From contig JAGPFL010000003.1 of NCBI GenBank assembly GCA_018056545.1, forward strand, positions 1 through 61,984: 61,984 nucleotides of DNA, in the 5' to 3' direction. Position 1 is the stretch's first letter; each line of letters opens with the position of its first letter. Made by a program: the position numbers and the translations under genes. Below are positions 1 to 61,984 of this stretch, piece by piece. This stretch comes from Syntrophobacterales bacterium. Its GTDB lineage: Bacteria > Desulfobacterota > Syntrophia > Syntrophales > UBA8958. Under the pieces are notes generated by a model that was given only the letters and a program-made list of their open reading frames with translations, did no database searches and was not told the DNA's origin.

Positions 1-2
1 CG

Positions 3-566
3 CTTTATGCGGCGGCGGCCGCCCTCCCCCTGATCGCCAACAAACCTTTTCTCTTTCCTTATCAGGAGTTCGTCTGGGGATATCCGGAGCCATCGGCGGC
101 ATTGCCTGTGCCGGCGCAGATCTCCACACCTCTATATAATTTCGAGGTCATCGAAACCCCCGGACACGCCGAGGGTCATATCGTGCTGCTGGAAAAACGG
201 CAGGGTTGGTGTTTTTCGGGAGACATCTTTGCCCGGGAATCCCCCAAGTTTATCCGCCCGGAAGAGGATATGGCGGCGACGATCCTTTCCCTAAAGAGGA
301 TTCTGGAGGTCGCTCCGGAAAAGCTGATCCTCTTCACCTCCCTAGGGCGGATCGTCGAAAACGGCCGGGAGGCCCTCGCCGCAAATATCCGCTACCTCCG
401 GGAACTGGCCCGCCGTGTCCAGGACCGGCACAGGGAGGGTCGCACGGTGGATGAGATCGTCGCGGAGCTGTTCGGCGGGGAACACCCCTTCGCCCGGATG
501 ACCGACGGACAATACACCACAGCGAACCTGGTGTGCTCCGTCCTGAAGATGAATCTCGATAGATGA
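3..566 (+). CDS. MBL-fold metallo-hydrolase, C-terminal part (5' end outside window)
   Basis: The reading frame is open from the first bases of the window, so only the last 187 residues are seen and the true start lies upstream. The visible part carries the late motifs of the metallo-beta-lactamase fold: a TPGH motif followed by H (TPGHAEGH), then FSGDIF, where the Asp would bridge the two metals. The N-terminal HxHxDH motif is not in view. The tail (about the last 80 residues) is helical and charged, as in hydroxyacylglutathione-hydrolase-like enzymes that carry an extra C-terminal helical segment. The substrate cannot be told. It ends about 100 bases before the next gene on the same strand. 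Confidence 0.8.
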   Translation, partial: LYAAAAALPLIANKPFLFPYQEFVWGYPEPSAALPVPAQISTPLYNFEVIETPGHAEGHIVLLEKRQGWCFSGDIFARESPKFIRPEEDMAATILSLKRILEVAPEKLILFTSLGRIVENGREALAANIRYLRELARRVQDRHREGRTVDEIVAELFGGEHPFARMTDGQYTTANLVCSVLKMNLDR

Positions 567-667
567 GGGGAAAAGGATCAGGCGCATACGGCAACCTTTG
601 TTCAGGATCACGGGGCACCGGCCGCTTGTTTGTTACCGAACGTCGATCTCCATTATGAAGAGGTGGC

Positions 668-1399
668 ATGAGCAGCCGAAGCCTTGATCGGGAACCCTTT
701 CGCCGGGATGATTTTGTTCTCTTTGCCCACCGGGGGGCCAGCGGCTACGAACCGGAGAACACCCTGCGCGCCTTCCGTCGGGCGTTGGTTATGGGGGCCC
801 GGTGGCTGGAGCTGGATGTCTATGCCGTGGAGGGGGAATTGGTAGTCATCCACGATGCCACCCTGGAAAGAACGACCAACGGCAAGGGCGCCGTTATGGA
901 ACAGACCTTGAGTCATCTCCGCTCTCTCGATGCCGGCAGGGGGGAAAGAATCCCCCTGCTTAGGGAAGTGATCGATTTGCTCGGCAGAGATATCGGGGTC
1001 AATATCGAGCTCAAGGGGCCGACCACCGCCGCCCCCGTGGCGGAGCTCCTGGGGACATATCTGGAAAGTGCGCGGCTGATGCCGGAGCAGCTGCTGATCT
1101 CCGCTTTCGATCAGGAAGAGTTGGCGGCCTTTAAAACCCTCCTGCCCCATATCCGTATCGCCCCCATCGTCACCGGTGTCCCCCGGGGGTACGCCCGTTT
1201 CGCCGCCGCCCTGGGGGCCTATGCCGTGCATGCGGCGCTGCCGGCCGCTACGAAACGTTTCCTCGAAGACACCCACCGGCGGGGATTGAAATTCCACGCC
1301 TTTACCGTAAACAACCGACGGGATCTGGAAAAGATGCTGGCCCGGGGCGTGGACGGCGTATTCACCAACTATCCCGATATCCTGTCCCGTGATCTCTGA
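668..1399 (+). CDS. Glycerophosphodiester phosphodiesterase
   Basis: Predicted to hydrolyse glycerophosphodiesters to glycerol 3-phosphate and an alcohol. The 243-residue protein is a single GDPD TIM-barrel domain. The family active-site pattern is clear: H21-R22-G23 followed by EPENT, E48 and D50 in the ELD motif, and H62 in VIHD, then ERTTNG. No signal peptide is seen, so it is probably cytoplasmic (UgpQ-like) rather than periplasmic. The ATG is preceded by an AGAGGT ribosome-binding site. It lies alone between the MBL gene and the TVP38 gene. Confidence 0.93.
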   Translation: MSSRSLDREPFRRDDFVLFAHRGASGYEPENTLRAFRRALVMGARWLELDVYAVEGELVVIHDATLERTTNGKGAVMEQTLSHLRSLDAGRGERIPLLREVIDLLGRDIGVNIELKGPTTAAPVAELLGTYLESARLMPEQLLISAFDQEELAAFKTLLPHIRIAPIVTGVPRGYARFAAALGAYAVHAALPAATKRFLEDTHRRGLKFHAFTVNNRRDLEKMLARGVDGVFTNYPDILSRDL

Positions 1400-1611
1400 A
1401 TTGTCTTCTCGGCCGACCCCCACGAACGATGAAAATGATTCCCGGAAGATCAACGGCGGCATTTTCATATAAAGGTAGTCGCCTTATGCCGATCTTTTTT
1501 CGGGGCAAAGGCGCACCTCCGGAGAGGAGGAAGAGGGAAGCCTTGCGTAACGGTGCGAAAAATATTCCTTGGCGGCGGCAAAGCGGCCTTGCTGCGGTTT
1601 CGACATAATCC

Positions 1612-1640
1612 TTGACGGCGCCGGGCATCTTCAATAATAT
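1612..1640 (+). promoter_or_regulatory. Sigma-70-type promoter for the TVP38 gene
   Basis: TTGACG and TAATAT are separated by exactly 17 bases. Initiation would fall near 1647, giving a leader of under 20 bases with an AGGGGA ribosome-binding site before the ATG at 1665. Confidence 0.6.
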
Positions 1641-1664
1641 CCCCCGCGTTCCTCAGGGGAAGAA

Positions 1665-2345
1665 ATGAAAACAAGCACACTATTAAAGATCCTGTGCCTC
1701 CTGCTGCTCTGCGGCGGCGGCGCCTACCTTTTCCTCCACTACGATATGGGGAGCTTCTTTACGGACCGGGAGCGGGCTATCGCCTTCATAAACTCCTTCG
1801 GTCCCCTGTCGGTGGTGGTTTTTATCGGCCTGCAGATCCTTCAGGTCATCTTCGCCCCCGTCCCCGGCGAGGCCACGGGGTTCATCGGCGGTTATCTTTA
1901 CGGGGCCGTCTTCGGCACCCTGTATTCGACCATCGGCCTCACCGTAGGTTCCTGGTTGGCCTTCAGCCTGGCCCGCTGGCTGGGTCTGCCTTTCGTGGAA
2001 AAGGCGGTCAGCCCGGCGATTCTGCAAAAATATGACTACTTCATGGAACACAAGGGAACCTGGGTGGTTTTCATCCTCTTTCTCATCCCCGGCTTTCCCA
2101 AGGACGCCCTCTGCTATATCATCGGCCTCAGCCACATGCCGACGCGATTGTTTCTCGTCGTCTCCACTATCGGGAGGCTGCTGGGCACCGCCATGCTCTC
2201 CGTAAGCGGCGCCTTTCTAAGGCATAACCAGTACGGTCCCCTTTGGCTGCTGGCCGCCGTCAGCCTGATCGCCGTAGTCGCGGCTTACCTTTATCGGGAC
2301 AAGCTGCTGCATTTTCTCAAGCACAAGCCACCGGCAAAATCCTAA
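1665..2345 (+). CDS. TVP38/TMEM64 family (DedA-like) membrane protein
   Basis: A 226-residue integral membrane protein of the SNARE-associated/DedA superfamily. There is an N-terminal membrane segment (about residues 5-25), then the conserved family core with small-residue membrane stretches around residues 45-110, including FAPVPGEATGFIGGYLYG, a version of the family's PxPGE motif. The later conserved segment reads FLIPGFPKDALCYIIGLS (about residues 140-160), the usual IPGxPxD motif. Relatives are thought to act as lipid scramblases or in membrane homeostasis; the exact substrate here is unknown. It has its own promoter and looks monocistronic. Confidence 0.88.
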   Translation: MKTSTLLKILCLLLLCGGGAYLFLHYDMGSFFTDRERAIAFINSFGPLSVVVFIGLQILQVIFAPVPGEATGFIGGYLYGAVFGTLYSTIGLTVGSWLAFSLARWLGLPFVEKAVSPAILQKYDYFMEHKGTWVVFILFLIPGFPKDALCYIIGLSHMPTRLFLVVSTIGRLLGTAMLSVSGAFLRHNQYGPLWLLAAVSLIAVVAAYLYRDKLLHFLKHKPPAKS

Positions 2346-2359
2346 ACCAAGGGTAAGCC

Positions 2360-2393
2360 GGGAATATTTCCTCACAAAAAGGGGAATATTTCC
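2360..2393. promoter_or_regulatory. Two identical 12-bp dyads spaced 22 bp, possible activator sites
   Basis: GGGAATATTTCC occurs at 2360-2371 and again at 2382-2393, 22 bp (two helical turns) apart. Each contains the inverted pair GGAA/TTCC. They lie about 90-120 bp upstream of the sigma-54-like element at 2481, which is where enhancer-binding-protein sites usually sit. The function is inferred from position and symmetry only. Confidence 0.45.
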
Positions 2394-2480
2394 CCATTAT
2401 TAGGGACACCGTCAGGGTTGCCGCACCGGCACCGACTACGCAACTACTCATGATCATTAGTGTTTGAATGTGAAAGATCT

Positions 2481-2497
2481 TTGGCATGCTTCTTGTT
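2481..2497 (+). promoter_or_regulatory. Sigma-54-like promoter
   Basis: TTGGCATGCTTCTTGTT matches the TGGCAC-N5-TTGC consensus except for T in place of the last C of both blocks. The invariant GG at -24 is kept, but the -12 GC is GT, which weakens the call. No good -35/-10 pair competes with it in this leader. Confidence 0.4.
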
Positions 2498-2534
2498 AAA
2501 GAAAGAAAAAAAATGAAAGGAGGTGAAACCATAA

Positions 2535-2777
2535 ATGAAGAAACTGCTCTCGATCGTCGTTTCGATCCTTTTCGCCCTTTCCCTGTCCGGTTTAGCGTTC
2601 GCTCAGGCTCCGGCCGCGAAACCCGCTGCCGAACCCGCCAAGGCTGAAGAGAAGGCCCCGGCTAAGGAGAAGAAGGCTAAGAAGGCTAAGAAGGCCAAGA
2701 AGGCTGAGAAGGCCGACAAGAAGGCTGAGGAGAAGGCTCCGGCCGCGGAGAAGGCTCCGGCTAAGGAGAAGAAGTAA
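2535..2777 (+). CDS. Secreted Lys/Ala/Glu-rich low-complexity protein
   Basis: An 80-residue protein whose first 23 residues form a clear signal peptide with an AFA-Q cleavage site. The mature part is almost entirely Ala, Lys, Glu and Pro, with repeats of KAKKAKKA and APAKEKK, so it is highly charged and probably unfolded. The ribosome-binding site is unusually strong (AAAGGAGGTGA just before the ATG), the ORF is followed by a terminator, and a sigma-54-like promoter lies upstream. Together these suggest an abundant, regulated secreted product. Similar Lys/Ala-rich repeats occur in histone-H1-like proteins, but the signal peptide argues against a DNA-binding role. Function unknown. Confidence 0.75.
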   Translation: MKKLLSIVVSILFALSLSGLAFAQAPAAKPAAEPAKAEEKAPAKEKKAKKAKKAKKAEKADKKAEEKAPAAEKAPAKEKK

Positions 2778-2808
2778 TTACCTTCACCTTTTTGCTCTGA
2801 ATAAAAGA

Positions 2809-2836
2809 GGTTCCTGTTTATCGGGAGCCTTTTTTA
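2809..2836. terminator. Intrinsic terminator, probably bidirectional
   Basis: A GGTTCC/GGGAGCC stem is followed by seven T on the plus strand, ending the Lys/Ala-rich gene. On the minus strand the same stem is followed by TCTTTTATT, so it can also stop the ABC permease operon that converges here. Confidence 0.75.
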
Positions 2837-2839
2837 TTT

Positions 2840-3679
2840 TCAGCGGCCGCCGCGGAGCCGGGGATCCAGGGCGTCCCGAATACCCTCCCCCAGCAGGTTG
2901 TATCCCAGTACCGTGATCAGGATCGCCAAGCCGGGATATAGGGAGAGCCACCAGGCGATGTCGATGTTATCCTTGCCGGCGGTGAGGATGTTGCCCCAAC
3001 TGGGCGTCGGCGGCTGGACGCCGATACCGAGAAAACTCAGGGCCGATTCCGTGAGAATAGCCCCGGCCACCCCCAGGGTCGCCGCTACCAGGATGGAGGT
3101 TAGGGCATTGGGAAGGATATGGCGAAAAATGATGCGGGTGTCGCCGGCCCCCATCACCCGGGCTGCCGTGACGAATTCCCGCTCTTTCAAGGACATGAAA
3201 TCCGCCCGGACCAGACGGGTGATCCCCATCCAGCCCGTCGCCCCGATGATGATCATGATATTCCAGATCGAGGGCTCCAAAAAGGCGATGACGGCCAGGA
3301 TGAGAAAAAACGTGGGAAAGCAGAGCATCACATCCACCAGCCGCATGATGACCGCATCCCACCAGCCGCCGTAGTAACCGGCAAGGGCCCCGAGAAGGGC
3401 GCCGATCAACACGGCGATGCCCGTGGCCACGAAGCCCACCTTCAGAGAGATGCCGGCACCCCAGATCATCCGGCTCAAGACATCCCGGCCCAGTTGATCC
3501 GTCCCACACCAATGCTGACTTGAGGGCGGCGCCAATATTTCCTGCAGATTGATCGCCAGGGGATCGTAAGGGGCCAGCCACGGAGCCGCCAGGGAGACGA
3601 TAAACAGCAACAGCACCACCAGCCCGCCGGTCACGGCCATCTTGTTTCTCACAAAGCGCTTCCAAAACTCGAAATACAT
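2840..3679 (-). CDS. Peptide/nickel-type ABC transporter permease (DppC/OppC-like)
   Basis: Inner-membrane subunit of a peptide/nickel-family ABC importer. The 279 residues give the family's six membrane segments: one N-terminal (about 15-35), then the periplasmic segment with the conserved GTDQLGRDVLSR motif, and the core from about residue 80. The EAA loop that contacts the ATPase is visible around residues 165-200 (SLKEREFVTAARVMGAG, then HILPNALTSILV). The C-terminus ends with the typical LGEGIRDALDPRLR. It is the last gene of a three-gene minus-strand unit, nine bases after the DppB-like gene. No binding protein or ATPase is encoded nearby. Confidence 0.93.
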   Translation of the reverse strand: MYFEFWKRFVRNKMAVTGGLVVLLLFIVSLAAPWLAPYDPLAINLQEILAPPSSQHWCGTDQLGRDVLSRMIWGAGISLKVGFVATGIAVLIGALLGALAGYYGGWWDAVIMRLVDVMLCFPTFFLILAVIAFLEPSIWNIMIIIGATGWMGITRLVRADFMSLKEREFVTAARVMGAGDTRIIFRHILPNALTSILVAATLGVAGAILTESALSFLGIGVQPPTPSWGNILTAGKDNIDIAWWLSLYPGLAILITVLGYNLLGEGIRDALDPRLRGGR

Positions 3680-3688
3680 GCCCGTTCC

Positions 3689-4663
3689 TCAAGTCACCCG
3701 GATCCGGGGATCGGCCACGGCGTAAGCCACGTCTGCCAGAAGATTTCCCAGGAGGGTGAGGACGGCACCGATGAAGAGAATCCCCATGATCGTTGGATAA
3801 TCCCTTGCCATAACGGACATATAGAATAGCTGCCCCATGCCGGGGATGGCGAAGACCGTCTCGAAGATGACGCTCCCGCCGATCAATCCGGGAATGGAGA
3901 GGCCCAGAATGGTGATGACCGGCAGGAGAGCGTTCCGGAGGGCATGGACGTATATCACCCGGAATTCGCTCAGTCCCTTGGCCCTTGCCGTCATGATGTA
4001 ATCCTGGCGGATCACCTCCAGCATATTGGCCCGCATGTACCGGGACAAACCCGCCAGGCCGCCGAAGGCGGAGATGCCCACCGGGAGGACCAGGTGTTTG
4101 ATGAGGTCCCAGAAAGCGGCCCCGGGGGGAAGATATTCGTGATTCAGCGACCGAAGCCCCGAGATGGGCAACCAGCCCAGATCCACCCCGAAGAAGATCA
4201 TCAGGAGCAGGGCAAGCCAGAAGGTCGGAACGGCAAAACCGACAAAGACGAAGACACTGACCGCCGCATCGAACCAGGAGCCCTGGTGGACCGCCGACAG
4301 CACCCCGAGAGGGATCGCCGTGACCAGGATCAGGAGTAGGGAAAGAACATTCAGGGAAATGGTGACGGGGAGACGCTCTCCGATCTTTTCCGCCACCGGG
4401 CGGCGGTCGGGGGCAAAGGATTTTCCCAGATCGAGGACGGCAAGGCGCTTCAACCATAAACCGTATTGTACATAGAGGGGTTTGTCCAGATCGTACATGG
4501 CCCGGAGGCGTTCCTTCAGCTCCGCCGAGGCCCGGGGATTCATCTGCGTTTGGAGATCCGTGGGCGAACCCGGAGCCAGATGCATGACGGCAAAACAGAT
4601 GACGGTGATGCCGATCAGCATGGGGATCATCAAAACGGTGCGCTTAAGGAGATATTTCAGCAA
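3689..4663 (-). CDS. Peptide/nickel-type ABC transporter permease (DppB/OppB-like)
   Basis: Partner permease of the preceding subunit, 324 residues. The N-terminal block [19 protein letters not shown] is typical of DppB. The large periplasmic segment contains [12 protein letters not shown] and GKSF, and the EAA loop is seen as [30 protein letters not shown]. The C-terminus ends in the family's [14 protein letters not shown]. Its start overlaps the end of the upstream TIM-barrel gene by seven bases, so translation is probably coupled. Substrate (peptide, nickel, sugar or other) cannot be read from permeases alone. Confidence 0.93.
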
Positions 4664-5475
4664 CGATCTTCCCCCCTGAGGAATCCCAAACGTTCCATAT
4701 TCTCCAGGGATCGCCGGAGATTCCGCTCATTGTGGGCCTCGATGGTAAAGATCGGTCGGATGTCTTTAGTCCGGAGGAAGGTGAAAAACTCCTTAAAAGG
4801 AAAGACGCCATCGCCTACGGGGAGATGGGCGTCGGCCTCGCCGTTGTTGTCGTGGAGGTGCACATGACAGAGAAAGGGATGGAGGCCCTCCAGCCAGGCG
4901 GCCAGGGAGTCCCGGGAAAAAGCCTGATAATGACCCGTATCGAAGCAGAAACCGCAATCGGGGGAATCCAGGGCGGCAAGGAGGCGCTGCAACGGCCGCG
5001 GTTCCTGCTCATAGACGTTTTCCAGCACCAGCCGCACGGGGATTGCCGCCGCCCCCGCCAGGAGCTCCCGCCAGGTGAGGATGCTGTTCGCCAGCCATTG
5101 GTCTTCCGTGGAAACATAGTAGCGACTGTCGAAAGAGGGATGGCAGACGACGGCCTCGGGACGGAATATTTCGGCCAGGGCGAGCACCTGCCCGATACGC
5201 TCCCGGGATGCCTCCCGGATGCGGGGATCGATCGCCCCGGGGCGCAGATCCATGAAGGGGGCATGGAAGGTTATCCGCCGACCCGCCTCATGGAGCCGCT
5301 CCGCCACCCGGCGATAATCCGCCTCCCGAAAGTTGTCCAGGGTATCACTATTGAAACTGATTTCGGGATTGATTCCGTATTTCAACACCTGGGGCAGATA
5401 CTGGGCGTGGAGAAAATGAAAGGGCAGGTGGACCTGAACCTTGCTCAATACGGGAAAAGAGGGTGTCGTTTCCAA
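4657..5475 (-). CDS. Sugar phosphate isomerase/epimerase-like TIM-barrel protein
   Basis: A 272-residue protein of the xylose-isomerase-like/AP-endonuclease-2 TIM-barrel superfamily. Characteristic strands and metal ligands are present: FHAPFMDL with a His, [18 protein letters not shown] with a Glu, [10 protein letters not shown] with Asp and His, [25 protein letters not shown] with the HVHLHD ligand cluster, and FTIEAHNE near the C-terminus. It is the first gene of a minus-strand unit with two ABC permeases. The link hints at a sugar-derived or cyclitol substrate, but this is inference. Confidence 0.82.
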
Positions 5476-5715
5476 TTCTCTCCTTAAAAAAACGGCTTTA
5501 CGCCAAGTTTTCTAACACAGGAAGGGCTTCCGAGACAACGGGGAAATGGCCTCATCTTTACGGTCGCGGCACCCGCCGGTGCCAGGGCGGATTTCCTGTT
5601 GACAACCATAACTTAATCTGCTATTGAAAACAACAAGTTATTACATCTTATCCGGAAAGGGGGGCTTCATCACATCGCCACCAAATCAGTTCCTTCCGCA
5701 CCGGACAGGGACGAT

Positions 5716-6108
5716 ATGCCGTCCCTCCCCGACTCCCGGGAGCGGGTGCTGCGCTGCCTGAACACCGCCCTGGCCCGCAAAGCCAGCCGTGTGGTCGTCA
5801 TGAATGTCCGGGAGCTGTCCTCTTTTGCCGATTATTTTCTCATTTGCAGCGGCGCCTCGGACCGTCAGGTGAAGGCCCTGTGCTCCCATCTGCAGGAAAA
5901 CCTAAAAAAATCGGGGATGATGCCCCTCGGTGTGGAAGGGGAAAAACACGGCCGCTGGATTCTCATGGACTACGACGATGTGGTCATTCACATCTTCCTG
6001 GAACCTTTGCGGGAATTCTACGATCTGGAGCGTCTTTGGTCGGACGCACCCCGGATGCAGATTCCGGATGACGCGGCGTTCATCCCGGAGCTTGCCGAGG
6101 GGCTTTGA
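5716..6108 (+). CDS. rsfS: Ribosomal silencing factor RsfS
   Basis: RsfS binds ribosomal protein uL14 (L14) and blocks joining of the two ribosomal subunits when growth slows. The 130-residue protein matches the family across its length: SRVVVMNVRELSSFADYFLICSG with the conserved DYF, ASDRQVKAL, VEGEKHGRWILMDYDDVVIHIF, and the C-terminal FYDLERLWSDAP. It begins at ATG after a weak GGGAC-type site. The stop codon is two bases before the GTG of the comF-like gene, so the two are likely co-translated. In most relatives rsfS follows nadD; here nadD is not adjacent. Confidence 0.95.
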   Translation: MPSLPDSRERVLRCLNTALARKASRVVVMNVRELSSFADYFLICSGASDRQVKALCSHLQENLKKSGMMPLGVEGEKHGRWILMDYDDVVIHIFLEPLREFYDLERLWSDAPRMQIPDDAAFIPELAEGL

Positions 6109-6109
6109 G

Positions 6110-6844
6110 GTGTGGAAGGGGCCCTGGCGCAGCCTCGTCGATGTCCTCTTTCCCCCCCGGTGCCAGTCCTGTGGGAGGGTTACGGAAAAGCTGACGGCCG
6201 GGATATTTTGCGAGACCTGCAACGGAGAGATCCAATATATAAATCCGCCCCTGTGTCCCGTCTGCGGTGCCCCCCACGGGGCCGGGGAGGGGGGAGACCG
6301 ACTCTGCCGTGATTGCCTGACGACGCCCAAACCTTTCCAGATCGCCCGCTCCGCCGCCGTTTATGCCGGGGGATTGCTGCAAGTCATCCACCGTTTCAAG
6401 TATCATCGCCATCCGGAACTGGGCGCCGCCCTGGGGCAATTGCTGCTCGACGGTGCCTATGCGGGGTTGCCATGGGAAGATTTTACCGTACTCGTCCCGG
6501 TCCCCCTCCATATTCGGAGGCTCCGGGAAAGGGGCTTCAATCAAGCCTTGCTCATGGCCAGAACCCTGTCGGCCCGCTGCGGCATCCCGGTGGACTTTCT
6601 CAGTCTGGAGAGGGAGCGGGATACGCCGCCCCAGACCCGTATGGGACGCCGGGAACGCCGGGAAAACATCCGGGGGGCCTTCGTCGTGGCCCGTCGGGAA
6701 ATGATCCGCGGGCAGCGGGTGCTCCTGATCGATGATGTTTACACCACCGGCAGCACTCTCGCGGAATGCGCCCGGATGCTCCTGGACGGCGGTGCCGCCC
6801 GGGTCGGGGTGTTGACCCTGGCACGGGCACTGCCGGATGGTTAG
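6110..6844 (+). CDS. ComF family phosphoribosyltransferase-like protein
   Basis: A 244-residue double-zinc-ribbon plus phosphoribosyltransferase-fold protein of the ComF/GntX family, linked to DNA uptake in competent bacteria but often of unknown role elsewhere. The N-terminal zinc motif (CQSCGRV, CETCNGE, CPVCGAPH, CRDC) is followed by FKYHRHPELG, the VPVPLHIRRLRERGFNQ segment, and the PRPP-binding motif VLLIDDVYTTGSTL. I start it at the GTG at 6110, which has a CGAGGGG site eight bases upstream and begins just after rsfS. A longer frame upstream overlaps rsfS out of frame and is not needed. Confidence 0.9.
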   Translation: MWKGPWRSLVDVLFPPRCQSCGRVTEKLTAGIFCETCNGEIQYINPPLCPVCGAPHGAGEGGDRLCRDCLTTPKPFQIARSAAVYAGGLLQVIHRFKYHRHPELGAALGQLLLDGAYAGLPWEDFTVLVPVPLHIRRLRERGFNQALLMARTLSARCGIPVDFLSLERERDTPPQTRMGRRERRENIRGAFVVARREMIRGQRVLLIDDVYTTGSTLAECARMLLDGGAARVGVLTLARALPDG

Positions 6845-6957
6845 CCCCCTCCCCGAGCAGCGCGGGAGCCCGGCCCCGGAAAGAGGGAGGGCAAAACGCC
6901 TTTGGCAAAATCACCGGAGAGGGACCGATAAACATTTCCCTCTTCAAGGGGAAAAAG

Positions 6958-7434
6958 ATGCAAAAAATCGTAACGAAAGAACAACTCAAACAAAGGCTCC
7001 GGCAGCTCCGTGCGGAGGGGAAAACCATCGTTTTCACCAACGGCTGTTTCGACATCCTCCATGTGGGACATGTCCGCTACCTCCGGGAGGCGAAAAAACT
7101 CGGGGACTTGCTGATCCTGGCCCTGAACAGCGACGCCTCCGTAAGGACGATCAAGGGGGAGAAGCGGCCCCTGGTTCCCGAAGCGGAGCGGGCCGACATC
7201 ATGGCCGCCCTGGAATGCATCGACTATGTGGTCCTCTTTGCGGAGCCGACCCCCCGGGAACTGATCGAATACCTCCAGCCCGACATCCTCGTCAAAGGCG
7301 GGGACTGGGCGGAAGACGCCATCGCCGGGGCGGATTTCGTGAAGGCGGCAGGGGGAAGGGTTGTGACCATTCCCCTCACGGCGGGGAAATCCACCACCAA
7401 CATCATCGCCAAGATCCGGGAGGTCTATGGCTGA
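6958..7434 (+). CDS. rfaE2: D-glycero-beta-D-manno-heptose 1-phosphate adenylyltransferase
   Basis: Makes ADP-heptose for the lipopolysaccharide inner core. The 158-residue protein is the stand-alone nucleotidyltransferase domain corresponding to the C-terminal half of HldE. Visible motifs are [16 protein letters not shown] with the HxGH signature, [17 protein letters not shown], and GKSTTNII (the ISTTS-type motif). The ATG at 6958 is chosen because of the AAGGGGA site just upstream; the longer frame runs back over the comF-like gene. It overlaps the following kinase gene by eight bases. The separate heptose-7-phosphate kinase is not in this window. Confidence 0.93.
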
Positions 7435-8989
7435 CGCCGCCGGCGAACTCATCCTGGCCATCGACAACGGCACCCAGAGCGTCCGGGCCCTCATCTTCGA
7501 TCTCCGGGGCAATCTGGTCGCCAAGGCGCGGGTGCCGATCGAACCTTATTTTTCCCGGCAACCGGGCTGGGCGGAGCAGGAACCGGATTATTTCTGGCAG
7601 GCTCTCTGCCGGGCCTGCCGGTTGCTGTGGGCGGAAACGGACATTTCTCCCCTAGCCATCGCCGGTGTGGCCCTGACCACCCAGCGGGCCACCGTGGTCA
7701 ATCTCGACCGGGAGGGAAAACCGCTCCGCCCCGCGATCGTCTGGCTCGACCAGCGCCGCACCGAGGGGGAGAAGCCCCTGGGAGGACTCTGGGGAATGGC
7801 CTTCCGCCTCTCGGGCATGCGGGAGACCATCGCCTATTTCCAGGCGGAAGCGGAGGCGGTATGGCTGGCCCGCCACCAGCGGGAGCTCTGGGATAAAACC
7901 CACAAGTATCTCCTTCTCTCCGGTTATCTAACCTATCGTCTCACCGGGGAATACCGCGATTCCGTCAGCAGCCAGGTCGGCTATCTTCCCTTCGACTACA
8001 AGCGGCTCCGCTGGGCCGGCCCCTGGGATTGGAAATGGAAACTTCTTCCCATCCGGAAAGACATGCTTCCCGACCTCGTTCCGCCGGCGGAGGAAATCGG
8101 GCGTGTCTCCCCCGCGGCGGCCGCGGAGACGGGACTGCCCCCCGGCCTTCCCGTGATCGCCGCCGCCGCGGACAAGGCCTGCGAGGTCATCGGTGCGGGC
8201 TGTCTGGAGCCCCATATCGGCTGCCTCAGCTACGGCACCACCGCTACGATCAATACCACCCATCGGCGCTACATAGAGGCCATTCCCCTGATCCCCCCTT
8301 ACCCCGCCGCCGTTCCCGGCGCCTATAGCCTGGAGATTATGATCTATCGCGGTTACTGGATGGTGAGCTGGTTCAAGCGGGAATTCGCCCATCACGAGGA
8401 GAGAATCGCCCGGGAACGGGGTCTGGATCCCGAAGCCCTGTTCGACGATCTGGTCCGGCAGGTACCTCCCGGGTCCATGGGGCTGATCCTCCAGCCATAC
8501 TGGTCGCCGGGGGTGAAGTTTCCCGGGCCCGAGGCCCGGGGGGCGGTCATCGGATTCGGCGACAGTCACAACCGCGCCCATCTTTACCGGGCCATTTTGG
8601 AGGGCCTGGCCTACGCCCTGCGGGAGGGAAAGGAGCGTTCGGAAAAGCGGAGCGGCATCAACATCACGGAGCTCCGGGTTGCCGGCGGCGGCTCTCAAAG
8701 TGACTCCGCCCTGCAGTTGACGGCGGACATCTTCGGCCTTCCCGCCGCCCGCCCCCATGTTTACGAAACCTCAGGTCTGGGCGCGGCCATCGACGCGGCG
8801 GTGGGACTCAAGCTGCACCCCGATTTCCGGACGGCCATCGCCGCCATGACGCGCCTGGGACGGGTATTCGAACCTGACCCCCGTAACCGGGAGATCTACG
8901 AACAGCTCTACAATCGGGTTTACCTACAGATGTACCGACGCCTCAAACCCCTCTACGAGGAGCTACGGGACATCGTCTCCCGGAGCTGA
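7427..8989 (+). CDS. FGGY-family carbohydrate kinase
   Basis: ATP-dependent sugar kinase of 520 residues. The N-terminal FGGY domain opens with [16 protein letters not shown], the phosphate-1 motif; [14 protein letters not shown] and VWLDQRR follow. The C-terminal domain has [27 protein letters not shown], and the signature [25 protein letters not shown]. The overall order resembles xylulokinase or related pentulose kinases, though the exact sugar cannot be assigned. The ATG overlaps the 3' end of rfaE2, so the two are translationally coupled. Confidence 0.9.
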
Positions 8990-9026
8990 GCCGTCGGTGA
9001 CGACGACACGACCGACAAGGTCTTCC

Positions 9027-9050
9027 GGTCCTGAGGACCTGCAATTTTTT
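9027..9050 (+). terminator. Short intrinsic terminator after the sugar kinase
   Basis: A 5-bp GGTCC/GGACC stem with a TGA loop is followed, after a few bases, by six T. The stem is short, so the call is moderate. Confidence 0.5.
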
Positions 9051-9132
9051 CTTTACAAACCTCCCGAGATCGTGTATGACCTCTCCCCCAAATGTAGAGC
9101 CACACCCATTTTATGGTAGTTAAGGTGATGAA

Positions 9133-9501
9133 ATGCCTTTGAAACCGGACAAACTGCAATTCTTCCGTTATATGCTGAATCAGAAGATCAGCGAACTGCT
9201 GTCGGATGCCGAAAAGACCGTTTCGGAAATGACGACCGGCAAGGAGAACTATCCCGATCCCAATGACCGGGCTTCTCTCGAGTCAGACCGCAATTTCGAA
9301 CTGCGCATCCGGGACCGGGAAAGGAAGCTGATCGCCAAGATGCGGGAGGCCATCCAGAGAATCGACGACGGTGTGTACGGAATCTGCGCGTCCTGTGGCT
9401 GCGACATTTCCGAAAAGAGGCTGATCGCCAGGCCGGTGACCACCCTGTGCATCGATTGCAAGACCAAACAGGAAAAGCTGGAAAAAATGAAGGGCGAATA
9501 G
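9133..9501 (+). CDS. dksA: DksA/TraR-type zinc-finger transcription factor
   Basis: A 122-residue DksA-like protein, expected to enter the RNA polymerase secondary channel and modulate transcription, often together with ppGpp. An N-terminal coiled-coil region (about residues 5-80, including DPNDRASLESDRNFELRIRD) carries the acidic tip, with Asp residues in the family's DxxDxA-like position. The C-terminal four-cysteine zinc finger is CASCG-C and CIDC. TAAGGTGAT precedes the ATG. It stands alone, with about 140 bases before and 280 after it. Confidence 0.9.
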   Translation: MPLKPDKLQFFRYMLNQKISELLSDAEKTVSEMTTGKENYPDPNDRASLESDRNFELRIRDRERKLIAKMREAIQRIDDGVYGICASCGCDISEKRLIARPVTTLCIDCKTKQEKLEKMKGE

Positions 9502-9784
9502 TGCTCTTACCCCGCCTCCGTGCGGTCGGCGACAGGCGCCGTGTCCGGTGATAAAACCCCTACGTCGCCGCCCCCGCATCGCCGCTCCCTTTTCCTTCTC
9601 CCCCTTATGTGAACTACAACCGTATTTTGATCAAAGATGCCGCCGCAGTCCCTCCAGGCGAACGTTATCGCCTGGGGTGTGTCGAACGGCGCCGCCGGCG
9701 CATCTCCGCTTTAGACATTGAGTCGCAAAACTGGTATGAAAGCGGTGTGATGAGCTCAACGAGATCCGGCAAGAGGTAACGCCC

Positions 9785-11989
9785 GTGTTCGTGAAGATCG
9801 CCTTCCCCATTCCTGCGGAACAGCATTTCGACTATGCCGTGCCCGCCTCGCTGCGCGATCGGGCCGCTCTGGGGAAAAGGGCCCTGGCCCCCTTCGGCAG
9901 CAGGACCCAGACGGGCTATATCATCGGCGTCGCCGATACCGCGGAAGTGGAAAACACCAGGGAAATAATCGAGATCCTTGATCCCCAACCGCTCTTCGAC
10001 GCCGGGGAACTCGCCTTCTACCGCTGGATGGCCGGCTACTATCTTTACCCCCTGGGCAAGGTTTTGCAGGAAATCCTCCCGGGAGGGAAAAACATCCGCA
10101 GCAAGACCGCCCAGGCGGTCATCGCCAAGGATCCGCCTCCCGTCGTGCCGGTTCTGACGCCCAGGCAACGGGAGGTGTTACGGCTCATCCGGGAGGGAGA
10201 GGGGATGACCGTGGCCGAACTGTGCCGGCGTCTGGGCAACGTCCGTTCGCTCTTGGCGGCGCTGGCCGGGAAGGGCCTCGTGACGATCGCCGAGCGGGAG
10301 CTGCTCCGGAGCTTGCCTCCCCGGCCGGCGGTGGGTCCTGTTTCCCCGATGCCCGTGGCCAATCCCTGGCAGGAAGCGGCCCTCAAGGAAATCCTCCGGA
10401 ATCTCCAAACGGGAGAATTCAGAACCTTTCTCCTCCACGGGGTCACGGGAAGCGGCAAAACGGAGGTCTATCTCCGGGCCATGGAGGAGGCGCAAAGACA
10501 GGGCGGGGGGGCGATTCTCCTCGTTCCGGAAATCGCCCTCACCCCTCAGTTGCTCACCCGTTTGGCCGAGCGATTCGGCGGGGAGAACATCGCCGTCCTC
10601 CACAGCGGCGTATCCCGCGCCGTCCGCTATGACCAGTGGCGGCTTCTCCAGGCGGGAAAGCTGCGCATCGTCGTGGGCGCCCGCTCCGCCCTTTTCGCCC
10701 CCGTCCGGGATCTGAAATTGATCGTTGTGGATGAAGAACACGACTCCTCCTATAAACAGGACGAACGCCTGCCTTACTCCGCCCGGGACATGGCCGTGGT
10801 CAGAGGGCGCATGGCGGGGGCGACGGTGCTCCTCGGCTCGGCGACGCCGGCGGTACAAACCTATTTCAACGCCCGACGGGGCAGATTTTTTCCCCTGAGC
10901 ATGCCGCAGCGCATCGCCGATCGGCCCCTTCCGGCCGTGGAGATAATCGATATGAAAAGGGAAAAGGTCTTCCAGGAGGAAGGCGCCGCCGGCATCCTCT
11001 CCCGGGGGCTGACCGCCGCCCTCGGCGAGACTTTGGCCCGCAAGCAACAGACCCTACTCCTCCTGAACCGGCGGGGCTATCACACCTTCCTCCTCTGCCG
11101 CGATTGCGGCCGGCCGCTCCGCTGCCGGAACTGCGAGGTCTCCCTGATCCACCATGCCCGAGAAAACGTCTGGAAATGTCATTACTGCGACTACTCCCTC
11201 GCCGGTCAATCGGCTTGCTTCCACTGTGGGAGCCCCCGTATCGGTACCTATGGCGTGGGCACGGAACGTCTGGAGGAGGAAATACGGAAGCGGTTCCCCG
11301 CCGCCCGGATCCGCCGCATGGACAGCGACACCATGGACGGCCGGGGGGCGCACGAAAAGTTGCTCCACGCCCTCGGCCGGGAGGAAATCGACATCGTCGT
11401 GGGCACGCAGATGATCTCCAAAGGGCATGACTTTCCCAAGGTCACCCTCGTAGGCGTCGTCCTGGCGGACATCTCCCTGAATCTCCCTGATTTTCGCGCC
11501 GCGGAGCGGACCTTCCAGCTTTTGACCCAGGTTTCCGGACGGGGAGGGCGGGGCGAGCATCCCGGGCGGGTGATCATCCAGACCTTCAATCCGGACCACT
11601 ATGCCCTCCGCAGGGCTAAAGATCATGATTATGAGGGCTTTTACGAAGAGGAGATCGCGCTGCGCCAAAGCCTCAACTATCCCCCCTATACCCGGCTGAT
11701 CCAGTTTACCCTCTCCTGCCTGCAACGGGAAAAGGGGGAACGGGAAATGGAGCGCCTGGCCGGCCTGGCGCGGCAACTTGCCGCCGGGGGGGACGGGAAG
11801 GAAATCACGGCGGTGGTGGGACCGGCGGAGGCCCCGCTTTTTCGTCTCCGGGGTCGCTATCGCTGGCAACTCCTCCTCAAGGGTGAAGACAGCCGCCGAC
11901 TTCACCATCTGGCCCGGGAGCTGCTTGCCCGCTGCCATGCCCCGGGGGTGCAGCTCAAGGTGGATGTGGACCCGGTTTATTTCATGTGA
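9785..11989 (+). CDS. priA: Primosomal protein N' (replication restart helicase PriA)
   Basis: 3'-to-5' DNA helicase that reloads the replisome at stalled forks. The 734 residues are full length: an N-terminal DNA-binding domain (about 1-100), the Walker A motif GVTGSGKT near residue 222, the DEEH box near residue 316, GSATPA, an eight-cysteine zinc module (CRDC, CRNC, CHYC, CFHC) around residues 437-485, and late helicase motifs including GTQMISKGHDFPKV and QVSGRGGR. The start is GTG with an AGAGGT site eight bases upstream. It heads a priA-fmt-rsmB run. Confidence 0.96.
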   Translation: MFVKIAFPIPAEQHFDYAVPASLRDRAALGKRALAPFGSRTQTGYIIGVADTAEVENTREIIEILDPQPLFDAGELAFYRWMAGYYLYPLGKVLQEILPGGKNIRSKTAQAVIAKDPPPVVPVLTPRQREVLRLIREGEGMTVAELCRRLGNVRSLLAALAGKGLVTIAERELLRSLPPRPAVGPVSPMPVANPWQEAALKEILRNLQTGEFRTFLLHGVTGSGKTEVYLRAMEEAQRQGGGAILLVPEIALTPQLLTRLAERFGGENIAVLHSGVSRAVRYDQWRLLQAGKLRIVVGARSALFAPVRDLKLIVVDEEHDSSYKQDERLPYSARDMAVVRGRMAGATVLLGSATPAVQTYFNARRGRFFPLSMPQRIADRPLPAVEIIDMKREKVFQEEGAAGILSRGLTAALGETLARKQQTLLLLNRRGYHTFLLCRDCGRPLRCRNCEVSLIHHARENVWKCHYCDYSLAGQSACFHCGSPRIGTYGVGTERLEEEIRKRFPAARIRRMDSDTMDGRGAHEKLLHALGREEIDIVVGTQMISKGHDFPKVTLVGVVLADISLNLPDFRAAERTFQLLTQVSGRGGRGEHPGRVIIQTFNPDHYALRRAKDHDYEGFYEEEIALRQSLNYPPYTRLIQFTLSCLQREKGEREMERLAGLARQLAAGGDGKEITAVVGPAEAPLFRLRGRYRWQLLLKGEDSRRLHHLARELLARCHAPGVQLKVDVDPVYFM

Positions 11990-12091
11990 CCCGCGAAAAT
12001 ATTTTTCTTCCCCTTTTCGCCGATTTTTTATAAATGTTTCGGACTTTTCACGAAGTCGTCCATCTCGATGCCAAGGGGAGGTTATGCCAAC

Positions 12092-13030
12092 ATGCCCAAG
12101 CCGCGCCTGATGTTTATGGGAACGCCGGAATTCGCCGTTCCCGCACTGAAGATGCTCATCGAGGCCGAATATCCCATCGTCGGCGCCGTGACCCAGCCGG
12201 ACAAACCCCGGGGGAGGGGGCGGCGTCTGCAGCCCTCGCCGGTGAAAGAACTGGCCGAGGCCCACGGCCTGTTGGTGCTCCAGCCGGAGCGGGTTCGCGA
12301 CGAGACCTTTCTCCAGCTTTTCCGGGGATTGAACCCCGACGTGGTCGCCGTCGCCGCTTTCGGCCAGATCCTGCCGGCGGAGATCCTGGAGCGCCCGCCC
12401 CTGGGATGTCTTAATGTGCACCCTTCCCTGCTGCCCCGATACCGGGGCGCGGCCCCCTTGAACTGGACCCTGATCCGCGGGGAAAAGATCACGGGGGTGA
12501 CGATCATGATGATGGATGCCGGCGTCGATACGGGGGACATAATCCTGCAACGGGAAACGCCGGTAGGGGAAGGGGAAACCTACGATCAACTCCATGACCG
12601 CCTCGCCGTCATGGGCGGGGAACTCCTCCTGGAAGCCCTGGCACTGATTGCGACAGGCGCCGCGCCGCGGACGCCGCAGCGTCATGAAGAGGCGACCTAC
12701 GCCCCCCGGCTGAAAAAGGAGGACGGCCGCATCGACTGGCAGCGGGACGTCGCGGACATTGTCCAACTGATCCGGGGCCTCTCGTCGACGCCCGGGGCGT
12801 ATACCTTTCTGGACGGCCGGATGCTTAAGATATACCGGGCTCTAGGAGAGCCGGGCACCGTGGACGTCCCGCCGGGGACGATCGGGGGGACAACGAAGAA
12901 AGGTTTGTCCGTAGCGGCGGCAAACGGGTGGGTGCATCTGCAGGAGGTGCAGTGGGAAGGAAAGAATCGGATGACGATTCAGGATTTTCTCCGGGGCTGC
13001 CGTCTGTCGCCCCAGACCCGCTGCGGGTGA
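12092..13030 (+). CDS. fmt: Methionyl-tRNA formyltransferase
   Basis: Formylates initiator Met-tRNA using 10-formyl-tetrahydrofolate. The 312-residue protein has the N-terminal FMGTPEFAVPAL block, the catalytic region LNVHPSLLPRYRGAAPLNW with Asn and His, DAGVDTGDII with the conserved Asp, and the C-terminal OB-like domain. I choose the ATG at 12092 because AGGGGAGGT lies nine bases upstream; the ATG eight codons earlier has no site. Unlike many genomes, no peptide deformylase gene lies directly before it. Confidence 0.96.
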   Translation: MPKPRLMFMGTPEFAVPALKMLIEAEYPIVGAVTQPDKPRGRGRRLQPSPVKELAEAHGLLVLQPERVRDETFLQLFRGLNPDVVAVAAFGQILPAEILERPPLGCLNVHPSLLPRYRGAAPLNWTLIRGEKITGVTIMMMDAGVDTGDIILQRETPVGEGETYDQLHDRLAVMGGELLLEALALIATGAAPRTPQRHEEATYAPRLKKEDGRIDWQRDVADIVQLIRGLSSTPGAYTFLDGRMLKIYRALGEPGTVDVPPGTIGGTTKKGLSVAAANGWVHLQEVQWEGKNRMTIQDFLRGCRLSPQTRCG

Positions 13031-13080
13031 CAACGGCGCTTTCATCGACAACGCCGGACCGCGGGGAGAAAGAGATCGTC

Positions 13081-14433
13081 ATGACCATGATTCGCCAAAG
13101 CCCCCGTTTAACGGCCGTACAAATCCTGACCCGCGTCGAAACCTCCGGCGCCTTTGCCGAGCCCCTGCTCGACCGCTGTCTCTCCCGGTGGCCACAGCAG
13201 GATCCCCGCGACCGGGGGCTGATCACCGAGCTGGTTTACGGCACCCTGCGGATGCGGGGATTCCTGGACGGGATCCTCGCCCAGTTTTTGCGCCGTGGTC
13301 TTGCCCGCACCGACATCCTCCTCCGGAATGTTCTCCGCACCGCCCTCTATCAGTTGTTCTTCACCGACCGGATTCCCGCCCATGCCGCCGTTCATGAAGC
13401 GGTCGCGCTGGCCGGTGAGCTCTGCCCCGGGCGGGATGCCCTGGTAAACGCCGTGCTGCGCAGTGTCCAACGCCGGCGGGAACGTCTTGCCCTCCCGGAC
13501 CGCCGTACGGAATTCCGGAGTTATGCCGCCTTCGTCCATTCTCATCCGCCCTGGCTCATCGACCGCTGGGAACGACGCTGGGGTCAGGAAGAGACGCTTG
13601 CCCTCTGCCGGGCCAACAACACTTCCCCCCGGCAGATATTGAGAGTAAACCGATTGCAAAGCACCCGGGAAAAGGTTATAGAAGAGTTGTTTCAGGAGGG
13701 GATAAGGACGGAGAAAACCCCTTACTCCCCGGCCGGCCTCGTCGTGATGTCGGCGGAAAAGCCCCTGCGGGAAACGATCCCCTACCGCCGGGGGATGTTC
13801 CAGCTTCAGGACGAGGCGTCCCAATTGATCGGCAGCCTGGTGGCTCCCGCGGCCGGGGAAACGGTTCTCGATCTCTGTGCCGGGATGGGAGGCAAGACCA
13901 CCCATTTGGGGGAACTGATGGACAACCGGGGCAGGATCTTCGCCGTGGAGCGGCAGAAAGGCAAGCTCCGACAGTTGCGCGGCCTGGCGGCGCGTCTCGG
14001 CATTCAAATAATCACGACGCTCGCGGCCGATGCGACCCTGCCCCTGCCCGAACCTCCCCCGGGTTCCTGCGACCGGGTTCTCGTCGATGTCCCCTGTTCC
14101 GGTTTGGGCACCCTACGCCGCTGTCCGGAGATCAAATGGCGGCTCACCCCGGAGCAACTGGACCGTCTGCCCGGTCTTCAGAAAAGGCTTCTGGAGCGGG
14201 CCGGTGATTACGTAAAGCCGGGGGGACGGCTGATCTACAGTACCTGCAGCGTCATGGCGGAGGAAAACGAGGAGGTCGTCATGGCCTTTCTCGAGTGCCA
14301 TCGGGAATTCCGCCCGGCCTTCCCGAAGGGGCTGCCCCCGGATCTCCTCGATGAGCAGGGTTTCCTCCGTACCTTTCCCCACCGTCAGGGAACCGACGGG
14401 TTTTTCGGAGCGGTACTGGAAAAGAAAGGCTGA
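13081..14433 (+). CDS. rsmB: 16S rRNA (cytosine-967-C5)-methyltransferase
   Basis: Methylates C967 of 16S rRNA with S-adenosylmethionine. The 450-residue protein has an N-terminal NusB-like RNA-binding domain (about 1-145; the LITELVYGTLR and NAVLRSV segments are typical) and a C-terminal methyltransferase domain. Motif I is DLCAGMGGKTTHLGE, the catalytic motifs are DVPCSGLGTLRRCPEIKWR and YSTCSVMAEENE, each with its Cys. ATG 13081 is used because GGGGAGAAAGAGA lies just upstream; the frame is open further back, overlapping fmt. It follows fmt by 50 bases. Confidence 0.95.
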   Translation: MTMIRQSPRLTAVQILTRVETSGAFAEPLLDRCLSRWPQQDPRDRGLITELVYGTLRMRGFLDGILAQFLRRGLARTDILLRNVLRTALYQLFFTDRIPAHAAVHEAVALAGELCPGRDALVNAVLRSVQRRRERLALPDRRTEFRSYAAFVHSHPPWLIDRWERRWGQEETLALCRANNTSPRQILRVNRLQSTREKVIEELFQEGIRTEKTPYSPAGLVVMSAEKPLRETIPYRRGMFQLQDEASQLIGSLVAPAAGETVLDLCAGMGGKTTHLGELMDNRGRIFAVERQKGKLRQLRGLAARLGIQIITTLAADATLPLPEPPPGSCDRVLVDVPCSGLGTLRRCPEIKWRLTPEQLDRLPGLQKRLLERAGDYVKPGGRLIYSTCSVMAEENEEVVMAFLECHREFRPAFPKGLPPDLLDEQGFLRTFPHRQGTDGFFGAVLEKKG

Positions 14434-14622
14434 CGGCGCCAGCCAACCGGGAGGCGGCAAAAAATCACCCTAAGGGGCCGCAGCATTGACGGTGATCCCG
14501 TTTGCCGATGAAACACCCATGACGGCATCCCGTCGCCGGGGGGAACAAAAACGGGGAACGATAAAAGTACCGTAATAAATCAATGAGTTACGAATGTATT
14601 TTCGGATGAAAGGCGGTATGAT

Positions 14623-15027
14623 ATGAAAAAACTGTCTTTGACATTCTTAGTCTTGCTGCTGGCCGGCTGCGCCTCCGGACCGGTGCTCTACCCGAATGCC
14701 CACCTGCAGCGGGTAGGTCAGGAACAGGCCGAGCGCGACATCGCCTCCTGCCGTCAGCAGGCGGAGATCTACGTCAAATCCGATGAAGCCAAGAAGATCG
14801 CCAAGAGTACCGCCATCGGCGGCGCCGGTGGGGCGGTGGTCGGCGGCGCCGTGGGGGCGGTAAGAGGCAGTTTCGGTGCGGATCTGGGCGTGGGGGCCGC
14901 CGCCGGCGCGGCGGCGGGTCTGGTCGGGGGGATCGTCAAGGCCTCGGAGCCGAGTCCTCTTTACAAGTCCTTCGTAAACCGCTGTCTGAGCGGCAAAGGT
15001 TATGAGGTCATCGGCTGGGAGGATTGA
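14623..15027 (+). CDS. Glycine-zipper lipoprotein
   Basis: A 134-residue lipoprotein: the signal peptide ends in a lipobox LLAGC with Cys16 as the lipidation site. The first mature half is charged and helical; residues about 65-105 form an alternating Gly/Ala zipper (AIGGAGGAVVGGAVGAV, then GAAAGAAAGLVGGIV) that should insert in or lie on a membrane. The end (YKSFVNRCLSGKGYEVIGW) matches the usual tail of glycine-zipper family lipoproteins. Probably outer-membrane anchored; specific role unknown. Its stop overlaps the region just before the next gene. Confidence 0.82.
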   Translation: MKKLSLTFLVLLLAGCASGPVLYPNAHLQRVGQEQAERDIASCRQQAEIYVKSDEAKKIAKSTAIGGAGGAVVGGAVGAVRGSFGADLGVGAAAGAAAGLVGGIVKASEPSPLYKSFVNRCLSGKGYEVIGWED

Positions 15028-15029
15028 CG

Positions 15030-15566
15030 GTGAAGAAACGCACCCTCATCGTCGCCGGTATCTTCCTTGTGTCGTTGGGGGCGGGGGCGGCGGTGATGTA
15101 CAGCCTGCCCTACGTGACCATCTACCGGATCATCGCGGCCTTCGAAAACCAGGATCAACGCCGGCTTGCCGATCTGGTGGATTTTGTCCAGATCCGGGAA
15201 AACCTCAAGCGTTACATCGGCGTCAAGATCCGGGGAGATGCCGCGTCGCACGGCGAGGCATCGGGCATTCCGGACTCCCTGGTCAACCGTATCGTGGAGC
15301 GGGCCGTGAACGAGCTGATCACCCCGGAGGGATTGGCGGCCTTCATGAAAGAAAGGCTGGAGGCGCTGGCAGCTGCCGGGAAGGGGAACGGGTCGCCCCC
15401 CCCCTCCCCCTGGTCGCTCTTCACCGCCTTCCTCAGCCATGCGGAACTGGCCTACACCTCGCCGGCGGAGTTTGTCGTCTCCTTTCCGGCGGGGGAATCC
15501 GGGACGTTGCGGTTTGTCCTGCGCCGCAGCGGGTTTTCCTGGCGGCTCACCAATATGGAGTTTTGA
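15030..15566 (+). CDS. DUF2939-like membrane-anchored protein
   Basis: A 178-residue protein with one N-terminal membrane anchor (about residues 5-25) and a soluble, probably periplasmic domain. The order of features, YVTIYRIIAAFENQDQRRLADLVDFVQIRENLKRYI near the anchor and a later beta-rich region with LRFVLRRSGFSWRLTNMEF, is that of DUF2939 proteins, whose function is not known. I prefer the GTG at 15030 with GGGAGG seven bases upstream over the TTG two codons earlier, which would overlap the lipoprotein stop. Confidence 0.7.
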   Translation: MKKRTLIVAGIFLVSLGAGAAVMYSLPYVTIYRIIAAFENQDQRRLADLVDFVQIRENLKRYIGVKIRGDAASHGEASGIPDSLVNRIVERAVNELITPEGLAAFMKERLEALAAAGKGNGSPPPSPWSLFTAFLSHAELAYTSPAEFVVSFPAGESGTLRFVLRRSGFSWRLTNMEF

Positions 15567-15612
15567 GAGCGGCCGGAAAGATATCGGGAAGACATCAGGA
15601 GGGAAAGACCCA

Positions 15613-16425
15613 TTGAACAAGGAAAACCTGGGAGACATCTGCCGTCTCGACGACCGGACCGGGGTCGATGCAACTCCCCTGGCGTTGCAGTTCCTTGACA
15701 GCCGGGCCTCGCTGGGTGATTCCCGCCTGCAGCGTCGCCTCCTGAAGGAATTGATCGAAAAATACGTCGCTCTGGAAAAACGGGTCAACGCCCTGCTGCG
15801 CAACACCCTGCCCGGTCCCGTGGCGGAGGAAATAAAATACCGGGGGCGTTACGCCCCCCGTCCCTTTGACTGCACCATTCTCTTTCTGGATATCGTCGGA
15901 TTCACCCATCTGGCGGAAAGGATGACCGGGGAGGTACTGATCGACCTCCTCGATGAACTGTTCGGCGGCTTCGACGATCTCATCGCCCGCTGCCGGGGAA
16001 CCAAGATCAAGACCATCGGCGATGCCTACATGGTCGTCTTCGGCGCCCCGGAGGCTTACCCCGGCCATGCCGCCCAGGGTATCCAGGCCGCCCTGGAGGC
16101 CCAGGAATTCCTGGCCGCTTTCAACCGGCATCACGCTCATGGGGTGCAGATGCGGGCGGGGATCCATACGGGCAGGGTCATGGCCGGGGTCGTCGGCAAG
16201 GAGCGGATGCAGTTCGACGTCTTCGGCGACGACGTCAATATCGCGGCCCGGTTCGAATCGTCCGGTCTCAAAGGTCGGGTGAATGTATCCCACGCCACCT
16301 ACCTGGCGGCTAAAGACATGTTCGCTTTTGAACCCAGGGGAAAGATCCCCCTGAAAAACAAGGCCGACATGCCGGCCTACTTTGTCACCCCCAAAGGAGG
16401 GAAGCCCCGTGAACCGTTCCTATGA
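15613..16425 (+). CDS. Class III adenylate/guanylate cyclase
   Basis: Makes a cyclic nucleotide from ATP or GTP. A short N-terminal helical segment (about residues 1-70) leads into a complete class III catalytic domain. The metal-binding Asp lies in FLDIVGFTHL (near residue 93), the second in IGDAYMVVFG (D137), and FGDDVNIAARFE carries the transition-state Asn/Arg region. No membrane segment or recognised sensor domain is seen. A TTG at 15613 is chosen as start because AGGAGGG lies nine bases before it; no ATG fits. It overlaps the next gene by 17 bases. Confidence 0.88.
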   Translation: MNKENLGDICRLDDRTGVDATPLALQFLDSRASLGDSRLQRRLLKELIEKYVALEKRVNALLRNTLPGPVAEEIKYRGRYAPRPFDCTILFLDIVGFTHLAERMTGEVLIDLLDELFGGFDDLIARCRGTKIKTIGDAYMVVFGAPEAYPGHAAQGIQAALEAQEFLAAFNRHHAHGVQMRAGIHTGRVMAGVVGKERMQFDVFGDDVNIAARFESSGLKGRVNVSHATYLAAKDMFAFEPRGKIPLKNKADMPAYFVTPKGGKPREPFL

Positions 16426-17218
16426 GTACGACCGGCCCATTACCATTGCCGAAGGCGTCTATTGGGTGGGTTTCTATGAGGAAAAAACCAATCTCCACTG
16501 CAATCCCTACCTGATCGTGGAAGGGGATGAGGCGGTGCTCATCGACAGCGGCAGTCGTCCCGATTTCGCTGTGGTGATGATGAAGATCCTCCAGGCCGGC
16601 CTGCAGCCGGGGCAGATCAAGGCGTTGATATACCAGCACTACGATCCCGATTTGTGCGGCTCCATGCCCAATTTTGTGGATATCATCGACAACCCCGCCC
16701 TGAAGATCATCTCCGACCCCCTGGACCGGATCTTTCTTACCTACTACCTGGGCAAGGAAAACCATCCTTTGCTGAGATCCGTCAATTTCACCGACCGGGG
16801 TTTTACGTTCAACGGCCGGAAACTCCGGTTCGTCAGGACCCCTTACTGCCACAATGCGGGGAGCTTTGTGACATACGACGCCAAGACAAAGACCCTCTTC
16901 TCCGGCGATCTTTTCGGCAGTTTCTCGAAAGTCTGGGATCTTCGTCTCAAGCTGAGCAGTAACTGTTACACCTGCGGGGATTACCGAAACTGTCCGAACC
17001 AGCGGGAATACTGCCCCCTACCGGACATCATCACATTCCATCGGAAGATCATGCCCACCGGCAAGGCCCTCAAATATGCCATGGAACAGATCCGCCCCCT
17101 GGACATCGCCCTCATCGCCCCGCAGCACGGCGGCATTATCTCCACGCGGGAGGATATCGCCTTCCTGATCGACAAACTGGCAAATCTGGAGCGGGTGGGC
17201 ATCGACGCCTATCTCTGA
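16409..17218 (+). CDS. ODP/flavodiiron-type MBL-fold protein with an extra Cys cluster
   Basis: A 269-residue metallo-beta-lactamase-fold protein of the oxygen-binding diiron (ODP) type, related to the diiron domain of flavodiiron proteins. Likely metal ligands are H77, D79 and D81 in QHYDPDLCG, His in YCHNAGS, Asp in FSGDLFG, and His in APQHGG. The usual His right after D81 is Leu. An additional set of four cysteines (C186-x2-C189-x5-C195-x6-C202) could bind a metal or cluster. The GTG start has AAAGGAGGG seven bases upstream; the gene overlaps the cyclase. The pairing suggests oxygen or redox sensing coupled to a cyclic nucleotide, which is inference. Confidence 0.82.
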   Translation: MNRSYEYDRPITIAEGVYWVGFYEEKTNLHCNPYLIVEGDEAVLIDSGSRPDFAVVMMKILQAGLQPGQIKALIYQHYDPDLCGSMPNFVDIIDNPALKIISDPLDRIFLTYYLGKENHPLLRSVNFTDRGFTFNGRKLRFVRTPYCHNAGSFVTYDAKTKTLFSGDLFGSFSKVWDLRLKLSSNCYTCGDYRNCPNQREYCPLPDIITFHRKIMPTGKALKYAMEQIRPLDIALIAPQHGGIISTREDIAFLIDKLANLERVGIDAYL

Positions 17219-17255
17219 CGATAATCGCTTTGACCGGGGTGGAGATATCGGCGGC

Positions 17256-17930
17256 ATGGTGAAGGTGGTGCAGACCTGGGACGACGGGCTGGTGGCGGAC
17301 ATCGGACTTATCGGGATCTTGCGCCGCCATCAGGCCAAGGCGACTTTCTGTCTGAATCCCGGCCTTTATCATGACCGGCGCTCCCTGGGATGGGTCCGGG
17401 ACGGCCGAGAGGTCTGGCGGTTGAGCAGAGGGGAGCTGCGCGCCGTCTATGCCGGCTTGGAGATCGCCAGCCATTCCATGACCCATCCCGACCTTACCGC
17501 CCTTTCCCGGGAGCAACTGCATTGGGAGGTGCGGGCCAGCCGGGAGGTTCTGGAAGATATCTTCCGTCAACCCGTGACCGGATTCGTCTATCCGTTCAAT
17601 GCCTGCAATGAGGCTGTAAGGGAGGCGGTGCACGCCGCCGGTTATCGCTGGACCCGGGGACCGCGGCAACAGGAGGAAGATGATCCGGAGCCCCCGCCCG
17701 TAACCGGCGATTTATGGGAGTTGCCCCCGAGTTGTCATTACCTCGCCCCGGATTTCTGGCGGCTTTATGACCGCCAGCGCCTCCGGAACGGCGTTTTTTT
17801 CTTCTGGGGTCACAGTTATGAGCTGGATGGGCCGGAGAGTTGGCAGGAATTTGAGGAGCGGATCCGGGGTATCTCCCTGGATCCACAGGCGGATTGGTTC
17901 TTTTTCCATGAACTGCTTCCCGGCCGGTAG
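17256..17930 (+). CDS. Polysaccharide deacetylase (NodB-like) family protein
   Basis: A 224-residue protein with the NodB homology fold. The metal-binding motif 1 is TWDDG near the N-terminus (residues 7-11), motif 2 is SHSMTHPDL, the His-containing metal site, and FVYPFNACN is the usual R/VYPF motif 3. WGHSYEL near the C-terminus gives the late Leu-His-type catalytic position. No signal peptide is visible, so the protein appears cytoplasmic, which is unusual for peptidoglycan or chitin deacetylases; it may act on small N-acyl sugars. It is the last gene of the cyclase/ODP run. Confidence 0.85.
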   Translation: MVKVVQTWDDGLVADIGLIGILRRHQAKATFCLNPGLYHDRRSLGWVRDGREVWRLSRGELRAVYAGLEIASHSMTHPDLTALSREQLHWEVRASREVLEDIFRQPVTGFVYPFNACNEAVREAVHAAGYRWTRGPRQQEEDDPEPPPVTGDLWELPPSCHYLAPDFWRLYDRQRLRNGVFFFWGHSYELDGPESWQEFEERIRGISLDPQADWFFFHELLPGR

Positions 17931-18041
17931 GTCGTCAATCCTGTTTCGGCACTCTTCCATAGCCCCTGTCCAGGGGGGGCTGCTGCGCCCCATATCTTCG
18001 GCAGGGAAACATATATAGAGGAACTGGGGGCCGGAAAAACT

Positions 18042-18070
18042 AAGGGCGGAGGCTTTTCGCCTCCGCCCTT
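18042..18070 (-). terminator. Strong intrinsic terminator of the small-ORF cassette
   Basis: A perfect 12-bp stem (AAGGGCGGAGGC with its complement) closes on a five-base loop. On the minus strand it is followed at once by AGTTTTT, so it would stop minus-strand transcripts coming from 18.6 kb. It may also stop plus-strand readthrough from the deacetylase gene. Confidence 0.85.
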
Positions 18071-18165
18071 GGCTTTGAGAGAGGCAGGTAATAATCTTTG
18101 TCGTTCCGGTGCCCTCTCTCGATCACTGCCGCGCTGGGGCAGTCATGGTCTTGTCTTATGTGCCG

Positions 18166-18240
18166 TCAGCCTTTCTTGTAGTGATAAGGCGTGCACATGG
18201 GGTCGATCCAACCCTTGTATGCCTTCTTTTCCTTCTTCAT
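18166..18240 (-). CDS. 24-residue micropeptide A with W-I-D-P-M-C-T-P motif
   Basis: A minus-strand ORF of 24 codons and a stop. AGGAGG stands eight bases before its ATG. The peptide starts MKKEKKAYKG, continues with the motif WIDPMCTP and ends in a basic YHYKKG. The same motif, with I changed to L, occurs in the next ORF upstream, and the 15 bases around the two ribosome-binding sites are identical. Shared motif, conserved start signals, and placement between a promoter and a terminator make translation likely. The single Cys, the Trp and the two Pro are the candidates for function or modification. I do not recognise the family. Confidence 0.7.
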   Translation of the reverse strand: MKKEKKAYKGWIDPMCTPYHYKKG

Positions 18241-18294
18241 GATCCTTGCCTCCTCTCTTAAGTGAAGAATCTTTGTCTTGTCTTCGGCCCTGGG

Positions 18295-18390
18295 CTACCT
18301 GGTTTCAATCGGGGTGCACATGGGGTCCAGCCAGGTCTTGCCCGCCTTCTTGGCGAATCTTTCCTCTTTCTTGGCGCCTGTCTTTTTCAT
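18295..18390 (-). CDS. 31-residue micropeptide B with W-L-D-P-M-C-T-P motif
   Basis: A minus-strand ORF of 31 codons and a stop, 54 bases upstream of micropeptide A in the same direction. AGGAGG lies eight bases before the ATG, within a 15-base stretch identical to that in front of A. The peptide opens with a basic helix-forming segment (MKKTGAKKEERFAKKAGK), then WLDPMCTP, and ends IETR. It is seven residues longer than A in front of the motif and lacks A's basic tail. The 14 bases that code for the middle of the motif are also the same in both. Probably a duplicate of A that has diverged outside the core. Confidence 0.7.
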   Translation of the reverse strand: MKKTGAKKEERFAKKAGKTWLDPMCTPIETR

Positions 18391-18415
18391 GGCTGCTGCC
18401 TCCTCTCTTAATGGT

Positions 18416-18532
18416 CTATAATCCTTTGAGCCCCACCGCATGGTTACGGTTGCTCCTGTTTCTCGTGGTGGTCTTCCCCAGGATATCTCTTTCGGGGTGG
18501 AACTCGAGTCTCTGGGTGCCGGTGGCGGTCAT
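18416..18532 (-). CDS. Possible 38-residue leading ORF of the micropeptide cassette
   Basis: A minus-strand ORF starting MTATGTQRLEF, preceded by GAGAGGAGA about ten bases before its ATG, and placed between the promoter at 18568-18596 and the two micropeptides. It lacks the DPMC motif and is rich in Thr, Arg and Asn in its second half. It may be a real small protein, a leader peptide or only a transcribed spacer. The similar ribosome-binding site argues for translation. Confidence 0.35.
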   Translation of the reverse strand: MTATGTQRLEFHPERDILGKTTTRNRSNRNHAVGLKGL

Positions 18533-18567
18533 GTTCTTTAAGTCTCCTCTCTCTTTCTTTCGGCCCT

Positions 18568-18596
18568 AAGATAATCCCGGAGGCTTTTTTCAACAA
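18568..18596 (-). promoter_or_regulatory. Promoter of the micropeptide cassette
   Basis: Read on the minus strand, TTGTTG and TATCTT are separated by 17 bases. Initiation would be about 25-30 bases before the first small ORF's ribosome-binding site. It reads towards the three small ORFs and the terminator at 18042-18070. Confidence 0.5.
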
Positions 18597-18789
18597 TCAG
18601 GGAGATGCTGAATGTGGGGTGGGAAATCGGCGTTAATGCGGATCAGGGGATGGGCGTTTCGGGATCGGGTTTTGTCCGATGTCGGAAGGGCGGCTTGGTT
18701 TTGATTAGGATGAGCGGGTGGCGGCGGGCCTTTGCTCCGGGACAATGAGCGGACCGGTGAGGGCTGATGGGTGGCGTTTCAAATACGGG

Positions 18790-18818
18790 TTGATTTTTGT
18801 CCCCGGACAAGTTAATCA
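18790..18818 (+). promoter_or_regulatory. fixC promoter with a 14-bp dyad operator
   Basis: TTGATT and TAATCA are 17 bases apart. Within the spacer lies the perfect dyad TTGTCC-CC-GGACAA (18797-18810), well placed for a repressor that would block RNA polymerase. The bases from 18600 to 18790 hold no gene that I can support; half-sites such as TTGTCC near 18670 and GGACAA near 18740 also occur there. Confidence 0.45.
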
Positions 18819-18875
18819 AACAGGAGGCTCCGTGGCGCAGGTGAAATCGGGAAAAACTGGTGGAGAGCGGCGATC

Positions 18876-20162
18876 ATGGAAAAATTCGACGTCATTGTGG
18901 TGGGGGCGGGACTGGCGGGATTGGCCGCCGCCTACACCCTGGCCGATAAGGGAGTGGAGGTTCTCCTCCTGGAGCGGGGGGACTATCCGGGGGCGAAAAA
19001 CGTCACCGGCGGCCGCCTTTACGTGAACCCCGTCCGGGACCTCTTTCCCGAGCTTTGGCCCGACGCCCCCCTGGAGCGGTTTATCGTCCACGAAGGGGCC
19101 ACCCTTATGGCCCGGGAGCGGTCCGTATCCTTCGACTATTCCGGCGACGAGCTGCGCCGGGAACCCCATCAGAGTTACAGCGTCCTGCGGGCCAGATTCG
19201 ACCGCTGGCTGGCGGAGCGGGTCGAGGAAAGGGGGGCCATGCTCCTCACCAAGACCCTGGTGACGGATGTCGTCAGAGAGGACGGCCGGGTGGCCGGCGT
19301 CGTGGCGGGGGGCGACGAGCTGCGGGCCGATGTCGTTATTGCCGCCGACGGCGTCCTTTCCCTCCTGGCGGAGAAGGCTGGTCTCCATCCCCCCGAAACT
19401 CCTGATGAATATGCCGTGGGCGTCAAGGAGGTCATCGCTCTGCCGGCGGAAAAGATCGAGGACCGCTTCCAGCTTACGGGCAACGAAGGGGCGGCCCGCC
19501 TCTTCGTCGGGGCGGCGACGGCGGGGCTCTTCGGCGGCGGCTTCCTCTATACCAACCGGGAGAGTATCAGCCTCGGTCTGGTGGTCGGGATCGCCGAGCT
19601 CATGGAGAAGGGCGGCCCGCGGGATCTGCCGGCGCTGATGGAGGCTTTCAAACGGCGTCCGGAGATCGCCCCCCTGATCCGGGACGGCGCCACGGTGGAA
19701 TACGCCGCCCATGTGATCCCCGAGGGGGGGTTCAAGGCCCTGCACCCCCTTCACGGCGACGGGATCCTCGTCGCCGGCGACGCCGCCGGTTTTGCCCTCA
19801 ACCTGGGATTCACCGTCCGGGGGATGGAATACGCCCTCGCCTCGGGTTATTACGCCGCCCAGGCGGTTCTCAAGGCCCGGGAGGCGGGGAATTTCGGTGC
19901 CGAGACCCTGGCGGAATACGGCCGCCTCCTCCAGGAGAGCTTCGTCCTCAAGGATTTCCAGAACTTCCAGGCCGCCCCGGCCTTCGTGAAAAATCCGAAG
20001 CTGTTCGATTATTATCCGGAATTGAAGGGACGGCTGCTCCGGGATGTCTATGCCGTCCCGGCGGGTCCCAAGGACCGCCTCTATCCCACCCTGCGCAAAT
20101 ACCTACATTTGAAAGAAATATGGTCCATGTTCAAGGACTTCCGGGAGGTGACGAAGCTTTGA
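18876..20162 (+). CDS. fixC: FixC-type flavoprotein (ETF-quinone oxidoreductase family)
   Basis: Passes electrons from electron-transfer flavoprotein to quinone at the membrane. The 428-residue protein begins with the FAD-binding dinucleotide fold IVVGAGLAGLAAAYTLADKG and LLERGDYPGAKNVTGGRLY, the latter diagnostic of the FixC group. A second FAD motif is GILVAGDAAGFALNLGFTVRGMEYA. It lacks the C-terminal ferredoxin domain found in mitochondrial ETF-QO; that part is supplied by the adjoining fixX. It heads a plus-strand cluster with fixX, an acyl-CoA dehydrogenase and both ETF subunits, which fits a role in fatty-acyl or aromatic acyl-CoA oxidation. Confidence 0.93.
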   Translation: MEKFDVIVVGAGLAGLAAAYTLADKGVEVLLLERGDYPGAKNVTGGRLYVNPVRDLFPELWPDAPLERFIVHEGATLMARERSVSFDYSGDELRREPHQSYSVLRARFDRWLAERVEERGAMLLTKTLVTDVVREDGRVAGVVAGGDELRADVVIAADGVLSLLAEKAGLHPPETPDEYAVGVKEVIALPAEKIEDRFQLTGNEGAARLFVGAATAGLFGGGFLYTNRESISLGLVVGIAELMEKGGPRDLPALMEAFKRRPEIAPLIRDGATVEYAAHVIPEGGFKALHPLHGDGILVAGDAAGFALNLGFTVRGMEYALASGYYAAQAVLKAREAGNFGAETLAEYGRLLQESFVLKDFQNFQAAPAFVKNPKLFDYYPELKGRLLRDVYAVPAGPKDRLYPTLRKYLHLKEIWSMFKDFREVTKL

Positions 20163-20443
20163 CGGATAACCATGAGCTGAAGGCCAAACTGGGCCTGGAT
20201 GTCTTCAAACCCGGCGGCCCCCCCCATATCCGCATCCGGGAGGGACGGGAGGGGGACCCCCGCCTGCGGAAAATGACGACAATCTGCCCTGCGGGCCTGT
20301 ACGGCGAGACCGAAGGGGGTAAGGTATCCCTCACCGTCGACGGCTGTCTCGAATGCGGGACCTGCCGCCTGGTTTGCAGTCCGGAGGTTTTGTCCTGGGA
20401 ATATCCGGAGGGCGGCACGGGGGTTCAGTTCCGTTACGGATGA
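20159..20443 (+). CDS. fixX: FixX-like ferredoxin
   Basis: A 94-residue ferredoxin-like protein partnering FixC. Cysteines lie in TTICPAGLY and in GCLECGTCRLVC, followed by the family ending SWEYPEGGTGVQFRYG, so one [4Fe-4S] cluster is likely. I place the start at the TTG overlapping the fixC stop (20159), because GGAGGTG lies eight bases upstream and this gives the normal FixX length; an ATG 39 bases earlier lies within fixC and adds residues unlike the family. Coupling to fixC translation is likely. Confidence 0.9.
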   Translation: MTDNHELKAKLGLDVFKPGGPPHIRIREGREGDPRLRKMTTICPAGLYGETEGGKVSLTVDGCLECGTCRLVCSPEVLSWEYPEGGTGVQFRYG

Positions 20444-20586
20444 CCCTTGGGCATTAGGGGGCGGTATCTATAGTGACCAAGCCTGCCGTCGACGCTGACG
20501 GTTCGGCCGGCGAAGCTAAGAATAAAGGGGCAGAGGAAATCACGGGCCGCTTGCGGTCTTGGAAAATACGAACGAGGAGGGGAAAT

Positions 20587-21726
20587 ATGGAATTCAAGCT
20601 GACGGAGGAACAGGAACTCATCCGCAAGAACATGCGGGAATTTGCCGACAAATACGTGGAGCCCATCGCCGCGGAGATCGACGAAAACAGCCGTCATCCC
20701 GCCGAGGTATTCAAGCTCCTCGCCGAGGGGGACTGGATGGGGATTCCCATTCCCGTGGAATACGGCGGCGCCGGCGCCGATTATCTCACCCATATCCTCG
20801 CCGTGGAGGAGCTGTCCCGGTCCTGCGCCTCCACAGGGTTCACCGTCTCCATCCACGTGGGGATCGCCTGTATGCTGGTGCTCCTCAACGGGACGGAAGA
20901 ACAGAAAAAACAATACCTTGTCCCCATGGCCAAGGGGGAGAAACTGGGAGCCTTCGTCCTCACCGAACCGGGGGCGGGCACGGACGTCATGGCCGCCACG
21001 ACGACGGCCGTCCGCGACGGTGATGACTACGTGATCAACGGCACCAAGACCTTCACCTCCAACGGTCCCACCGGGGATGTCTACATGGTCTTCGCCTGGA
21101 CGGACAAGGCGGCGGGACGCAAGGGCATGAGCTGTTTCATCATCCCCCGGGGCACCCCGGGCATGACCCCCGGCGAGCACTTCCGGAAGATGGGCCTCCG
21201 TTCCTCCCAGACCTCGGAGATGGTCTTCAAGGACTGCCGCGTCCCCAAGGAGAACCTCCTGGGCAAGGAGGGGGCGGGGCTGGTCATGGCCATGGCCGGG
21301 TTCGATCACGGCCGGGTGGGCATCGCCGCCCAATCCGTGGGTATCCTCCAGGCCGCCCTGGACGAGTCGATCCGCTATTCCAAGGAACGGGTCCAGTTCG
21401 GCAATCCCATCTCCCGCAACCAGGCCATCTCCTGGATGATCGCCAATATGGCCACGGATCTCCAGGCCGCCCGCTTCCTGACCTATCACGCCGCCTGGCT
21501 GAAGGATCAGAAACAGGTCTTCAGCAAGGAGGCCTCCATGGCCAAGCTCTTCGCCTCGGAAGCGGCGATGCGCCACACCATCAAGGCCGTCCAGATCCAC
21601 GGCGGCTACGGTTACTGCAAGGGTGCCAAGGTGGAGCGCCTCTTCCGGGACGCCAAGATCACGGAGATCTACGAAGGCACCTCGGAGGCCCAACGGATGG
21701 TCATTTCCGGCAACGTCCTCCGGTGA
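20587..21726 (+). CDS. Acyl-CoA dehydrogenase (first copy)
   Basis: FAD enzyme that forms the alpha-beta double bond in an acyl-CoA and gives the electrons to ETF. The 379 residues cover the whole family fold: N-terminal helices (LTEEQELIRKNMREFA), the FAD-binding FVLTEPGAGTDV and TFTSNG motifs, and the C-terminal helical domain with QIHGGYGYCKGAKVERLFRDAKI. The catalytic Glu is expected in EIYEGTSEAQ. The ATG at 20587 follows GAGGAGGGGAAAT. It sits between fixX and etfB. A close relative is encoded at 50.8 kb on the other strand. Chain-length preference cannot be read. Confidence 0.95.
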   Translation: MEFKLTEEQELIRKNMREFADKYVEPIAAEIDENSRHPAEVFKLLAEGDWMGIPIPVEYGGAGADYLTHILAVEELSRSCASTGFTVSIHVGIACMLVLLNGTEEQKKQYLVPMAKGEKLGAFVLTEPGAGTDVMAATTTAVRDGDDYVINGTKTFTSNGPTGDVYMVFAWTDKAAGRKGMSCFIIPRGTPGMTPGEHFRKMGLRSSQTSEMVFKDCRVPKENLLGKEGAGLVMAMAGFDHGRVGIAAQSVGILQAALDESIRYSKERVQFGNPISRNQAISWMIANMATDLQAARFLTYHAAWLKDQKQVFSKEASMAKLFASEAAMRHTIKAVQIHGGYGYCKGAKVERLFRDAKITEIYEGTSEAQRMVISGNVLR

Positions 21727-21735
21727 AGGATAATC

Positions 21736-21801
21736 GGGACGGTTCTTCCTTTACCGGGAAAACGGAAGTGGGAAGCATTTATGAAAAATGAGAACCGTCC
21801 C
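21736..21801. repeat. REP-like inverted repeat between acyl-CoA dehydrogenase and etfB
   Basis: An 11-bp perfect inverted repeat, GGGACGGTTCT and AGAACCGTCCC, brackets a 44-base loop. Elements with this type of end (GAGAACCGTCCC) are, from general knowledge, often dispersed REP-like sequences mobilised by REP-associated transposases; no such transposase is in the window. It interrupts the run of the cluster and may attenuate or stabilise the mRNA. Confidence 0.55.
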
Positions 21802-21825
21802 CATTTCTACTTAAAGGATTGACCT

Positions 21826-22596
21826 ATGCCCAATGTTATTGCCTGCTGCAAATGGGTAGTGGATGAAGCGTACATACGGAAGGGAGCCGGCGGGGCGCTG
21901 GATTTCTCCGCCGTCGATTACAAGCTCAGCGAGTACGACCGCAACGCCCTCGAGGAGGCGGTGCGCTGCCGGGGCGAGGCGGGGGGGAAGGTGACGGCCC
22001 TTACCGCCGGTGCCCCCGAAGCCGCCAAAGGGGTGAAGGACGCCCTTTCCCGGGGCGCCGACACCGCCGTTTTCGTCGGCGATCCCGCCTTTGCCGACCT
22101 GGATTCCTCCCAGACGGCGGCGGTCCTGGGCGAGGTGATCCGCAGCCGTATTCCCTACGACCTGATCATCTGCGGTGAGGGCTCCGGCGACCGGTACGCC
22201 CAGCAGGTAGGCCCCCGCCTGGCGGAGCACCTGGGCATTCCGTGCGTCTCCTACGTCCTGAAGCTTTCCTTGACAGGGGAGGGGGCGGGGATCACGGCGG
22301 AAAGGCGGGTGGAGGAGGGTGTCGAAGTCGTCGAGGTTCCTTTTCCTGTCCTGGTGACGGTCCTGCCGGAGATCAACACCCCCCGGATCCCCGGGGTAAA
22401 GGATACCCTCATGGCGGGGAAGAAACCCGTCGTCACGGTGAAAAAGGACGAACTGCCCCCCCTAGGAGAGGTGAAACTCAAGACCCTGGACATGACGGCG
22501 GCGCGGATGGAGAGAAACTGCGAACTCTTCGGGACGACGCCCGAGGACATCGCCCGGTTCGTGGCGGCGCTGCAACAGAAGGGCGTAATCGGATAA
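21826..22596 (+). CDS. etfB: Electron transfer flavoprotein, beta subunit
   Basis: Small subunit of the heterodimeric ETF that carries electrons from acyl-CoA dehydrogenase to FixC. The 256 residues show the typical ETF-beta pattern: CKWVVDE at the start, SEYDRNALEEAVR, VTALTAGAPEAAK, ALSRGADTAVFV, and the AMP-binding segment DLIICGEGSGDRYAQQVGPRLAEHL. The ATG follows AAAGGA. It is the fourth gene of the cluster and ends ten bases before etfA. Confidence 0.94.
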   Translation: MPNVIACCKWVVDEAYIRKGAGGALDFSAVDYKLSEYDRNALEEAVRCRGEAGGKVTALTAGAPEAAKGVKDALSRGADTAVFVGDPAFADLDSSQTAAVLGEVIRSRIPYDLIICGEGSGDRYAQQVGPRLAEHLGIPCVSYVLKLSLTGEGAGITAERRVEEGVEVVEVPFPVLVTVLPEINTPRIPGVKDTLMAGKKPVVTVKKDELPPLGEVKLKTLDMTAARMERNCELFGTTPEDIARFVAALQQKGVIG

Positions 22597-22606
22597 AGAG
22601 GTGAAC

Positions 22607-23560
22607 ATGGCCGGCATCTGGATCATCGCGGAAAAAAGGGAATTGCTGATGGAACTTCTCACCCCCGCCGGGCAGTTGGCCGCCCCGGGGGGGAAAAGGA
22701 TTACCGTGGTCATCCCGGAAACCGAGGGCGACCCGGCGGATTATATCGCCGCCGGCGCCGGGGCGGTGGCGCTGTTGGGCTCTCTGCCCGAAGACATGGC
22801 CTTCGCGAGCTGGCTGCCCGTTCTGGCGGCGGAGATCGGGGCGGCGGATCCCGAGGTAGTGCTCCTGGCCGCCACCTCCCGGGGGAAAGAGCTGGCGGCC
22901 CGCCTGGCGGCCCGCCTGGAAACCGGTCTGTGCAGCAACTGCCTGTCCCTGATCCCCGGTCCCGACGGAAGCCTTGTCATGGAACGCCTTGCCTACGGCG
23001 GGGCGGCCCTCCAGCGGGTAACCGTTGCGGGACGGCCGGTTATGGCGACGATCCCCCCGCGGACCTTTCCGCCGGCCGCGACGGGTACCGGGCGGGAAGG
23101 GGAGGTGCGCAAGCTCCCGCCGCCCCCGCCGGACCCCGTCCGGATCGTCGCCCGGAAAGAGAAGGAGCGGAGCGCCCAGGACATCACCGCCGCCAAGACC
23201 GTGGTCTGTGTGGGTCGGGGTGTGGAAAAGCGGGAAGACCTGGACCTCGCCCGGCGGTTGGCCGCCGCCCTGGGGGGCGAGGTCGGCTGCACCCGTCCCA
23301 TCTCCGAGGAGCTCCACTGGCTGCCCGACAACCTCTGTATCGGCCTGTCCGGCGTCCAGGTGAAACCGGAGCTGTACATCGGCCTGGGCGTCTCCGGGCA
23401 GATCCAGCATCTGACGGGACTGCGGGGCGCCCGGTTGCTCTGCGCCGTAAACCGGGACCCCAACGCCCCCATCTTTGCCGCGGCGGATCTGGGGATCGTG
23501 GGGGATCTCTACGAGGTCACGCCCAAACTCTTAGAGGAACTAAAGAAGATTCGAGGTTAA
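22607..23560 (+). CDS. etfA: Electron transfer flavoprotein, alpha subunit
   Basis: Large, FAD-bearing ETF subunit. The C-terminal domain carries the FAD signature in order: VCVGRGVEKREDLDLARRLA, GGEVGCTRPISEE, YIGLGVSGQIQHLTG and AVNRDPNAPIFAAADLGIVGD. The 317-residue length matches the family. I choose the ATG at 22607, since AGAGGTGA just before it is a good ribosome-binding site; the GTG two codons earlier overlaps that site. No extra ferredoxin domain is fused to it. It closes the fixC-to-etfA cluster. Confidence 0.94.
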   Translation: MAGIWIIAEKRELLMELLTPAGQLAAPGGKRITVVIPETEGDPADYIAAGAGAVALLGSLPEDMAFASWLPVLAAEIGAADPEVVLLAATSRGKELAARLAARLETGLCSNCLSLIPGPDGSLVMERLAYGGAALQRVTVAGRPVMATIPPRTFPPAATGTGREGEVRKLPPPPPDPVRIVARKEKERSAQDITAAKTVVCVGRGVEKREDLDLARRLAAALGGEVGCTRPISEELHWLPDNLCIGLSGVQVKPELYIGLGVSGQIQHLTGLRGARLLCAVNRDPNAPIFAAADLGIVGDLYEVTPKLLEELKKIRG

Positions 23561-23662
23561 AGGGAAAATCTTTCTCACCCTGCTTACAACTTGATAAAGC
23601 GTCCCCGTAGGGGGCATGGGTCGCTGATGTGGCAGTGCATCTCCCGCGGTCGGACCGGCAAC

Positions 23663-23696
23663 GGGAGGGGCGGTGTCGTATGGGACCGCCCCTCCC
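23663..23696. terminator. Perfect 12-bp hairpin between convergent genes
   Basis: GGGAGGGGCGGT and its exact complement flank a ten-base loop between etfA and the convergent chemoreceptor gene. There is no T-run on either side, so it may act as a bidirectional pause or mRNA 3'-end stabiliser rather than a classic terminator. Confidence 0.5.
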
Positions 23697-23723
23697 GCCG
23701 CTGATCACGGGTGCGGTGGATGA

Positions 23724-25622
23724 TTAGAAATCATGGAAATCATCACCGGAGTGGGGTTTTTTCTCCTCTTTAAGGGGAATGAGACGCTCCGGATCGATTT
23801 TCTTGCCGAGTTTCGGGACAATTTTCCCGAGCGGCCGCCGCCGGGCGGCAGCGGCGGCGCCACGGAAGGACATGGCCTCGCCGGCGCTGCCGCCTACAAT
23901 CTCGAGAAGGGTCTTCGCCACCTGCCGGACCTGTTCGGCCTGGGCGTTCATCTCCTCCGAGGCACTGGCGGTTTCTTCGGCATTGGCGGCGCTTTGTTGC
24001 ACCACCTTGTCCATTTCCGAGACGGCCCGGTTGATCTGGTCGATCCCCGTGGATTGCTCGCCGGAGGCGGCGGAGATCTCCGCCACCAACTCCCCTACCT
24101 TGACGGCGCTTTGGGCCACCTCTTGGAAATCCTCGTTGGTGGTTTTGACCAGGCCGGAACCGTCACCGATCTTCTTCACCGTATCTTCGATCAGCACCGC
24201 GGTATTCCTGGCCGCTTCCGCTGCCCGGATGGCCAGGTTCCGCACCTCTTCCGCCACCACGGCGAACCCCGCCCCCGCTTCGCCGGCCCGGGCCGCCTCC
24301 ACGGCGGCGTTCAACGCCAGCAGGTTTGTCTGAAAGGCGATCTCGTCGATGGTTTTGATGATCTTGGAGGTGTCTTCACTGGCCTTGGAGATCTCGGCCA
24401 TGGATTTCGTCAACTTGTTCATGGATTCTTTGGCCCGGTTGACGATATTGGCCGTTTCTTTCATCATGGAATTCGCCTGTTCGGAATTTTCGGCGTTCTG
24501 TTTCGTCATGGAAGACATCTCCTCCAGGGAGGATGAGGTTTCTTCCACGGCGGCGGCCTGCTCCGAAGCGCCCTCGGCCAGAGACTGGCTGGCCCCGGAA
24601 ACCTGGGAGGACGCCGAAGCCAGTTGTTGCGCGGCGTCGTTGAGTTCGTTGGCTGCCCTGGTGATGGGCACGCTGATCCTACCGGCAAAAACGAGCACTA
24701 TGGCAATGGTTACGCCGAGGAAGACAAGGCTGATGATGAGGATGAAATTACGAATCCCGTTGGCATCCGCCAGAAATTCGCTCTCATTCTGGGTGAAACC
24801 GACGCTCCAGCCCGTCATTTCCACGGGGGCGAAGCCGCAGATCTTCCGGTCGCCCTTGAAGATGTAGGATTCCGAGCCTTTTTGCCCGGTGGTCATCTTC
24901 CCGATAATCTCCTTCATGCCCGCCTCTTTCGTCAGATCCAACTCGAGGATGTATTCCTTTTTCGGGTGGGCGATGACGATCCCGGCCTTGTTGATCAGGA
25001 AAGGATAACCGGTCTTGCCCACCCGGACGGCGGTGACCTTTTCCGCCAGAAAATCGATCTTCATCGCCGCGGCGGCGACGCCGACAAAATCGCCGCTACG
25101 ACTGTAAATGGGGGCGCTGACGGAGGAAACGGTGTTTCCCGTCGCCTTGGACTTCGCCACATTGCCCACCACGGCCTTGCCTTCCTTGCCCGCCTTGAAA
25201 TAATCCCGCTCGGAGACATCCAGCCCTTTGAGTTTCCCCCCTACGTTATCGGCGAAAATATGTCCGCTGGCATTGACGAGATAGTACTGGTCGTAGTCAT
25301 GACCGATCTTCTTCATGATCTCCGCCAGGGCGTTGTTCACCGTTTCGACGTCTCCTTCCGCCGTCCCGCCGGCCTGTCTGGCGGCCGCCGCCACGACAAG
25401 GGGGTTCACGGATAATTGCTTTACCAGCTTTAGCTCCTCCAGCAGGACCAACTGCACCATGCCGGCCAGCGAGGCGGCAATTTGTTCCGACTGTTCCCGG
25501 GCCTGCTGTTCCAGTGCCCGGGAGGATTTTACCGCCGAGAAGGTACCCACCACGAGCAGGGGGATGAGGACCACCAACACCCCCCCGATCAACAATTTCA
25601 TTTTTAAGGTCATCTTTTTCAT
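23724..25622 (-). CDS. Methyl-accepting chemotaxis protein with dCache-type sensor
   Basis: A 632-residue membrane chemoreceptor. From the N-terminus: a membrane segment (about 8-30), a periplasmic double-Cache sensor region (about 35-285, with [20 protein letters not shown] and [13 protein letters not shown]), a second membrane segment (about 300-320), HAMP-like linker, and a cytoplasmic signalling domain with [20 protein letters not shown] at the hairpin tip. The very end (GDDFHDF) is an acidic/aromatic tail that could dock CheR or CheB; that is a guess. The ATG at 25622 is used, with GGGAGG upstream; an in-frame TTG seven codons earlier contains that site. The ligand is unknown and no che genes are adjacent. 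Confidence 0.93.
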
Positions 25623-25969
25623 AGGACTTGTTCCTCCCGTCAAAATTACGTCCGTTTCTTCTGCGTTTCCCTGCCTACGCCTAAATATTTCCGCACCGGG
25701 TCATTTTTTTGACGCCGGTAGTGCCGGGTCACGAGGCCCCCGCAAGCTTAAAAACCGCTCGTTAGAGGATATTAGCAAGGGTTTCGGTTCTCTATCTTGA
25801 TGACGGGCGCTCTATCCGTACTCTATATGACATCTAATAACTGCAAAAGCTGTTCCATGGCATCGCCGGGACATTTGCTGGCGGTTTTTGACCTGATACG
25901 GGGAAGCAAAAGCTTTTTGTGGTGAAAAAGGGGCAAGCCGGACGGATAGACGAAGGGGAAGGCTGTTCG
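25623..25969. other. Intergenic region between chemoreceptor and lysR
   Basis: About 350 bases with no supportable gene. It must hold the chemoreceptor promoter (minus strand) and the end of the lysR transcript. A 10-bp palindrome AAAAGCTTTT at 25908-25917 is the only clear motif. I found no convincing promoter or terminator. Confidence 0.5.
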
Positions 25970-26872
25970 CTACACGTTTGGGGATGCCTGGCCGTAGAGG
26001 GCATACTCCAGGAAAGCTTTGGCGGCCCGGTTCAGGTATTTGTCCTTCCGGTAGGCGAAGAAAAACTCCCTGGTGAGCTCGACCTGCTCCAGGGGCAGGG
26101 ATTTGATCAGTCCCAGGCGCTCCTCCCGGGCAACGGCGAGGCGGGACAGAATCCCGATGCCCAGGCCCGCCTCCACGGCCTTCTTTACCGCCTCCGTATG
26201 GCCGAACTCCATGGTCCGCGTAAGGACTATCCCTTTTTCCGCCAGCCGCGCGGCCGCGATCCGTCGAGTCCCGGAACCCTCTCGGGAGACCACGTAGGTC
26301 TCGTTCAGCAGGTCGTGGGGGGAGACGGCATCCCGGCAGGCCCAAGCATGTCCGGCCGGGACGATGACGACGAGCTCGTCCGTCATAAAAGGCCCGCTCA
26401 TCAGTCTGGGGTCTGCTGTAGGGGCGCCGAGGAAACCGAGGTCCACCGAATTACGAAGGAGGTTTTCCTCCACGTGCCTGTTGAGGGAGACATCGAGGTC
26501 GATCTCCACCAGGGGATAGGTGTCCCGAAATTTTCGCAACACCGTCGGCAGGACATAGACGCCGATGGTCATGCTGGCGCCGATCTTCAACGCTCCCCCC
26601 CGGAGGATCTCCAGATCGTCGATTTCCGCCTTCATCTGCTCGATCATGGTGAAGATGGCTTCCGTTTTGGCGAAGACGATCTTCCCCGCCTGGGTCAGGA
26701 CCACCCTTTTCCCCAGACGGTCGAAGAGCCTCGTTCCGTAATGCTCCTCCAGATCCCTGATGTGTTTGCTTATCCCCGGCTGGGTGATGAACAAAGCCGC
26801 CGCCGCCCGGGTGAAGCTGCCCTCCCGGGCGGTGACGTGAAAGACCTTGAGGAGATTGAGATGCGTATCCAT
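25970..26872 (-). CDS. LysR family transcriptional regulator
   Basis: A 300-residue LTTR. The N-terminal winged helix-turn-helix (residues about 1-60) reads NLLKVFHVTAREGSFTRAAAALFITQPGISKHIRDLEEHYG. The effector-binding domain follows, with LRGGALKIGASMTIGVYVLP and DLGFLGAPTADPRLMSGPF. It resembles the CysL/YeiE-type group that often senses small anions or sulfur/nitrogen compounds, but the effector cannot be assigned. It is transcribed away from the C_GCAxxG_C_C gene over a 95-base AT-rich gap, so it probably controls that set. Confidence 0.93.
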   Translation of the reverse strand: MDTHLNLLKVFHVTAREGSFTRAAAALFITQPGISKHIRDLEEHYGTRLFDRLGKRVVLTQAGKIVFAKTEAIFTMIEQMKAEIDDLEILRGGALKIGASMTIGVYVLPTVLRKFRDTYPLVEIDLDVSLNRHVEENLLRNSVDLGFLGAPTADPRLMSGPFMTDELVVIVPAGHAWACRDAVSPHDLLNETYVVSREGSGTRRIAAARLAEKGIVLTRTMEFGHTEAVKKAVEAGLGIGILSRLAVAREERLGLIKSLPLEQVELTREFFFAYRKDKYLNRAAKAFLEYALYGQASPNV

Positions 26873-26966
26873 AATTATTTTTAATGGTTATTATTAATAC
26901 AATTCATTTGATTTATACAATAAACAGGAATTATTGTCCAGGCAAAAAGATCAGGAGGCCATCAAG
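26873..26966. promoter_or_regulatory. Divergent AT-rich control region
   Basis: The gap between lysR and the GCAxxG gene is strikingly AT-rich compared with its surroundings and must hold both promoters. A TACAAT hexamer near 26919 is a possible -10 for the plus-strand genes. LysR regulators usually bind such divergent gaps; the exact site is not resolved. Confidence 0.45.
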
Positions 26967-27473
26967 ATGGACAACGAGGATTTGGGGAAGCAGGCCTTTG
27001 CCTACTATGATAGCGGCTTTTGCTGTTCCGAGGCGATCTCCAAGACCATCATCGAACACTTTGCCGCCCCTCCGGGCGGTTATCCCGTCCGGATTGCCTC
27101 GGGTTTTTGCCGCGGCCTCGGCGGTTCACAGGAGGATGTCTGCGGCGCCCTGACGGGCGGCGTGATTGCCGTGGGCTACCTCTTGGGCCGGATGGAGCCG
27201 GGTCGGGATATAAGCGCGGTCCGGCAGGTGGTAAAAGATTTTCGGAAGGCGTTCCTAGGGGCCTTCGGTTCGACCAACTGTGGTGTGATCCTGAAGACCC
27301 TGGGGGAACAGGAGAAGTCCGCAAAGTGCAAGGCCCTTACGATGCGGGCGACGATCATCCTGGCGGATCTTCTGGATAGGTATCTGAAGCTAAATGGTGT
27401 TGAGCCGCAGGAGGCCGTGCCATCTTGCCCGACATCGGCATGCGCCGCCGCAAAGGCAAGACAGGGGGAATAG
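26967..27473 (+). CDS. C_GCAxxG_C_C family redox protein
   Basis: A 168-residue protein of the family named for its cysteine pattern. Visible Cys positions are GFCCSEAI, GFCRGLGG, VCGALTGGVIAVGY (the GCAxxG-like segment, here CGALTGG), STNCGVIL and AKCKAL. These may bind a metal or cluster; relatives are common in anaerobes and poorly understood. The C-terminus has an unusual extra Cys pair (PSCPTSACAAAK). The ATG at 26967 has AGGAGG upstream; an earlier ATG 33 bases before would include that site. It is followed by a BASS-type transporter whose start overlaps or touches its stop. Confidence 0.88.
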   Translation: MDNEDLGKQAFAYYDSGFCCSEAISKTIIEHFAAPPGGYPVRIASGFCRGLGGSQEDVCGALTGGVIAVGYLLGRMEPGRDISAVRQVVKDFRKAFLGAFGSTNCGVILKTLGEQEKSAKCKALTMRATIILADLLDRYLKLNGVEPQEAVPSCPTSACAAAKARQGE

Positions 27474-28468
27474 TGGTTTTCGTGAGGACCGCCCAAATCA
27501 TCCGCGGGAACCTGGCGATGTCTTCCTTGGCCGTTTTCAGCGCGGGGTTGCTCGTCGGCTGCCACCACCCCCTGCCCGTGCTGCGGTTACTGATCCCCTT
27601 GGCCCTGCTGTTGATGCTTTTCCCCGCCTTTGTGGACATGGACTGGGAGCGGATCGGCCAGGTGGCGGCCCGACCGCTGCCCCTTCTCCTGGCGCTGCTG
27701 TTCAACCTCTTAGCCGCGCCGGTGCTCATGTCCGGGCTGCTGAGCTGGGCGGCGGGAACGATACCGGCAGGACTGACGGTAGGGCTCCTCATCTTCGGGA
27801 TGATCCCCGCCGGCGGGATGGGACCGGCCTATACGGGCATGCTGGGCGGCAACGTCAATCTTTCCGTGGCGATCTCGGCGCTCAGCCTGCTGTTGAGCCT
27901 GGGCTCTGTCCCCTTCTGGAGTTGGCTGCTCATCGGCAAGGTCGTGGCCGTTCCCGTCTTCCTCATCGCCCGGTATCTGTTCCTGATCATCGTTCTGCCC
28001 ATGATCCTGGCGATTACCGTGAGGACCTGGATTATCCGGCAGCGGGGCGCAGGGTACTTTTACCGCCAGAAAGATTTATGGCGGCATGTCTCTGTCCTGG
28101 GACTCGTGATGATCCTTTTTATCATCCCCGCGGGGGACGTGGGATTCCAGGCGGCCGGCCCCGCTTTGCTTGTGGGGCTGATCCTGCCGGCGGCCGCCTT
28201 TTCCGTACTCCTCGTCATCACGGCGGTTGTTGCAGGAAAGGTCTTCCGGCTGCCGTACGGGGACCGCATCGCCCTTACCGTCGGGGCGACAACGAAGAAC
28301 ACGGCCATCGCCATGGCGTTGGCCACGACGGCCTTCAGCGGCCGGGAGGCCCTGGCTGTCGCCGTGGCCGGGCCCCTGGTGCAGTTGCCCGTGATGCTCT
28401 GTTACCTGGAGATCCAGGGACGCCTGTCCGGTGGCCCGGAGGAGAACCGCCGCCTGCGATCCCGCTGA
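27473..28468 (+). CDS. BASS/ACR3-like membrane transporter
   Basis: An integral membrane protein with about ten hydrophobic segments. The conserved stretch GATTKNTAIAMALATTAF near the C-terminus and GMIPAGGMGPAYTGMLGGNVNLSVAIS earlier resemble the bile-acid:sodium symporter and arsenite-exporter (ACR3) superfamily, where such motifs line the transport site. The catalytic-type Cys of ACR3 is not evident, so arsenite export is uncertain. The frame is open upstream to about 27425; I use the GTG at 27473 that overlaps the preceding stop, but the GTG at 27482 is also possible. Start uncertain, family fairly sure. Confidence 0.75.
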   Translation: MVFVRTAQIIRGNLAMSSLAVFSAGLLVGCHHPLPVLRLLIPLALLLMLFPAFVDMDWERIGQVAARPLPLLLALLFNLLAAPVLMSGLLSWAAGTIPAGLTVGLLIFGMIPAGGMGPAYTGMLGGNVNLSVAISALSLLLSLGSVPFWSWLLIGKVVAVPVFLIARYLFLIIVLPMILAITVRTWIIRQRGAGYFYRQKDLWRHVSVLGLVMILFIIPAGDVGFQAAGPALLVGLILPAAAFSVLLVITAVVAGKVFRLPYGDRIALTVGATTKNTAIAMALATTAFSGREALAVAVAGPLVQLPVMLCYLEIQGRLSGGPEENRRLRSR

Positions 28469-28563
28469 GTCCCGGGCCACCGGGGGGATAAACTTGGTCT
28501 TAAAGACGACCGGTTTCCGGTCGAAAAGGAACAACCAACAAAAGGGAAAGGAGAATAACTATC

Positions 28564-28923
28564 ATGGAACAGGCAGACATCGACAGGATCGAAAAGATCA
28601 TCCGCGACCGGAAGTATGCCCATAAATACTTTGCCCAGCGGTCCCGGACGTACAATGCCTTTGGGCAGATGGCCCAGGCTGCCTTCGCGGACGGGGAAGT
28701 GGACAGAAAGACGAAGGAACTTATGGCCGCCGCCATCTCCATAGTAATCGACTGTGAATCCTGTATGGAATGGCATATCGGGGAGGCCCTCCGCCTGGGG
28801 GCGACGGAGGGGCAGATAATCGAGGCGATCGATGTCGCTACGGAGATGGGCGGGGGGCCCGCCACCGTCGCGGCCCGGTTTGCCCTGAAGATTCTCGAAT
28901 ATTACGGACAAAAGGTGAGGTAG
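28564..28923 (+). CDS. Carboxymuconolactone decarboxylase (AhpD-like) family protein
   Basis: A 119-residue helical protein of the AhpD/CMD superfamily. The redox motif is CESCMEWHIGEALRLGAT, the Cys-x2-Cys-x3-His arrangement used by AhpD-type peroxide-reducing or disulfide-handling proteins. GGGPATVAARFALKILEYYG forms the last conserved helix. The AAAGGAGAATAACT site precedes the ATG. As the fourth gene downstream of the LysR control region it may belong to the same redox-responsive unit, though a 95-base gap lies before it. Confidence 0.88.
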   Translation: MEQADIDRIEKIIRDRKYAHKYFAQRSRTYNAFGQMAQAAFADGEVDRKTKELMAAAISIVIDCESCMEWHIGEALRLGATEGQIIEAIDVATEMGGGPATVAARFALKILEYYGQKVR

Positions 28924-28983
28924 AGCCCCCGAGGAAGGAAGAAATATTTATGCCCTCACACAAAGCGGCGTCACTCCCTCCCC

Positions 28984-29003
28984 CGCAAGGGGAGGGCCGG
29001 GGT
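28984..29003. repeat. Degenerate GC-rich repeat, copy 1
   Basis: CGCAAGGGGAGGGCCGGGGT here and CGCAAGGAGAGGGCCGGGGT at 43513-43532 differ at one base. The core sits in a wider CCCTCCCC...GGTGGGGG context that can fold. It lies in the 370-base gap after the AhpD-like gene, which otherwise has no gene that I can support. Confidence 0.6.
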
Positions 29004-29227
29004 GGGGGAGGGCCGTCTTCCATGTATTGCTAATCCCCCCTTCCTCGGCATATCGAAAGGGGCAAGGACCTGCTCCCGTTGATGGTAACCGTCCGGCCAA
29101 GTTATCTTGAGCAGTTGTTTTTAAAGTTGGGGAAACTGGGACTGTCGGCCAGAGGTAGCGATTCACAGGAATAACTATGCTCACCGGCGTCAAGATGCGA
29201 AAACGGTCACGTGGTTGTCGAGGAAAT

Positions 29228-29271
29228 TAAAAATCCCCGGGAAACCTGCGCCGGCATGCTTTCCGGGGATT
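29228..29271 (-). terminator. Terminator of the carbonic anhydrase gene
   Basis: A 9-bp AATCCCCGG/CCGGGGATT stem encloses a long loop. On the minus strand it is followed by TTTTTAATTT, as expected for an intrinsic terminator, just beyond the end of the gene at 29296. Confidence 0.65.
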
Positions 29272-29295
29272 CTCTTTTCAAGGGATTTCAAGGCC

Positions 29296-29910
29296 CTATT
29301 TGTGGGCCGCCAGATAGCCTTTGGCCAGGGAGGTGTTGACGTGGAGCACCCCCTTGTTCAGGGTCCGGAAGGGATAGTCCTCCGTGATGACCGGCAGTGC
29401 ATCGGCCTGCTCCTGGGTCTTGATCACGGAACCCGCCGGGACGTAGCGGCCGTCGGCGACGGTGACCCCCATGAGGAGACATCCGGGTTCGATGACGCAG
29501 CCCCGGCCCACGAAGGATTTAAAGACCAGGGACTGCATGCCGACGAAGGTTTCGTCCAGGACTACGGCGGGGCCGTGGATCTGCACCTGGTGGGCCAGGG
29601 AAACACGATTGCCCACATAAACGGCGTATTTCTTTCCCTCCACGGTAAGGAGATTCTTCTCCACGGGCGCGCCGTTGAGCTCCGTTTCCAGGGCGTGAAT
29701 AATGACGCCGTCCTGGACATTGGCGTTGTCGCCCACAAAGAGGGGCTGGCCTTCGTCGCCGCGGATGGAGGCGAAGGGGGAGACCATGATGTTTTTCCCC
29801 AAGGTGACATTGCCGATCACCGCCGCCAGGGGATGGACATAGGTCGAGGGATCGATCACCGGCGCCACGGCCTTGGCGCTGAAATCAGTTACCACGTTTT
29901 TTTCAATCAT
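29296..29910 (-). CDS. Gamma-class carbonic anhydrase-like protein
   Basis: A 204-residue left-handed beta-helix protein. Metal-binding His are expected at VIIHALE and in SLAHQVQIHGP, the usual three-His arrangement of gamma-carbonic anhydrases, and hexapeptide-repeat strands run from VIGNVTLGKNIMVSPFASIRGDEG onwards. RGDEG keeps the catalytic Arg/Asp turn. The long loop ELNGAPVEKNLLTVEGKKYAVYVG is an insertion like that in Cam. I start it at the ATG at 29910 with GGGAGG about ten bases upstream; the frame is open further but starts poorly. Expected to interconvert CO2 and bicarbonate. Confidence 0.85.
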   Translation of the reverse strand: MIEKNVVTDFSAKAVAPVIDPSTYVHPLAAVIGNVTLGKNIMVSPFASIRGDEGQPLFVGDNANVQDGVIIHALETELNGAPVEKNLLTVEGKKYAVYVGNRVSLAHQVQIHGPAVVLDETFVGMQSLVFKSFVGRGCVIEPGCLLMGVTVADGRYVPAGSVIKTQEQADALPVITEDYPFRTLNKGVLHVNTSLAKGYLAAHK

Positions 29911-29984
29911 ATCTGCTGAACCTCCCAGGTTTAAAGTCTTTGAATTTGTTTGCCATTTTTTGCAATCATCTTCCTGCCCCATGG

Positions 29985-30072
29985 AGGGGTTGGTATGGAG
30001 GGGGATAGGGTAAGAATTTGTGATGACGGTGTATAACCCCATCCCGGGCGTCTCCTTGCTGGGGAGGGAGCT
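29985..30072. repeat. Degenerate GC-rich repeat region
   Basis: Between the carbonic anhydrase and coaE lies an imperfect palindromic element, with CCCCATGGAGGGG at one end and GCTGGGGAGGGAG near 30055-30070. Read on the minus strand it resembles the CGCAAGG...GGGG repeats at 28984 and 43513. Confidence 0.4.
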
Positions 30073-30083
30073 GTTAGAGAATA

Positions 30084-30704
30084 TCAACCATCCCGCCTGC
30101 GCCGCTCCCGTTCCCGAAGCTCCTCCCAGACCGCAGCGACCCGCCGTCTGGTTTCCCCTATCGTGCCGCGGTTGTCGATGACGATGTCCGCCCGGGCGAG
30201 CTTGGCGTCGATGGACATCTGGGAGGCCAGGCGGGCCTCGGCCTCCGGCCGGGTGTAGCCGTTCCGGGCCATGAGGCGCCGGAGCTGTTCCGCCGGCGGG
30301 ATATAGACCAAAAGCACCAGGTCCACCATGCCCTCAGCTCCGACCTCGAAGAGGAGCGGGATGTCGGCAAGGACCACGGCATGGGGTGTTCGTTTCCCGA
30401 TGTCCGCCAACTGACGGTGCCAGGCCGCAAAGACCGCGGGGTGGACGATGGCGTTGAGCAGCTCCCTTCGGGCGGCGTCCCGGAATACCAGCTCGCCCAG
30501 CGCGGTCCGGTTGATCGTCTCGTCCCCGTTCAGGATCTCCCGGCCGAAGACGGTCACCAGCTCCTGCCAGGCCGGTTCCCCCGGCATCTCCACCTGATGG
30601 GCCAGGGTGTCGAAGTCGATATGAACGGCCCCCAGCTCCACCAGCATTTGGGCCACCGTGGACTTACCGGAAGCGATCCCCCCTGTCAACCCTACATTCA
30701 ACAT
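30084..30704 (-). CDS. coaE: Dephospho-CoA kinase
   Basis: Last step of coenzyme A synthesis, phosphorylating the 3'-hydroxyl of dephospho-CoA. The 206-residue protein starts with the Walker A LTGGIASGKSTVAQML. LVLLVYIPPAEQLRRLMARNGYTRPEAEARLASQ is the typical LID and CoA-binding segment. The end is Arg-rich. It is transcribed with coaX, seven bases downstream of that gene's stop, so two CoA-synthesis steps are adjacent. Confidence 0.95.
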   Translation of the reverse strand: MLNVGLTGGIASGKSTVAQMLVELGAVHIDFDTLAHQVEMPGEPAWQELVTVFGREILNGDETINRTALGELVFRDAARRELLNAIVHPAVFAAWHRQLADIGKRTPHAVVLADIPLLFEVGAEGMVDLVLLVYIPPAEQLRRLMARNGYTRPEAEARLASQMSIDAKLARADIVIDNRGTIGETRRRVAAVWEELRERERRRRDG

Positions 30705-30711
30705 CGCTTGT

Positions 30712-31479
30712 TTATTTATTGCGGAGATGGATGAGCCTCAGCCCCTCCAGGGTGAGCATGTCGTCCACGACGGCGATGGCCTTCGTCTCCGGGGCGACGA
30801 TCTTCGCCAGCCCGCCTGTGGCGACCACCATGGGAGCCCCCTTGACCTCCGCCTGCATCCGCTGGACGATCCCGTCCACCAGGCCGGCGTAACCGTACAT
30901 GATCCCCGCCTGCATGCTGCTCACCGTATCCTTGGCGATGACGGACTTGGGCTTGCTCAACTCCACCCGGGGGAGCTTGGCCGCCCGCTCGAAGAGGGCC
31001 TCGCTGGAGATCATGATCCCCGGGGCGATGCAACCCCCCATATATTCCCCCTTTTTCGAGACGTAGTCGAAGGTCGTCGCGGTGCCGAAATCGACGATGA
31101 TCAGATCCTGCCGGTATTTCTCGTAGGCCGCCACGGCGTTGACGATCCGGTCCGCCCCCACCTCCTTGGGGTTGTCGTAGTAGATGGGCATCCCCGTCTT
31201 GACCCCGGGGCCGACGATGAGGGGCTTGAGATGGAAATATTTCTGGCACAGGGGCTCCAGGATATTGAGCATGGGCGGGACCACGCAGGAGATGATGATG
31301 TCGGAGATTCTCTTGGCGCCCCCGAGCTTGCTCGACTTGTAAAGGTTGTAGATCAGCATGCCGTATTCGTCCACGGTGTGATCCACGACCGTCCTGATCC
31401 GCCAGTCATGGACGAGATTTTCCCCGTCGAACAGTCCCAGCACCGTATTGGTGTTTCCCACATCCACCACGAGCAGCAT
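30712..31479 (-). CDS. coaX: Type III pantothenate kinase
   Basis: First step of coenzyme A synthesis. The 255-residue protein belongs to the acetate kinase/Hsp70-like fold: [18 protein letters not shown] is the phosphate-1 motif, then [36 protein letters not shown], and [29 protein letters not shown]. The late [13 protein letters not shown] is the adenosine motif. It is located between birA and coaE on the minus strand, four bases from birA's end, so the three form a cofactor operon. Confidence 0.95.
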
Positions 31480-31483
31480 ACTT

Positions 31484-32275
31484 TCACTCCTTCAATAGAT
31501 AAACATCCCCGGCGACCACCCGCCGCGTCACCCCCTGGGAGTCCTGCATGACCAGTGTTCCATCGTCGTCGATTCCTGTGACGATTCCGGAATGCACATC
31601 TTCCTTAAAGACGACCCGGACCGGCCGTTCCATGATGTCCGCGTACTGCAGCCACGTTTCCCTTACCCCCGGAAAACCCCGGTTGAGGAAAACGCTATAC
31701 CATTTTTCCAGCCGGGAAAAAAGTTCGGAAATCAACTCCCGTCGATCGAATTTGGTGCCGGTGGCGATCTTCAGGGAAGTGGCGGTTTCCCGGATTTCGG
31801 GAGCGAAGGCCGCCCGTTCGGCATTGATGTTGATGCCGATACCCAGGATGATGAAGTCGATCCCCGCCGCGGAGGATTTCATCTCCGTCAGGATGCCGCA
31901 TATCTTCTTTCCCCCGATGAGGATGTCGTTGGGCCACTTGATCGTGACGCCGGCGGGAAGATAACCGGCGAGGAGCTCCGCCACCGCCACCCCGGCCACG
32001 AGGGTGAGCTGGGGCGCGGCGGCCGGGGCGATCCGGGGTCTCAGGACGAGGGAGGTGTAGATATTGGTCCCCGGCGGGGATTCCCAGGAGCGAGTCAGGC
32101 GGCCCTTGCCACGGGTTTGGGCGTCCGCCACCACCGCCGTTCCTTCCGGAGCGCCCTCCAGGGCCAGACGCCATGCCTGGGTATTGGTGGAATCGGTAAC
32201 GGGAAAGTACCGGATCGGGAAGCCGAGATGTCTTCCCGCCAAGGCTGCCGTGAGTTGCTCTTCAGTAAGTTCCAT
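31484..32275 (-). CDS. birA: Biotin-protein ligase (monofunctional BirA)
   Basis: Attaches biotin to acyl-CoA carboxylase-type carriers. Signature motifs are [29 protein letters not shown] (the GRGRxxRxW-like biotinyl-AMP loop, here KGRLTRSW), [23 protein letters not shown] and IGININ. The 263-residue form has no N-terminal helix-turn-helix, so it should not act as a repressor. I use the ATG at 32275; an in-frame ATG 78 bases upstream gives an N-terminus unlike the family. The gene leads the birA-coaX-coaE unit. Confidence 0.93.
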
Positions 32276-32398
32276 TTCTCTTAGGTCGGTGACAAAGGCA
32301 AACAACACTCCGGACGGATAATTTCCTCGCGGTTCATATGATGGAAAATACAACCGGAGGATGAAAAGCTTTCTTTTATGCCGAGTTGAGCCGGAGCG

Positions 32399-32839
32399 TC
32401 AGGGGTCGGCACCAACGATTGATTGGCCAATATATTCGACATGAAGACCTGCCTTCATCGCCGCCGTAAATTGTCTTCTGTCGGATGTTATAAACAGGTC
32501 GGCCTTCCACTCAAGGGCACATGCTACATGAAGAGAGTCCATCGCGCACAAGGGGTTGTTTTCGAGGAGCTTTACCGATCGTGAGACGATCGCAGGGGTG
32601 ATCTGTAAAACCGTTGCATCACTGACATCATTCAACAGTTGTCTCTTGACGGTACGATACTCGCCAAGCGTTAAGAGGTTCTCCCTCAACCGCCTATTAA
32701 GGGCGGAGATAATTTCGGGCACCAAAACAACAGAGAAAGCCAACTCCGAAGCCTTCCCTAAGAAGCGCGCCAGTTCATCGCTGCCGGTCTCTTGCACATA
32801 TCTCTTTGCCAAGGATGATGAATCAATCGCAAGCTTCAT
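32399..32839 (-). CDS. VapC-family PIN-domain toxin
   Basis: A 146-residue PIN-domain ribonuclease. Acidic active-site residues are visible in AIDSSSLAKRYVQETGSDEL (Asp6), AMDSLHVACAL and FITSDRRQF. Such toxins cleave specific RNAs when their antitoxin is degraded. It overlaps the upstream antitoxin gene by four bases (ATGA-like overlap), the normal arrangement, and is on the minus strand. The codon use is less GC-biased than in neighbours, consistent with transfer. Confidence 0.88.
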   Translation of the reverse strand: MKLAIDSSSLAKRYVQETGSDELARFLGKASELAFSVVLVPEIISALNRRLRENLLTLGEYRTVKRQLLNDVSDATVLQITPAIVSRSVKLLENNPLCAMDSLHVACALEWKADLFITSDRRQFTAAMKAGLHVEYIGQSIVGADP

Positions 32840-33069
32840 GAGCCTGTGTCACGCTCTTCTAAAATGGCGGAGGACAAATCGCTTCCCTGAATACGCAGAC
32901 AGACTCCCGGTTCCTTCCACGACGGGGATCTCTGCGCTTTATCAGAAAACGGAACTATTTCAGCTACCGGCTTTCCCCGCCTGAGAAGAATGATAGTTTC
33001 TCCATGTTCTACCTCGGTTATCAGGTCCGAAGCCATTTTCCGGAAAGCTGTGAAGGCAATGCTTTTCAT
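32836..33069 (-). CDS. Phd/YefM-type antitoxin
   Basis: A 77-residue antitoxin, N-terminal Phd/YefM fold: MKSIAFTAFRKMASDLITEVEHGETIILLRRGKPVAEIVPF, followed by a variable C-terminal tail that would wrap the toxin. I start at the ATG at 33069, preceded by GAGGTG; the ATG four codons earlier would leave almost no leader. Expected to bind the palindrome upstream and repress the operon. Confidence 0.87.
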   Translation of the reverse strand: MKSIAFTAFRKMASDLITEVEHGETIILLRRGKPVAEIVPFSDKAQRSPSWKEPGVCLRIQGSDLSSAILEERDTGS

Positions 33070-33084
33070 TAAGCACCTCATAAT

Positions 33085-33124
33085 ATGTACAGCGAACTGT
33101 ACATTTTGGGCGGCATTATGTCAA
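33085..33124 (-). promoter_or_regulatory. Promoter and operator of the toxin-antitoxin pair
   Basis: On the minus strand TTGACA (33119-33124) and TACAGT (33096-33101) are 17 bases apart. A perfect inverted repeat, ATGTACAG-CGAA-CTGTACAT (33085-33104), covers the -10 and the start site, so antitoxin binding would directly block initiation. This is a clean autoregulatory design. Confidence 0.75.
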
Positions 33125-33405
33125 TGTTCTTTTTAAGCCAAAACAAAGATCGGCGGTGGGTGTAGCCAGTCCGCCGCCTTGACCGGTATGCGCCCGGCAT
33201 GGGCGTGAACTTATGGGGCAAAAGTCCCCTGTAAATGAATCCGGTCGATCGGCTGCATTGACATAAATACTAGGCAAAGGAAAGGGCGGAACGGCAAGGG
33301 ACCGTCTGCAGGAAGCGGTCATGGAAACCTATGCGTCGAAGAACAGAAACGGCACATAAAAGAAATGCCTCCGGAAAGACGGCCTTTGATGATCAGCACC
33401 TGTTT
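33125..33405. other. Intergenic region between TA pair and prenyltransferase
   Basis: About 280 bases between the promoter of the toxin-antitoxin unit and the 3' end of the ubiA-like gene. I see no supportable ORF, RNA gene or terminator; a GGGGCAAAAGTCCCC stem-loop near 33215 is the only symmetrical motif. Confidence 0.4.
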
Positions 33406-34362
33406 TCAAGGAAGGGAGGCGATCACATAAGCGGCGATGAGGGCCAGACCGGTCACGGTGTGAACCTTGATCATGGCCAGGTTGGCGGGGGCCAGCCGGA
33501 GGGGGTCGTGGCGGTGACGGACAAGAATTATCAGGGATCTCCATGCCCAAGGAAGACTGAGCCAGGCCAGGAGGATATAGGGCGGGGAGCTCCCCAAACA
33601 GACAAGCAGGGGCGGGATGAGATAGGCCAGAAGCAGCCCGCCGGCATAGAGCCCCACGGCGGCATCCCGGCCCAGGAGCACCACCAGATTGTTTTTTCCC
33701 CCCCGCCGGTCGGCGTCGTAATCGGGGATTTCGTTGATGACGATCATGGACCACATCATAAAGCCCAAAACGAGGGAGACCGGCAGCGGTTCCCAGTCCA
33801 GGCGGCCCGCCTGGACAAAATAGGACCCGAGCACGATCACCGGCCCGAAGTTGATAAGGAGCCCCAGTTCGCCGCAGCCCCGATAACCGAATTTTACCGG
33901 GGGCACGGTATAGAATACGGAGGAGGCCATCCCGAAGACGCCGAGAGCCAGCACCGTCCAGCCGCAACGGTAGGTGAGGAATAGGCCGATCACGATCGTG
34001 GCGGCGAAGCACAGAACCGCGGCGGTCAGCATTTCCCGCTCCGTCAGCAACCCGTCGGGCAGGACGCCGCTGCCGCCGGTGAAGGGGTTTTTCTCCGTAG
34101 ATTTCTTCAAGTCCACGATATGACGGTAGTCGAAGACATCGTCGATCATGTTCAGACCGAGATGGTTGACGGCCACCCCCATGACCGCCAATATAAACTC
34201 CGGCGGTTTCAATGAGAAGCCATGGGACCAGGCAATGACAGCCCCGAGGATCCCCGGCAGCACGCTTGGCAAAACAAAATGTAGTCGGAAGGCCCGGAGC
34301 CAGACCTCCAGTTGTGACGGCTGTTTATCACCCAAGGTCGCCGTTTCTCGCACCAGTCTCAT
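33406..34362 (-). CDS. UbiA-family prenyltransferase
   Basis: Integral membrane prenyltransferase, about 318 residues with nine or so hydrophobic segments. The two Asp-rich motifs of the family are present: NMIDDVFDYRHI (about residues 71-82) and NEIPDYDADRRGGK (about 195-208), which bind prenyl diphosphate through Mg2+. Closest in type to MenA/UbiA enzymes that prenylate an aromatic quinone head group, so it may serve the quinone pool used by fixC and cydAB; the exact head group is unknown. The start is uncertain, as no good ribosome-binding site precedes this ATG. Confidence 0.87.
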   Translation of the reverse strand: MRLVRETATLGDKQPSQLEVWLRAFRLHFVLPSVLPGILGAVIAWSHGFSLKPPEFILAVMGVAVNHLGLNMIDDVFDYRHIVDLKKSTEKNPFTGGSGVLPDGLLTEREMLTAAVLCFAATIVIGLFLTYRCGWTVLALGVFGMASSVFYTVPPVKFGYRGCGELGLLINFGPVIVLGSYFVQAGRLDWEPLPVSLVLGFMMWSMIVINEIPDYDADRRGGKNNLVVLLGRDAAVGLYAGGLLLAYLIPPLLVCLGSSPPYILLAWLSLPWAWRSLIILVRHRHDPLRLAPANLAMIKVHTVTGLALIAAYVIASLP

Positions 34363-34540
34363 GAAAAACAGCTTTAGGGAAACCGGGGCTTGTCGTCAAG
34401 CAAAACAAAAGGATCATTGATCGCTTCATATAAAGCTGGTATAGGGAAAGGCACATGGTTTCGCCGGTCAATAAGGCACCGGTCCCGCCCCGGGCGGGTG
34501 ATGACCGCCCAAGGGTTTTTCCGATCATAAGGAGTTTATT

Positions 34541-35851
34541 ATGGACATCCTGGCCCTGAGCCGGATACAGTTTGCCCTGACGGCGATGTTTCACTTCCTC
34601 TTTGTCCCCCTGACCCTGGGACTCTCCCTCCTGGTGGCCTTCATGGAGAGCCGCTATGTGGCCACCCGGGACGAAACGTACCTGCGGATGACCCGCTTCT
34701 GGGGAAAGCTTTTTCTCATCAATTTCGCCCTGGGGGTGGTGACGGGGTTGACCCTGGAATTTCAGTTCGGCATGAATTGGGCGGAGTATTCCAAGTATGT
34801 GGGGGATATCTTCGGCGTCCCGCTGGCCATCGAGGCCACGGCGGCCTTCTTTCTGGAATCCACCTTTCTGGGCCTCTGGATCTTCGGCTGGAAAAAGGTG
34901 TCGCCCCGGCTCCACGCCCTCGCCATCTGGATCGTCGCCTTTGCCACCAACCTCTCCGCCCTCTGGATTCTTCTGGCCAACGGCTGGATGCAGAACCCCG
35001 TGGGCTTCGTACTTCGGAACAACCGGGCGGAAATGGTGGATTTCATGGCCTTTCTCACCAACGGGTACGGATGGCTCAAGTTTTTCCACACCATCCTCGC
35101 CGGTTACGTCGTCGCCGCCTTCTTCGTCATGGGGATTTCCGCCTGGCATCTCCTCCGGAAAAACCAGTCCCTCCTGTTCAAAAAGTCTTTTCGGATCGCG
35201 GCGGTTTTCGGTCTGGTCAGTTCCCTCCTCGTGGTCCTGATCGGGGATTTCCACGGCGCCGAGGTGGGGAAGGTCCAGCCGGCCAAGCTGGCGGCCATGG
35301 AATCCCTCTGGGAGACCCAGCGGGCCGTGCCCTTTTATCTGCTCCTCATCCCCGATGCCAAAAACGAGCGCAACGCCTTGGAATTACTGGGCATCCCCAA
35401 GATGGTGAGCTTCCTGGCCTACAAAGATTTCGATGCCGAAGTGAAGGGCCTCAAGTCCTTTCCGAAGGAAGAACGGCCGCCGGTTCTGGAGACCTATCTG
35501 GGCTTCCGCCTCATGGTGGGACTGGGGGGGCTCTTCATTCTTTTGAGCACCCTGGCGGTCTTCCTTTCCTGGCGTGATCTCCTGGAGCGGTATCCCCTCT
35601 TTCTCAAGGTGCTGGTCTGGGCGATTCCCCTGCCCTATCTGGCCGGGGAACTGGGTTGGATCGTCGCCGAGGTGGGAAGGCAGCCCTGGATCGTTTACGG
35701 GGTGCTGAAGACATCGGCGGCGGTGTCCAAAAGCGTCTCCCCGGAGCAAGTGGCCTTGTCCCTCGGGGTTTTTACGCTGCTTTACAGCTTCCTCGGCGGG
35801 ATCAACGTATATCTACTCGCCAAATACGCGCGGAAAGGGCCGGAGGTTTGA
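34541..35851 (+). CDS. cydA: Cytochrome bd ubiquinol oxidase, subunit I
   Basis: Haem-bearing subunit of a bd-type quinol oxidase that reduces O2 to water without pumping protons. The 436-residue protein starts with the conserved RIQFALTAMFHFLFVPLTLGLSLLVAFMESRY; His18 fits the haem-ligand position. LEFQFGMNWAEYSKYVGDIFGVPLAIEATAAFFLESTFLGLW and GRQPWIVYGVLKTS are family motifs. The periplasmic Q loop is short, as in non-enterobacterial bd oxidases. AAGGAG precedes the ATG. It overlaps nothing but is one base before cydB. Confidence 0.95.
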   Translation: MDILALSRIQFALTAMFHFLFVPLTLGLSLLVAFMESRYVATRDETYLRMTRFWGKLFLINFALGVVTGLTLEFQFGMNWAEYSKYVGDIFGVPLAIEATAAFFLESTFLGLWIFGWKKVSPRLHALAIWIVAFATNLSALWILLANGWMQNPVGFVLRNNRAEMVDFMAFLTNGYGWLKFFHTILAGYVVAAFFVMGISAWHLLRKNQSLLFKKSFRIAAVFGLVSSLLVVLIGDFHGAEVGKVQPAKLAAMESLWETQRAVPFYLLLIPDAKNERNALELLGIPKMVSFLAYKDFDAEVKGLKSFPKEERPPVLETYLGFRLMVGLGGLFILLSTLAVFLSWRDLLERYPLFLKVLVWAIPLPYLAGELGWIVAEVGRQPWIVYGVLKTSAAVSKSVSPEQVALSLGVFTLLYSFLGGINVYLLAKYARKGPEV

Positions 35852-35852
35852 G

Positions 35853-36884
35853 ATGATCGACTATCAATCCCTGTGGTTCGTCCTCTGGGGGCTGCTGTGG
35901 GCCTTCTATTTCATGACCGACGGCTTCGATCTGGGCGTGGGTATCCTTTACCCCTTTCTGGCCCGGGATGATCTGGAGAAACGGATGATGATCCACAGCA
36001 TCGGTCCGGTCTGGGACGGGAACGAGGTGTGGCTGGTGACGGCGGGCGGCGCCACCTTTGCCGCGTTTCCCGCGGCCTACGGCATGATGTTCAGTTATCT
36101 CTACACGCCCTTCCTGTTGATCCTCCTGGCGTTGATCTTCCGGGGGGTGGCTTTCGAATTCCGGGCCAAGGGGGAATCCGCAGCGTGGCGGCGGGGGTGG
36201 GATCTGGCCATATTTTTCGGCAGTCTGTTGCCGGCCTTGCTCTTCGGCGTGGCCTTCGGCAATATCTTCCAGGGGTTGGCCATGGATGACCGGGGCTTCC
36301 ACGGCGGGCTGGTGTCGCTCCTGAACCCCTACGGGGTCATGACCGGCCTACTATTTGTGGCGATGTTCGTCTGTCACGGCGCTCTCTGGCTGGCCTTCAA
36401 GACGGGCAATGAACTGGGGGAGAGGGCGGCCCGCTTCGCCCTCAGGACTTGGCTGGTCCTGATCCTGGCGGCGGTGCTGTTTATGGTGAATACCGCCTTT
36501 GCCACACCGCTGTTCGACAATTATCTGAAAAACAAGGTCCTGTTCCTCATCCCGACCGCCGCGATTCTATCCCTGCTGGGGGTCGGCATGTTCACGTTGA
36601 AAAAAAGATACCTCCAGGCTTTTATCGCCTCCGGAATCGCCATCGGCTCGATCGTGGCGATCGGGCTGGTCGGCTTGTATCCCCAACTGCTGCCCTCCCG
36701 GATCGATCCCCGGTTCAGCCTGACGATCTACAACGCCTCATCGAGCCCTTACACCCTCCGGATCATGACGGTGGTGGCCCTGATTTTCGTCCCTCTGGTA
36801 ATCGGCTACCAGGCCTGGGTTTATGCGCTCTTCCGGGGACCGGTGACAAAAGAGGATGTTCTGGCCGACCGGGATGCCTATTGA
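35853..36884 (+). CDS. cydB: Cytochrome bd ubiquinol oxidase, subunit II
   Basis: Non-haem partner of CydA, 343 residues with about eight or nine membrane segments. Typical sequences include YFMTDGFDLGVGILYPFLARDD, GPVWDGNEVWLVTAGGATFAAFPAAYG and FRGVAFEFR. The GGAGGT ribosome-binding site lies in the end of cydA. No cydX or cydCD is next to it. Presence in an apparent anaerobe suggests oxygen detoxification or microoxic respiration. Confidence 0.95.
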   Translation: MIDYQSLWFVLWGLLWAFYFMTDGFDLGVGILYPFLARDDLEKRMMIHSIGPVWDGNEVWLVTAGGATFAAFPAAYGMMFSYLYTPFLLILLALIFRGVAFEFRAKGESAAWRRGWDLAIFFGSLLPALLFGVAFGNIFQGLAMDDRGFHGGLVSLLNPYGVMTGLLFVAMFVCHGALWLAFKTGNELGERAARFALRTWLVLILAAVLFMVNTAFATPLFDNYLKNKVLFLIPTAAILSLLGVGMFTLKKRYLQAFIASGIAIGSIVAIGLVGLYPQLLPSRIDPRFSLTIYNASSSPYTLRIMTVVALIFVPLVIGYQAWVYALFRGPVTKEDVLADRDAY

Positions 36885-36915
36885 GCTGATTGTTCATTGG
36901 AAAAAATGATTTTTG

Positions 36916-36943
36916 TACCGCAGCGCAACTATCGTCTGCGGTA
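36916..36943. other. Hairpin between cydB and the downstream kinase-like gene
   Basis: A perfect 8-bp inverted repeat, TACCGCAG and CTGCGGTA, with a 12-base loop. There is no T-run, so it is not a classic terminator; it may separate or stabilise the mRNAs, or be an operator. Confidence 0.4.
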
Positions 36944-36970
36944 GCACAGAGAAAACAAGGTGCAACATTT

Positions 36971-38551
36971 ATGACCGATCCCCGCTTGCCTGCCGCCATG
37001 ACCGATCCCGGTTTCTATCCCCATCGCCCCGCCGCCGTGGAGCTCCTGCAGACGCATATCTCCTTCATCTTTGTCGCCGGGGAAGAGGTTTTCAAGATCA
37101 AGAAGGCGGTGAATTTCGGCTTCCTCGATTTCACGACCCTGGAGCGACGCCGGCATTTCTGTCGGGAAGAACTGCGCCTCAACCGGCGGCTGGCACCGGA
37201 GACCTATCTGGGGGTCGCGGCCGTGCGGGAGGACCGCCGGACGGGAAGGCTTTTCTTGGACAACAACGGTGGGGAAGGCGAGGGAGTGGTCGATTACGCC
37301 GTCCGGATGCGGCGGCTTCCCCAAGAGCGGATGCTGAAGAACATCATTGGCGCCGCAGATTTCGACCCCGGGATCTTGGAGGCGATTGCCGGTAAGCTGG
37401 CGGACTTTCACCACCGCGCCGAGACGGGCGGCCGGATCGACGAAATCGGCGGTCCGGAGACGGTGCACCGCAACCATGAGGAGAATTTCGCCCAGACGGA
37501 GAAATATGTGGGCGTCACCATCTCGGCCCATCAATTCCACTTCATCAAGCAGTATATCTTCCGGTTCATGGAGGACAATCAGGAACTCCTTGCCAGGCGG
37601 GTCCGCGAGCACCGGATCCGGGACGGCCATGGCGATCTCCACCTGGAACACATCGTCGTCGCCGACGACATCATCATCTTCGACTGCATCGAGTTCAACG
37701 AGCGGTTCCGTTACGGTGACGTGGCGGCGGAGGTGGCCTTTCTGGCCATGGACTTGGATTACAACGGCTACCCCGAATACGCGGAGCGGTTCGTCCGGGC
37801 TTATGCGGAACATGCCGCCGACGGCGAGCTGCTCAAACTGCTGAACTTTTACAAGTGCTACTACGCCTATGTAAGGGGGAAGGTGGTGGGTTTCCGGAGC
37901 GACGATCCGGCCATAGATGCCCGGGGAAGGGAGGAGGCGCGGGAAATCGCCGCCCGTTATTTCGACCTGGCCTATACCTATGCCGCCCGCCTGGAGCAGC
38001 CGGCCCTGATTCTCATGGCCGGGCTCATGGGTACGGGGAAAAGCGTTCTTGCCTCCCTGGCGGCGCCGCGCCTCGGGGCCGCGGTGATCCGCACCGACGT
38101 CCTCCGCAAGGAGATCCTGAATCTGGCCCCGACGGACCGCCATCATGTGGCGTTCGGTCAGGGGATCTACGGTGAGGAGATGTCGGCCCGCACCTATGCC
38201 GTAGCCCATGAGCGGGCGGCGGCCCTGTTGGGCTCCGGAAAACCCGTCATCATCGACGCTTCCTACAAGCGGGCCCGGGAACGGGAGGAGGCACTGGCGC
38301 TGGCCCGCCGGCTGAAGGTTCCCTTGCTGTTCGTGGAATGCGCGTGCCCCGATGATATCGTCCGGGAGCGTTTGGAGCGGCGGGTGAAGGACCCGCATGA
38401 GGCCTCGGACGGCCGGTGGGAGATCTATGCGGCCCAGAAGCACGATTACGACCGCCAAGACGGTCTGCCGGAAGAAAGTAGACTGAGGGTGGATACCTCC
38501 CTTTCCCCGGAAGCCTGCCTACAGCAGGTTATCTCGCGGCTTCGGTCTTGA
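36971..38551 (+). CDS. Two-domain protein: APH-like kinase fold plus P-loop kinase
   Basis: A 526-residue fusion. The N-terminal part (about 1-330) resembles an aminoglycoside/choline-kinase-type phosphotransferase: VFKIKKAVNFGFLDF, then HGDLHLEHIV near residue 218 and IIIFDCIEFNERFRYGDVAAE as the late catalytic/metal segment. The C-terminal part (about 340-526) is a P-loop kinase with GLMGTGKS at 351-358 and IDASYKRAREREEALALA. Such fusions are widespread but uncharacterised, and the substrate of either half is unknown. I start at the ATG at 36971 with AAGGTG eight bases upstream. Its 3' end overlaps the bamD end in convergent orientation. Confidence 0.82.
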   Translation: MTDPRLPAAMTDPGFYPHRPAAVELLQTHISFIFVAGEEVFKIKKAVNFGFLDFTTLERRRHFCREELRLNRRLAPETYLGVAAVREDRRTGRLFLDNNGGEGEGVVDYAVRMRRLPQERMLKNIIGAADFDPGILEAIAGKLADFHHRAETGGRIDEIGGPETVHRNHEENFAQTEKYVGVTISAHQFHFIKQYIFRFMEDNQELLARRVREHRIRDGHGDLHLEHIVVADDIIIFDCIEFNERFRYGDVAAEVAFLAMDLDYNGYPEYAERFVRAYAEHAADGELLKLLNFYKCYYAYVRGKVVGFRSDDPAIDARGREEAREIAARYFDLAYTYAARLEQPALILMAGLMGTGKSVLASLAAPRLGAAVIRTDVLRKEILNLAPTDRHHVAFGQGIYGEEMSARTYAVAHERAAALLGSGKPVIIDASYKRAREREEALALARRLKVPLLFVECACPDDIVRERLERRVKDPHEASDGRWEIYAAQKHDYDRQDGLPEESRLRVDTSLSPEACLQQVISRLRS

Positions 38552-39290
38552 GCGGCGCCTTGGCGGCGGCCGCCTTCTTCTCTTCCTTTTCTTTTTGCGC
38601 CTTTTCCTTGTCGATCCGCTTCTGCGTTTCGGCGAGATAGACCTTGACCTTGTAGTCCAGCCCCAGATTGGGATAGTTTTTCGCCAAAGTCTGGAAACGC
38701 TTCAGGGCCGCCGTGTATTTGCCCTGTTTGAAATAGAACTCCCCGACGTAGAATTCCCGCTCCGCCAGCTTTTGCCGGCATTCCCGCAGTTTCTGTTCCG
38801 CCATGAAGGCGAACTTGCTGTTGGGATAACGGGCGATCAGTCGTTCGAATTCCCGGGCGGCCTTGACGGTTGCCGCCTGGTCCCTATCGATGGTGGATGT
38901 CTGCTTGTAATGGCACATCCCCAGTTGATAGTGAACGTAAGGGTTGTTCTCGTTGGTGGGGTGTAGATTGATGAAGTCCGTATAGGCCAGCTCCGCCTCC
39001 GCATAGGCCTCGTCGGAGAAATGGGCGTCGCCGATGCCGATTTCCGCCTGCAGCGCCATGGGATGGAGGGGGTTTTCCTCCTTGAGACGGGTGAAATACT
39101 CCACGGCCCGCTTGTAGCGACCCTCCTGATAGGCGGTGACGCCGGCTTGATAGAGGGCTTCCGGCGTGCCCTTGGCCATCTGCTTGCGGGACCAGAAGTC
39201 CTTCCACCAGGCGCACCCGGAGATGCCCACGGTGAGGATGAGGAGGAACGCGAGGACGGCCCGGCGGTGTATGCTCGATGTATGCTTCAT
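38529..39290 (-). CDS. bamD: Outer membrane assembly lipoprotein BamD
   Basis: TPR-type lipoprotein of the BAM complex that inserts outer-membrane beta-barrel proteins. The 253 residues begin with a signal peptide and lipobox (VGISGC). Five tetratricopeptide-like units follow, with ALYQAGVTAYQEGRYKRAVEYFTRL, AELAYTDFINLHPTNEN, and EFERLIARYPNSKFAFMAEQKLRECRQKLAEREFYVGEFYFKQGKYTAALKRF. The C-terminus is an unusually Lys/Ala-rich tail of about 25 residues. Its ATG overlaps the stop of trxA by four bases, so the two are co-translated. Confirms a diderm envelope. Confidence 0.93.
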   Translation of the reverse strand: MKHTSSIHRRAVLAFLLILTVGISGCAWWKDFWSRKQMAKGTPEALYQAGVTAYQEGRYKRAVEYFTRLKEENPLHPMALQAEIGIGDAHFSDEAYAEAELAYTDFINLHPTNENNPYVHYQLGMCHYKQTSTIDRDQAATVKAAREFERLIARYPNSKFAFMAEQKLRECRQKLAEREFYVGEFYFKQGKYTAALKRFQTLAKNYPNLGLDYKVKVYLAETQKRIDKEKAQKEKEEKKAAAAKAPLKTEAAR

Positions 39291-39613
39291 AGCCCCTTCT
39301 TGGCAAAGGCCTCCAACTTTTCCTTGGGTACGAGGCCGATGAGGGTGTCCAGAACCTTGCCGTCCTTGAACAGGATCAGCGTCGGAATGCTGCGGACGCC
39401 GAATTTTTCCGCCGTCAGAGGACTTTCATCGATGTTGAGCTTGGCCACGGTGATTCGGCCTTTATAAGCGGCGGCCAACTCCTCCACCATGGGACCAAGG
39501 GCCCGGCAGGGGCCGCACCACGGCGCCCAGAAATCGACAAGGGCCGGGAGTTCGGACTTGATGACCTCCTGATCGAAATTATCGTCGGCGACATGTTTCA
39601 GATCTTCTGACAT
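39287..39613 (-). CDS. trxA: Thioredoxin
   Basis: A 108-residue thioredoxin with the standard active site WCGPCR in DFWAPWCGPCRALGPMVEE, and the cis-Pro at SIPTLILFKDG. General disulfide reductant of the cytoplasm. I start at the ATG at 39613, with GGAGGA upstream; a frame extends further upstream but the extension does not fit the family. Co-transcribed with bamD on the minus strand. Confidence 0.95.
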   Translation of the reverse strand: MSEDLKHVADDNFDQEVIKSELPALVDFWAPWCGPCRALGPMVEELAAAYKGRITVAKLNIDESPLTAEKFGVRSIPTLILFKDGKVLDTLIGLVPKEKLEAFAKKGL

Positions 39614-39912
39614 GAGGCTTCCTCCTTTGTCTTTCTTTTCTGGACGCAAGTTATGACACATCCCGGCAGATGTCAAATCGAAAATTTGCCGGCGTCGCCA
39701 AAGAGGTGTCTTCCGCCCTGTCCTCCAACGAACGCCGTTGAGTTGAGGGGTGCGTCCGTATGTGCCTTCGTCACCCGGCCGGTTCCCGGAACTCGGGCAT
39801 GTGGAAGCGCCAAAAGGTGATCGGTTGAAAAAACAATCCGCACTGGTTTTGACTCCCGTCCGTGAATCTGGTATAGCACACGTCACTGCCTACATCTTGT
39901 CAGGTGACCATG

Positions 39913-40626
39913 ATGGAACGACTGGGTATCATCTCCGGAACCATCCCCCTCCGGGAAAAGGGGGTCCTCAGAAATCCCGAGGAGAAACGTATCGAGACGG
40001 CCTGCGGGAACGCCCTGGTGCTCGTCGGCGAGGACATTGCCTTTATCCCCCGGCACGGCAGCGAACCCGGCGGGTACATTCTGCCTCATCTCATCAATAA
40101 CGCCGCCAATTTTCTGGCCCTGAAGAGTCTGGGCGTCCGGGAGGTCATCGGAATAAATTCCACGGGTTCCTTGAAAAAGAACCTGCCGCCCGGCACCCTG
40201 GTCGTTCCGGACGATTTCATCATGCTGCATCCCGGCCCGGCGGTTTTTTCCACCCCTGCCGCCCACCTCACCCCACAGCTCAGCGAGGAAGTCCGGCGGA
40301 AGTTCCTCGCCGCCGTCGCCGCCTGCGGCTTGCCCGCAGTAGACGGGGGGGTTTACTGGCAGACGGCGGGACCGCGCTTCGAAACGAAAGCGGAGATAAG
40401 ATTCATGTCCCAGTTCGCCGATCTGGTGGGCATGACCATGGCCGCCGAGGCGATCGTCGCTCGGGAACTCGCCATGGAATATGCCGCTTTATGTCCCGTG
40501 GACAACTATGCCCACGGACTGGTGGACAAGGAACTGTCGATGGCAGAGGTCCTGCAGTGCGCCCGGAGGAATGGCGAAACCATCGCCGGCATCGTGAAAT
40601 GTTATGTGGAAAGGAGGAAGGGATGA
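39913..40626 (+). CDS. MTAP-family purine nucleoside phosphorylase
   Basis: A 237-residue phosphorylase of the methylthioadenosine/purine nucleoside family, cleaving a nucleoside with phosphate. Motifs include GIISGT at the start, FIPRHGSEPGGYILPHLINNAANFLALKSLGV, NSTGSLKKNLPPGTLVVPDDFI, and the substrate-binding TAGPRFETKAEIRFM with VGMTMAAEA. Possible substrates are 5'-methylthioadenosine or methylthioinosine. The ATG at 39913 is chosen (AGGTG site at 39902); other starts lie at 39904 and 39910. Its stop overlaps the ATG of the next gene by one codon. Confidence 0.88.
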   Translation: MERLGIISGTIPLREKGVLRNPEEKRIETACGNALVLVGEDIAFIPRHGSEPGGYILPHLINNAANFLALKSLGVREVIGINSTGSLKKNLPPGTLVVPDDFIMLHPGPAVFSTPAAHLTPQLSEEVRRKFLAAVAACGLPAVDGGVYWQTAGPRFETKAEIRFMSQFADLVGMTMAAEAIVARELAMEYAALCPVDNYAHGLVDKELSMAEVLQCARRNGETIAGIVKCYVERRKG

Positions 40627-41138
40627 AGTTTTCGAAAAAGGGGGATGGGGGGGAAACGAGTCTCCTCGGCGGACAGCGGGTTCCGAAATTCGATCCCCGG
40701 CCGGAGGCCTACGGCGTTCTGGACGAGGCCAGCTCGGCCCTGGGGGTGGCCCGGGCCATGACGGCGGACGGACGGATCAAGGAGATTATCCTCGGCGTGC
40801 AGAAAGACCTCCTCGTCATGGGGGCGGAACTCTCCTGCCTGCCCGAAGATATGGCGAAGCTGGGGGTGCGCATCGGCGCCGCCGACGCTCGCCGTCTCGA
40901 AGATCTCATCGACGAACTTCAGCAAGTCGTGACACTGAAAAGGGAATTCATCTATCCCGGCGAAAAGGTCGTCGCCGCCCAGATCGACGTGGGACGAACG
41001 ATCGTCCGTCGGGCGGAAAGAAAGGTGGCCCTTCTCAAGCGCGAGGGTCTGGTGGACAATCCCCATATCCACGAGTATCTGAACCGCCTGGCCGACATGC
41101 TCTTTGTCCTGGCCCGGTACGACGAACAGCGGGGATAG
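40623..41138 (+). CDS. Cob(I)alamin adenosyltransferase (PduO type)
   Basis: Forms adenosylcobalamin from cob(I)alamin and ATP. The 171-residue protein shows the ATR signature: GGETSLLGGQRVPKFDPRPEAYGVLDEASSALGVARAM at the N-terminus and the conserved VGRTIVRRAERKVALL in the later helices. Four-base overlap with the phosphorylase gene (ATGA), so co-translation is likely; the two chemistries share 5'-substituted adenosine products, which is a suggestive but unproven link. B12-dependent enzymes themselves are not in this window. Confidence 0.9.
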   Translation: MKFSKKGDGGETSLLGGQRVPKFDPRPEAYGVLDEASSALGVARAMTADGRIKEIILGVQKDLLVMGAELSCLPEDMAKLGVRIGAADARRLEDLIDELQQVVTLKREFIYPGEKVVAAQIDVGRTIVRRAERKVALLKREGLVDNPHIHEYLNRLADMLFVLARYDEQRG

Positions 41139-41144
41139 AGAGGA

Positions 41145-41576
41145 CTAAAAGGCCCCCAACTGGCAGGGTTTGATCTTGATCTGCAGGGCCTCGCAGGCGG
41201 CGGCGATCTTTTTCCGCGGCAGTTTTCCCTCCGCGGCGATGTTCCAGGCGGCGGCGCAGGGCAACCGGCCTCCCACGAGGGCGTTGCGGATGGCGCTTTC
41301 CAGTTCCGGCGCCACCGCCGGTGCCGGCGTCACGGATTTACCGGCGGGTTGGTAGCCGAAGAGCCCCAACTGACATTTGCCGATCCTGATTTCCAGCAGA
41401 TCCAGTGTTACGCCGATTTCAGCGAGGGCAACCTGCCGTTCCCGGGCGATCCTTTCCGCCTGGGCGCAGCTCAATTCATCGTTGCGCTTTCTCTTGCCGA
41501 TGGCCGCCGCTATTTCCGGCGAAACATGGCGGTCCGGGGGATGTTTCCTCTTGAATTCACCGGGCTGTTTTCTCAT
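41145..41576 (-). CDS. Unrecognised protein made of two copies of a 56-residue Cys-containing repeat
   Basis: A 143-residue protein that I do not recognise. Residues 18-73 and 88-143 align without a gap: 21 of 56 positions are identical, including V1, P3, E4, A8, I9, L18, C20, A21, A23, I26, A27, E29, I37, L44, I46, I48 and the terminal C51-Q-L-G-x-F. Each unit is predicted helical (A..IA then IG/IA), ending in a strand-like I-x-I-x-x-CQLG-x-F. A Pro/Gly/Ala linker of 14 residues joins them. Two conserved Cys per unit suggest a metal or cofactor site, or a small DNA-binding-like unit. The ATG at 41576 follows GGAAAGG. It converges with the adenosyltransferase gene six bases away. Confidence 0.75.
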   Translation of the reverse strand: MRKQPGEFKRKHPPDRHVSPEIAAAIGKRKRNDELSCAQAERIARERQVALAEIGVTLDLLEIRIGKCQLGLFGYQPAGKSVTPAPAVAPELESAIRNALVGGRLPCAAAWNIAAEGKLPRKKIAAACEALQIKIKPCQLGAF

Positions 41577-41592
41577 CAACGGCGCCTTTCCG

Positions 41593-42048
41593 TCAGTATT
41601 TCATATAGTGGAAGGGTTCCACCGCCGCCAGCGCCTCGGTGTCCAGGGTTTTGAAGCCTTTTTTCTCGATGATCTTCACCGCCTTCTCCGGGTCGTCCAC
41701 ATCCACGACAAAGACGGCGCGGACGCGGTTTTCCAGGACGAAACCATAGGCGTTATTGATGTTGATGCCCTCCTTGGCCAAAAGCTGCGCCAGCTTGTCC
41801 AGGCCACCCGGCCGGTCGTCCAGCAGGACGGCGAGGACACGGCGGATCTTTACGAGCACGCCCGCCTTCGTCAGGGCGTCAAGGGCCCGTTCCGGATCGT
41901 CGACGATGAGATGGATCACCCCGAAGGTGTCGGAGGTGGAAATGGCGGTGGCCCGGATATTGATCTTTTCCCCGGCCAGGATGCCCGTCACCTCGGCGAG
42001 CTTGCCGGGTTTGTTCTCCGCGAAGATGGATAGCTGACTGGCAATCAT
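41593..42048 (-). CDS. Tandem ACT-domain protein
   Basis: A 151-residue protein made of two ACT domains, residues about 1-65 (SQLSIFAENKPGKLAEVTGILAGEKINIRA) and 70-145 (VLAVLLDDRPGGLDKLAQLLAKEGININ). These small-ligand-binding folds often sense amino acids. In many anaerobes a gene like this directly follows paaK, as here, and probably modulates the ligase or senses an aromatic acid. The GGAGGAGGAATA site precedes the ATG. It is 16 bases from the end of paaK. Confidence 0.88.
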   Translation of the reverse strand: MIASQLSIFAENKPGKLAEVTGILAGEKINIRATAISTSDTFGVIHLIVDDPERALDALTKAGVLVKIRRVLAVLLDDRPGGLDKLAQLLAKEGININNAYGFVLENRVRAVFVVDVDDPEKAVKIIEKKGFKTLDTEALAAVEPFHYMKY

Positions 42049-42064
42049 ATGTATTCCTCCTCCG

Positions 42065-43360
42065 TCATTCTTTGCGGTTGTCGACGACCCGCTTGGCCTT
42101 CCCTTCGGACTGGGGCAGACTTTCCGGCGTCACCAGGTCCACTTTGGGGGTGATAAGGATGTCGCTCTTGAGCTCCTCGACGATACGCTTCCGCAGCGCC
42201 TCGAGGTGTTTCAGATCGCCGTCGAAGAACTGCCGCTCCACCTCGACCTTGATCGTCATGTGGTCGTTGTAGCCCTCCCGATCCAGGATAATGAGGAAGT
42301 TTTTCCCCACCCCGGGAATCTCCATGAGCTTCTTTTCGATCTGAATGGGGAAGATGTTGACCCCCTTGAGGATCATCATGTCGTCCGTCCGTCCCTTGAT
42401 CCGTTCGATCCGCCGGTGGGTGCGCCCGCAGGGACATTCCCCGGGGATAATGCGGGTGAGGTCCTTGGTCCGGTAGCGCAGGATGGGCATGCCCTCCCGC
42501 CGCAGCGTGGTCATCACCAGTTCCCCTTCCTCTCCGTCCGGCACAGGCTTCAGGGTCACCGGATCGAGGATCTCTACAATGAAATTGTCTTCCCAGATGT
42601 GGAGGCCGTCCTGGCGGGGGCATTCGAAGGCCACACCGGGGCCGTTCATCTCCGAGAGGCCATAGGAATTATAGGCCTTGAATCCGTAGATGTCTTCGAT
42701 CTTCTGGCGCATCTTTTCCGAGTGCGGTTCGGCGCCGATGTAGGCGATGCGTATCTTGGTGCCCCGCGGGTCCAGCTTGAGTTCTTCGAAAACCGTGGAC
42801 AGATGGAGGGCGTAGCTGGGGATGATGTGGATCACCGTCGTTTCGAAATCCTGCAGGAGCTGGATCTGCCGCTTGCTGTTCCCGGCGCCGGCGGGAATGA
42901 CAAGGGCCCCGATCCTTTCCGCGCCATAGTGGAAGCCCAGACCGCCGGTGAACAGGCCGTAGGTCATCATGTTCTGGAAGACGTCGTTCTTGCGCATTCC
43001 CGACATGTACATGCACCGGGCCAGCAGATTGGTCCATTCGTTCAGGTCCCCGGCGGTATGGAAGATGACCGTGGCCCGACCGGTGGTTCCCGAGGAGGAA
43101 TGCATGCGCACCAGCTCGTCTTTCGGAGCGGCTACAAATCCATAAGGCCAGTGCTCCCGAAGGTCGTCCTTGGTGGTCGGGGGGATTTTTTCCAGATCCG
43201 CGAGGGAACGCATATCCTCCGGCGCCAGGCCGATGTCCTTGAAAAGATTGCCGTAATAATATGATTTCGCCGCCTGCTTCAGGGTCTGTTGCAGGCGCTC
43301 CAACTGCAGCGCCGCCAGGTTGTCCCTGCTTATCGTTTCGATATCTTTTTCCCAATACAT
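42065..43360 (-). CDS. paaK: Phenylacetate-CoA ligase
   Basis: AMP-forming ligase that activates phenylacetate or a related aromatic acid as its CoA ester. The 431-residue protein has the P-loop motif SSSGTTGRAT, then SYGLSEMNGPGVAFEC, RYRTKDLTRI and the C-terminal RTDDMMILKGVNIFPIQIEKKLMEI hinge. I start at the ATG at 43360 with GGAGG eight bases upstream; a frame runs further upstream but lacks a good site. Paired with the tandem ACT protein, as in many anaerobes that use aromatic acids. Substrate is inferred only from the family. Confidence 0.93.
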   Translation of the reverse strand: MYWEKDIETISRDNLAALQLERLQQTLKQAAKSYYYGNLFKDIGLAPEDMRSLADLEKIPPTTKDDLREHWPYGFVAAPKDELVRMHSSSGTTGRATVIFHTAGDLNEWTNLLARCMYMSGMRKNDVFQNMMTYGLFTGGLGFHYGAERIGALVIPAGAGNSKRQIQLLQDFETTVIHIIPSYALHLSTVFEELKLDPRGTKIRIAYIGAEPHSEKMRQKIEDIYGFKAYNSYGLSEMNGPGVAFECPRQDGLHIWEDNFIVEILDPVTLKPVPDGEEGELVMTTLRREGMPILRYRTKDLTRIIPGECPCGRTHRRIERIKGRTDDMMILKGVNIFPIQIEKKLMEIPGVGKNFLIILDREGYNDHMTIKVEVERQFFDGDLKHLEALRKRIVEELKSDILITPKVDLVTPESLPQSEGKAKRVVDNRKE

Positions 43361-43512
43361 CGTTTGCCTCCGCATTATCGTGCCGCGCCACGGCATTCCC
43401 CTGCAAATTTCCGCTGCCCGTCCGATTTCTTCAGCTTTTTTCCTACCCCGTGTCCGGGATTTTATCAAGTCAATATTGTTACCCCCACCACAAGTCATGA
43501 AGCACCCACCCT

Positions 43513-43532
43513 CGCAAGGAGAGGGCCGGGGT
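43513..43532. repeat. Degenerate GC-rich repeat, copy 2
   Basis: Same 20-base core as at 28984-29003 with one change, again followed by a G-rich stretch. It sits in the nearly 400-base region between paaK and mobA, which otherwise has only the mobA promoter. Confidence 0.6.
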
Positions 43533-43668
43533 ATAGATGGGGTTATTATATCCGCCGCTCTCCTCCTGTTCTAATTCAGCCTCCATTGATGCACAGAACA
43601 AGCTGAAAATTCATTTGTTTCAAAAACGGACCTTTCTATTGACCCTTGACATCAATATTGACCGCTCC

Positions 43669-43697
43669 TTGACATGCCCTATCCTTTACCCTATGCT
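43669..43697 (+). promoter_or_regulatory. mobA promoter, with repeated TTGAC motifs upstream
   Basis: TTGACA and TATGCT lie 17 bases apart, with the ATG of mobA about 50 bases further on. Upstream, TTGAC also occurs at 43639, 43646 and 43658, so four copies lie within 35 bases; they may be alternative -35 elements or a repeated operator. Confidence 0.55.
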
Positions 43698-43747
43698 TAC
43701 CCGCATCATGATCAGGGCACAGGCCTTTGAACAGGAGGAACGGCGGC

Positions 43748-44314
43748 ATGACCGGGGTTATCCTTTCGGGGGGTAAGAACACCCGCATGGGGACCAACAA
43801 GGCCTTTCTGGAGGTGGACGGCGAACGGCTCATCGATCGTACCGTCCGGATCTACCGTGATATCTTTGACGAAATCATCCTGGTGACCAACGAACCCCAA
43901 CTGTATCTCGATCAGGACGTCACCATCGTGACGGACCTGGAAAAGGGCAAGGGGCCCCTGATGGGAATCTACACCGGTCTGTTCTGGGCCACCTTCGACC
44001 CGGTGTTTTTTGCCGCCTGCGACATGCCCTATCTCCAAGTCCCGTTTATCCGCTATCTGCTCGCCCAGAGCGGGGATGCCGACATAGTCGTCCCCGAAAC
44101 CGCCGACGGCCTCCAACCCCTACATGCCGTCTACTCCCGCCGCTGTCTCGCCCCCATCAAGGCCCGCCTGGATCGGGAGCGCCTGAAGGTGACGGGATTC
44201 TACAAGGGCATGAAAGTCAGGACCATCTCCGAACATGCCATCCGCCGTTTCGATCCCCATGGCCGGATGTTCCTCAATCTCAACACCCCTGCCGAATACG
44301 TCAAAATTTCGTAG
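43748..44314 (+). CDS. mobA: Molybdenum cofactor guanylyltransferase
   Basis: Adds GMP to molybdopterin to form the dinucleotide cofactor of formate dehydrogenases and similar enzymes. The 188-residue protein opens with the nucleotide-binding signature VILSGGKNTRMGTNKAFLEV; GPLMGIYTGL, AACDMPYL, and FLNLNTPAEY are the other family marks. The ATG at 43748 has AGGAGG upstream; the frame upstream adds only a few residues. In a syntroph-like organism the target would likely be formate dehydrogenase, not seen here. Confidence 0.93.
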   Translation: MTGVILSGGKNTRMGTNKAFLEVDGERLIDRTVRIYRDIFDEIILVTNEPQLYLDQDVTIVTDLEKGKGPLMGIYTGLFWATFDPVFFAACDMPYLQVPFIRYLLAQSGDADIVVPETADGLQPLHAVYSRRCLAPIKARLDRERLKVTGFYKGMKVRTISEHAIRRFDPHGRMFLNLNTPAEYVKIS

Positions 44315-44596
44315 CAACCACCATCCCAAGCCCGGCTTGTCTTTATACTCGTCAATTCCGCCAGGTGATGTTTCCTGTCGTCCCGTCGTATTCCCCGGGG
44401 CTTTGGACCAACCGTTGACCTCTCCCGGCTCGGCGGGGGCGGTTCGTCAAAGAAGATCGATGCCGGCAATACCCCCTGTAAGGGCAGGGTGGAGAGGGGA
44501 TGGATTTCCCCCCAAGTCGCCAAAATCTGATGGACTTTGCCCCTTGAGTGTGTTACTAAGCGCGGCATTATTATAAATAAGGAGGAATGTTTAACA

Positions 44597-45928
44597 ATGG
44601 CAGAACAGAAAACCTTCAACAGGTGGCTGGTCGTGGTCGGCGCCATGCTGATCCAGGTCAGTCTCGGCGCCGTGTATATCTACAGCGTCTTCAAACCCGC
44701 CCTGAGCGTCAAGTTCCCCTCGTGGAGCCCCACGGACCTGGCCCTTCCGTCCCAGCTAATTCTGGCCTTTTTCGCCATCGGCGTCATCTTTGCCGGGAAG
44801 ATACAGGATAAGATCGGTCCCCGCATCGTGGCCTCGGTGGGCGGCGCCATGCTGGGTATCGGCCTCATCATCGCTTCCTTTGCCTCGGATCTCATGATGT
44901 TCACCATCGCCTTCAGCGTCATCGGCGGCCTCGGAATCGGCGCCGCCTATGTGTGCCCCATCGCGACCTGCGTGAAATGGTTCCCCGACAAGCGCGGCAT
45001 GATCACCGGTCTCGCCGTGGCGGGCTTCGGCGCCGGCGCCCTGGTCTTCACCCCTATTGCCAAGGCCTTCATCGCCTCTTCGGGGATCATGGCCACCTTC
45101 ATGTATCTGGGCATCATCTTTCTGGTGGCGGTGGTTTTGGGCGCCCAGCTCATGGTCGTACCCCCGGCGGGATACAAACCGGCCGGCTGGAATCCCCCGG
45201 CCCCGGCTCCCGGCGCCGGCGCGGCCAAGGCGGCGGGCGGTGACTTCACCACCATAGAGATGCTCAAGACCCCGCAGTTCTATTTCCTATGGATCACCTA
45301 TTTCGCCGGCTGTATGGCGGGCCTTATGATCATCATGAACATCACCAACATGTGGCAGTCCCCCTCCATGATCGAACTGGCGAAGACCATGCCCACGATC
45401 ACTAAAGACGCCTTCAAAACCATCGCCGATCAGGGAGCCATGGCCGTCATGATCGTGGCCATCCTGAACGCCGCAGGCCGCCTGGTCTGGGGGCAGGTTT
45501 CCGACGTCATCGGTCGCAAGATGACCCTCATCATCATCTTTGCCTATGCCGGCGTCATCATGCTACTCCTCAACACCTTCACGTCCTACATGATGTTCCT
45601 CGTGGGCGTCTGCTCCGTCGGTTTCTGTTTCGGCGGTTTCCTGGGACTCTATCCGGCCGTGACGGCGGACTACTTCGGGACGAAGAATGTCGGGGCGAAC
45701 TACGGTCTCATGTTTGCCGCCTATGGCGCCGGCGGTCTCGTAGGCCCCTGGCTGGCTCCGAAACTCATGACCATCGTGGGCCAGATCCCTTACGAAGCCC
45801 TGGATAAAGGCGCCGTGATCATCAAGCAGTTCGCCGCCGGTAACTACTCCACCTCCTTCATGATCTCCGGTGTCATGTGTCTGGCTTCCATCGGCATCGT
45901 CTGGATGCTCAAACCCCCGACAAAGTAA
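44597..45928 (+). CDS. OFA-family MFS transporter (first copy)
   Basis: A 443-residue, 12-segment major facilitator of the oxalate/formate antiporter (OFA) family. Signature stretches are NRWLVVVGAMLIQVSLGAVYIYSVF in the first segment, ADQGAM in the middle region, WGQVSDVIGRKM as the loop motif, and FPDKRGMITGLAVAGFGAGALVF. It carries an unusual loop rich in Pro, Ala and Gly (NPPAPAPGAGAAKAAGG, about residue 205). Substrate may be a small carboxylate. AAGGAGGA lies about ten bases before the ATG, and a terminator follows. Confidence 0.92.
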   Translation: MAEQKTFNRWLVVVGAMLIQVSLGAVYIYSVFKPALSVKFPSWSPTDLALPSQLILAFFAIGVIFAGKIQDKIGPRIVASVGGAMLGIGLIIASFASDLMMFTIAFSVIGGLGIGAAYVCPIATCVKWFPDKRGMITGLAVAGFGAGALVFTPIAKAFIASSGIMATFMYLGIIFLVAVVLGAQLMVVPPAGYKPAGWNPPAPAPGAGAAKAAGGDFTTIEMLKTPQFYFLWITYFAGCMAGLMIIMNITNMWQSPSMIELAKTMPTITKDAFKTIADQGAMAVMIVAILNAAGRLVWGQVSDVIGRKMTLIIIFAYAGVIMLLLNTFTSYMMFLVGVCSVGFCFGGFLGLYPAVTADYFGTKNVGANYGLMFAAYGAGGLVGPWLAPKLMTIVGQIPYEALDKGAVIIKQFAAGNYSTSFMISGVMCLASIGIVWMLKPPTK

Positions 45929-45956
45929 ACATCCTGCATAAAATACTACTCTTTGG

Positions 45957-45993
45957 AAAGGCCGTCCCGGTAAAATCAGGACGGCCTTTTTTT
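45957..45993 (+). terminator. Terminator after the first OFA transporter
   Basis: AAAGGCCGTCC pairs with GGACGGCCTTT over 11 bp and is followed by a run of T. A clear intrinsic terminator. Confidence 0.9.
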
Positions 45994-46349
45994 CAGCTCC
46001 CACCGGTGAGCATGAAAATGTCTCCGCTGATCTTCTCGAAATCATTTCCTCGTTCGTGGCTGTTGGCCAAACATCACAATTTATCTGCAAATGCCTCCTT
46101 GACTCCTCGATCAATTATGTATGTTCTTCTCTTGCGTCATTTTCTTCCCCTTTTGCGGCGGCAGGGCGAAATGACTGCTTCCTTTCCTGTTGCGCCTGCC
46201 CGCGGACATACAGATTCCTTGAATAAATCTCTTCCCTTATCAGCTCACGCATCGGTTTGCGGAGCCGCTCATGACGTATGTCATGCCCTTTGTTCCACAA
46301 GCACTCCGTAATGCCGGAAATCCCTTAACGGAGATCGGTGGACTGCCAT
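45994..46349. other. Region between the two OFA genes with no supportable gene
   Basis: About 350 bases, less GC-rich than around it. A minus-strand frame at 46115-46300 could code for 61 residues but begins at TTG with no convincing ribosome-binding site, and no family is recognised. It may be a decayed gene. An inverted pair CATGAC/GTCATG lies at 46270-46285. Confidence 0.4.
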
Positions 46350-46381
46350 AAAAAAGTGGAACCCTCTTTCGAGGGTTCCAC
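46350..46381 (-). terminator. Terminator of the second OFA transporter
   Basis: Read on the minus strand, GTGGAACCCTC with its complement forms an 11-bp stem and is followed by six T. It is about 50 bases after the stop codon. Confidence 0.88.
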
Positions 46382-46428
46382 CGGACTGTAAGGACACGAA
46401 TGATCGGTTAGCGTTGATTCAGGGCCGG

Positions 46429-47676
46429 TTATTTAGACCGGTAATGAGAGACGTGCTGGGGTCGCTTGAACATGAAGGCGACGACAAAACCGGTGGCGAG
46501 TAAGGCCGCCGCCGTCCAGAGCGCCGGCTGTACGGTGAACTTGGCGAAGACCAAACCGCCGATGACACCCGCCGCACCCCAGGCGGTCAGAACAAAACCG
46601 TAAACCTTGCCGATATAGGTGGGACCGAAGGAATCGGCCGCGAAGGCGGGCATCACCGCAAAGCCGCCGCCCAGGCACGACAGGAGATAGCAGGCGATGA
46701 TCGTGAAGATCAGGGGACTGGTTACCGACGGGAGGTAAAAATAGAGGGCCGCCTGGGTGGCGAACATGACCAGAAAGACGTTCTTACGACCGATCTTGTC
46801 GGACACGGCCGCCCAGAAGAGACGACCGAGACCGTTGAAAATGGAGGCCGTGGCCAGGACGCCGCCGCCGAGAATGGCCAGTTGCGCGGGATCGGTGATT
46901 CCCTGCGCGATCTTGTAGACATCCTGCGCCATGGGCGAGAGCTTCGAGAGCAGACCCATACCGGCGCTGACGTTCAGGAACAGCATGGTCCAGATCATAT
47001 ACCACTGGGGAGTCTTTTTCGCCTCGTTCCAACTGAAGGAATCGGCAGCGGAAACCGTCGTGGCCGGCGGGGTGAAGCCGTCGGGAAGCCAGCCAGCGGG
47101 CGGATTCCGGAGGATCATGGCCGCCAGCCCATTGCCCACCAGATATACGGCGCCTAAGAGGAAGAAGGCGTTGGCGACGCCGATATTGAGAATCAAGCCG
47201 GGGACGATCTTGCCGATGAAGAACGCCCCGAGACCGAAGCCCATGACCGCCAGTCCGGTGATGAGACCGCGGCGGTCGGGAAACCAGCGAATCAAGGTCG
47301 CGATGGGCACCACGTAGGCCAAACCGTTACCGACGCCGGCAATGACGCCGTAACCTATATACAGGGCCCAGATGCTGCCCATCTTAAGGGCAACGCCGCC
47401 TAAAAGGACGCCGATGCCGTACAGGATAACGCCGGTAGTGGCCGCAAACTTCGGCCCCTTCTTATCCACCAGCATGCCGCCGAAGGCGGCGGAAACACCG
47501 ATCGTGCCGATGATAATCATGAAGACCACCGCCACTTCCGCTTGTGACCACCCTTGGGCGGCCATAATGGGTTTGACGAAGACCGACCAGGCATAGACGG
47601 TACCCAGCAACAACTGGATAACCACCCCGGCGACGGCGATCAGCCACCTTTTTGTCATCAAATTTTCATTACTCAT
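46429..47676 (-). CDS. OFA-family MFS transporter (second copy)
   Basis: A 415-residue relative of the transporter at 44.6 kb, on the opposite strand. It has the opening segment KRWLIAVAGVVIQLLLGTVYAWSVFVKPI, FPDRRGLITGLAVMGFGLGAFF, WAAVSDKIGRKNVF, and a C-terminal basic tail. The middle loop is shorter than in the first copy. Twelve membrane segments are expected. It has its own regulatory region and terminator, so the two copies are independently controlled and may differ in substrate or direction. Confidence 0.92.
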   Translation of the reverse strand: MSNENLMTKRWLIAVAGVVIQLLLGTVYAWSVFVKPIMAAQGWSQAEVAVVFMIIIGTIGVSAAFGGMLVDKKGPKFAATTGVILYGIGVLLGGVALKMGSIWALYIGYGVIAGVGNGLAYVVPIATLIRWFPDRRGLITGLAVMGFGLGAFFIGKIVPGLILNIGVANAFFLLGAVYLVGNGLAAMILRNPPAGWLPDGFTPPATTVSAADSFSWNEAKKTPQWYMIWTMLFLNVSAGMGLLSKLSPMAQDVYKIAQGITDPAQLAILGGGVLATASIFNGLGRLFWAAVSDKIGRKNVFLVMFATQAALYFYLPSVTSPLIFTIIACYLLSCLGGGFAVMPAFAADSFGPTYIGKVYGFVLTAWGAAGVIGGLVFAKFTVQPALWTAAALLATGFVVAFMFKRPQHVSHYRSK

Positions 47677-47702
47677 TTGTTCCTCCTATGACTTTTATTA
47701 CA

Positions 47703-47714
47703 GCAGATATCTGC
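47703..47714 (-). promoter_or_regulatory. 12-bp palindrome at the second OFA promoter
   Basis: GCAGATATCTGC is a perfect palindrome about 30 bases upstream of the ATG. It lies between a TTACAA and a TGTAAT hexamer on the minus strand (18-base spacing), so it could be an operator in the promoter spacer. Confidence 0.45.
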
Positions 47715-47815
47715 AAGTTGTTGTAATTATAAATACCTTTCCCCACAGAGGGGCATCTCTCCGCTATGCTCCCGCGGGGCCGCTCATCTATGCGCGAAAA
47801 GGGATTGCTTGTCAA

Positions 47816-49219
47816 TCAGATTATGTCTGATATGTGCGGTGCGGCCGGTGAACGGCGTCTGGGCCGTCGCCGCCGCTTTCTCCTTCTTTTAGGCGTCGCA
47901 CCATCGGTCGGCGGGACGCCGTCCCCGGCCGGGACGGCGATCGTTTCGGGTGGGGCGCCGGCCAGGAAGGCGTCCCACCATTTCCGGACCGGATGATTTT
48001 CCCTGCTCGTTTCCCCTGTGAGGCGCAGGTAGGCCATAGCCTCGGGGAATTCCGGCCGGGCAGCCAGGGCGGTGGGACGGCGGGGCGGGAGGCGGTGCAG
48101 TGCCGGTTGAGAGGCGAGGATGCGGCGCAGCCGGTCACCGGTTCGTACCGTGATGGCCACGGTTTGGGAAATCTCTTTCAAGGCGGCGGTGCAGACCTTG
48201 TCCAGGGCCTGCTGGTGGGGAACGCCGTCGTCCCGGCTGTAAGCCAGGGTTTCCGCCTCCAGGCCGGGGCCGAAGAGGGCGGCCAGAAGAAGCGCCGGCG
48301 ATGCCGGTGTGTCGTTGCGGTGCCGTTGATCGAGTCCCTCCAGGTTTGTGCGCAGCCACTCCCGGTGCCGGGAATCCGCCTGGAGCCAGCGGCCGAGCCC
48401 GGGAAACAGGACGGCCAGCAGGCCGCTTTTGTCCAGGAGTTCGAAAACAGGTCTCGCAAAACCCAGGAGAAAGAGTTTCTGCACCTCTTCAAAAAGCCGG
48501 GCCGGCGCCGCCCGGGAAATGGTGGGGGAAAGACGGCAGATGGCGTCCCAGGTTGCGGGTTCGATCGTGAACCCATGGGAAGCGGCGAAACGCACCGCCC
48601 GGAGCATGCGCACCGGGTCTTCGGTGAACCGGACCACGGGGTCGCCGATGGGACGGATGATCCGCTCCTTGAGATCCTGCAGTCCCGTGGTGTAATCGAT
48701 GACCGAGAAGTCGGCGATGTTGTAGGCCAGGGCGTTGATGGTGAAGTCCCGGCGGAGGGCGTCTTCCTCCGGGGTGCCGAAGACGTTGTCCCGGAGGACC
48801 ATCCCGTCGTTGTCTTTGAGATGGCGGGGATGTTTCCGAGACCGGGCCTCCTCTTCCGCTTCGCCTTCATCAGCGGGGACATCCGGTTCTTCGGGGGCGG
48901 CGGCCCGGAAGGTGGAGACTTCCAGAATCTCGTCCCGGAAATGGAGATGGGCCAACCGGAAGCGGCGTCCGATGAGACGGCAGTTGCGAAAAAGTCTTTT
49001 GATCTGCCCGGGTGTGGCGTCGGTGGCGATGTCGAAGTCCTTGGGAGGGCGCTTCAACAGCAGGTCCCGAACGCATCCTCCCACGAGGTAGGCGATGAAC
49101 CCCTCGTCGCGGAGACGATAAAGGGTGCGCAGGGCATTCGGGTTTATCTGTTTGCGGGAGATGTTGTGCCCCTTTCGGGGAATGATCAGCGGCGGCATTT
49201 TTCCTATTTCGGCAGCCAA
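47816..49219 (-). CDS. pcnB: Poly(A) polymerase / tRNA nucleotidyltransferase family, PcnB-like
   Basis: A 467-residue nucleotidyltransferase that adds A residues to RNA 3' ends. LVGGCVRDLLLKRPPKDFDIATDA is the catalytic motif; RRDFTINALAYNIADFSVID and EDPVRMLRAVRFAASHGFTIEP are the nearby family marks. The C-terminal tail is basic and Arg-rich (KRRRKRRRRPRRR), as in PcnB rather than CCA-adding enzymes, which guides my choice. An Asp/Glu-rich insert (EEPDVPADEGEAEEEA) interrupts the region after the first domain. Confidence 0.85.
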   Translation of the reverse strand: MAAEIGKMPPLIIPRKGHNISRKQINPNALRTLYRLRDEGFIAYLVGGCVRDLLLKRPPKDFDIATDATPGQIKRLFRNCRLIGRRFRLAHLHFRDEILEVSTFRAAAPEEPDVPADEGEAEEEARSRKHPRHLKDNDGMVLRDNVFGTPEEDALRRDFTINALAYNIADFSVIDYTTGLQDLKERIIRPIGDPVVRFTEDPVRMLRAVRFAASHGFTIEPATWDAICRLSPTISRAAPARLFEEVQKLFLLGFARPVFELLDKSGLLAVLFPGLGRWLQADSRHREWLRTNLEGLDQRHRNDTPASPALLLAALFGPGLEAETLAYSRDDGVPHQQALDKVCTAALKEISQTVAITVRTGDRLRRILASQPALHRLPPRRPTALAARPEFPEAMAYLRLTGETSRENHPVRKWWDAFLAGAPPETIAVPAGDGVPPTDGATPKRRRKRRRRPRRRSPAAPHISDII

Positions 49220-49459
49220 TCCGGGGGCTCTTTCAGAAAATCGCTTCTGAAATCCTCCGGTCTCAGGATTACGACGTTCTGTATCCAGGACCTAAATACA
49301 TGTTGACATTTCCCCCAACCGGTACGAAATGACAGAACTTCGTCTGTGCAAGCTGCCCTTCCCCGATCCGGTCCTGGTTATACAGCGTTTCGAGCGTCCC
49401 GGTCCTTCGCCGGAAAATTGATGCAGCAGTGGATGCCGTCGTTGTTGCACCGCTTTAGC

Positions 49460-50602
49460 CTAAGGCAGGCACATCTCCCTGCAAAAGGTATGGACGGGGA
49501 TAACCCTGACGCCGTTTTTTTCATAATCAGTTTCCCCGGCATGAACCTGGTAAAACCTCGGTATTTCAGTTCTTTCCTTAAAATAATACAGGGAAGGATT
49601 AACGCTCTTTTCCCCCGTCTTGCATTCTACGGCAAACAGCGGCTTGCCGTCTTCCAAAACCACAAAATCCACTTCGCGCTTATCCGTGTCCCGGAGATAG
49701 CGAAGCTCCATATCGTATCCTTCCGTATCTTCCCGGAAATGACAATACTTCAGCAAATGTGACGCGATGAAATTCTCGAATTTCGGCCCTTGCCCGGAAA
49801 CGATCGACCAGTCCCACATATACAGCTTCTGTTCTTTCTTAACCGCCCGAACATTGCGGGAGCCATACGGGGGGATACGGAAACAATAATACATCCTCTC
49901 AAACACCTTGAGCCAGCGTTCAACGCTTTCATGGGACACAGCCAGCAGTTCCTTAATATTCTTAATGGAAAGAGGCGCGCCCACCCGGTTGGGGAGTTCC
50001 GCGGCAAGGAGTTCCAGCAGGCTTATTTCTCTGACATTTTCCAAATCTCTTATGTCTTCATAGATGATCCGCCTTGCCCTCTCCCTCTGCCATCTCCGCC
50101 AGAATCTTTCTTCCGAACGGCAATATGGTTCCGGAAATCCGCCAAATTTGAAAAGACCGGCGAAATCCTGCTGAGTTGGCTTATTGTTCAACTCCATCAG
50201 GGAAAAGGGATGAAGTCTGTAATAGTGATACCGCCCCTGAAGAGAATCGCCGCCTTTGCTGTAATAGTCCAGCCTTGCCGAACCCGTAACGATGAAGGCC
50301 TTTTCAGATTTCATCGTGTCAAAAAAACCTTTTACCAGATTCCGCCACCTGGCGAACTTGTGTATTTCGTCCAGCACGATGATTTTCTCGCGCGCCGGTA
50401 GTTCGCCTCTCATCAGTGAGGATCTTGTGACGGTATTATCCCAGTTCAGATAGGCAGGATGCTTTTCGGTCGGCTCGGGCAGAAACGTCAAGGCAAATGT
50501 TGTTTTGCCAACCTGACGGGGACCGCCGATAAAGACCATCCGCTCCCTGATGTCTTCGGCGACGTGCATCTTTAAGTAGCGCTCGTAAATTGTTTTATTC
50601 AT
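49460..50602 (-). CDS. AAA-type ATPase with DUF4143 C-terminal domain
   Basis: A 380-residue ATPase common in bacteria and archaea but without known role. The N-terminal AAA domain has the Walker A motif GGPRQVGKTT (about residues 27-36) and IIVLDEIHKFARWRNLVKGF as Walker B. The C-terminal part, with PLSIKNIKELLAVSHESVERWLKVFERMYYCF and FVVLEDGKPLFAVECKTGE, is the DUF4143 nuclease-like region. Codon use is less GC-rich than in neighbours, so it may be recent. A 16-bp palindrome lies just upstream. Confidence 0.9.
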   Translation of the reverse strand: MNKTIYERYLKMHVAEDIRERMVFIGGPRQVGKTTFALTFLPEPTEKHPAYLNWDNTVTRSSLMRGELPAREKIIVLDEIHKFARWRNLVKGFFDTMKSEKAFIVTGSARLDYYSKGGDSLQGRYHYYRLHPFSLMELNNKPTQQDFAGLFKFGGFPEPYCRSEERFWRRWQRERARRIIYEDIRDLENVREISLLELLAAELPNRVGAPLSIKNIKELLAVSHESVERWLKVFERMYYCFRIPPYGSRNVRAVKKEQKLYMWDWSIVSGQGPKFENFIASHLLKYCHFREDTEGYDMELRYLRDTDKREVDFVVLEDGKPLFAVECKTGEKSVNPSLYYFKERTEIPRFYQVHAGETDYEKNGVRVIPVHTFCREMCLP

Positions 50603-50624
50603 GGCATCGTAGCCATAACACGAT

Positions 50625-50640
50625 TTTACTCATGAGTAAA
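50625..50640. promoter_or_regulatory. 16-bp perfect palindrome upstream of the DUF4143 ATPase
   Basis: TTTACTCATGAGTAAA is fully self-complementary and begins 22 bases upstream of the ATG. A self-regulatory site is likely in this position; the protein that binds it is not known. Confidence 0.5.
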
Positions 50641-50806
50641 GTAAGGTTTACCGTTGGCGGTCGCCTCCGGCGGCGTGCCCTTTGCTTTTTTCCCGAGCTG
50701 GGTGCCTCTCCGACCAGGCTTCGGCAGTGCGCAAAATATCCGTTGACGGGCAAAAACACCATCCCATTACGCCGACCATCAAAAATGATTTTTCAATCAA
50801 GTTAAA

Positions 50807-51946
50807 TCAGCGCAGCAGGTTTCCGGAGATGACCAGCCGCTGGGCCTCCGAGGTGCCCTCGTAGATCTCGGCGATCTTGGCGTCCCGCATGAGCCGCTCC
50901 ACCTTCGCCCCCTTGATGTAGCCGTAGCCGCCCTGAATCTGCACCGCTTTGACGGTGTGCCGCATCGCCGCCTCCGTGGCGAAGAGTTTGGCGATGCTCG
51001 CCGCTTTCCCGAAGGGCAACTGCCGGTCCTTCAACCAGGCGGCGTGATAGGTAAGCAGGCGGGCCGCGGCGAGGTCGGCGTCCATGTCGGCGATCATCCA
51101 GGCAATAGCCTGGTGGCGGGCGATGGGAACCCCGAACTGGACCCGCTCTTTGGCATAACGGAGCGATTCGTCAAGGGCCGCCTGGAGGATCCCCGTCGCC
51201 TGGGCGGCGATGCCCACCCGGCCGTGTTCGAAACCCGTCATGGCGATGGGAAGACCGTCCCCCGGCGCCCCCAGCATATTTTCCTCGGGGACGCGGCAAT
51301 TCCTCAGCACCACCTCCGAGGTCTGGGAGCCCCGGAGACCCATCTTGTGGAACGGCTCGCCGGGCTGGAGACCCTGGGTTCCTTTGGGAACGAGGAAGGC
51401 GCTCATGCCTTTCTTGCCTGCGGTCCGGTCTGTCCGGCAGAAGAAGATGTACATGTCGGCAAAGGGTCCGTTGGAAACGAAGGTTTTGGTCCCGTTGAGG
51501 ACATAGCCGTTGCCGTCCCGGGAGGCGGTGGTTGCCACGGCCATGACGTCGGTGCCCGCCCCCGGCTCCGTCAGCGAGAAGGCCCCCATATACTGCCCTT
51601 TGGCCAGGGGAATTAGATAGCGGCTCTTTTGTGCCTCCGTGCCGAAGAGGTGCAGCGACATGCCGATGATACCGGCATGAAACGACAGGGTGAAACCCGT
51701 GGAAGAGCAGGCCCGGGAGATCTCTTCCACCACGAGGGCATGGGTCAGCAGATCGGCCCCGGCGCCCCCATAGCGCTCGGGAAGGGGGATTCCCAGCCAG
51801 CCTCCGGCACCGAGTTCCTTAAAAAGCTCCGTTGGATGGCAACTCTTTTCGTCGATTTCGGCGGCCAGGGGGGCCACCTTCGTCTCGGCAAATTCCCGGG
51901 CATTCCGGCGGATCAGTTCCTGTTCCTCCGTCAGTTGGAAGTTCAT
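50807..51946 (-). CDS. Acyl-CoA dehydrogenase (second copy)
   Basis: A 379-residue paralogue of the enzyme at 20.6 kb, same length, and the same order of motifs: LTEEQELIRRNAREFA, FSLTEPGAGTDV, TFVSNG, and EIYEGTSEAQRLVISGNLLR at the C-terminus with the likely catalytic Glu. It lies apart from etf genes, so it must share the ETF made at 22 kb or another one. The differences are spread over the whole length, so a distinct acyl-CoA preference is plausible. The site CCGTTTTC/ATG context gives no special regulation. Confidence 0.95.
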   Translation of the reverse strand: MNFQLTEEQELIRRNAREFAETKVAPLAAEIDEKSCHPTELFKELGAGGWLGIPLPERYGGAGADLLTHALVVEEISRACSSTGFTLSFHAGIIGMSLHLFGTEAQKSRYLIPLAKGQYMGAFSLTEPGAGTDVMAVATTASRDGNGYVLNGTKTFVSNGPFADMYIFFCRTDRTAGKKGMSAFLVPKGTQGLQPGEPFHKMGLRGSQTSEVVLRNCRVPEENMLGAPGDGLPIAMTGFEHGRVGIAAQATGILQAALDESLRYAKERVQFGVPIARHQAIAWMIADMDADLAAARLLTYHAAWLKDRQLPFGKAASIAKLFATEAAMRHTVKAVQIQGGYGYIKGAKVERLMRDAKIAEIYEGTSEAQRLVISGNLLR

Positions 51947-52111
51947 CGATCATCCCCTCCTGATCACAAACTATGGCGCATCGCCGTGCGTTGCCTGCGA
52001 AGACAGCACCGACCACGGTCGGCGGAAGCTCTCGTTAATTATAAAGGAATCCTTGCCCTTTATTTTTTACAGACCGGCACCGAAAAAGTTTCCGGCCGCA
52101 ACTAAACTCAT

Positions 52112-54391
52112 TTAAAGCTCGTTCCACAAGGCCAGCCGATATGCCGCCGTCCCCAGGATAAAGGACAATACGAGCATCAGAACCAATGACGCCGCGAACC
52201 ATCGCCAGTTCCCCATTTCCCGCCTCATAACCGCCACAGTGGCCGCACAGGGAACAAACAGCATGAGGACCACCAGGAAGGCCAGGGCCGAAGCGGGGGC
52301 CATGACGGTGGGCAGTACCTTCATCAGCCCTTCATCCCCGACCCCGTAAAGGACCCCCAGGGTGGCGACGGCGTTTTCCTTGGCCACGAAGCTCGTCACC
52401 AGGGCCGTCATCATCTTCCAGTCCAAGCCCAGCAGCCTTCCCCAAGGCTCGATAAACTGTCCAAAGGCCGCCAGAAAACTGTCCTCCACCCGACCGTGGG
52501 GGAAATATGAAAGCCCCCAGACCAGCACCGAAACCCCCAGGATCACCGTGCCCGCCCGCTTGATAAACGCGGCGGTGCGATTCCAGATTACCAGGGCGAT
52601 GGTCCGCAGGTCGGGTTTGTGATACAGGGGCAGTTCCATGATAAAGGGAAGGGGTTCCTCCTTGAGGAGGAACCGGTTGACGGTCATGCCCGTCAACCCC
52701 AATATCAGGATGTTGCCCGCCAGGAGGGACCAGGAGATCACGGCCGCCTGGGAGGCGAAAACCGCGGCGGTGACAAAGGTTAGCACCGCCAGCCGGGCGG
52801 TGCAGGGGATGAAAGGGGACAGAAAGATCGTCAGCAGACGCTCTTTTTTGGACTCCACGATCCGGGCCCCCAGGATCGCCGGCACATTGCAGCCCAAACC
52901 CAGACACATGGGGATGACGCTCTTGCCATGCAGGCCGATGACATGCATGAAACGGTCCATGACGAAGGCCGCCCGGGCCATGTAGCCCACGTCTTCCAGG
53001 AGGGCCAGGACGGCGAAGAAGATCACCAGAATGGGCAGAAAAGTCAGGACGGAACCGACGCCGCCGATGATTCCGTCAATGAGCAGGCCCTTCACCCAGG
53101 GGGCGTAGGGGTTGAGGAACGGCTCCACTTGCCGGGCCAGACCGCTCACCAGCCATTCCAGCCCTTTTTGCAGGGGATAGCCGACTTTGTAGGTCACCGC
53201 GAAGACACCGGCGAAAACCGCCAGCAAGATCGGAATCCCATAGAGGGGACGGGTCAGAAGGTGATCCAGGCGGTCCGTCATGACCACCTGCCCCATCCGG
53301 AAACGGGAGACGGCGGAACGGGTGGCGGCTTCGATCCAGTCATACCGGCCGCCCACCACGGCATGAAGGGAGTCCTCGTGTTGCACCAGAATACCCTGAA
53401 GGCGGTTCCAGGCTTCTGCGGGAAGCGCCGTCGCGATCTTTTTCGACACCTCGGCGTCGCCTTCCATGACTTTGGTGGCCAACCAGGAATGCAGGGGGTG
53501 TCCCGGCATATGTTCCGCAATGATCCTCTTGATCTGCCGATAAACATCCCGGTGATCGGCGGCAATCTCGGGGCGCCGGGGCTGATAGTCGAGCTCGCCG
53601 CCCGCCAGGGAAATGATGCGGTTGATAAGCTCCCTTATTCCCTGATTTTTCGCGGCCACCATCCCCACAACGGGAACGCCCAGGGCCCGCTCCAGGGCAT
53701 GGATGTCGATGCGGATGCCCTGTTTCTCCGCCACATCGATCATGTTGACGGCGACGATCACCGGCGGTCCGAGAAGCAGCAGCTCCGCCAGGAGATATAG
53801 ACTGCGTTCCAGGGCGGCGGCGTTGGCTAAAAGGACGATGACGTCAGGGCTGTCGTCCAGGATGAAGTCTCGGGCCACCCGCTCCTCTTCCGAAAAGGCC
53901 GTGAGGCTGTAAGTGCCGGGAAGATCCACGATACAGAGGTCTCCTTCCTGACAGACATAGGCCCCCTCTTTCTTTTCCACAGTTTTGCCCGGCCAGTTAC
54001 CCACATGCTGGGAAAGACCGGTGAGGATGTTGAACACCGTCGATTTTCCCACGTTGGGCTGACCGGCCAGGGCCACAAGGATTCGCTTCGGCGCCTCCGG
54101 GGCCTTCTCCTCCGGCGGCAGGGACTCGATCCGGTAAACGGCGATCTTCTCCGCTTCCCCGTGACCGAGGGCGATGCGCGTTTCTCCGACCTGCACCATG
54201 ATGAGTCCGCTGCTGTTGCGGAGCATGCGCAGCTTGGCATTCAGGGAGATCCCCAAGCCCGCCAGCCGGCCCGCCAGCTCCCGTCCCCCGGCCAGGGAAA
54301 CGACAATGCCCTCCTCACCCTCCGCCAATTCGACCAAAGCCAGGGTGGCACCGTTGGGCATCGCTTTTTCTTCCGTTGCCGTCTCCGTCAC
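52112..54391 (-). CDS. feoB: Ferrous iron transporter, FeoA-FeoB fusion
   Basis: A 759-residue Fe2+ transporter. Residues about 14-90 form a FeoA-type SH3-like domain (LVELAEGEEGIVVSLAGGRELAGRLAGLGISLNAKLRML). The G domain follows: GQPNVGKSTVFN near 112, NWPGKTVEKKEG, DLPGTYSL, and NMIDVAE. The C-terminal membrane half has FLPILVIFFAVLALLEDVGYMARAAFVMDRFMHVIGLHGKS and CNVPAI with the Cys-containing gate. The start is GTG at 54391; the Met ten codons later is an alternative. Fused FeoA is not rare in anaerobes. It has no adjacent Fur gene. Confidence 0.95.
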   Translation of the reverse strand: MTETATEEKAMPNGATLALVELAEGEEGIVVSLAGGRELAGRLAGLGISLNAKLRMLRNSSGLIMVQVGETRIALGHGEAEKIAVYRIESLPPEEKAPEAPKRILVALAGQPNVGKSTVFNILTGLSQHVGNWPGKTVEKKEGAYVCQEGDLCIVDLPGTYSLTAFSEEERVARDFILDDSPDVIVLLANAAALERSLYLLAELLLLGPPVIVAVNMIDVAEKQGIRIDIHALERALGVPVVGMVAAKNQGIRELINRIISLAGGELDYQPRRPEIAADHRDVYRQIKRIIAEHMPGHPLHSWLATKVMEGDAEVSKKIATALPAEAWNRLQGILVQHEDSLHAVVGGRYDWIEAATRSAVSRFRMGQVVMTDRLDHLLTRPLYGIPILLAVFAGVFAVTYKVGYPLQKGLEWLVSGLARQVEPFLNPYAPWVKGLLIDGIIGGVGSVLTFLPILVIFFAVLALLEDVGYMARAAFVMDRFMHVIGLHGKSVIPMCLGLGCNVPAILGARIVESKKERLLTIFLSPFIPCTARLAVLTFVTAAVFASQAAVISWSLLAGNILILGLTGMTVNRFLLKEEPLPFIMELPLYHKPDLRTIALVIWNRTAAFIKRAGTVILGVSVLVWGLSYFPHGRVEDSFLAAFGQFIEPWGRLLGLDWKMMTALVTSFVAKENAVATLGVLYGVGDEGLMKVLPTVMAPASALAFLVVLMLFVPCAATVAVMRREMGNWRWFAASLVLMLVLSFILGTAAYRLALWNEL

Positions 54392-54521
54392 GTTATTTAT
54401 CTCTTTTTCCGACGCCGCCGACCCGACGCCGCTTTTTGTTATCCCCAGAGGTTATCGTTTCTTTAATGATGACCGGGCGTGATGTCAATGGCCGCGATTC
54501 ACAAAACGTCCGGGAAGAGAC

Positions 54522-55205
54522 TCACCGCCACAGCGCCGCCCCCTCGTTTTTCAGCCAGCGCCGCCGCTGACGGTAATCCGGGCAGTACTTTTCCACCAGG
54601 GCCCAGAAGCGCGGGGAATGATTCTTTTCCCGGATATGGGCGAGTTCATGGATGACGACGTAATCGATGACGGGCGGCGGAACCATCATGAGGCGCCAGG
54701 AAAAGGCCAGCCGATCATCGGCGGAACATGATCCCCACCGGGAGCGGGCCTTGGTGATCCGCACCGACCGGGGGGTGCAGCCGCAAAGACCGGACAAGAA
54801 ATTCACCCGGACGGGCAGAAAGGCGGCTGCCGCCCGTCCGTACCAATCCCGGAGCCGGCTCTTTCCCGACGCAGCAGCCTCCGGCGCCAGCAGGAAACGT
54901 CCCCCGTCAAAGGCAAGACCCGCCTGGCCGCTATCGGCATCGTTCATGACCACCGGACAGGATTTCCCGAAAAAGATGATCCGGTCCCCCGCCGCCAGGG
55001 CCTCGCCCCGCTCGGGTTCCCGGACGGAGTCCAGAAAATCCAGCTTGCGGCGTATCCATTCCCGCTTGCGGTTGAAAAAGCTGTCGATCTCCACCTGGGG
55101 AACATGGCGGGGGGCCTGGATGACGATGCGCCCCCCCTGTCTTACCGAGAGAGAGAGCGTCTTTTTGCGTTTGCCGCTACGGATCAGTTCATATCTCAGG
55201 TTCAT
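54522..55205 (-). CDS. YgjP/M48-like metallopeptidase
   Basis: A 227-residue protein of the DUF45/YgjP zinc-metallopeptidase family. The zinc motif is HELAHIREKNHSPRFW, an HExxH with a further His/Glu region. SRWGSCSADDRLAFSWRLMMVPPPVIDYVVIHELAH is the diagnostic core, and the C-terminus is basic (YRQRRRWLKNEG). The role is unknown; it has no signal peptide. It is transcribed away from the cupin gene across a roughly 290-base leader region. Confidence 0.9.
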   Translation of the reverse strand: MNLRYELIRSGKRKKTLSLSVRQGGRIVIQAPRHVPQVEIDSFFNRKREWIRRKLDFLDSVREPERGEALAAGDRIIFFGKSCPVVMNDADSGQAGLAFDGGRFLLAPEAAASGKSRLRDWYGRAAAAFLPVRVNFLSGLCGCTPRSVRITKARSRWGSCSADDRLAFSWRLMMVPPPVIDYVVIHELAHIREKNHSPRFWALVEKYCPDYRQRRRWLKNEGAALWR

Positions 55206-55496
55206 GTGATCAAAGCATATTGCCTTTTAAGAACGCCGTCAAGACAAAGGATAACAGACAAGAAATGAATTAAGCCGCCATATAGGCTCCGGCAATGCCG
55301 ACGAGCGGCGGCTATGCAAAGTCTGCCCCTTGTGCTAAGAGAAGGGTCACGAAAAGCTGCGGAAGGTTGGTTTGTAGGTCCTGCCGAAAGAGAAATAAAC
55401 GTGGGAACGTTCTCGAGGAGGTAGGCAAATCTACCGGCAGCGAAAAGCTTCCTGGCGGTGGCACGATATTTTAATATTTTCGGGGAGGAAAGAGTC
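55206..55496. other. Structured leader region upstream of the cupin gene
   Basis: About 290 bases with no ORF. On the plus strand, CGAAAAGCT occurs at 55350-55358 and again at 55441-55449, each after a GCAAA (55316-55320 and 55425-55429). GGTAG/CTACC (55420-55435) and CTGCCG/CGGCAG (55381-55386 and 55435-55440) can pair. The layout recalls a regulatory RNA such as a riboswitch, but it does not match a class I can name with confidence. Confidence 0.35.
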
Positions 55497-55838
55497 ATGG
55501 AAACGGATCATCGCCCCTGGGGCTGCTACGAGGTTCTGGCCGACGCCGCGGATCACAAGGTCAAGCGCATCACCGTCCACCCGGACCGGCGCCTGAGTCT
55601 TCAGCGCCACCGCCGTCGCTCCGAACACTGGTATGTCATCCGGGGGCAGGCCCTGGTCACCGTTGCCGGGAGGGAAATCCCCCTGGCCCCCGGCCAGGGG
55701 GTGGACATCCCTGCCGGCGCCGAACATCGCATGGCCAACCGGGGACGGGATAATGTCGTGTTCATTGAGGTACAGACGGGAGAATATTTCGGCGAAGACG
55801 ATATCGAAAGGATCGCCGACGATTTCGGCCGGGTCTGA
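55497..55838 (+). CDS. Cupin, mannose-6-phosphate isomerase type II-like
   Basis: A 113-residue single cupin domain like the C-terminal domain of bifunctional mannose-6-phosphate isomerase/GDP-mannose pyrophosphorylase. Key features are PWGCYEVL, the metal-binding QRHRRRSEHWYVIRGQALVTV, PLAPGQGVDIPAGAEHRMAN, and FIEVQTGEYFGEDDIERIADDFGR. It would act in GDP-mannose supply or a related sugar isomerisation. The ATG at 55497 has GGGGAGG eight bases upstream. It is convergent with the MBL gene, only four bases away. Confidence 0.88.
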   Translation: METDHRPWGCYEVLADAADHKVKRITVHPDRRLSLQRHRRRSEHWYVIRGQALVTVAGREIPLAPGQGVDIPAGAEHRMANRGRDNVVFIEVQTGEYFGEDDIERIADDFGRV

Positions 55839-55841
55839 ATT

Positions 55842-56675
55842 TCAGAGAACGATTTCCATGTCCCGGTAAACGGCACAGCAGTCCAGCGATCCCTTTGCGG
55901 CCCGGATCATCTCGATACCGTCAGCCAGGATTCCATCGACGCCCTCATCGGTCCGCTCCTGATTGTGGTGAAAGAGACCCAGGGTTTTAACCCCGGCCGC
56001 CATCGCCAGACGGACTGCGTCGCTATAAGTGGAATGACCCCAGGTCTGCTTGTAGTCGTCGTCCCGGAATTCGGCGTCATGGATGAGGAGGTCGGCATCC
56101 GCGGCAAAGCGGACGTAATCGTCGAACTTCATACCACCGGGATGGACATAGGACAATTCGTTGTCCGTGAGAAATACGAAGGCTTTTCCATCCTCTTCGA
56201 AGCGATAGCCCATGCCCTGATTAGGATGGCTCAGGGGGAAGGAGGTTATGGTCATGTCGCCGATGGTAAAGCGGTCCCCGCAGGTCTGGTGGTAGGAAAT
56301 ATCGCAGCGGACGTTCTGGTACTCGATGGGGAAGTGAGGCGCCGTCATGACTTGAGCAATGAGATCCTTCACGGAAATCTGGGCGAACGGGCAGCCGTAC
56401 ATACCGATAGTAATCCCCTGGAAATAGATGGGCTTGAAAAAGGGAAACCCCAGGAGATGATCCCAATGGGCGTGGGTGAAAAACATGTTGTAATCGCGAC
56501 GCCCCTCGGCCAGGAGGCGGTTGCCGAGGCGACGGATTCCTGAGCCGGCATCGAGAATGATAATTTCGTCTTTCCCGGTCCGGATTTCCAGACACGTGGT
56601 GTCGCCCCCGTATTTGAGGTATTCCGGTCCCGATACGGGGATGGAACCCCGCGCCCCCCAGCAGCGTATGATCAT
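55842..56675 (-). CDS. MBL-fold metallo-hydrolase (PDE/RNase Z-like)
   Basis: A 277-residue metallo-beta-lactamase-fold protein. It begins with IIRCWGARGSIPVSGPEYLKYGGDTTCLEI, typical of phosphodiesterase-like relatives of RNase Z, and has FTHAHWDHLLGF (HxHxDH), LSHPNQGMGY and HDAEF as later ligand positions. The substrate could be a cyclic nucleotide or a small phosphodiester; I cannot decide. It shares its 5' control region with copZ (divergent). Confidence 0.85.
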   Translation of the reverse strand: MIIRCWGARGSIPVSGPEYLKYGGDTTCLEIRTGKDEIIILDAGSGIRRLGNRLLAEGRRDYNMFFTHAHWDHLLGFPFFKPIYFQGITIGMYGCPFAQISVKDLIAQVMTAPHFPIEYQNVRCDISYHQTCGDRFTIGDMTITSFPLSHPNQGMGYRFEEDGKAFVFLTDNELSYVHPGGMKFDDYVRFAADADLLIHDAEFRDDDYKQTWGHSTYSDAVRLAMAAGVKTLGLFHHNQERTDEGVDGILADGIEMIRAAKGSLDCCAVYRDMEIVL

Positions 56676-56724
56676 GGCTCACCCTTTATCGAAGATGGTT
56701 ACTTATAATTATCAATACCCTCTC

Positions 56725-56752
56725 TTGTCAAGCTGTAATTCATGTGTATATT
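56725..56752 (+). promoter_or_regulatory. Promoter for copZ-copA
   Basis: TTGTCA and TATATT lie 16 bases apart, with copZ starting about 60 bases downstream. The region is AT-rich against its surroundings. Confidence 0.55.
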
Positions 56753-56809
56753 GGCTATTATTGTTGTTTTCGCAAGGCCGCGAATATTATCGTCAGGAGA
56801 CAAGATCAT

Positions 56810-57010
56810 ATGGCAACAACGATCAAGATTGAGGGGATGTCCTGCGGACACTGCGTCATGGCGGTGACCAAGGCCCTGTCCGGGGTGGCGGGGGTGAAAA
56901 ACGTCAGGGTGAGTCTGGAAAGAGGCGAAGCCACCTTCGACGAGGAGACGCCTGTTCCCCGGGAAATGCTCCGCCAAGCCGTACGCAGGGCCGGATACGA
57001 AACGCCTTAA
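56810..57010 (+). CDS. copZ: Copper chaperone CopZ-like heavy-metal-associated protein
   Basis: A 66-residue single HMA domain with the metal-binding motif GMSCGHC in KIEGMSCGHCVMAVTKAL and the usual VKNVRVSLERGEATF strand. It should carry Cu(I) to the ATPase encoded downstream. The ATG at 56810 has AGGAGA nine bases upstream. A gap of about 150 bases separates it from copA, so they may be one operon. Confidence 0.9.
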   Translation: MATTIKIEGMSCGHCVMAVTKALSGVAGVKNVRVSLERGEATFDEETPVPREMLRQAVRRAGYETP

Positions 57011-57157
57011 AGGGCGGCACGGCACGACGGAATCGACGGCGGCAGTCAACAAGACCGCAGTGGGGCAATGACCTCCCCTTTTTGAGCCGCCGGAAGGGAA
57101 CAGGAGTGTGCCCTTGGTTTCCCTTGTGTAACTTGCCGTTTTTCTTTTTGAAACACG

Positions 57158-59491
57158 ATGTGGGCACGACCCGGCAGCGGCCGGCATTTGAAAAGCATGC
57201 AAAATATCTCCGGTCATAACTCCCGGAGGACGGCAGTCCCCGGGGAGACGTTGCAGGAAACGACGGTCTCCGTGGGGGGAATGACCTGTGCGGCCTGTGT
57301 GCGCCGTGTCGAGAGGAGCTTGCAGTCCCTGGACGGCGTGGAGGAGGCGGCCGTGAACCTTGCCACGGGCCGGGCGACCCTCCGCCACCATCCCGAATGG
57401 GCGGGCCTGGATGCGGTGGGAGCGGCGATCACCGAGGCGGGATACGATTATCTGGGTGTTCCGGAGGAGTTCCGGGCCGACCCCCTCGCTGCGGCCAGGG
57501 CGGAGGAGATCCGGGACCTGAAGCTCCGGTTTACCGTGGGCATGGCCTTGAGCATCGTGATCTTTTTCGGCTCCATGCACCACTGGTTCCCCCTGCTGGC
57601 GGATCTGCCGCGGCAGCCCCTGCTGACGGCCATGTTCCTGCTGACGACACCGGTCGTCTTTTGGGTGGGCAGCCGTTTTTTCATCGGGGCCATCAAGGCC
57701 GTCCGGCAGAAAACCACCGACATGAACACCCTGGTCGCCGTCGGCGCCTTTGCGGCCTATGCCTACTCCGTCCTGGCCACCTTCCTTCCCGGCATTTTCA
57801 CCTCTTCGGGCCTCATGCCCCACGTTTACTACGACGGCGCGGCCCTGATCGTCACCCTCATCATCCTGGGCCGGCTGCTCGAAGCACAGGCCAAGGGGAA
57901 AACCTCCGCCGCCATCCAGCGGCTCATGGGACTGCGGCCGAAGACCGCCCGGGTGATCCGCAACGGGGAAGAGCGGGATCTTCCCATCGAGGGCATCATC
58001 CGTGGGGATCTCCTCCTGGTCCGCCCCGGGGAAAAGATCCCCACGGACGGGATTGTCGCTTCCGGAAAGTCGAGTGTGGACGAATCCATGCTCACCGGGG
58101 AAAGCCTACCGGTCCCCAAGGAACCGGGCGCCGCCGTCTATGCGGGAACGCTCAACAAAAGCGGTGCCTTCACCTTTACGGCCACCAACATTGGGGCGGA
58201 AACGGCCCTGGCCCGGATCGTCGCCCTGGTGGAACAGGCCCAGGGTTCCAAGGCCCCGATCCAGCGCCTTGCCGACCGGGTGGCGGCGGTCTTTGTCCCC
58301 GTGGTGTTCGTAATCGGCCTGGGGACCTTCGTCGTCTGGTATTTTTTCGTTCCCGACGGCAGTTTCAGCCGGGCACTGCTGAATTTCGTTTCCGTCCTGG
58401 TGATCGCCTGTCCCTGCGCCCTCGGCCTCGCCACCCCCACCGCCGTCATGGTGGGCACCGGTCTCGGGGCGGAACGGGGCATCCTCATCAAGGGCGGGGA
58501 AGCCCTGGAAAAGGCCTATCAGCTCACGATGGTGGTCTTCGACAAGACCGGAACCCTCACCCGGGGGGAACCACAGGTCACGGACATCCTGACCGCGCCG
58601 GGGATATCGGAAAAGGAGTTGCTCAAGGTCGCCCTGGCCATCGAAGCGACCTCCGAACATCCCCTCGGCGCCGCCATTGTGCAGGCGGGGAAGGCCCGCG
58701 GTTTGAAACCGGAAGCGGCTGAGGTGACCGATTTTTCGGCCGTGGCCGGTCTGGGGGCTGAGGCCCGTATCGCCGGGCGGACCTGCCTCCTGGGCAACCG
58801 CCGTTATCTGGAAGACGCCGGTCTGCCGGTGCATTTCTGGGACAAGGAGGCGGAACACCTGGCCGCAGCCGGGAAAACCGGCGTTTATATCTCCCGGGGT
58901 CAGGAAATCATCGGTCTCCTCGGCCTGTCCGACGTCCCCAGGGAATCCGCCGCCGAGGCCGTGGCCACCTTGAAAAAGATGGGGCTAAAGGTCGCCATGA
59001 TCACCGGTGACCATGTCCGGACAGCCCAGGCGGTGGGCGCGGCGCTGCGGATCGATACGGTGCTGGCGGAGATCCTTCCTGGAGAAAAAGCATCAGAAAT
59101 CAGAAGGTTACAACAGGGAGGGGAGGTCGTGGCCATGGTGGGAGACGGCATCAACGACGCCCCGGCCCTGGCGGCGGCCGATATCGGCATCGCCATCGGG
59201 ACGGGGACCGACGTGGCCATGGAGGCCGGTGATATGACCCTGATGCGGGAGGACCTCCGGGCCGTGCCGGCGGCCATCCGTCTTTCTCATCAAACCATGA
59301 AGGTGATCCGCCAGAATCTATTCTGGGCCTTCATTTACAATATCATCGGCATCCCGGTGGCCGCCGGGGTTCTCTATCCCTTCGGCGGCATCCTCCTCAA
59401 CCCGGAATTCGCCGCCGCCGCCATGGCCCTGAGTTCCGTCTCCGTCGTGGGCAATTCCCTGCGCCTCCGCCGGGCAAACATACATGCCTGA
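57158..59491 (+). CDS. copA: Copper-translocating P-type ATPase
   Basis: Exports Cu(I) using ATP. One N-terminal HMA domain with GMTCAAC (C44, C47) precedes eight membrane segments. The transmembrane copper site CPC is at 418-420 ([17 protein letters not shown]), the phosphorylated Asp is 462 in DKTGTLT, and [26 protein letters not shown] is the hinge motif. The 777 residues are full length, though the first 25 may be extra: ATG at 57197 is an alternative start. Together with copZ, a normal copper efflux unit; no CsoR or CueR regulator is adjacent. Confidence 0.94.
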
Positions 59492-59671
59492 CCAAAAATG
59501 GAGCGTCAACATTGCATAATCATAGGAAAAAGGTTCCCAAGCGTCGAAGTCATTTTTCAAAGTTGACGGAGTGTTTGCCGGGCCTATCTTTTTCGGTGAA
59601 TTTTTTTGGTAACCCTTGCGACGATGAACCAAATGTATGCCGCCAGGCGGTCATGTCACAAAAATCGCGCC

Positions 59672-60190
59672 TTATGGCAGTATTTTCCATCCCTCCGTCC
59701 CCCGGCAGAGGGAAAATTCTTCCCTTGTCGTCCGCAGGGGCTTATTGTCCCCCTCATATTTTTCGGCAAAGGCGCTAAGACGTCGGCAGACATGGATGAA
59801 GGAGTCCATGGGGGAATCGGGAATAGCGGCGGGATCCAGCCTTTGAAACATATCGCGGAGCATCAGGGAAAAATCCGGAGCCGTCACCATAACCGTAACG
59901 GTGGCCCGCTCCCCCCGTACGTCTTCCGCCGCCATGACAAAAGAGACATAGCGCCCGATCATCCCGGCCAGCAGACCATTGCCCAGGGAGTAGGCCGCGG
60001 CGAATTCCGCCGGAGTCCTGCCCGCTCTGGCGGCCGCCGCCAGATAGCCATAGGCCTCCTCGGTACGGCCGCCGCGGAGGGCACCCAGGTAGTTTATGAC
60101 CACTTCTCCCGGCGTCAGGCGCTTCCCGCGCCGCACCAACAAAAGCGTAACCACGGCGATCGTCAAGAGGATGGCGACAAACACGAACAT
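59672..60190 (-). CDS. Small membrane-anchored protein, NTF2-like (unrecognised)
   Basis: A 172-residue protein with a short N-terminal membrane anchor (about residues 2-19) and a soluble domain of helices and strands (VVINYLGALRGGRTEEAYGYLA, then YVSFVMAAEDVRGERATVTVMVTAPDF), which resembles the NTF2/DUF4878 type of small periplasmic domains. No catalytic residues can be pointed out. It stands alone on the minus strand before the restriction-modification genes. Function unknown. Confidence 0.6.
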   Translation of the reverse strand: MFVFVAILLTIAVVTLLLVRRGKRLTPGEVVINYLGALRGGRTEEAYGYLAAAARAGRTPAEFAAAYSLGNGLLAGMIGRYVSFVMAAEDVRGERATVTVMVTAPDFSLMLRDMFQRLDPAAIPDSPMDSFIHVCRRLSAFAEKYEGDNKPLRTTREEFSLCRGTEGWKILP

Positions 60191-60338
60191 AATGCCTGCC
60201 TTATTACCGCAAATGCTTCCTCACCGCCAGTGCCAATTAGTTATGCTATCCGTTTAAAAATCCATATTTACCCTTGACCATCCGTATTTTTTTGTCCATA
60301 GTGGGGCCGCTTGCCAAAGTCATCGGCAAAAGGTTGGA

Positions 60339-61073
60339 ATGTTAATGTTCGAGAATCTCCGACATAAGAATTTTAATATCCTTACCCTTCATCATGCCGC
60401 AGCTATTCTTCGTCACGATTTGACCGGCGCAGTCGAAGAAATAGAAGAAGTTCTGTCCGAAATAACCATTCCCGTAGAAGAACTTGTCCGGGGCGGCGGC
60501 GGCGAAGGTCAGATGACTCAAAGACTGCGAAACTCTCTTGCCAAACGCGGCTGGAAAAAACACAAATTCGAGGTGAAAAAAGTCATCGACGGGAAAGAAC
60601 GGGAATCCGTCTCGCATGAAATTGATCATGTAAAAAAATTCCCCGGGGGCACGTTTGCACTGGAAATCGAATGGAACAACAAGGATCCTTTCTATGATCG
60701 GGATCTCGAAAATTTCAAGCGTTTGCATGGAGACGGCGCCATATCTGTGGGCGGCATTATAACTCGCGGGAAAAGTCTTCATGCTTCATTAAAGGATCTC
60801 CTGGAAGAATTTGCCCTTTCAAGAGGCATATCTTCCATCGAACAGCTTGCCGGTTATAATTATCAGCCAACGGCGCGGCAGAAACAGCTTATACAAAATG
60901 CCGTACAGCGCTTTGGAAGCTTTGCGAAAGGGTGGTCGCACACCTTTGTGAACGATAAATTTGGAGAAGCCACGACGCACTGGGAAAAACTCGAGGAAAG
61001 AGTACAACGTGGCGTCGGAAATCCGTGTCCTCTGCTTTTAATCGGCATACCCAAAGAGGCAGTGCTGTTATAG
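60339..61073 (+). CDS. BglII/BstYI-type restriction endonuclease
   Basis: A 244-residue protein of the BglII family (R-type enzymes that cut around GATC-containing sites). The likely catalytic residues are D96 in SHEIDHVKKF and E109 and E111 in FALEIEWNNKD, the PD-(D/E)xK-like core. DPFYDRDLENFKRLHGDGAISVGGIITRGKSL is a conserved recognition block. AT-richer than most of the window and paired with a methyltransferase gene 11 bases downstream. The exact recognition sequence cannot be deduced, although BglII relatives cut AGATCT or RGATCY. Confidence 0.85.
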   Translation: MLMFENLRHKNFNILTLHHAAAILRHDLTGAVEEIEEVLSEITIPVEELVRGGGGEGQMTQRLRNSLAKRGWKKHKFEVKKVIDGKERESVSHEIDHVKKFPGGTFALEIEWNNKDPFYDRDLENFKRLHGDGAISVGGIITRGKSLHASLKDLLEEFALSRGISSIEQLAGYNYQPTARQKQLIQNAVQRFGSFAKGWSHTFVNDKFGEATTHWEKLEERVQRGVGNPCPLLLIGIPKEAVLL

Positions 61074-61084
61074 GAGCTCTCTAT

Positions 61085-61801
61085 ATGAGTAAGATCATCA
61101 ACATCGCCGAACCTAATCCTTCCCAGGATCTTCTCGCCAAGGTCAGGGGCCCTTATTCGACTATTTTAGCCGACCCGCCGTGGCAATTCCAAAACCGAAC
61201 CGGCAAGGTCGCTCCTGAACATCGCCGGTTGCTTCGTTATCCGACCATGGAGTTAAAAGAGATAATGGAATTGCCCGTATCAAGTCTTGCCGCCGCCAAA
61301 TCGCACCTTTACTTATGGGTTCCGAATGCCCTTTTGCTGGAGGGTATGAAGGTCATGGCATCCTGGGGTTTTACCTACAAAACGAACATCGTTTGGTACA
61401 AGATCAGAAAAGATGGTGGCCCCGATGGGCGCGGCGTAGGCTTTTATTTTCGTAATGTCACGGAATTGGTTCTATTCGGAATTCGAGGAAACATGAGAAC
61501 CCTCGCTCCAGGCCGGACCCAGGTAAATCTCTTTGCCACCCGGAAGCGAGAACATTCCCGAAAACCGGATGAAATTTACGACCTTATCGAGGCTTGCTCT
61601 CCCGGGCCCTACCTGGAGCTTTTTGCCCGTTTTCGTTGTCCTGGATGGGATCAATGGGGAAATGAAGATGTGGAAGAAAATTCCCATTACGGTATAGCCC
61701 GCCGGAAGGGTCAAGGTTACCATGATCGGCAGTTGCGCCTCTTGGAAACCACGGCAAGATATGACAAGCTTGGTGAATCCTCCGTTGTCCAGAAACGATG
61801 A
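61085..61801 (+). CDS. MT-A70-type DNA methyltransferase
   Basis: A 238-residue N6-adenine methyltransferase with the DPPW catalytic motif at residues 30-33 (ILADPPWQF), then HLYLWVPNALLLEGMKVM and FRNVTELVLFGIRG, followed by REHSRKPDEIYDLIEACSPGPYLELFARF, the family's late SAM-binding segment. Near its start the AGGAG site and ATG at 61085 are consistent. It should protect the host from the endonuclease next to it. An MT-A70 partner for a BglII-type enzyme is not the commonest combination. Confidence 0.9.
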   Translation: MSKIINIAEPNPSQDLLAKVRGPYSTILADPPWQFQNRTGKVAPEHRRLLRYPTMELKEIMELPVSSLAAAKSHLYLWVPNALLLEGMKVMASWGFTYKTNIVWYKIRKDGGPDGRGVGFYFRNVTELVLFGIRGNMRTLAPGRTQVNLFATRKREHSRKPDEIYDLIEACSPGPYLELFARFRCPGWDQWGNEDVEENSHYGIARRKGQGYHDRQLRLLETTARYDKLGESSVVQKR

Positions 61802-61921
61802 CCGTCAATTTGTACTTGATAAAAGCGGACGGATAACTTGGGTCCCGGAGCTTTTTATATACATAGCGTCTTAAATAATTGCGCATAATTGGTGTAAAGT
61901 TTGATTAGGCACTTTCCATTG

Positions 61922-61984
61922 ATGAAACTGAGATTCAAGGATCTGGACCATTTCGTTGAGCGAGGGAAAATACCTGTTATGCAA
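61922..61984 (+). CDS. Possible start of a further gene (3' end outside window)
   Basis: An open frame begins at the ATG at 61922 and runs to the window end, giving MKLRFKDLDHFVERGKIPVM and one more residue. There is no obvious ribosome-binding site. It could be another gene of the acquired region; too little is seen to say more. Confidence 0.25.
   Translation, partial: MKLRFKDLDHFVERGKIPVMQ

Follow-up and report, generated by a model that had tools for sequence, protein, structure and literature searches.

Cassettes of tandem micro-ORFs, one of which lies on the minus strand at positions 18035-18600 of the 61,984-nucleotide stretch of Syntrophales DNA analysed here (the window), appear to encode a previously undescribed family of regulatory micropeptides, because their shared promoter, often beside genes for a sensor kinase and a response regulator, also precedes carboxylate and acyl-CoA genes. 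We put at about even the chances that they constitute, in Syntrophales, a micropeptide regulon of syntrophic carboxylate metabolism under two-component control, in which the peptides would serve as cytosolic protein-binding modulators.

The cassette of the window comprises three tandem micro-ORFs of 38, 31 and 24 codons, each preceded by a strong Shine-Dalgarno (SD) sequence. Its parts are the following:

18664..18680, minus strand: distal operator-like inverted repeat ATCGG-N7-CCGAT, an exact match; in cassettes from five families it is conserved as TCRGAC-N5-CYGAT.
18594..18613, minus strand: proximal operator-like site ATTCAGC..CCTGATTG, overlapping the -35 element; the spacing to the distal site is constant at about 67 bp.
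18556..18679, minus strand: complete conserved promoter, matched by model R1 with 77.7 bits and an E-value of 8.9e-22, the window sequence itself being part of the R1 training set.
18568..18596, minus strand: sigma70-like promoter with -35 TTGTTG, 17 bp and -10 TATCTT; the -10 is kept as TTATnTTA.
18416..18532, minus strand: pepA, 38 aa, EF-x-P-x-RDILGK type, with an AGGAG SD; kept in 10 loci.
18295..18390, minus strand: pepB, 31 aa, with WLDPMCTP (MKKTGAKKEERFAKKAGKTWLDPMCTPIETR); 14 distinct 31-aa sequences in the family.
18166..18240, minus strand: pepC, 24 aa, with WIDPMCTP (MKKEKKAYKGWIDPMCTPYHYKKG); 13 copies in the family, 5 of them with Ala in place of Cys.
18125..18143, minus strand: first hairpin of the 3' UTR, ACTGCC...GGCAGT; position conserved in 14 cassettes.
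18077..18120, minus strand: second hairpin of the 3' UTR, GAGAGAGG...CCTCTCTC; conserved in most of the 14 cassettes.
18035..18070, minus strand: intrinsic terminator seen in the sequence, with a 12-bp stem, a GAAAA loop and T5; one pair changes from G-C to A-U in 3 sequences.

The original prediction had placed an AGGAGG 8 nt before the ATG of both the 24- and the 31-codon ORF, with the same leader (TTAAGAGAGGAGGCA) ahead of each, and had given the unit its own promoter (17-bp spacing, 18568-18596) and its own terminator (12-bp stem, T5). All of these elements were recovered on the minus strand. A further copy of the motif, the third in the window's genome, lies on a different contig.

Purifying selection on the three ORFs is confined to the coding frame, and they are therefore very probably translated. 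Among copies from the window's genus, in-frame dN/dS was 0.31 for pepA, 0.13 for pepB and 0.15 for pepC, compared to 0.6-2.6 (0.64-2.56) in the shifted frames, and most changes in pepB and pepC fall at third codon positions. The suggested conservation at the protein level is thus confirmed, with values well under, and not near, 1. By the same measure pepA, which had been put forward as a possible third ORF, is likewise real. Structure prediction for pepB gave an uninformative model (pLDDT 61).

The regions upstream of the cassettes of five families align with nearly constant spacing and delimit a 125-bp promoter, which consists of TCRGAC-N5-CYGAT, a second such site about 67 bp further on that overlaps the -35, TTATnTTA and then TCGAAAGA. 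R1, a sequence-only model of this promoter whose shortened calibration makes its E-values rough, had matches in 67 of 154 genomes of the class; the weakest of these matches, with E-values around 0.05, are doubtful. The phylum sample added just two genomes from beyond the class at E≤1e-4; in one of them (G204) the match lies near a homologous kinase gene, ahead of a zinc-finger/CoA-transferase gene. Metabolic genes also stand behind this promoter, and this ties the micropeptides to syntrophic carboxylate metabolism: an acetate-CoA ligase type (ADP-forming) in several genomes of f14, methylmalonyl-CoA mutase in G009 and G033, a thiolase-like start in G092, 3-hydroxyacyl-CoA dehydrogenase and a FadX-like CoA-transferase after a small zinc-finger-like protein in G127/G053, and a FocA-like formate transporter in G065/G077. 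Several of these matches fall under the equivalog cut-offs, and the names are therefore family-level. The small zinc-finger-like protein (C..CGK..C..CG..C..C..EIWG.GAEDL..CP.CK..NPWGA) was seen at loci L170, L263, L264 and L286, without a Pfam match in L263; it precedes a 3-hydroxyacyl-CoA dehydrogenase in L263 and L264 and a CoA-transferase in L264 and L286.

Genes for a 212-aa LuxR-type response regulator and a multi-PAS kinase are located directly upstream of cassettes in two families. The kinase combines PAS repeats with HisKA_3 and HATPase_c domains. The window's own genome (G000) has a regulator homologue with 75% identity to the f6 query, and its PF00072 receiver and PF00196 (GerE HTH) domains are those of the NarL/FixJ (LuxR-HTH) class. 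In all, 72 of the 154 class genomes encode homologues at E≤1e-45. In 24 genomes, where 0.015 would be expected, an R1 match lies on the strand of the regulator gene and no more than 500 bp downstream of it; most of these genomes are absent from the R1 training set, and the linkages share ancestry and do not represent 24 independent events. Further genomes have an R1 match within 7 kb of the regulator gene.

It is unlikely that the micropeptides, while real and co-regulated, answer to a transcription factor other than this regulator, since the direct adjacency in 24 genomes persists while the cargo changes. In favour of another factor, G002, a genome rated 100% complete, retains promoters and peptides without a close kinase or regulator gene. 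This state perhaps reflects decay of an orphaned regulon. In G002 (L265, L266), one cassette retains pepA, and its pepB looks broken. In the window's genus, kinase and regulator genes do not adjoin any cassette. In G001, a fragment of the kinase gene is cut at a contig end and the regulator is missing, which the truncation of the locus may explain.

The best NCBIfam match of the regulator is UvrY/SirA/GacA (NF007018), with 178.4 bits, below the curated cut-off of 280. Like the regulators of that family, which have CsrB/RsmZ-type targets, it has a receiver and a LuxR HTH domain and appears to drive short GGA-rich transcripts; unlike them it stays below the family cut-off, its transcripts encode conserved peptides, and several carriers have no CsrA. 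The 3' ends deserve mention in this context. Three hairpins, the terminator last, close 14 cassettes in the window's genus; their covariation is modest (double changes in 3 of 26 pairs), and the 5' arm of the second hairpin, GAGAGAGG, resembles or repeats the SD leader, a likeness that may permit translational control. Together with the GGA-rich leaders and the NCBIfam match, the conserved hairpins would suit an RNA that is itself the functional product, such as a CsrA sponge or similar sRNA controlled by GacA/UvrY, in which the GGA-rich SDs matter and the ORFs are incidental or secondary. We hold this to be quite improbable in view of the dN/dS values of 0.13-0.31, found in the coding frame only, and the lack of any Rfam match at gathering score for the cassette. 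Moreover, no CsrA was found in G033, G013, G032 and G065, which are all rated 100% complete and all carry cassettes, and a CsrA sponge is therefore excluded as a general explanation. The same search found none in G000 and G007, and CsrA is present in G001, G003, G006, G102 and G103.

In 100 related genomes, the W-[IL]-D-P-M-C-T-P-type pattern was found at 38 places in 16 genomes, compared to 2 places for the reversed control pattern, which is more than chance; the homologous motifs with conserved reading frame that had been anticipated in relatives are thus present. Of 395 genomes from the phylum, just two, G000 and G002 from the window's genus, contain the exact pattern, and a profile built from 22 peptides (A1) has matches in several Syntrophales families, up to 12 per genome. 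The loci examined yielded 93 distinct SD-led peptides with W-x-D-P-[MTSLI]-x-x-P, nearly all from Syntrophales. Contigs with names belong to MAGs of Syntrophus-like, deltaproteobacterial or pseudomonadotal type, and one carries a Bacteroidota label, which may be a binning error. As the search expression fixes W, D, P and P, the remaining positions alone are informative: Met is found in 79 and Cys in 53 of the 93 cores, and Ala, Ser or another residue (including Asn and Leu) takes the Cys position in 40, relatives of the window's own 24-mer included. The peptides measure 24-60 residues with a mean net charge of about +5, and the stretch preceding W is 40% Lys+Arg; their N-terminal parts are basic but share no common leader.

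At least four further micropeptide families accompany the W-x-D-P type in the same operons or behind the same promoter, namely pepA-like peptides (EFNPQRDILG, DPRINLMGERV), a YESTLID type, an I-x-N-x-VP C-terminal type and a LTKAEYARYLEAMK type. Strings of micro-ORFs with SDs make up dozens of cassettes, dispersed in the window's genome and in relatives, and cassettes gain or lose units, some having extra peptides, for example MKKTIEKKAFKGEKVLGKQEPECYESTLIDNVIC or a second W-V-DPMC peptide. The pepB copy at L035:8573-8698(+) has 1 nt inserted in its core (WLDPYVH) and is followed by another W-V-DPMC unit, which we read as birth and death of units inside cassettes. Within pepA-type frames, the first micro-ORF of cassettes in three genomes (L031, L041, L267) contains a recurring in-frame stretch of about 28 residues (CLCPxWMCWMP..DGE), reminiscent of a small coding repeat of selfish or modular nature. 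In L160, L167, L268 and again L267, a second SD-led ORF (e.g. MPSIPGKKASKLRPKKQTVERAL) on the same transcript overlaps the LTKAEYARYLEAMK micro-ORF in a different frame. Judged by what is conserved, a mobile repeat was rejected as the nature of the dispersed cassettes: promoter, ORFs and 3' UTR are each retained as a functional part of their own, and peptide sequences vary between families.

The view that the motif belongs to no described family was upheld. Pfam and NCBIfam profile searches with the peptides gave no family match (one hit below cut-off, E 0.63), Rfam gave chance-level hits with none at gathering score, and a literature search for such peptides in Syntrophus found nothing. Geopeptide/GeoRSP was dropped as a lead, with no family match and no relevant literature found. 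The N-terminus of the YHS domain reads DPVCGM, and the WVDPMCGP subfamily has a short D-P-x-C-G likeness to it; unlike in that domain, the Cys is not conserved in the micropeptides, which gave no Pfam hit to it even at E 10.

Since Cys is present in only 53 of the 93 cores, the roles that had been suggested for it are weakened. Binding of a metal, haem or redox cofactor through Cys, Met and Trp, which the frequency of Met and Cys would favour, has a low probability: Ala, Ser, Asn or Leu freely replace Cys in 40 cores, pepC relatives among them, a second conserved ligand such as His is absent, and the core is absent from other micropeptides of the regulon. Slightly less credible still is a role as RiPP precursors, with a leader and a D-P-M-C-x-P core modified by a maturase acting in trans, or a chemistry at Cys-Thr-Pro as originally envisaged. 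The peptides do resemble RiPP precursor arrays in being short, tandem and multi-copy and in pairing a conserved core at the C-terminal end with a basic N-terminal part. Unlike such arrays, however, they have no invariant modifiable Cys, no shared leader, their N-terminal parts being different, and no NCBIfam or Pfam precursor match; among the 87 neighbour proteins tallied, no maturase, protease or exporter recurs (radical SAM, 2 of 87). Small cationic toxins, antimicrobials or toxin-antitoxin parts are very unlikely: the peptides are tiny, multi-copy and charged, but they have no long hydrophobic stretch, several unrelated ones share an operon, their promoter is common to central metabolic enzymes, and no antitoxin-like partner was seen.

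As to genomic context, a tandem arrangement was found, but one fixed set of neighbours was not, and a fixed genomic neighbourhood is rejected because the neighbours differ at nearly every locus. For the same reason, the proposal that the cassette is an accessory of the adjacent fixC cluster is not supported as stated. The raw tally of the 87 neighbours includes 4HBT thioesterases (6 of 87) and CoA-transferase/hydrolase families, several of which represent orthologous loci. In the window, a divergent cluster at 18876-23560 (plus strand) encodes a fixC-like oxidoreductase, a ferredoxin-like protein, an acyl-CoA dehydrogenase-like protein and two Etf-like proteins, and starts about 200 bp from the cassette operator. 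Shared control of cluster and cassette is possible, yet most other cassettes have no such neighbour. A broader tie to acyl-CoA and electron metabolism does emerge, by way of the shared promoter and not of adjacency to fixC.

For the two-component-controlled regulon, we propose the following course of events. The multi-PAS histidine kinase would sense a signal, probably intracellular, that is tied to carboxylate/acyl-CoA or redox status, and phosphorylate the NarL/LuxR-type response regulator. The regulator would then occupy the two TCRGAC-N5-CYGAT sites, the second of them at the -35, and activate transcription of a short mRNA with one to about six strongly initiated micro-ORFs, which in the window's genus would close with the three-hairpin 3' UTR including the terminator. 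The resulting basic peptides of 24-60 residues, among which a W-x-D-P-M-x-x-P core is common, probably modulate proteins in the cytosol by binding to them and may act as adaptors or inhibitors. Their partners would belong to the same physiology, i.e. acyl-CoA/acetate activation, beta-oxidation steps, methylmalonyl-CoA mutase and formate transport, functions that relatives place under the micropeptide promoter.

This mode of action is modelled on small proteins of cyanobacteria (IF7/IF17, the 5.8-kDa PirA, the 44-aa AcnSP and the 66-aa NblD), which bind enzymes, PII or other proteins and tune carbon and nitrogen flux, with gifA and gifB under NtcA (PMC7760959). In both cases small proteins are tied to metabolic regulation, here through a promoter common to metabolic genes. 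Unlike the cyanobacterial regulators, to which no sequence relation was seen, the Syntrophales peptides are tandem, occupy many dispersed loci, share a core at 24-60 aa, and have a promoter with links to a two-component system.

The present analysis yields a candidate regulator, a putative operator, a metabolic gene set behind the same promoter and more than 90 micropeptides that Pfam, NCBIfam and Rfam do not recognise. Syntrophic degraders of fatty and aromatic acids are responsible for a key step in the anaerobic turnover of carbon to methane, and to our knowledge the tuning of their reversible, near-equilibrium pathways is poorly understood. It is conceivable, with a probability that we place somewhat short of even, that a single two-component system throughout the order controls carboxylate enzymes jointly with dozens of tandem micropeptides from several families unrelated to one another, and that the W-x-D-P-M peptides are interchangeable adaptors that reprogram those enzymes or their complexes. 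If true, such an order-wide adaptor regulon would represent a new regulatory layer for life near the thermodynamic limit.
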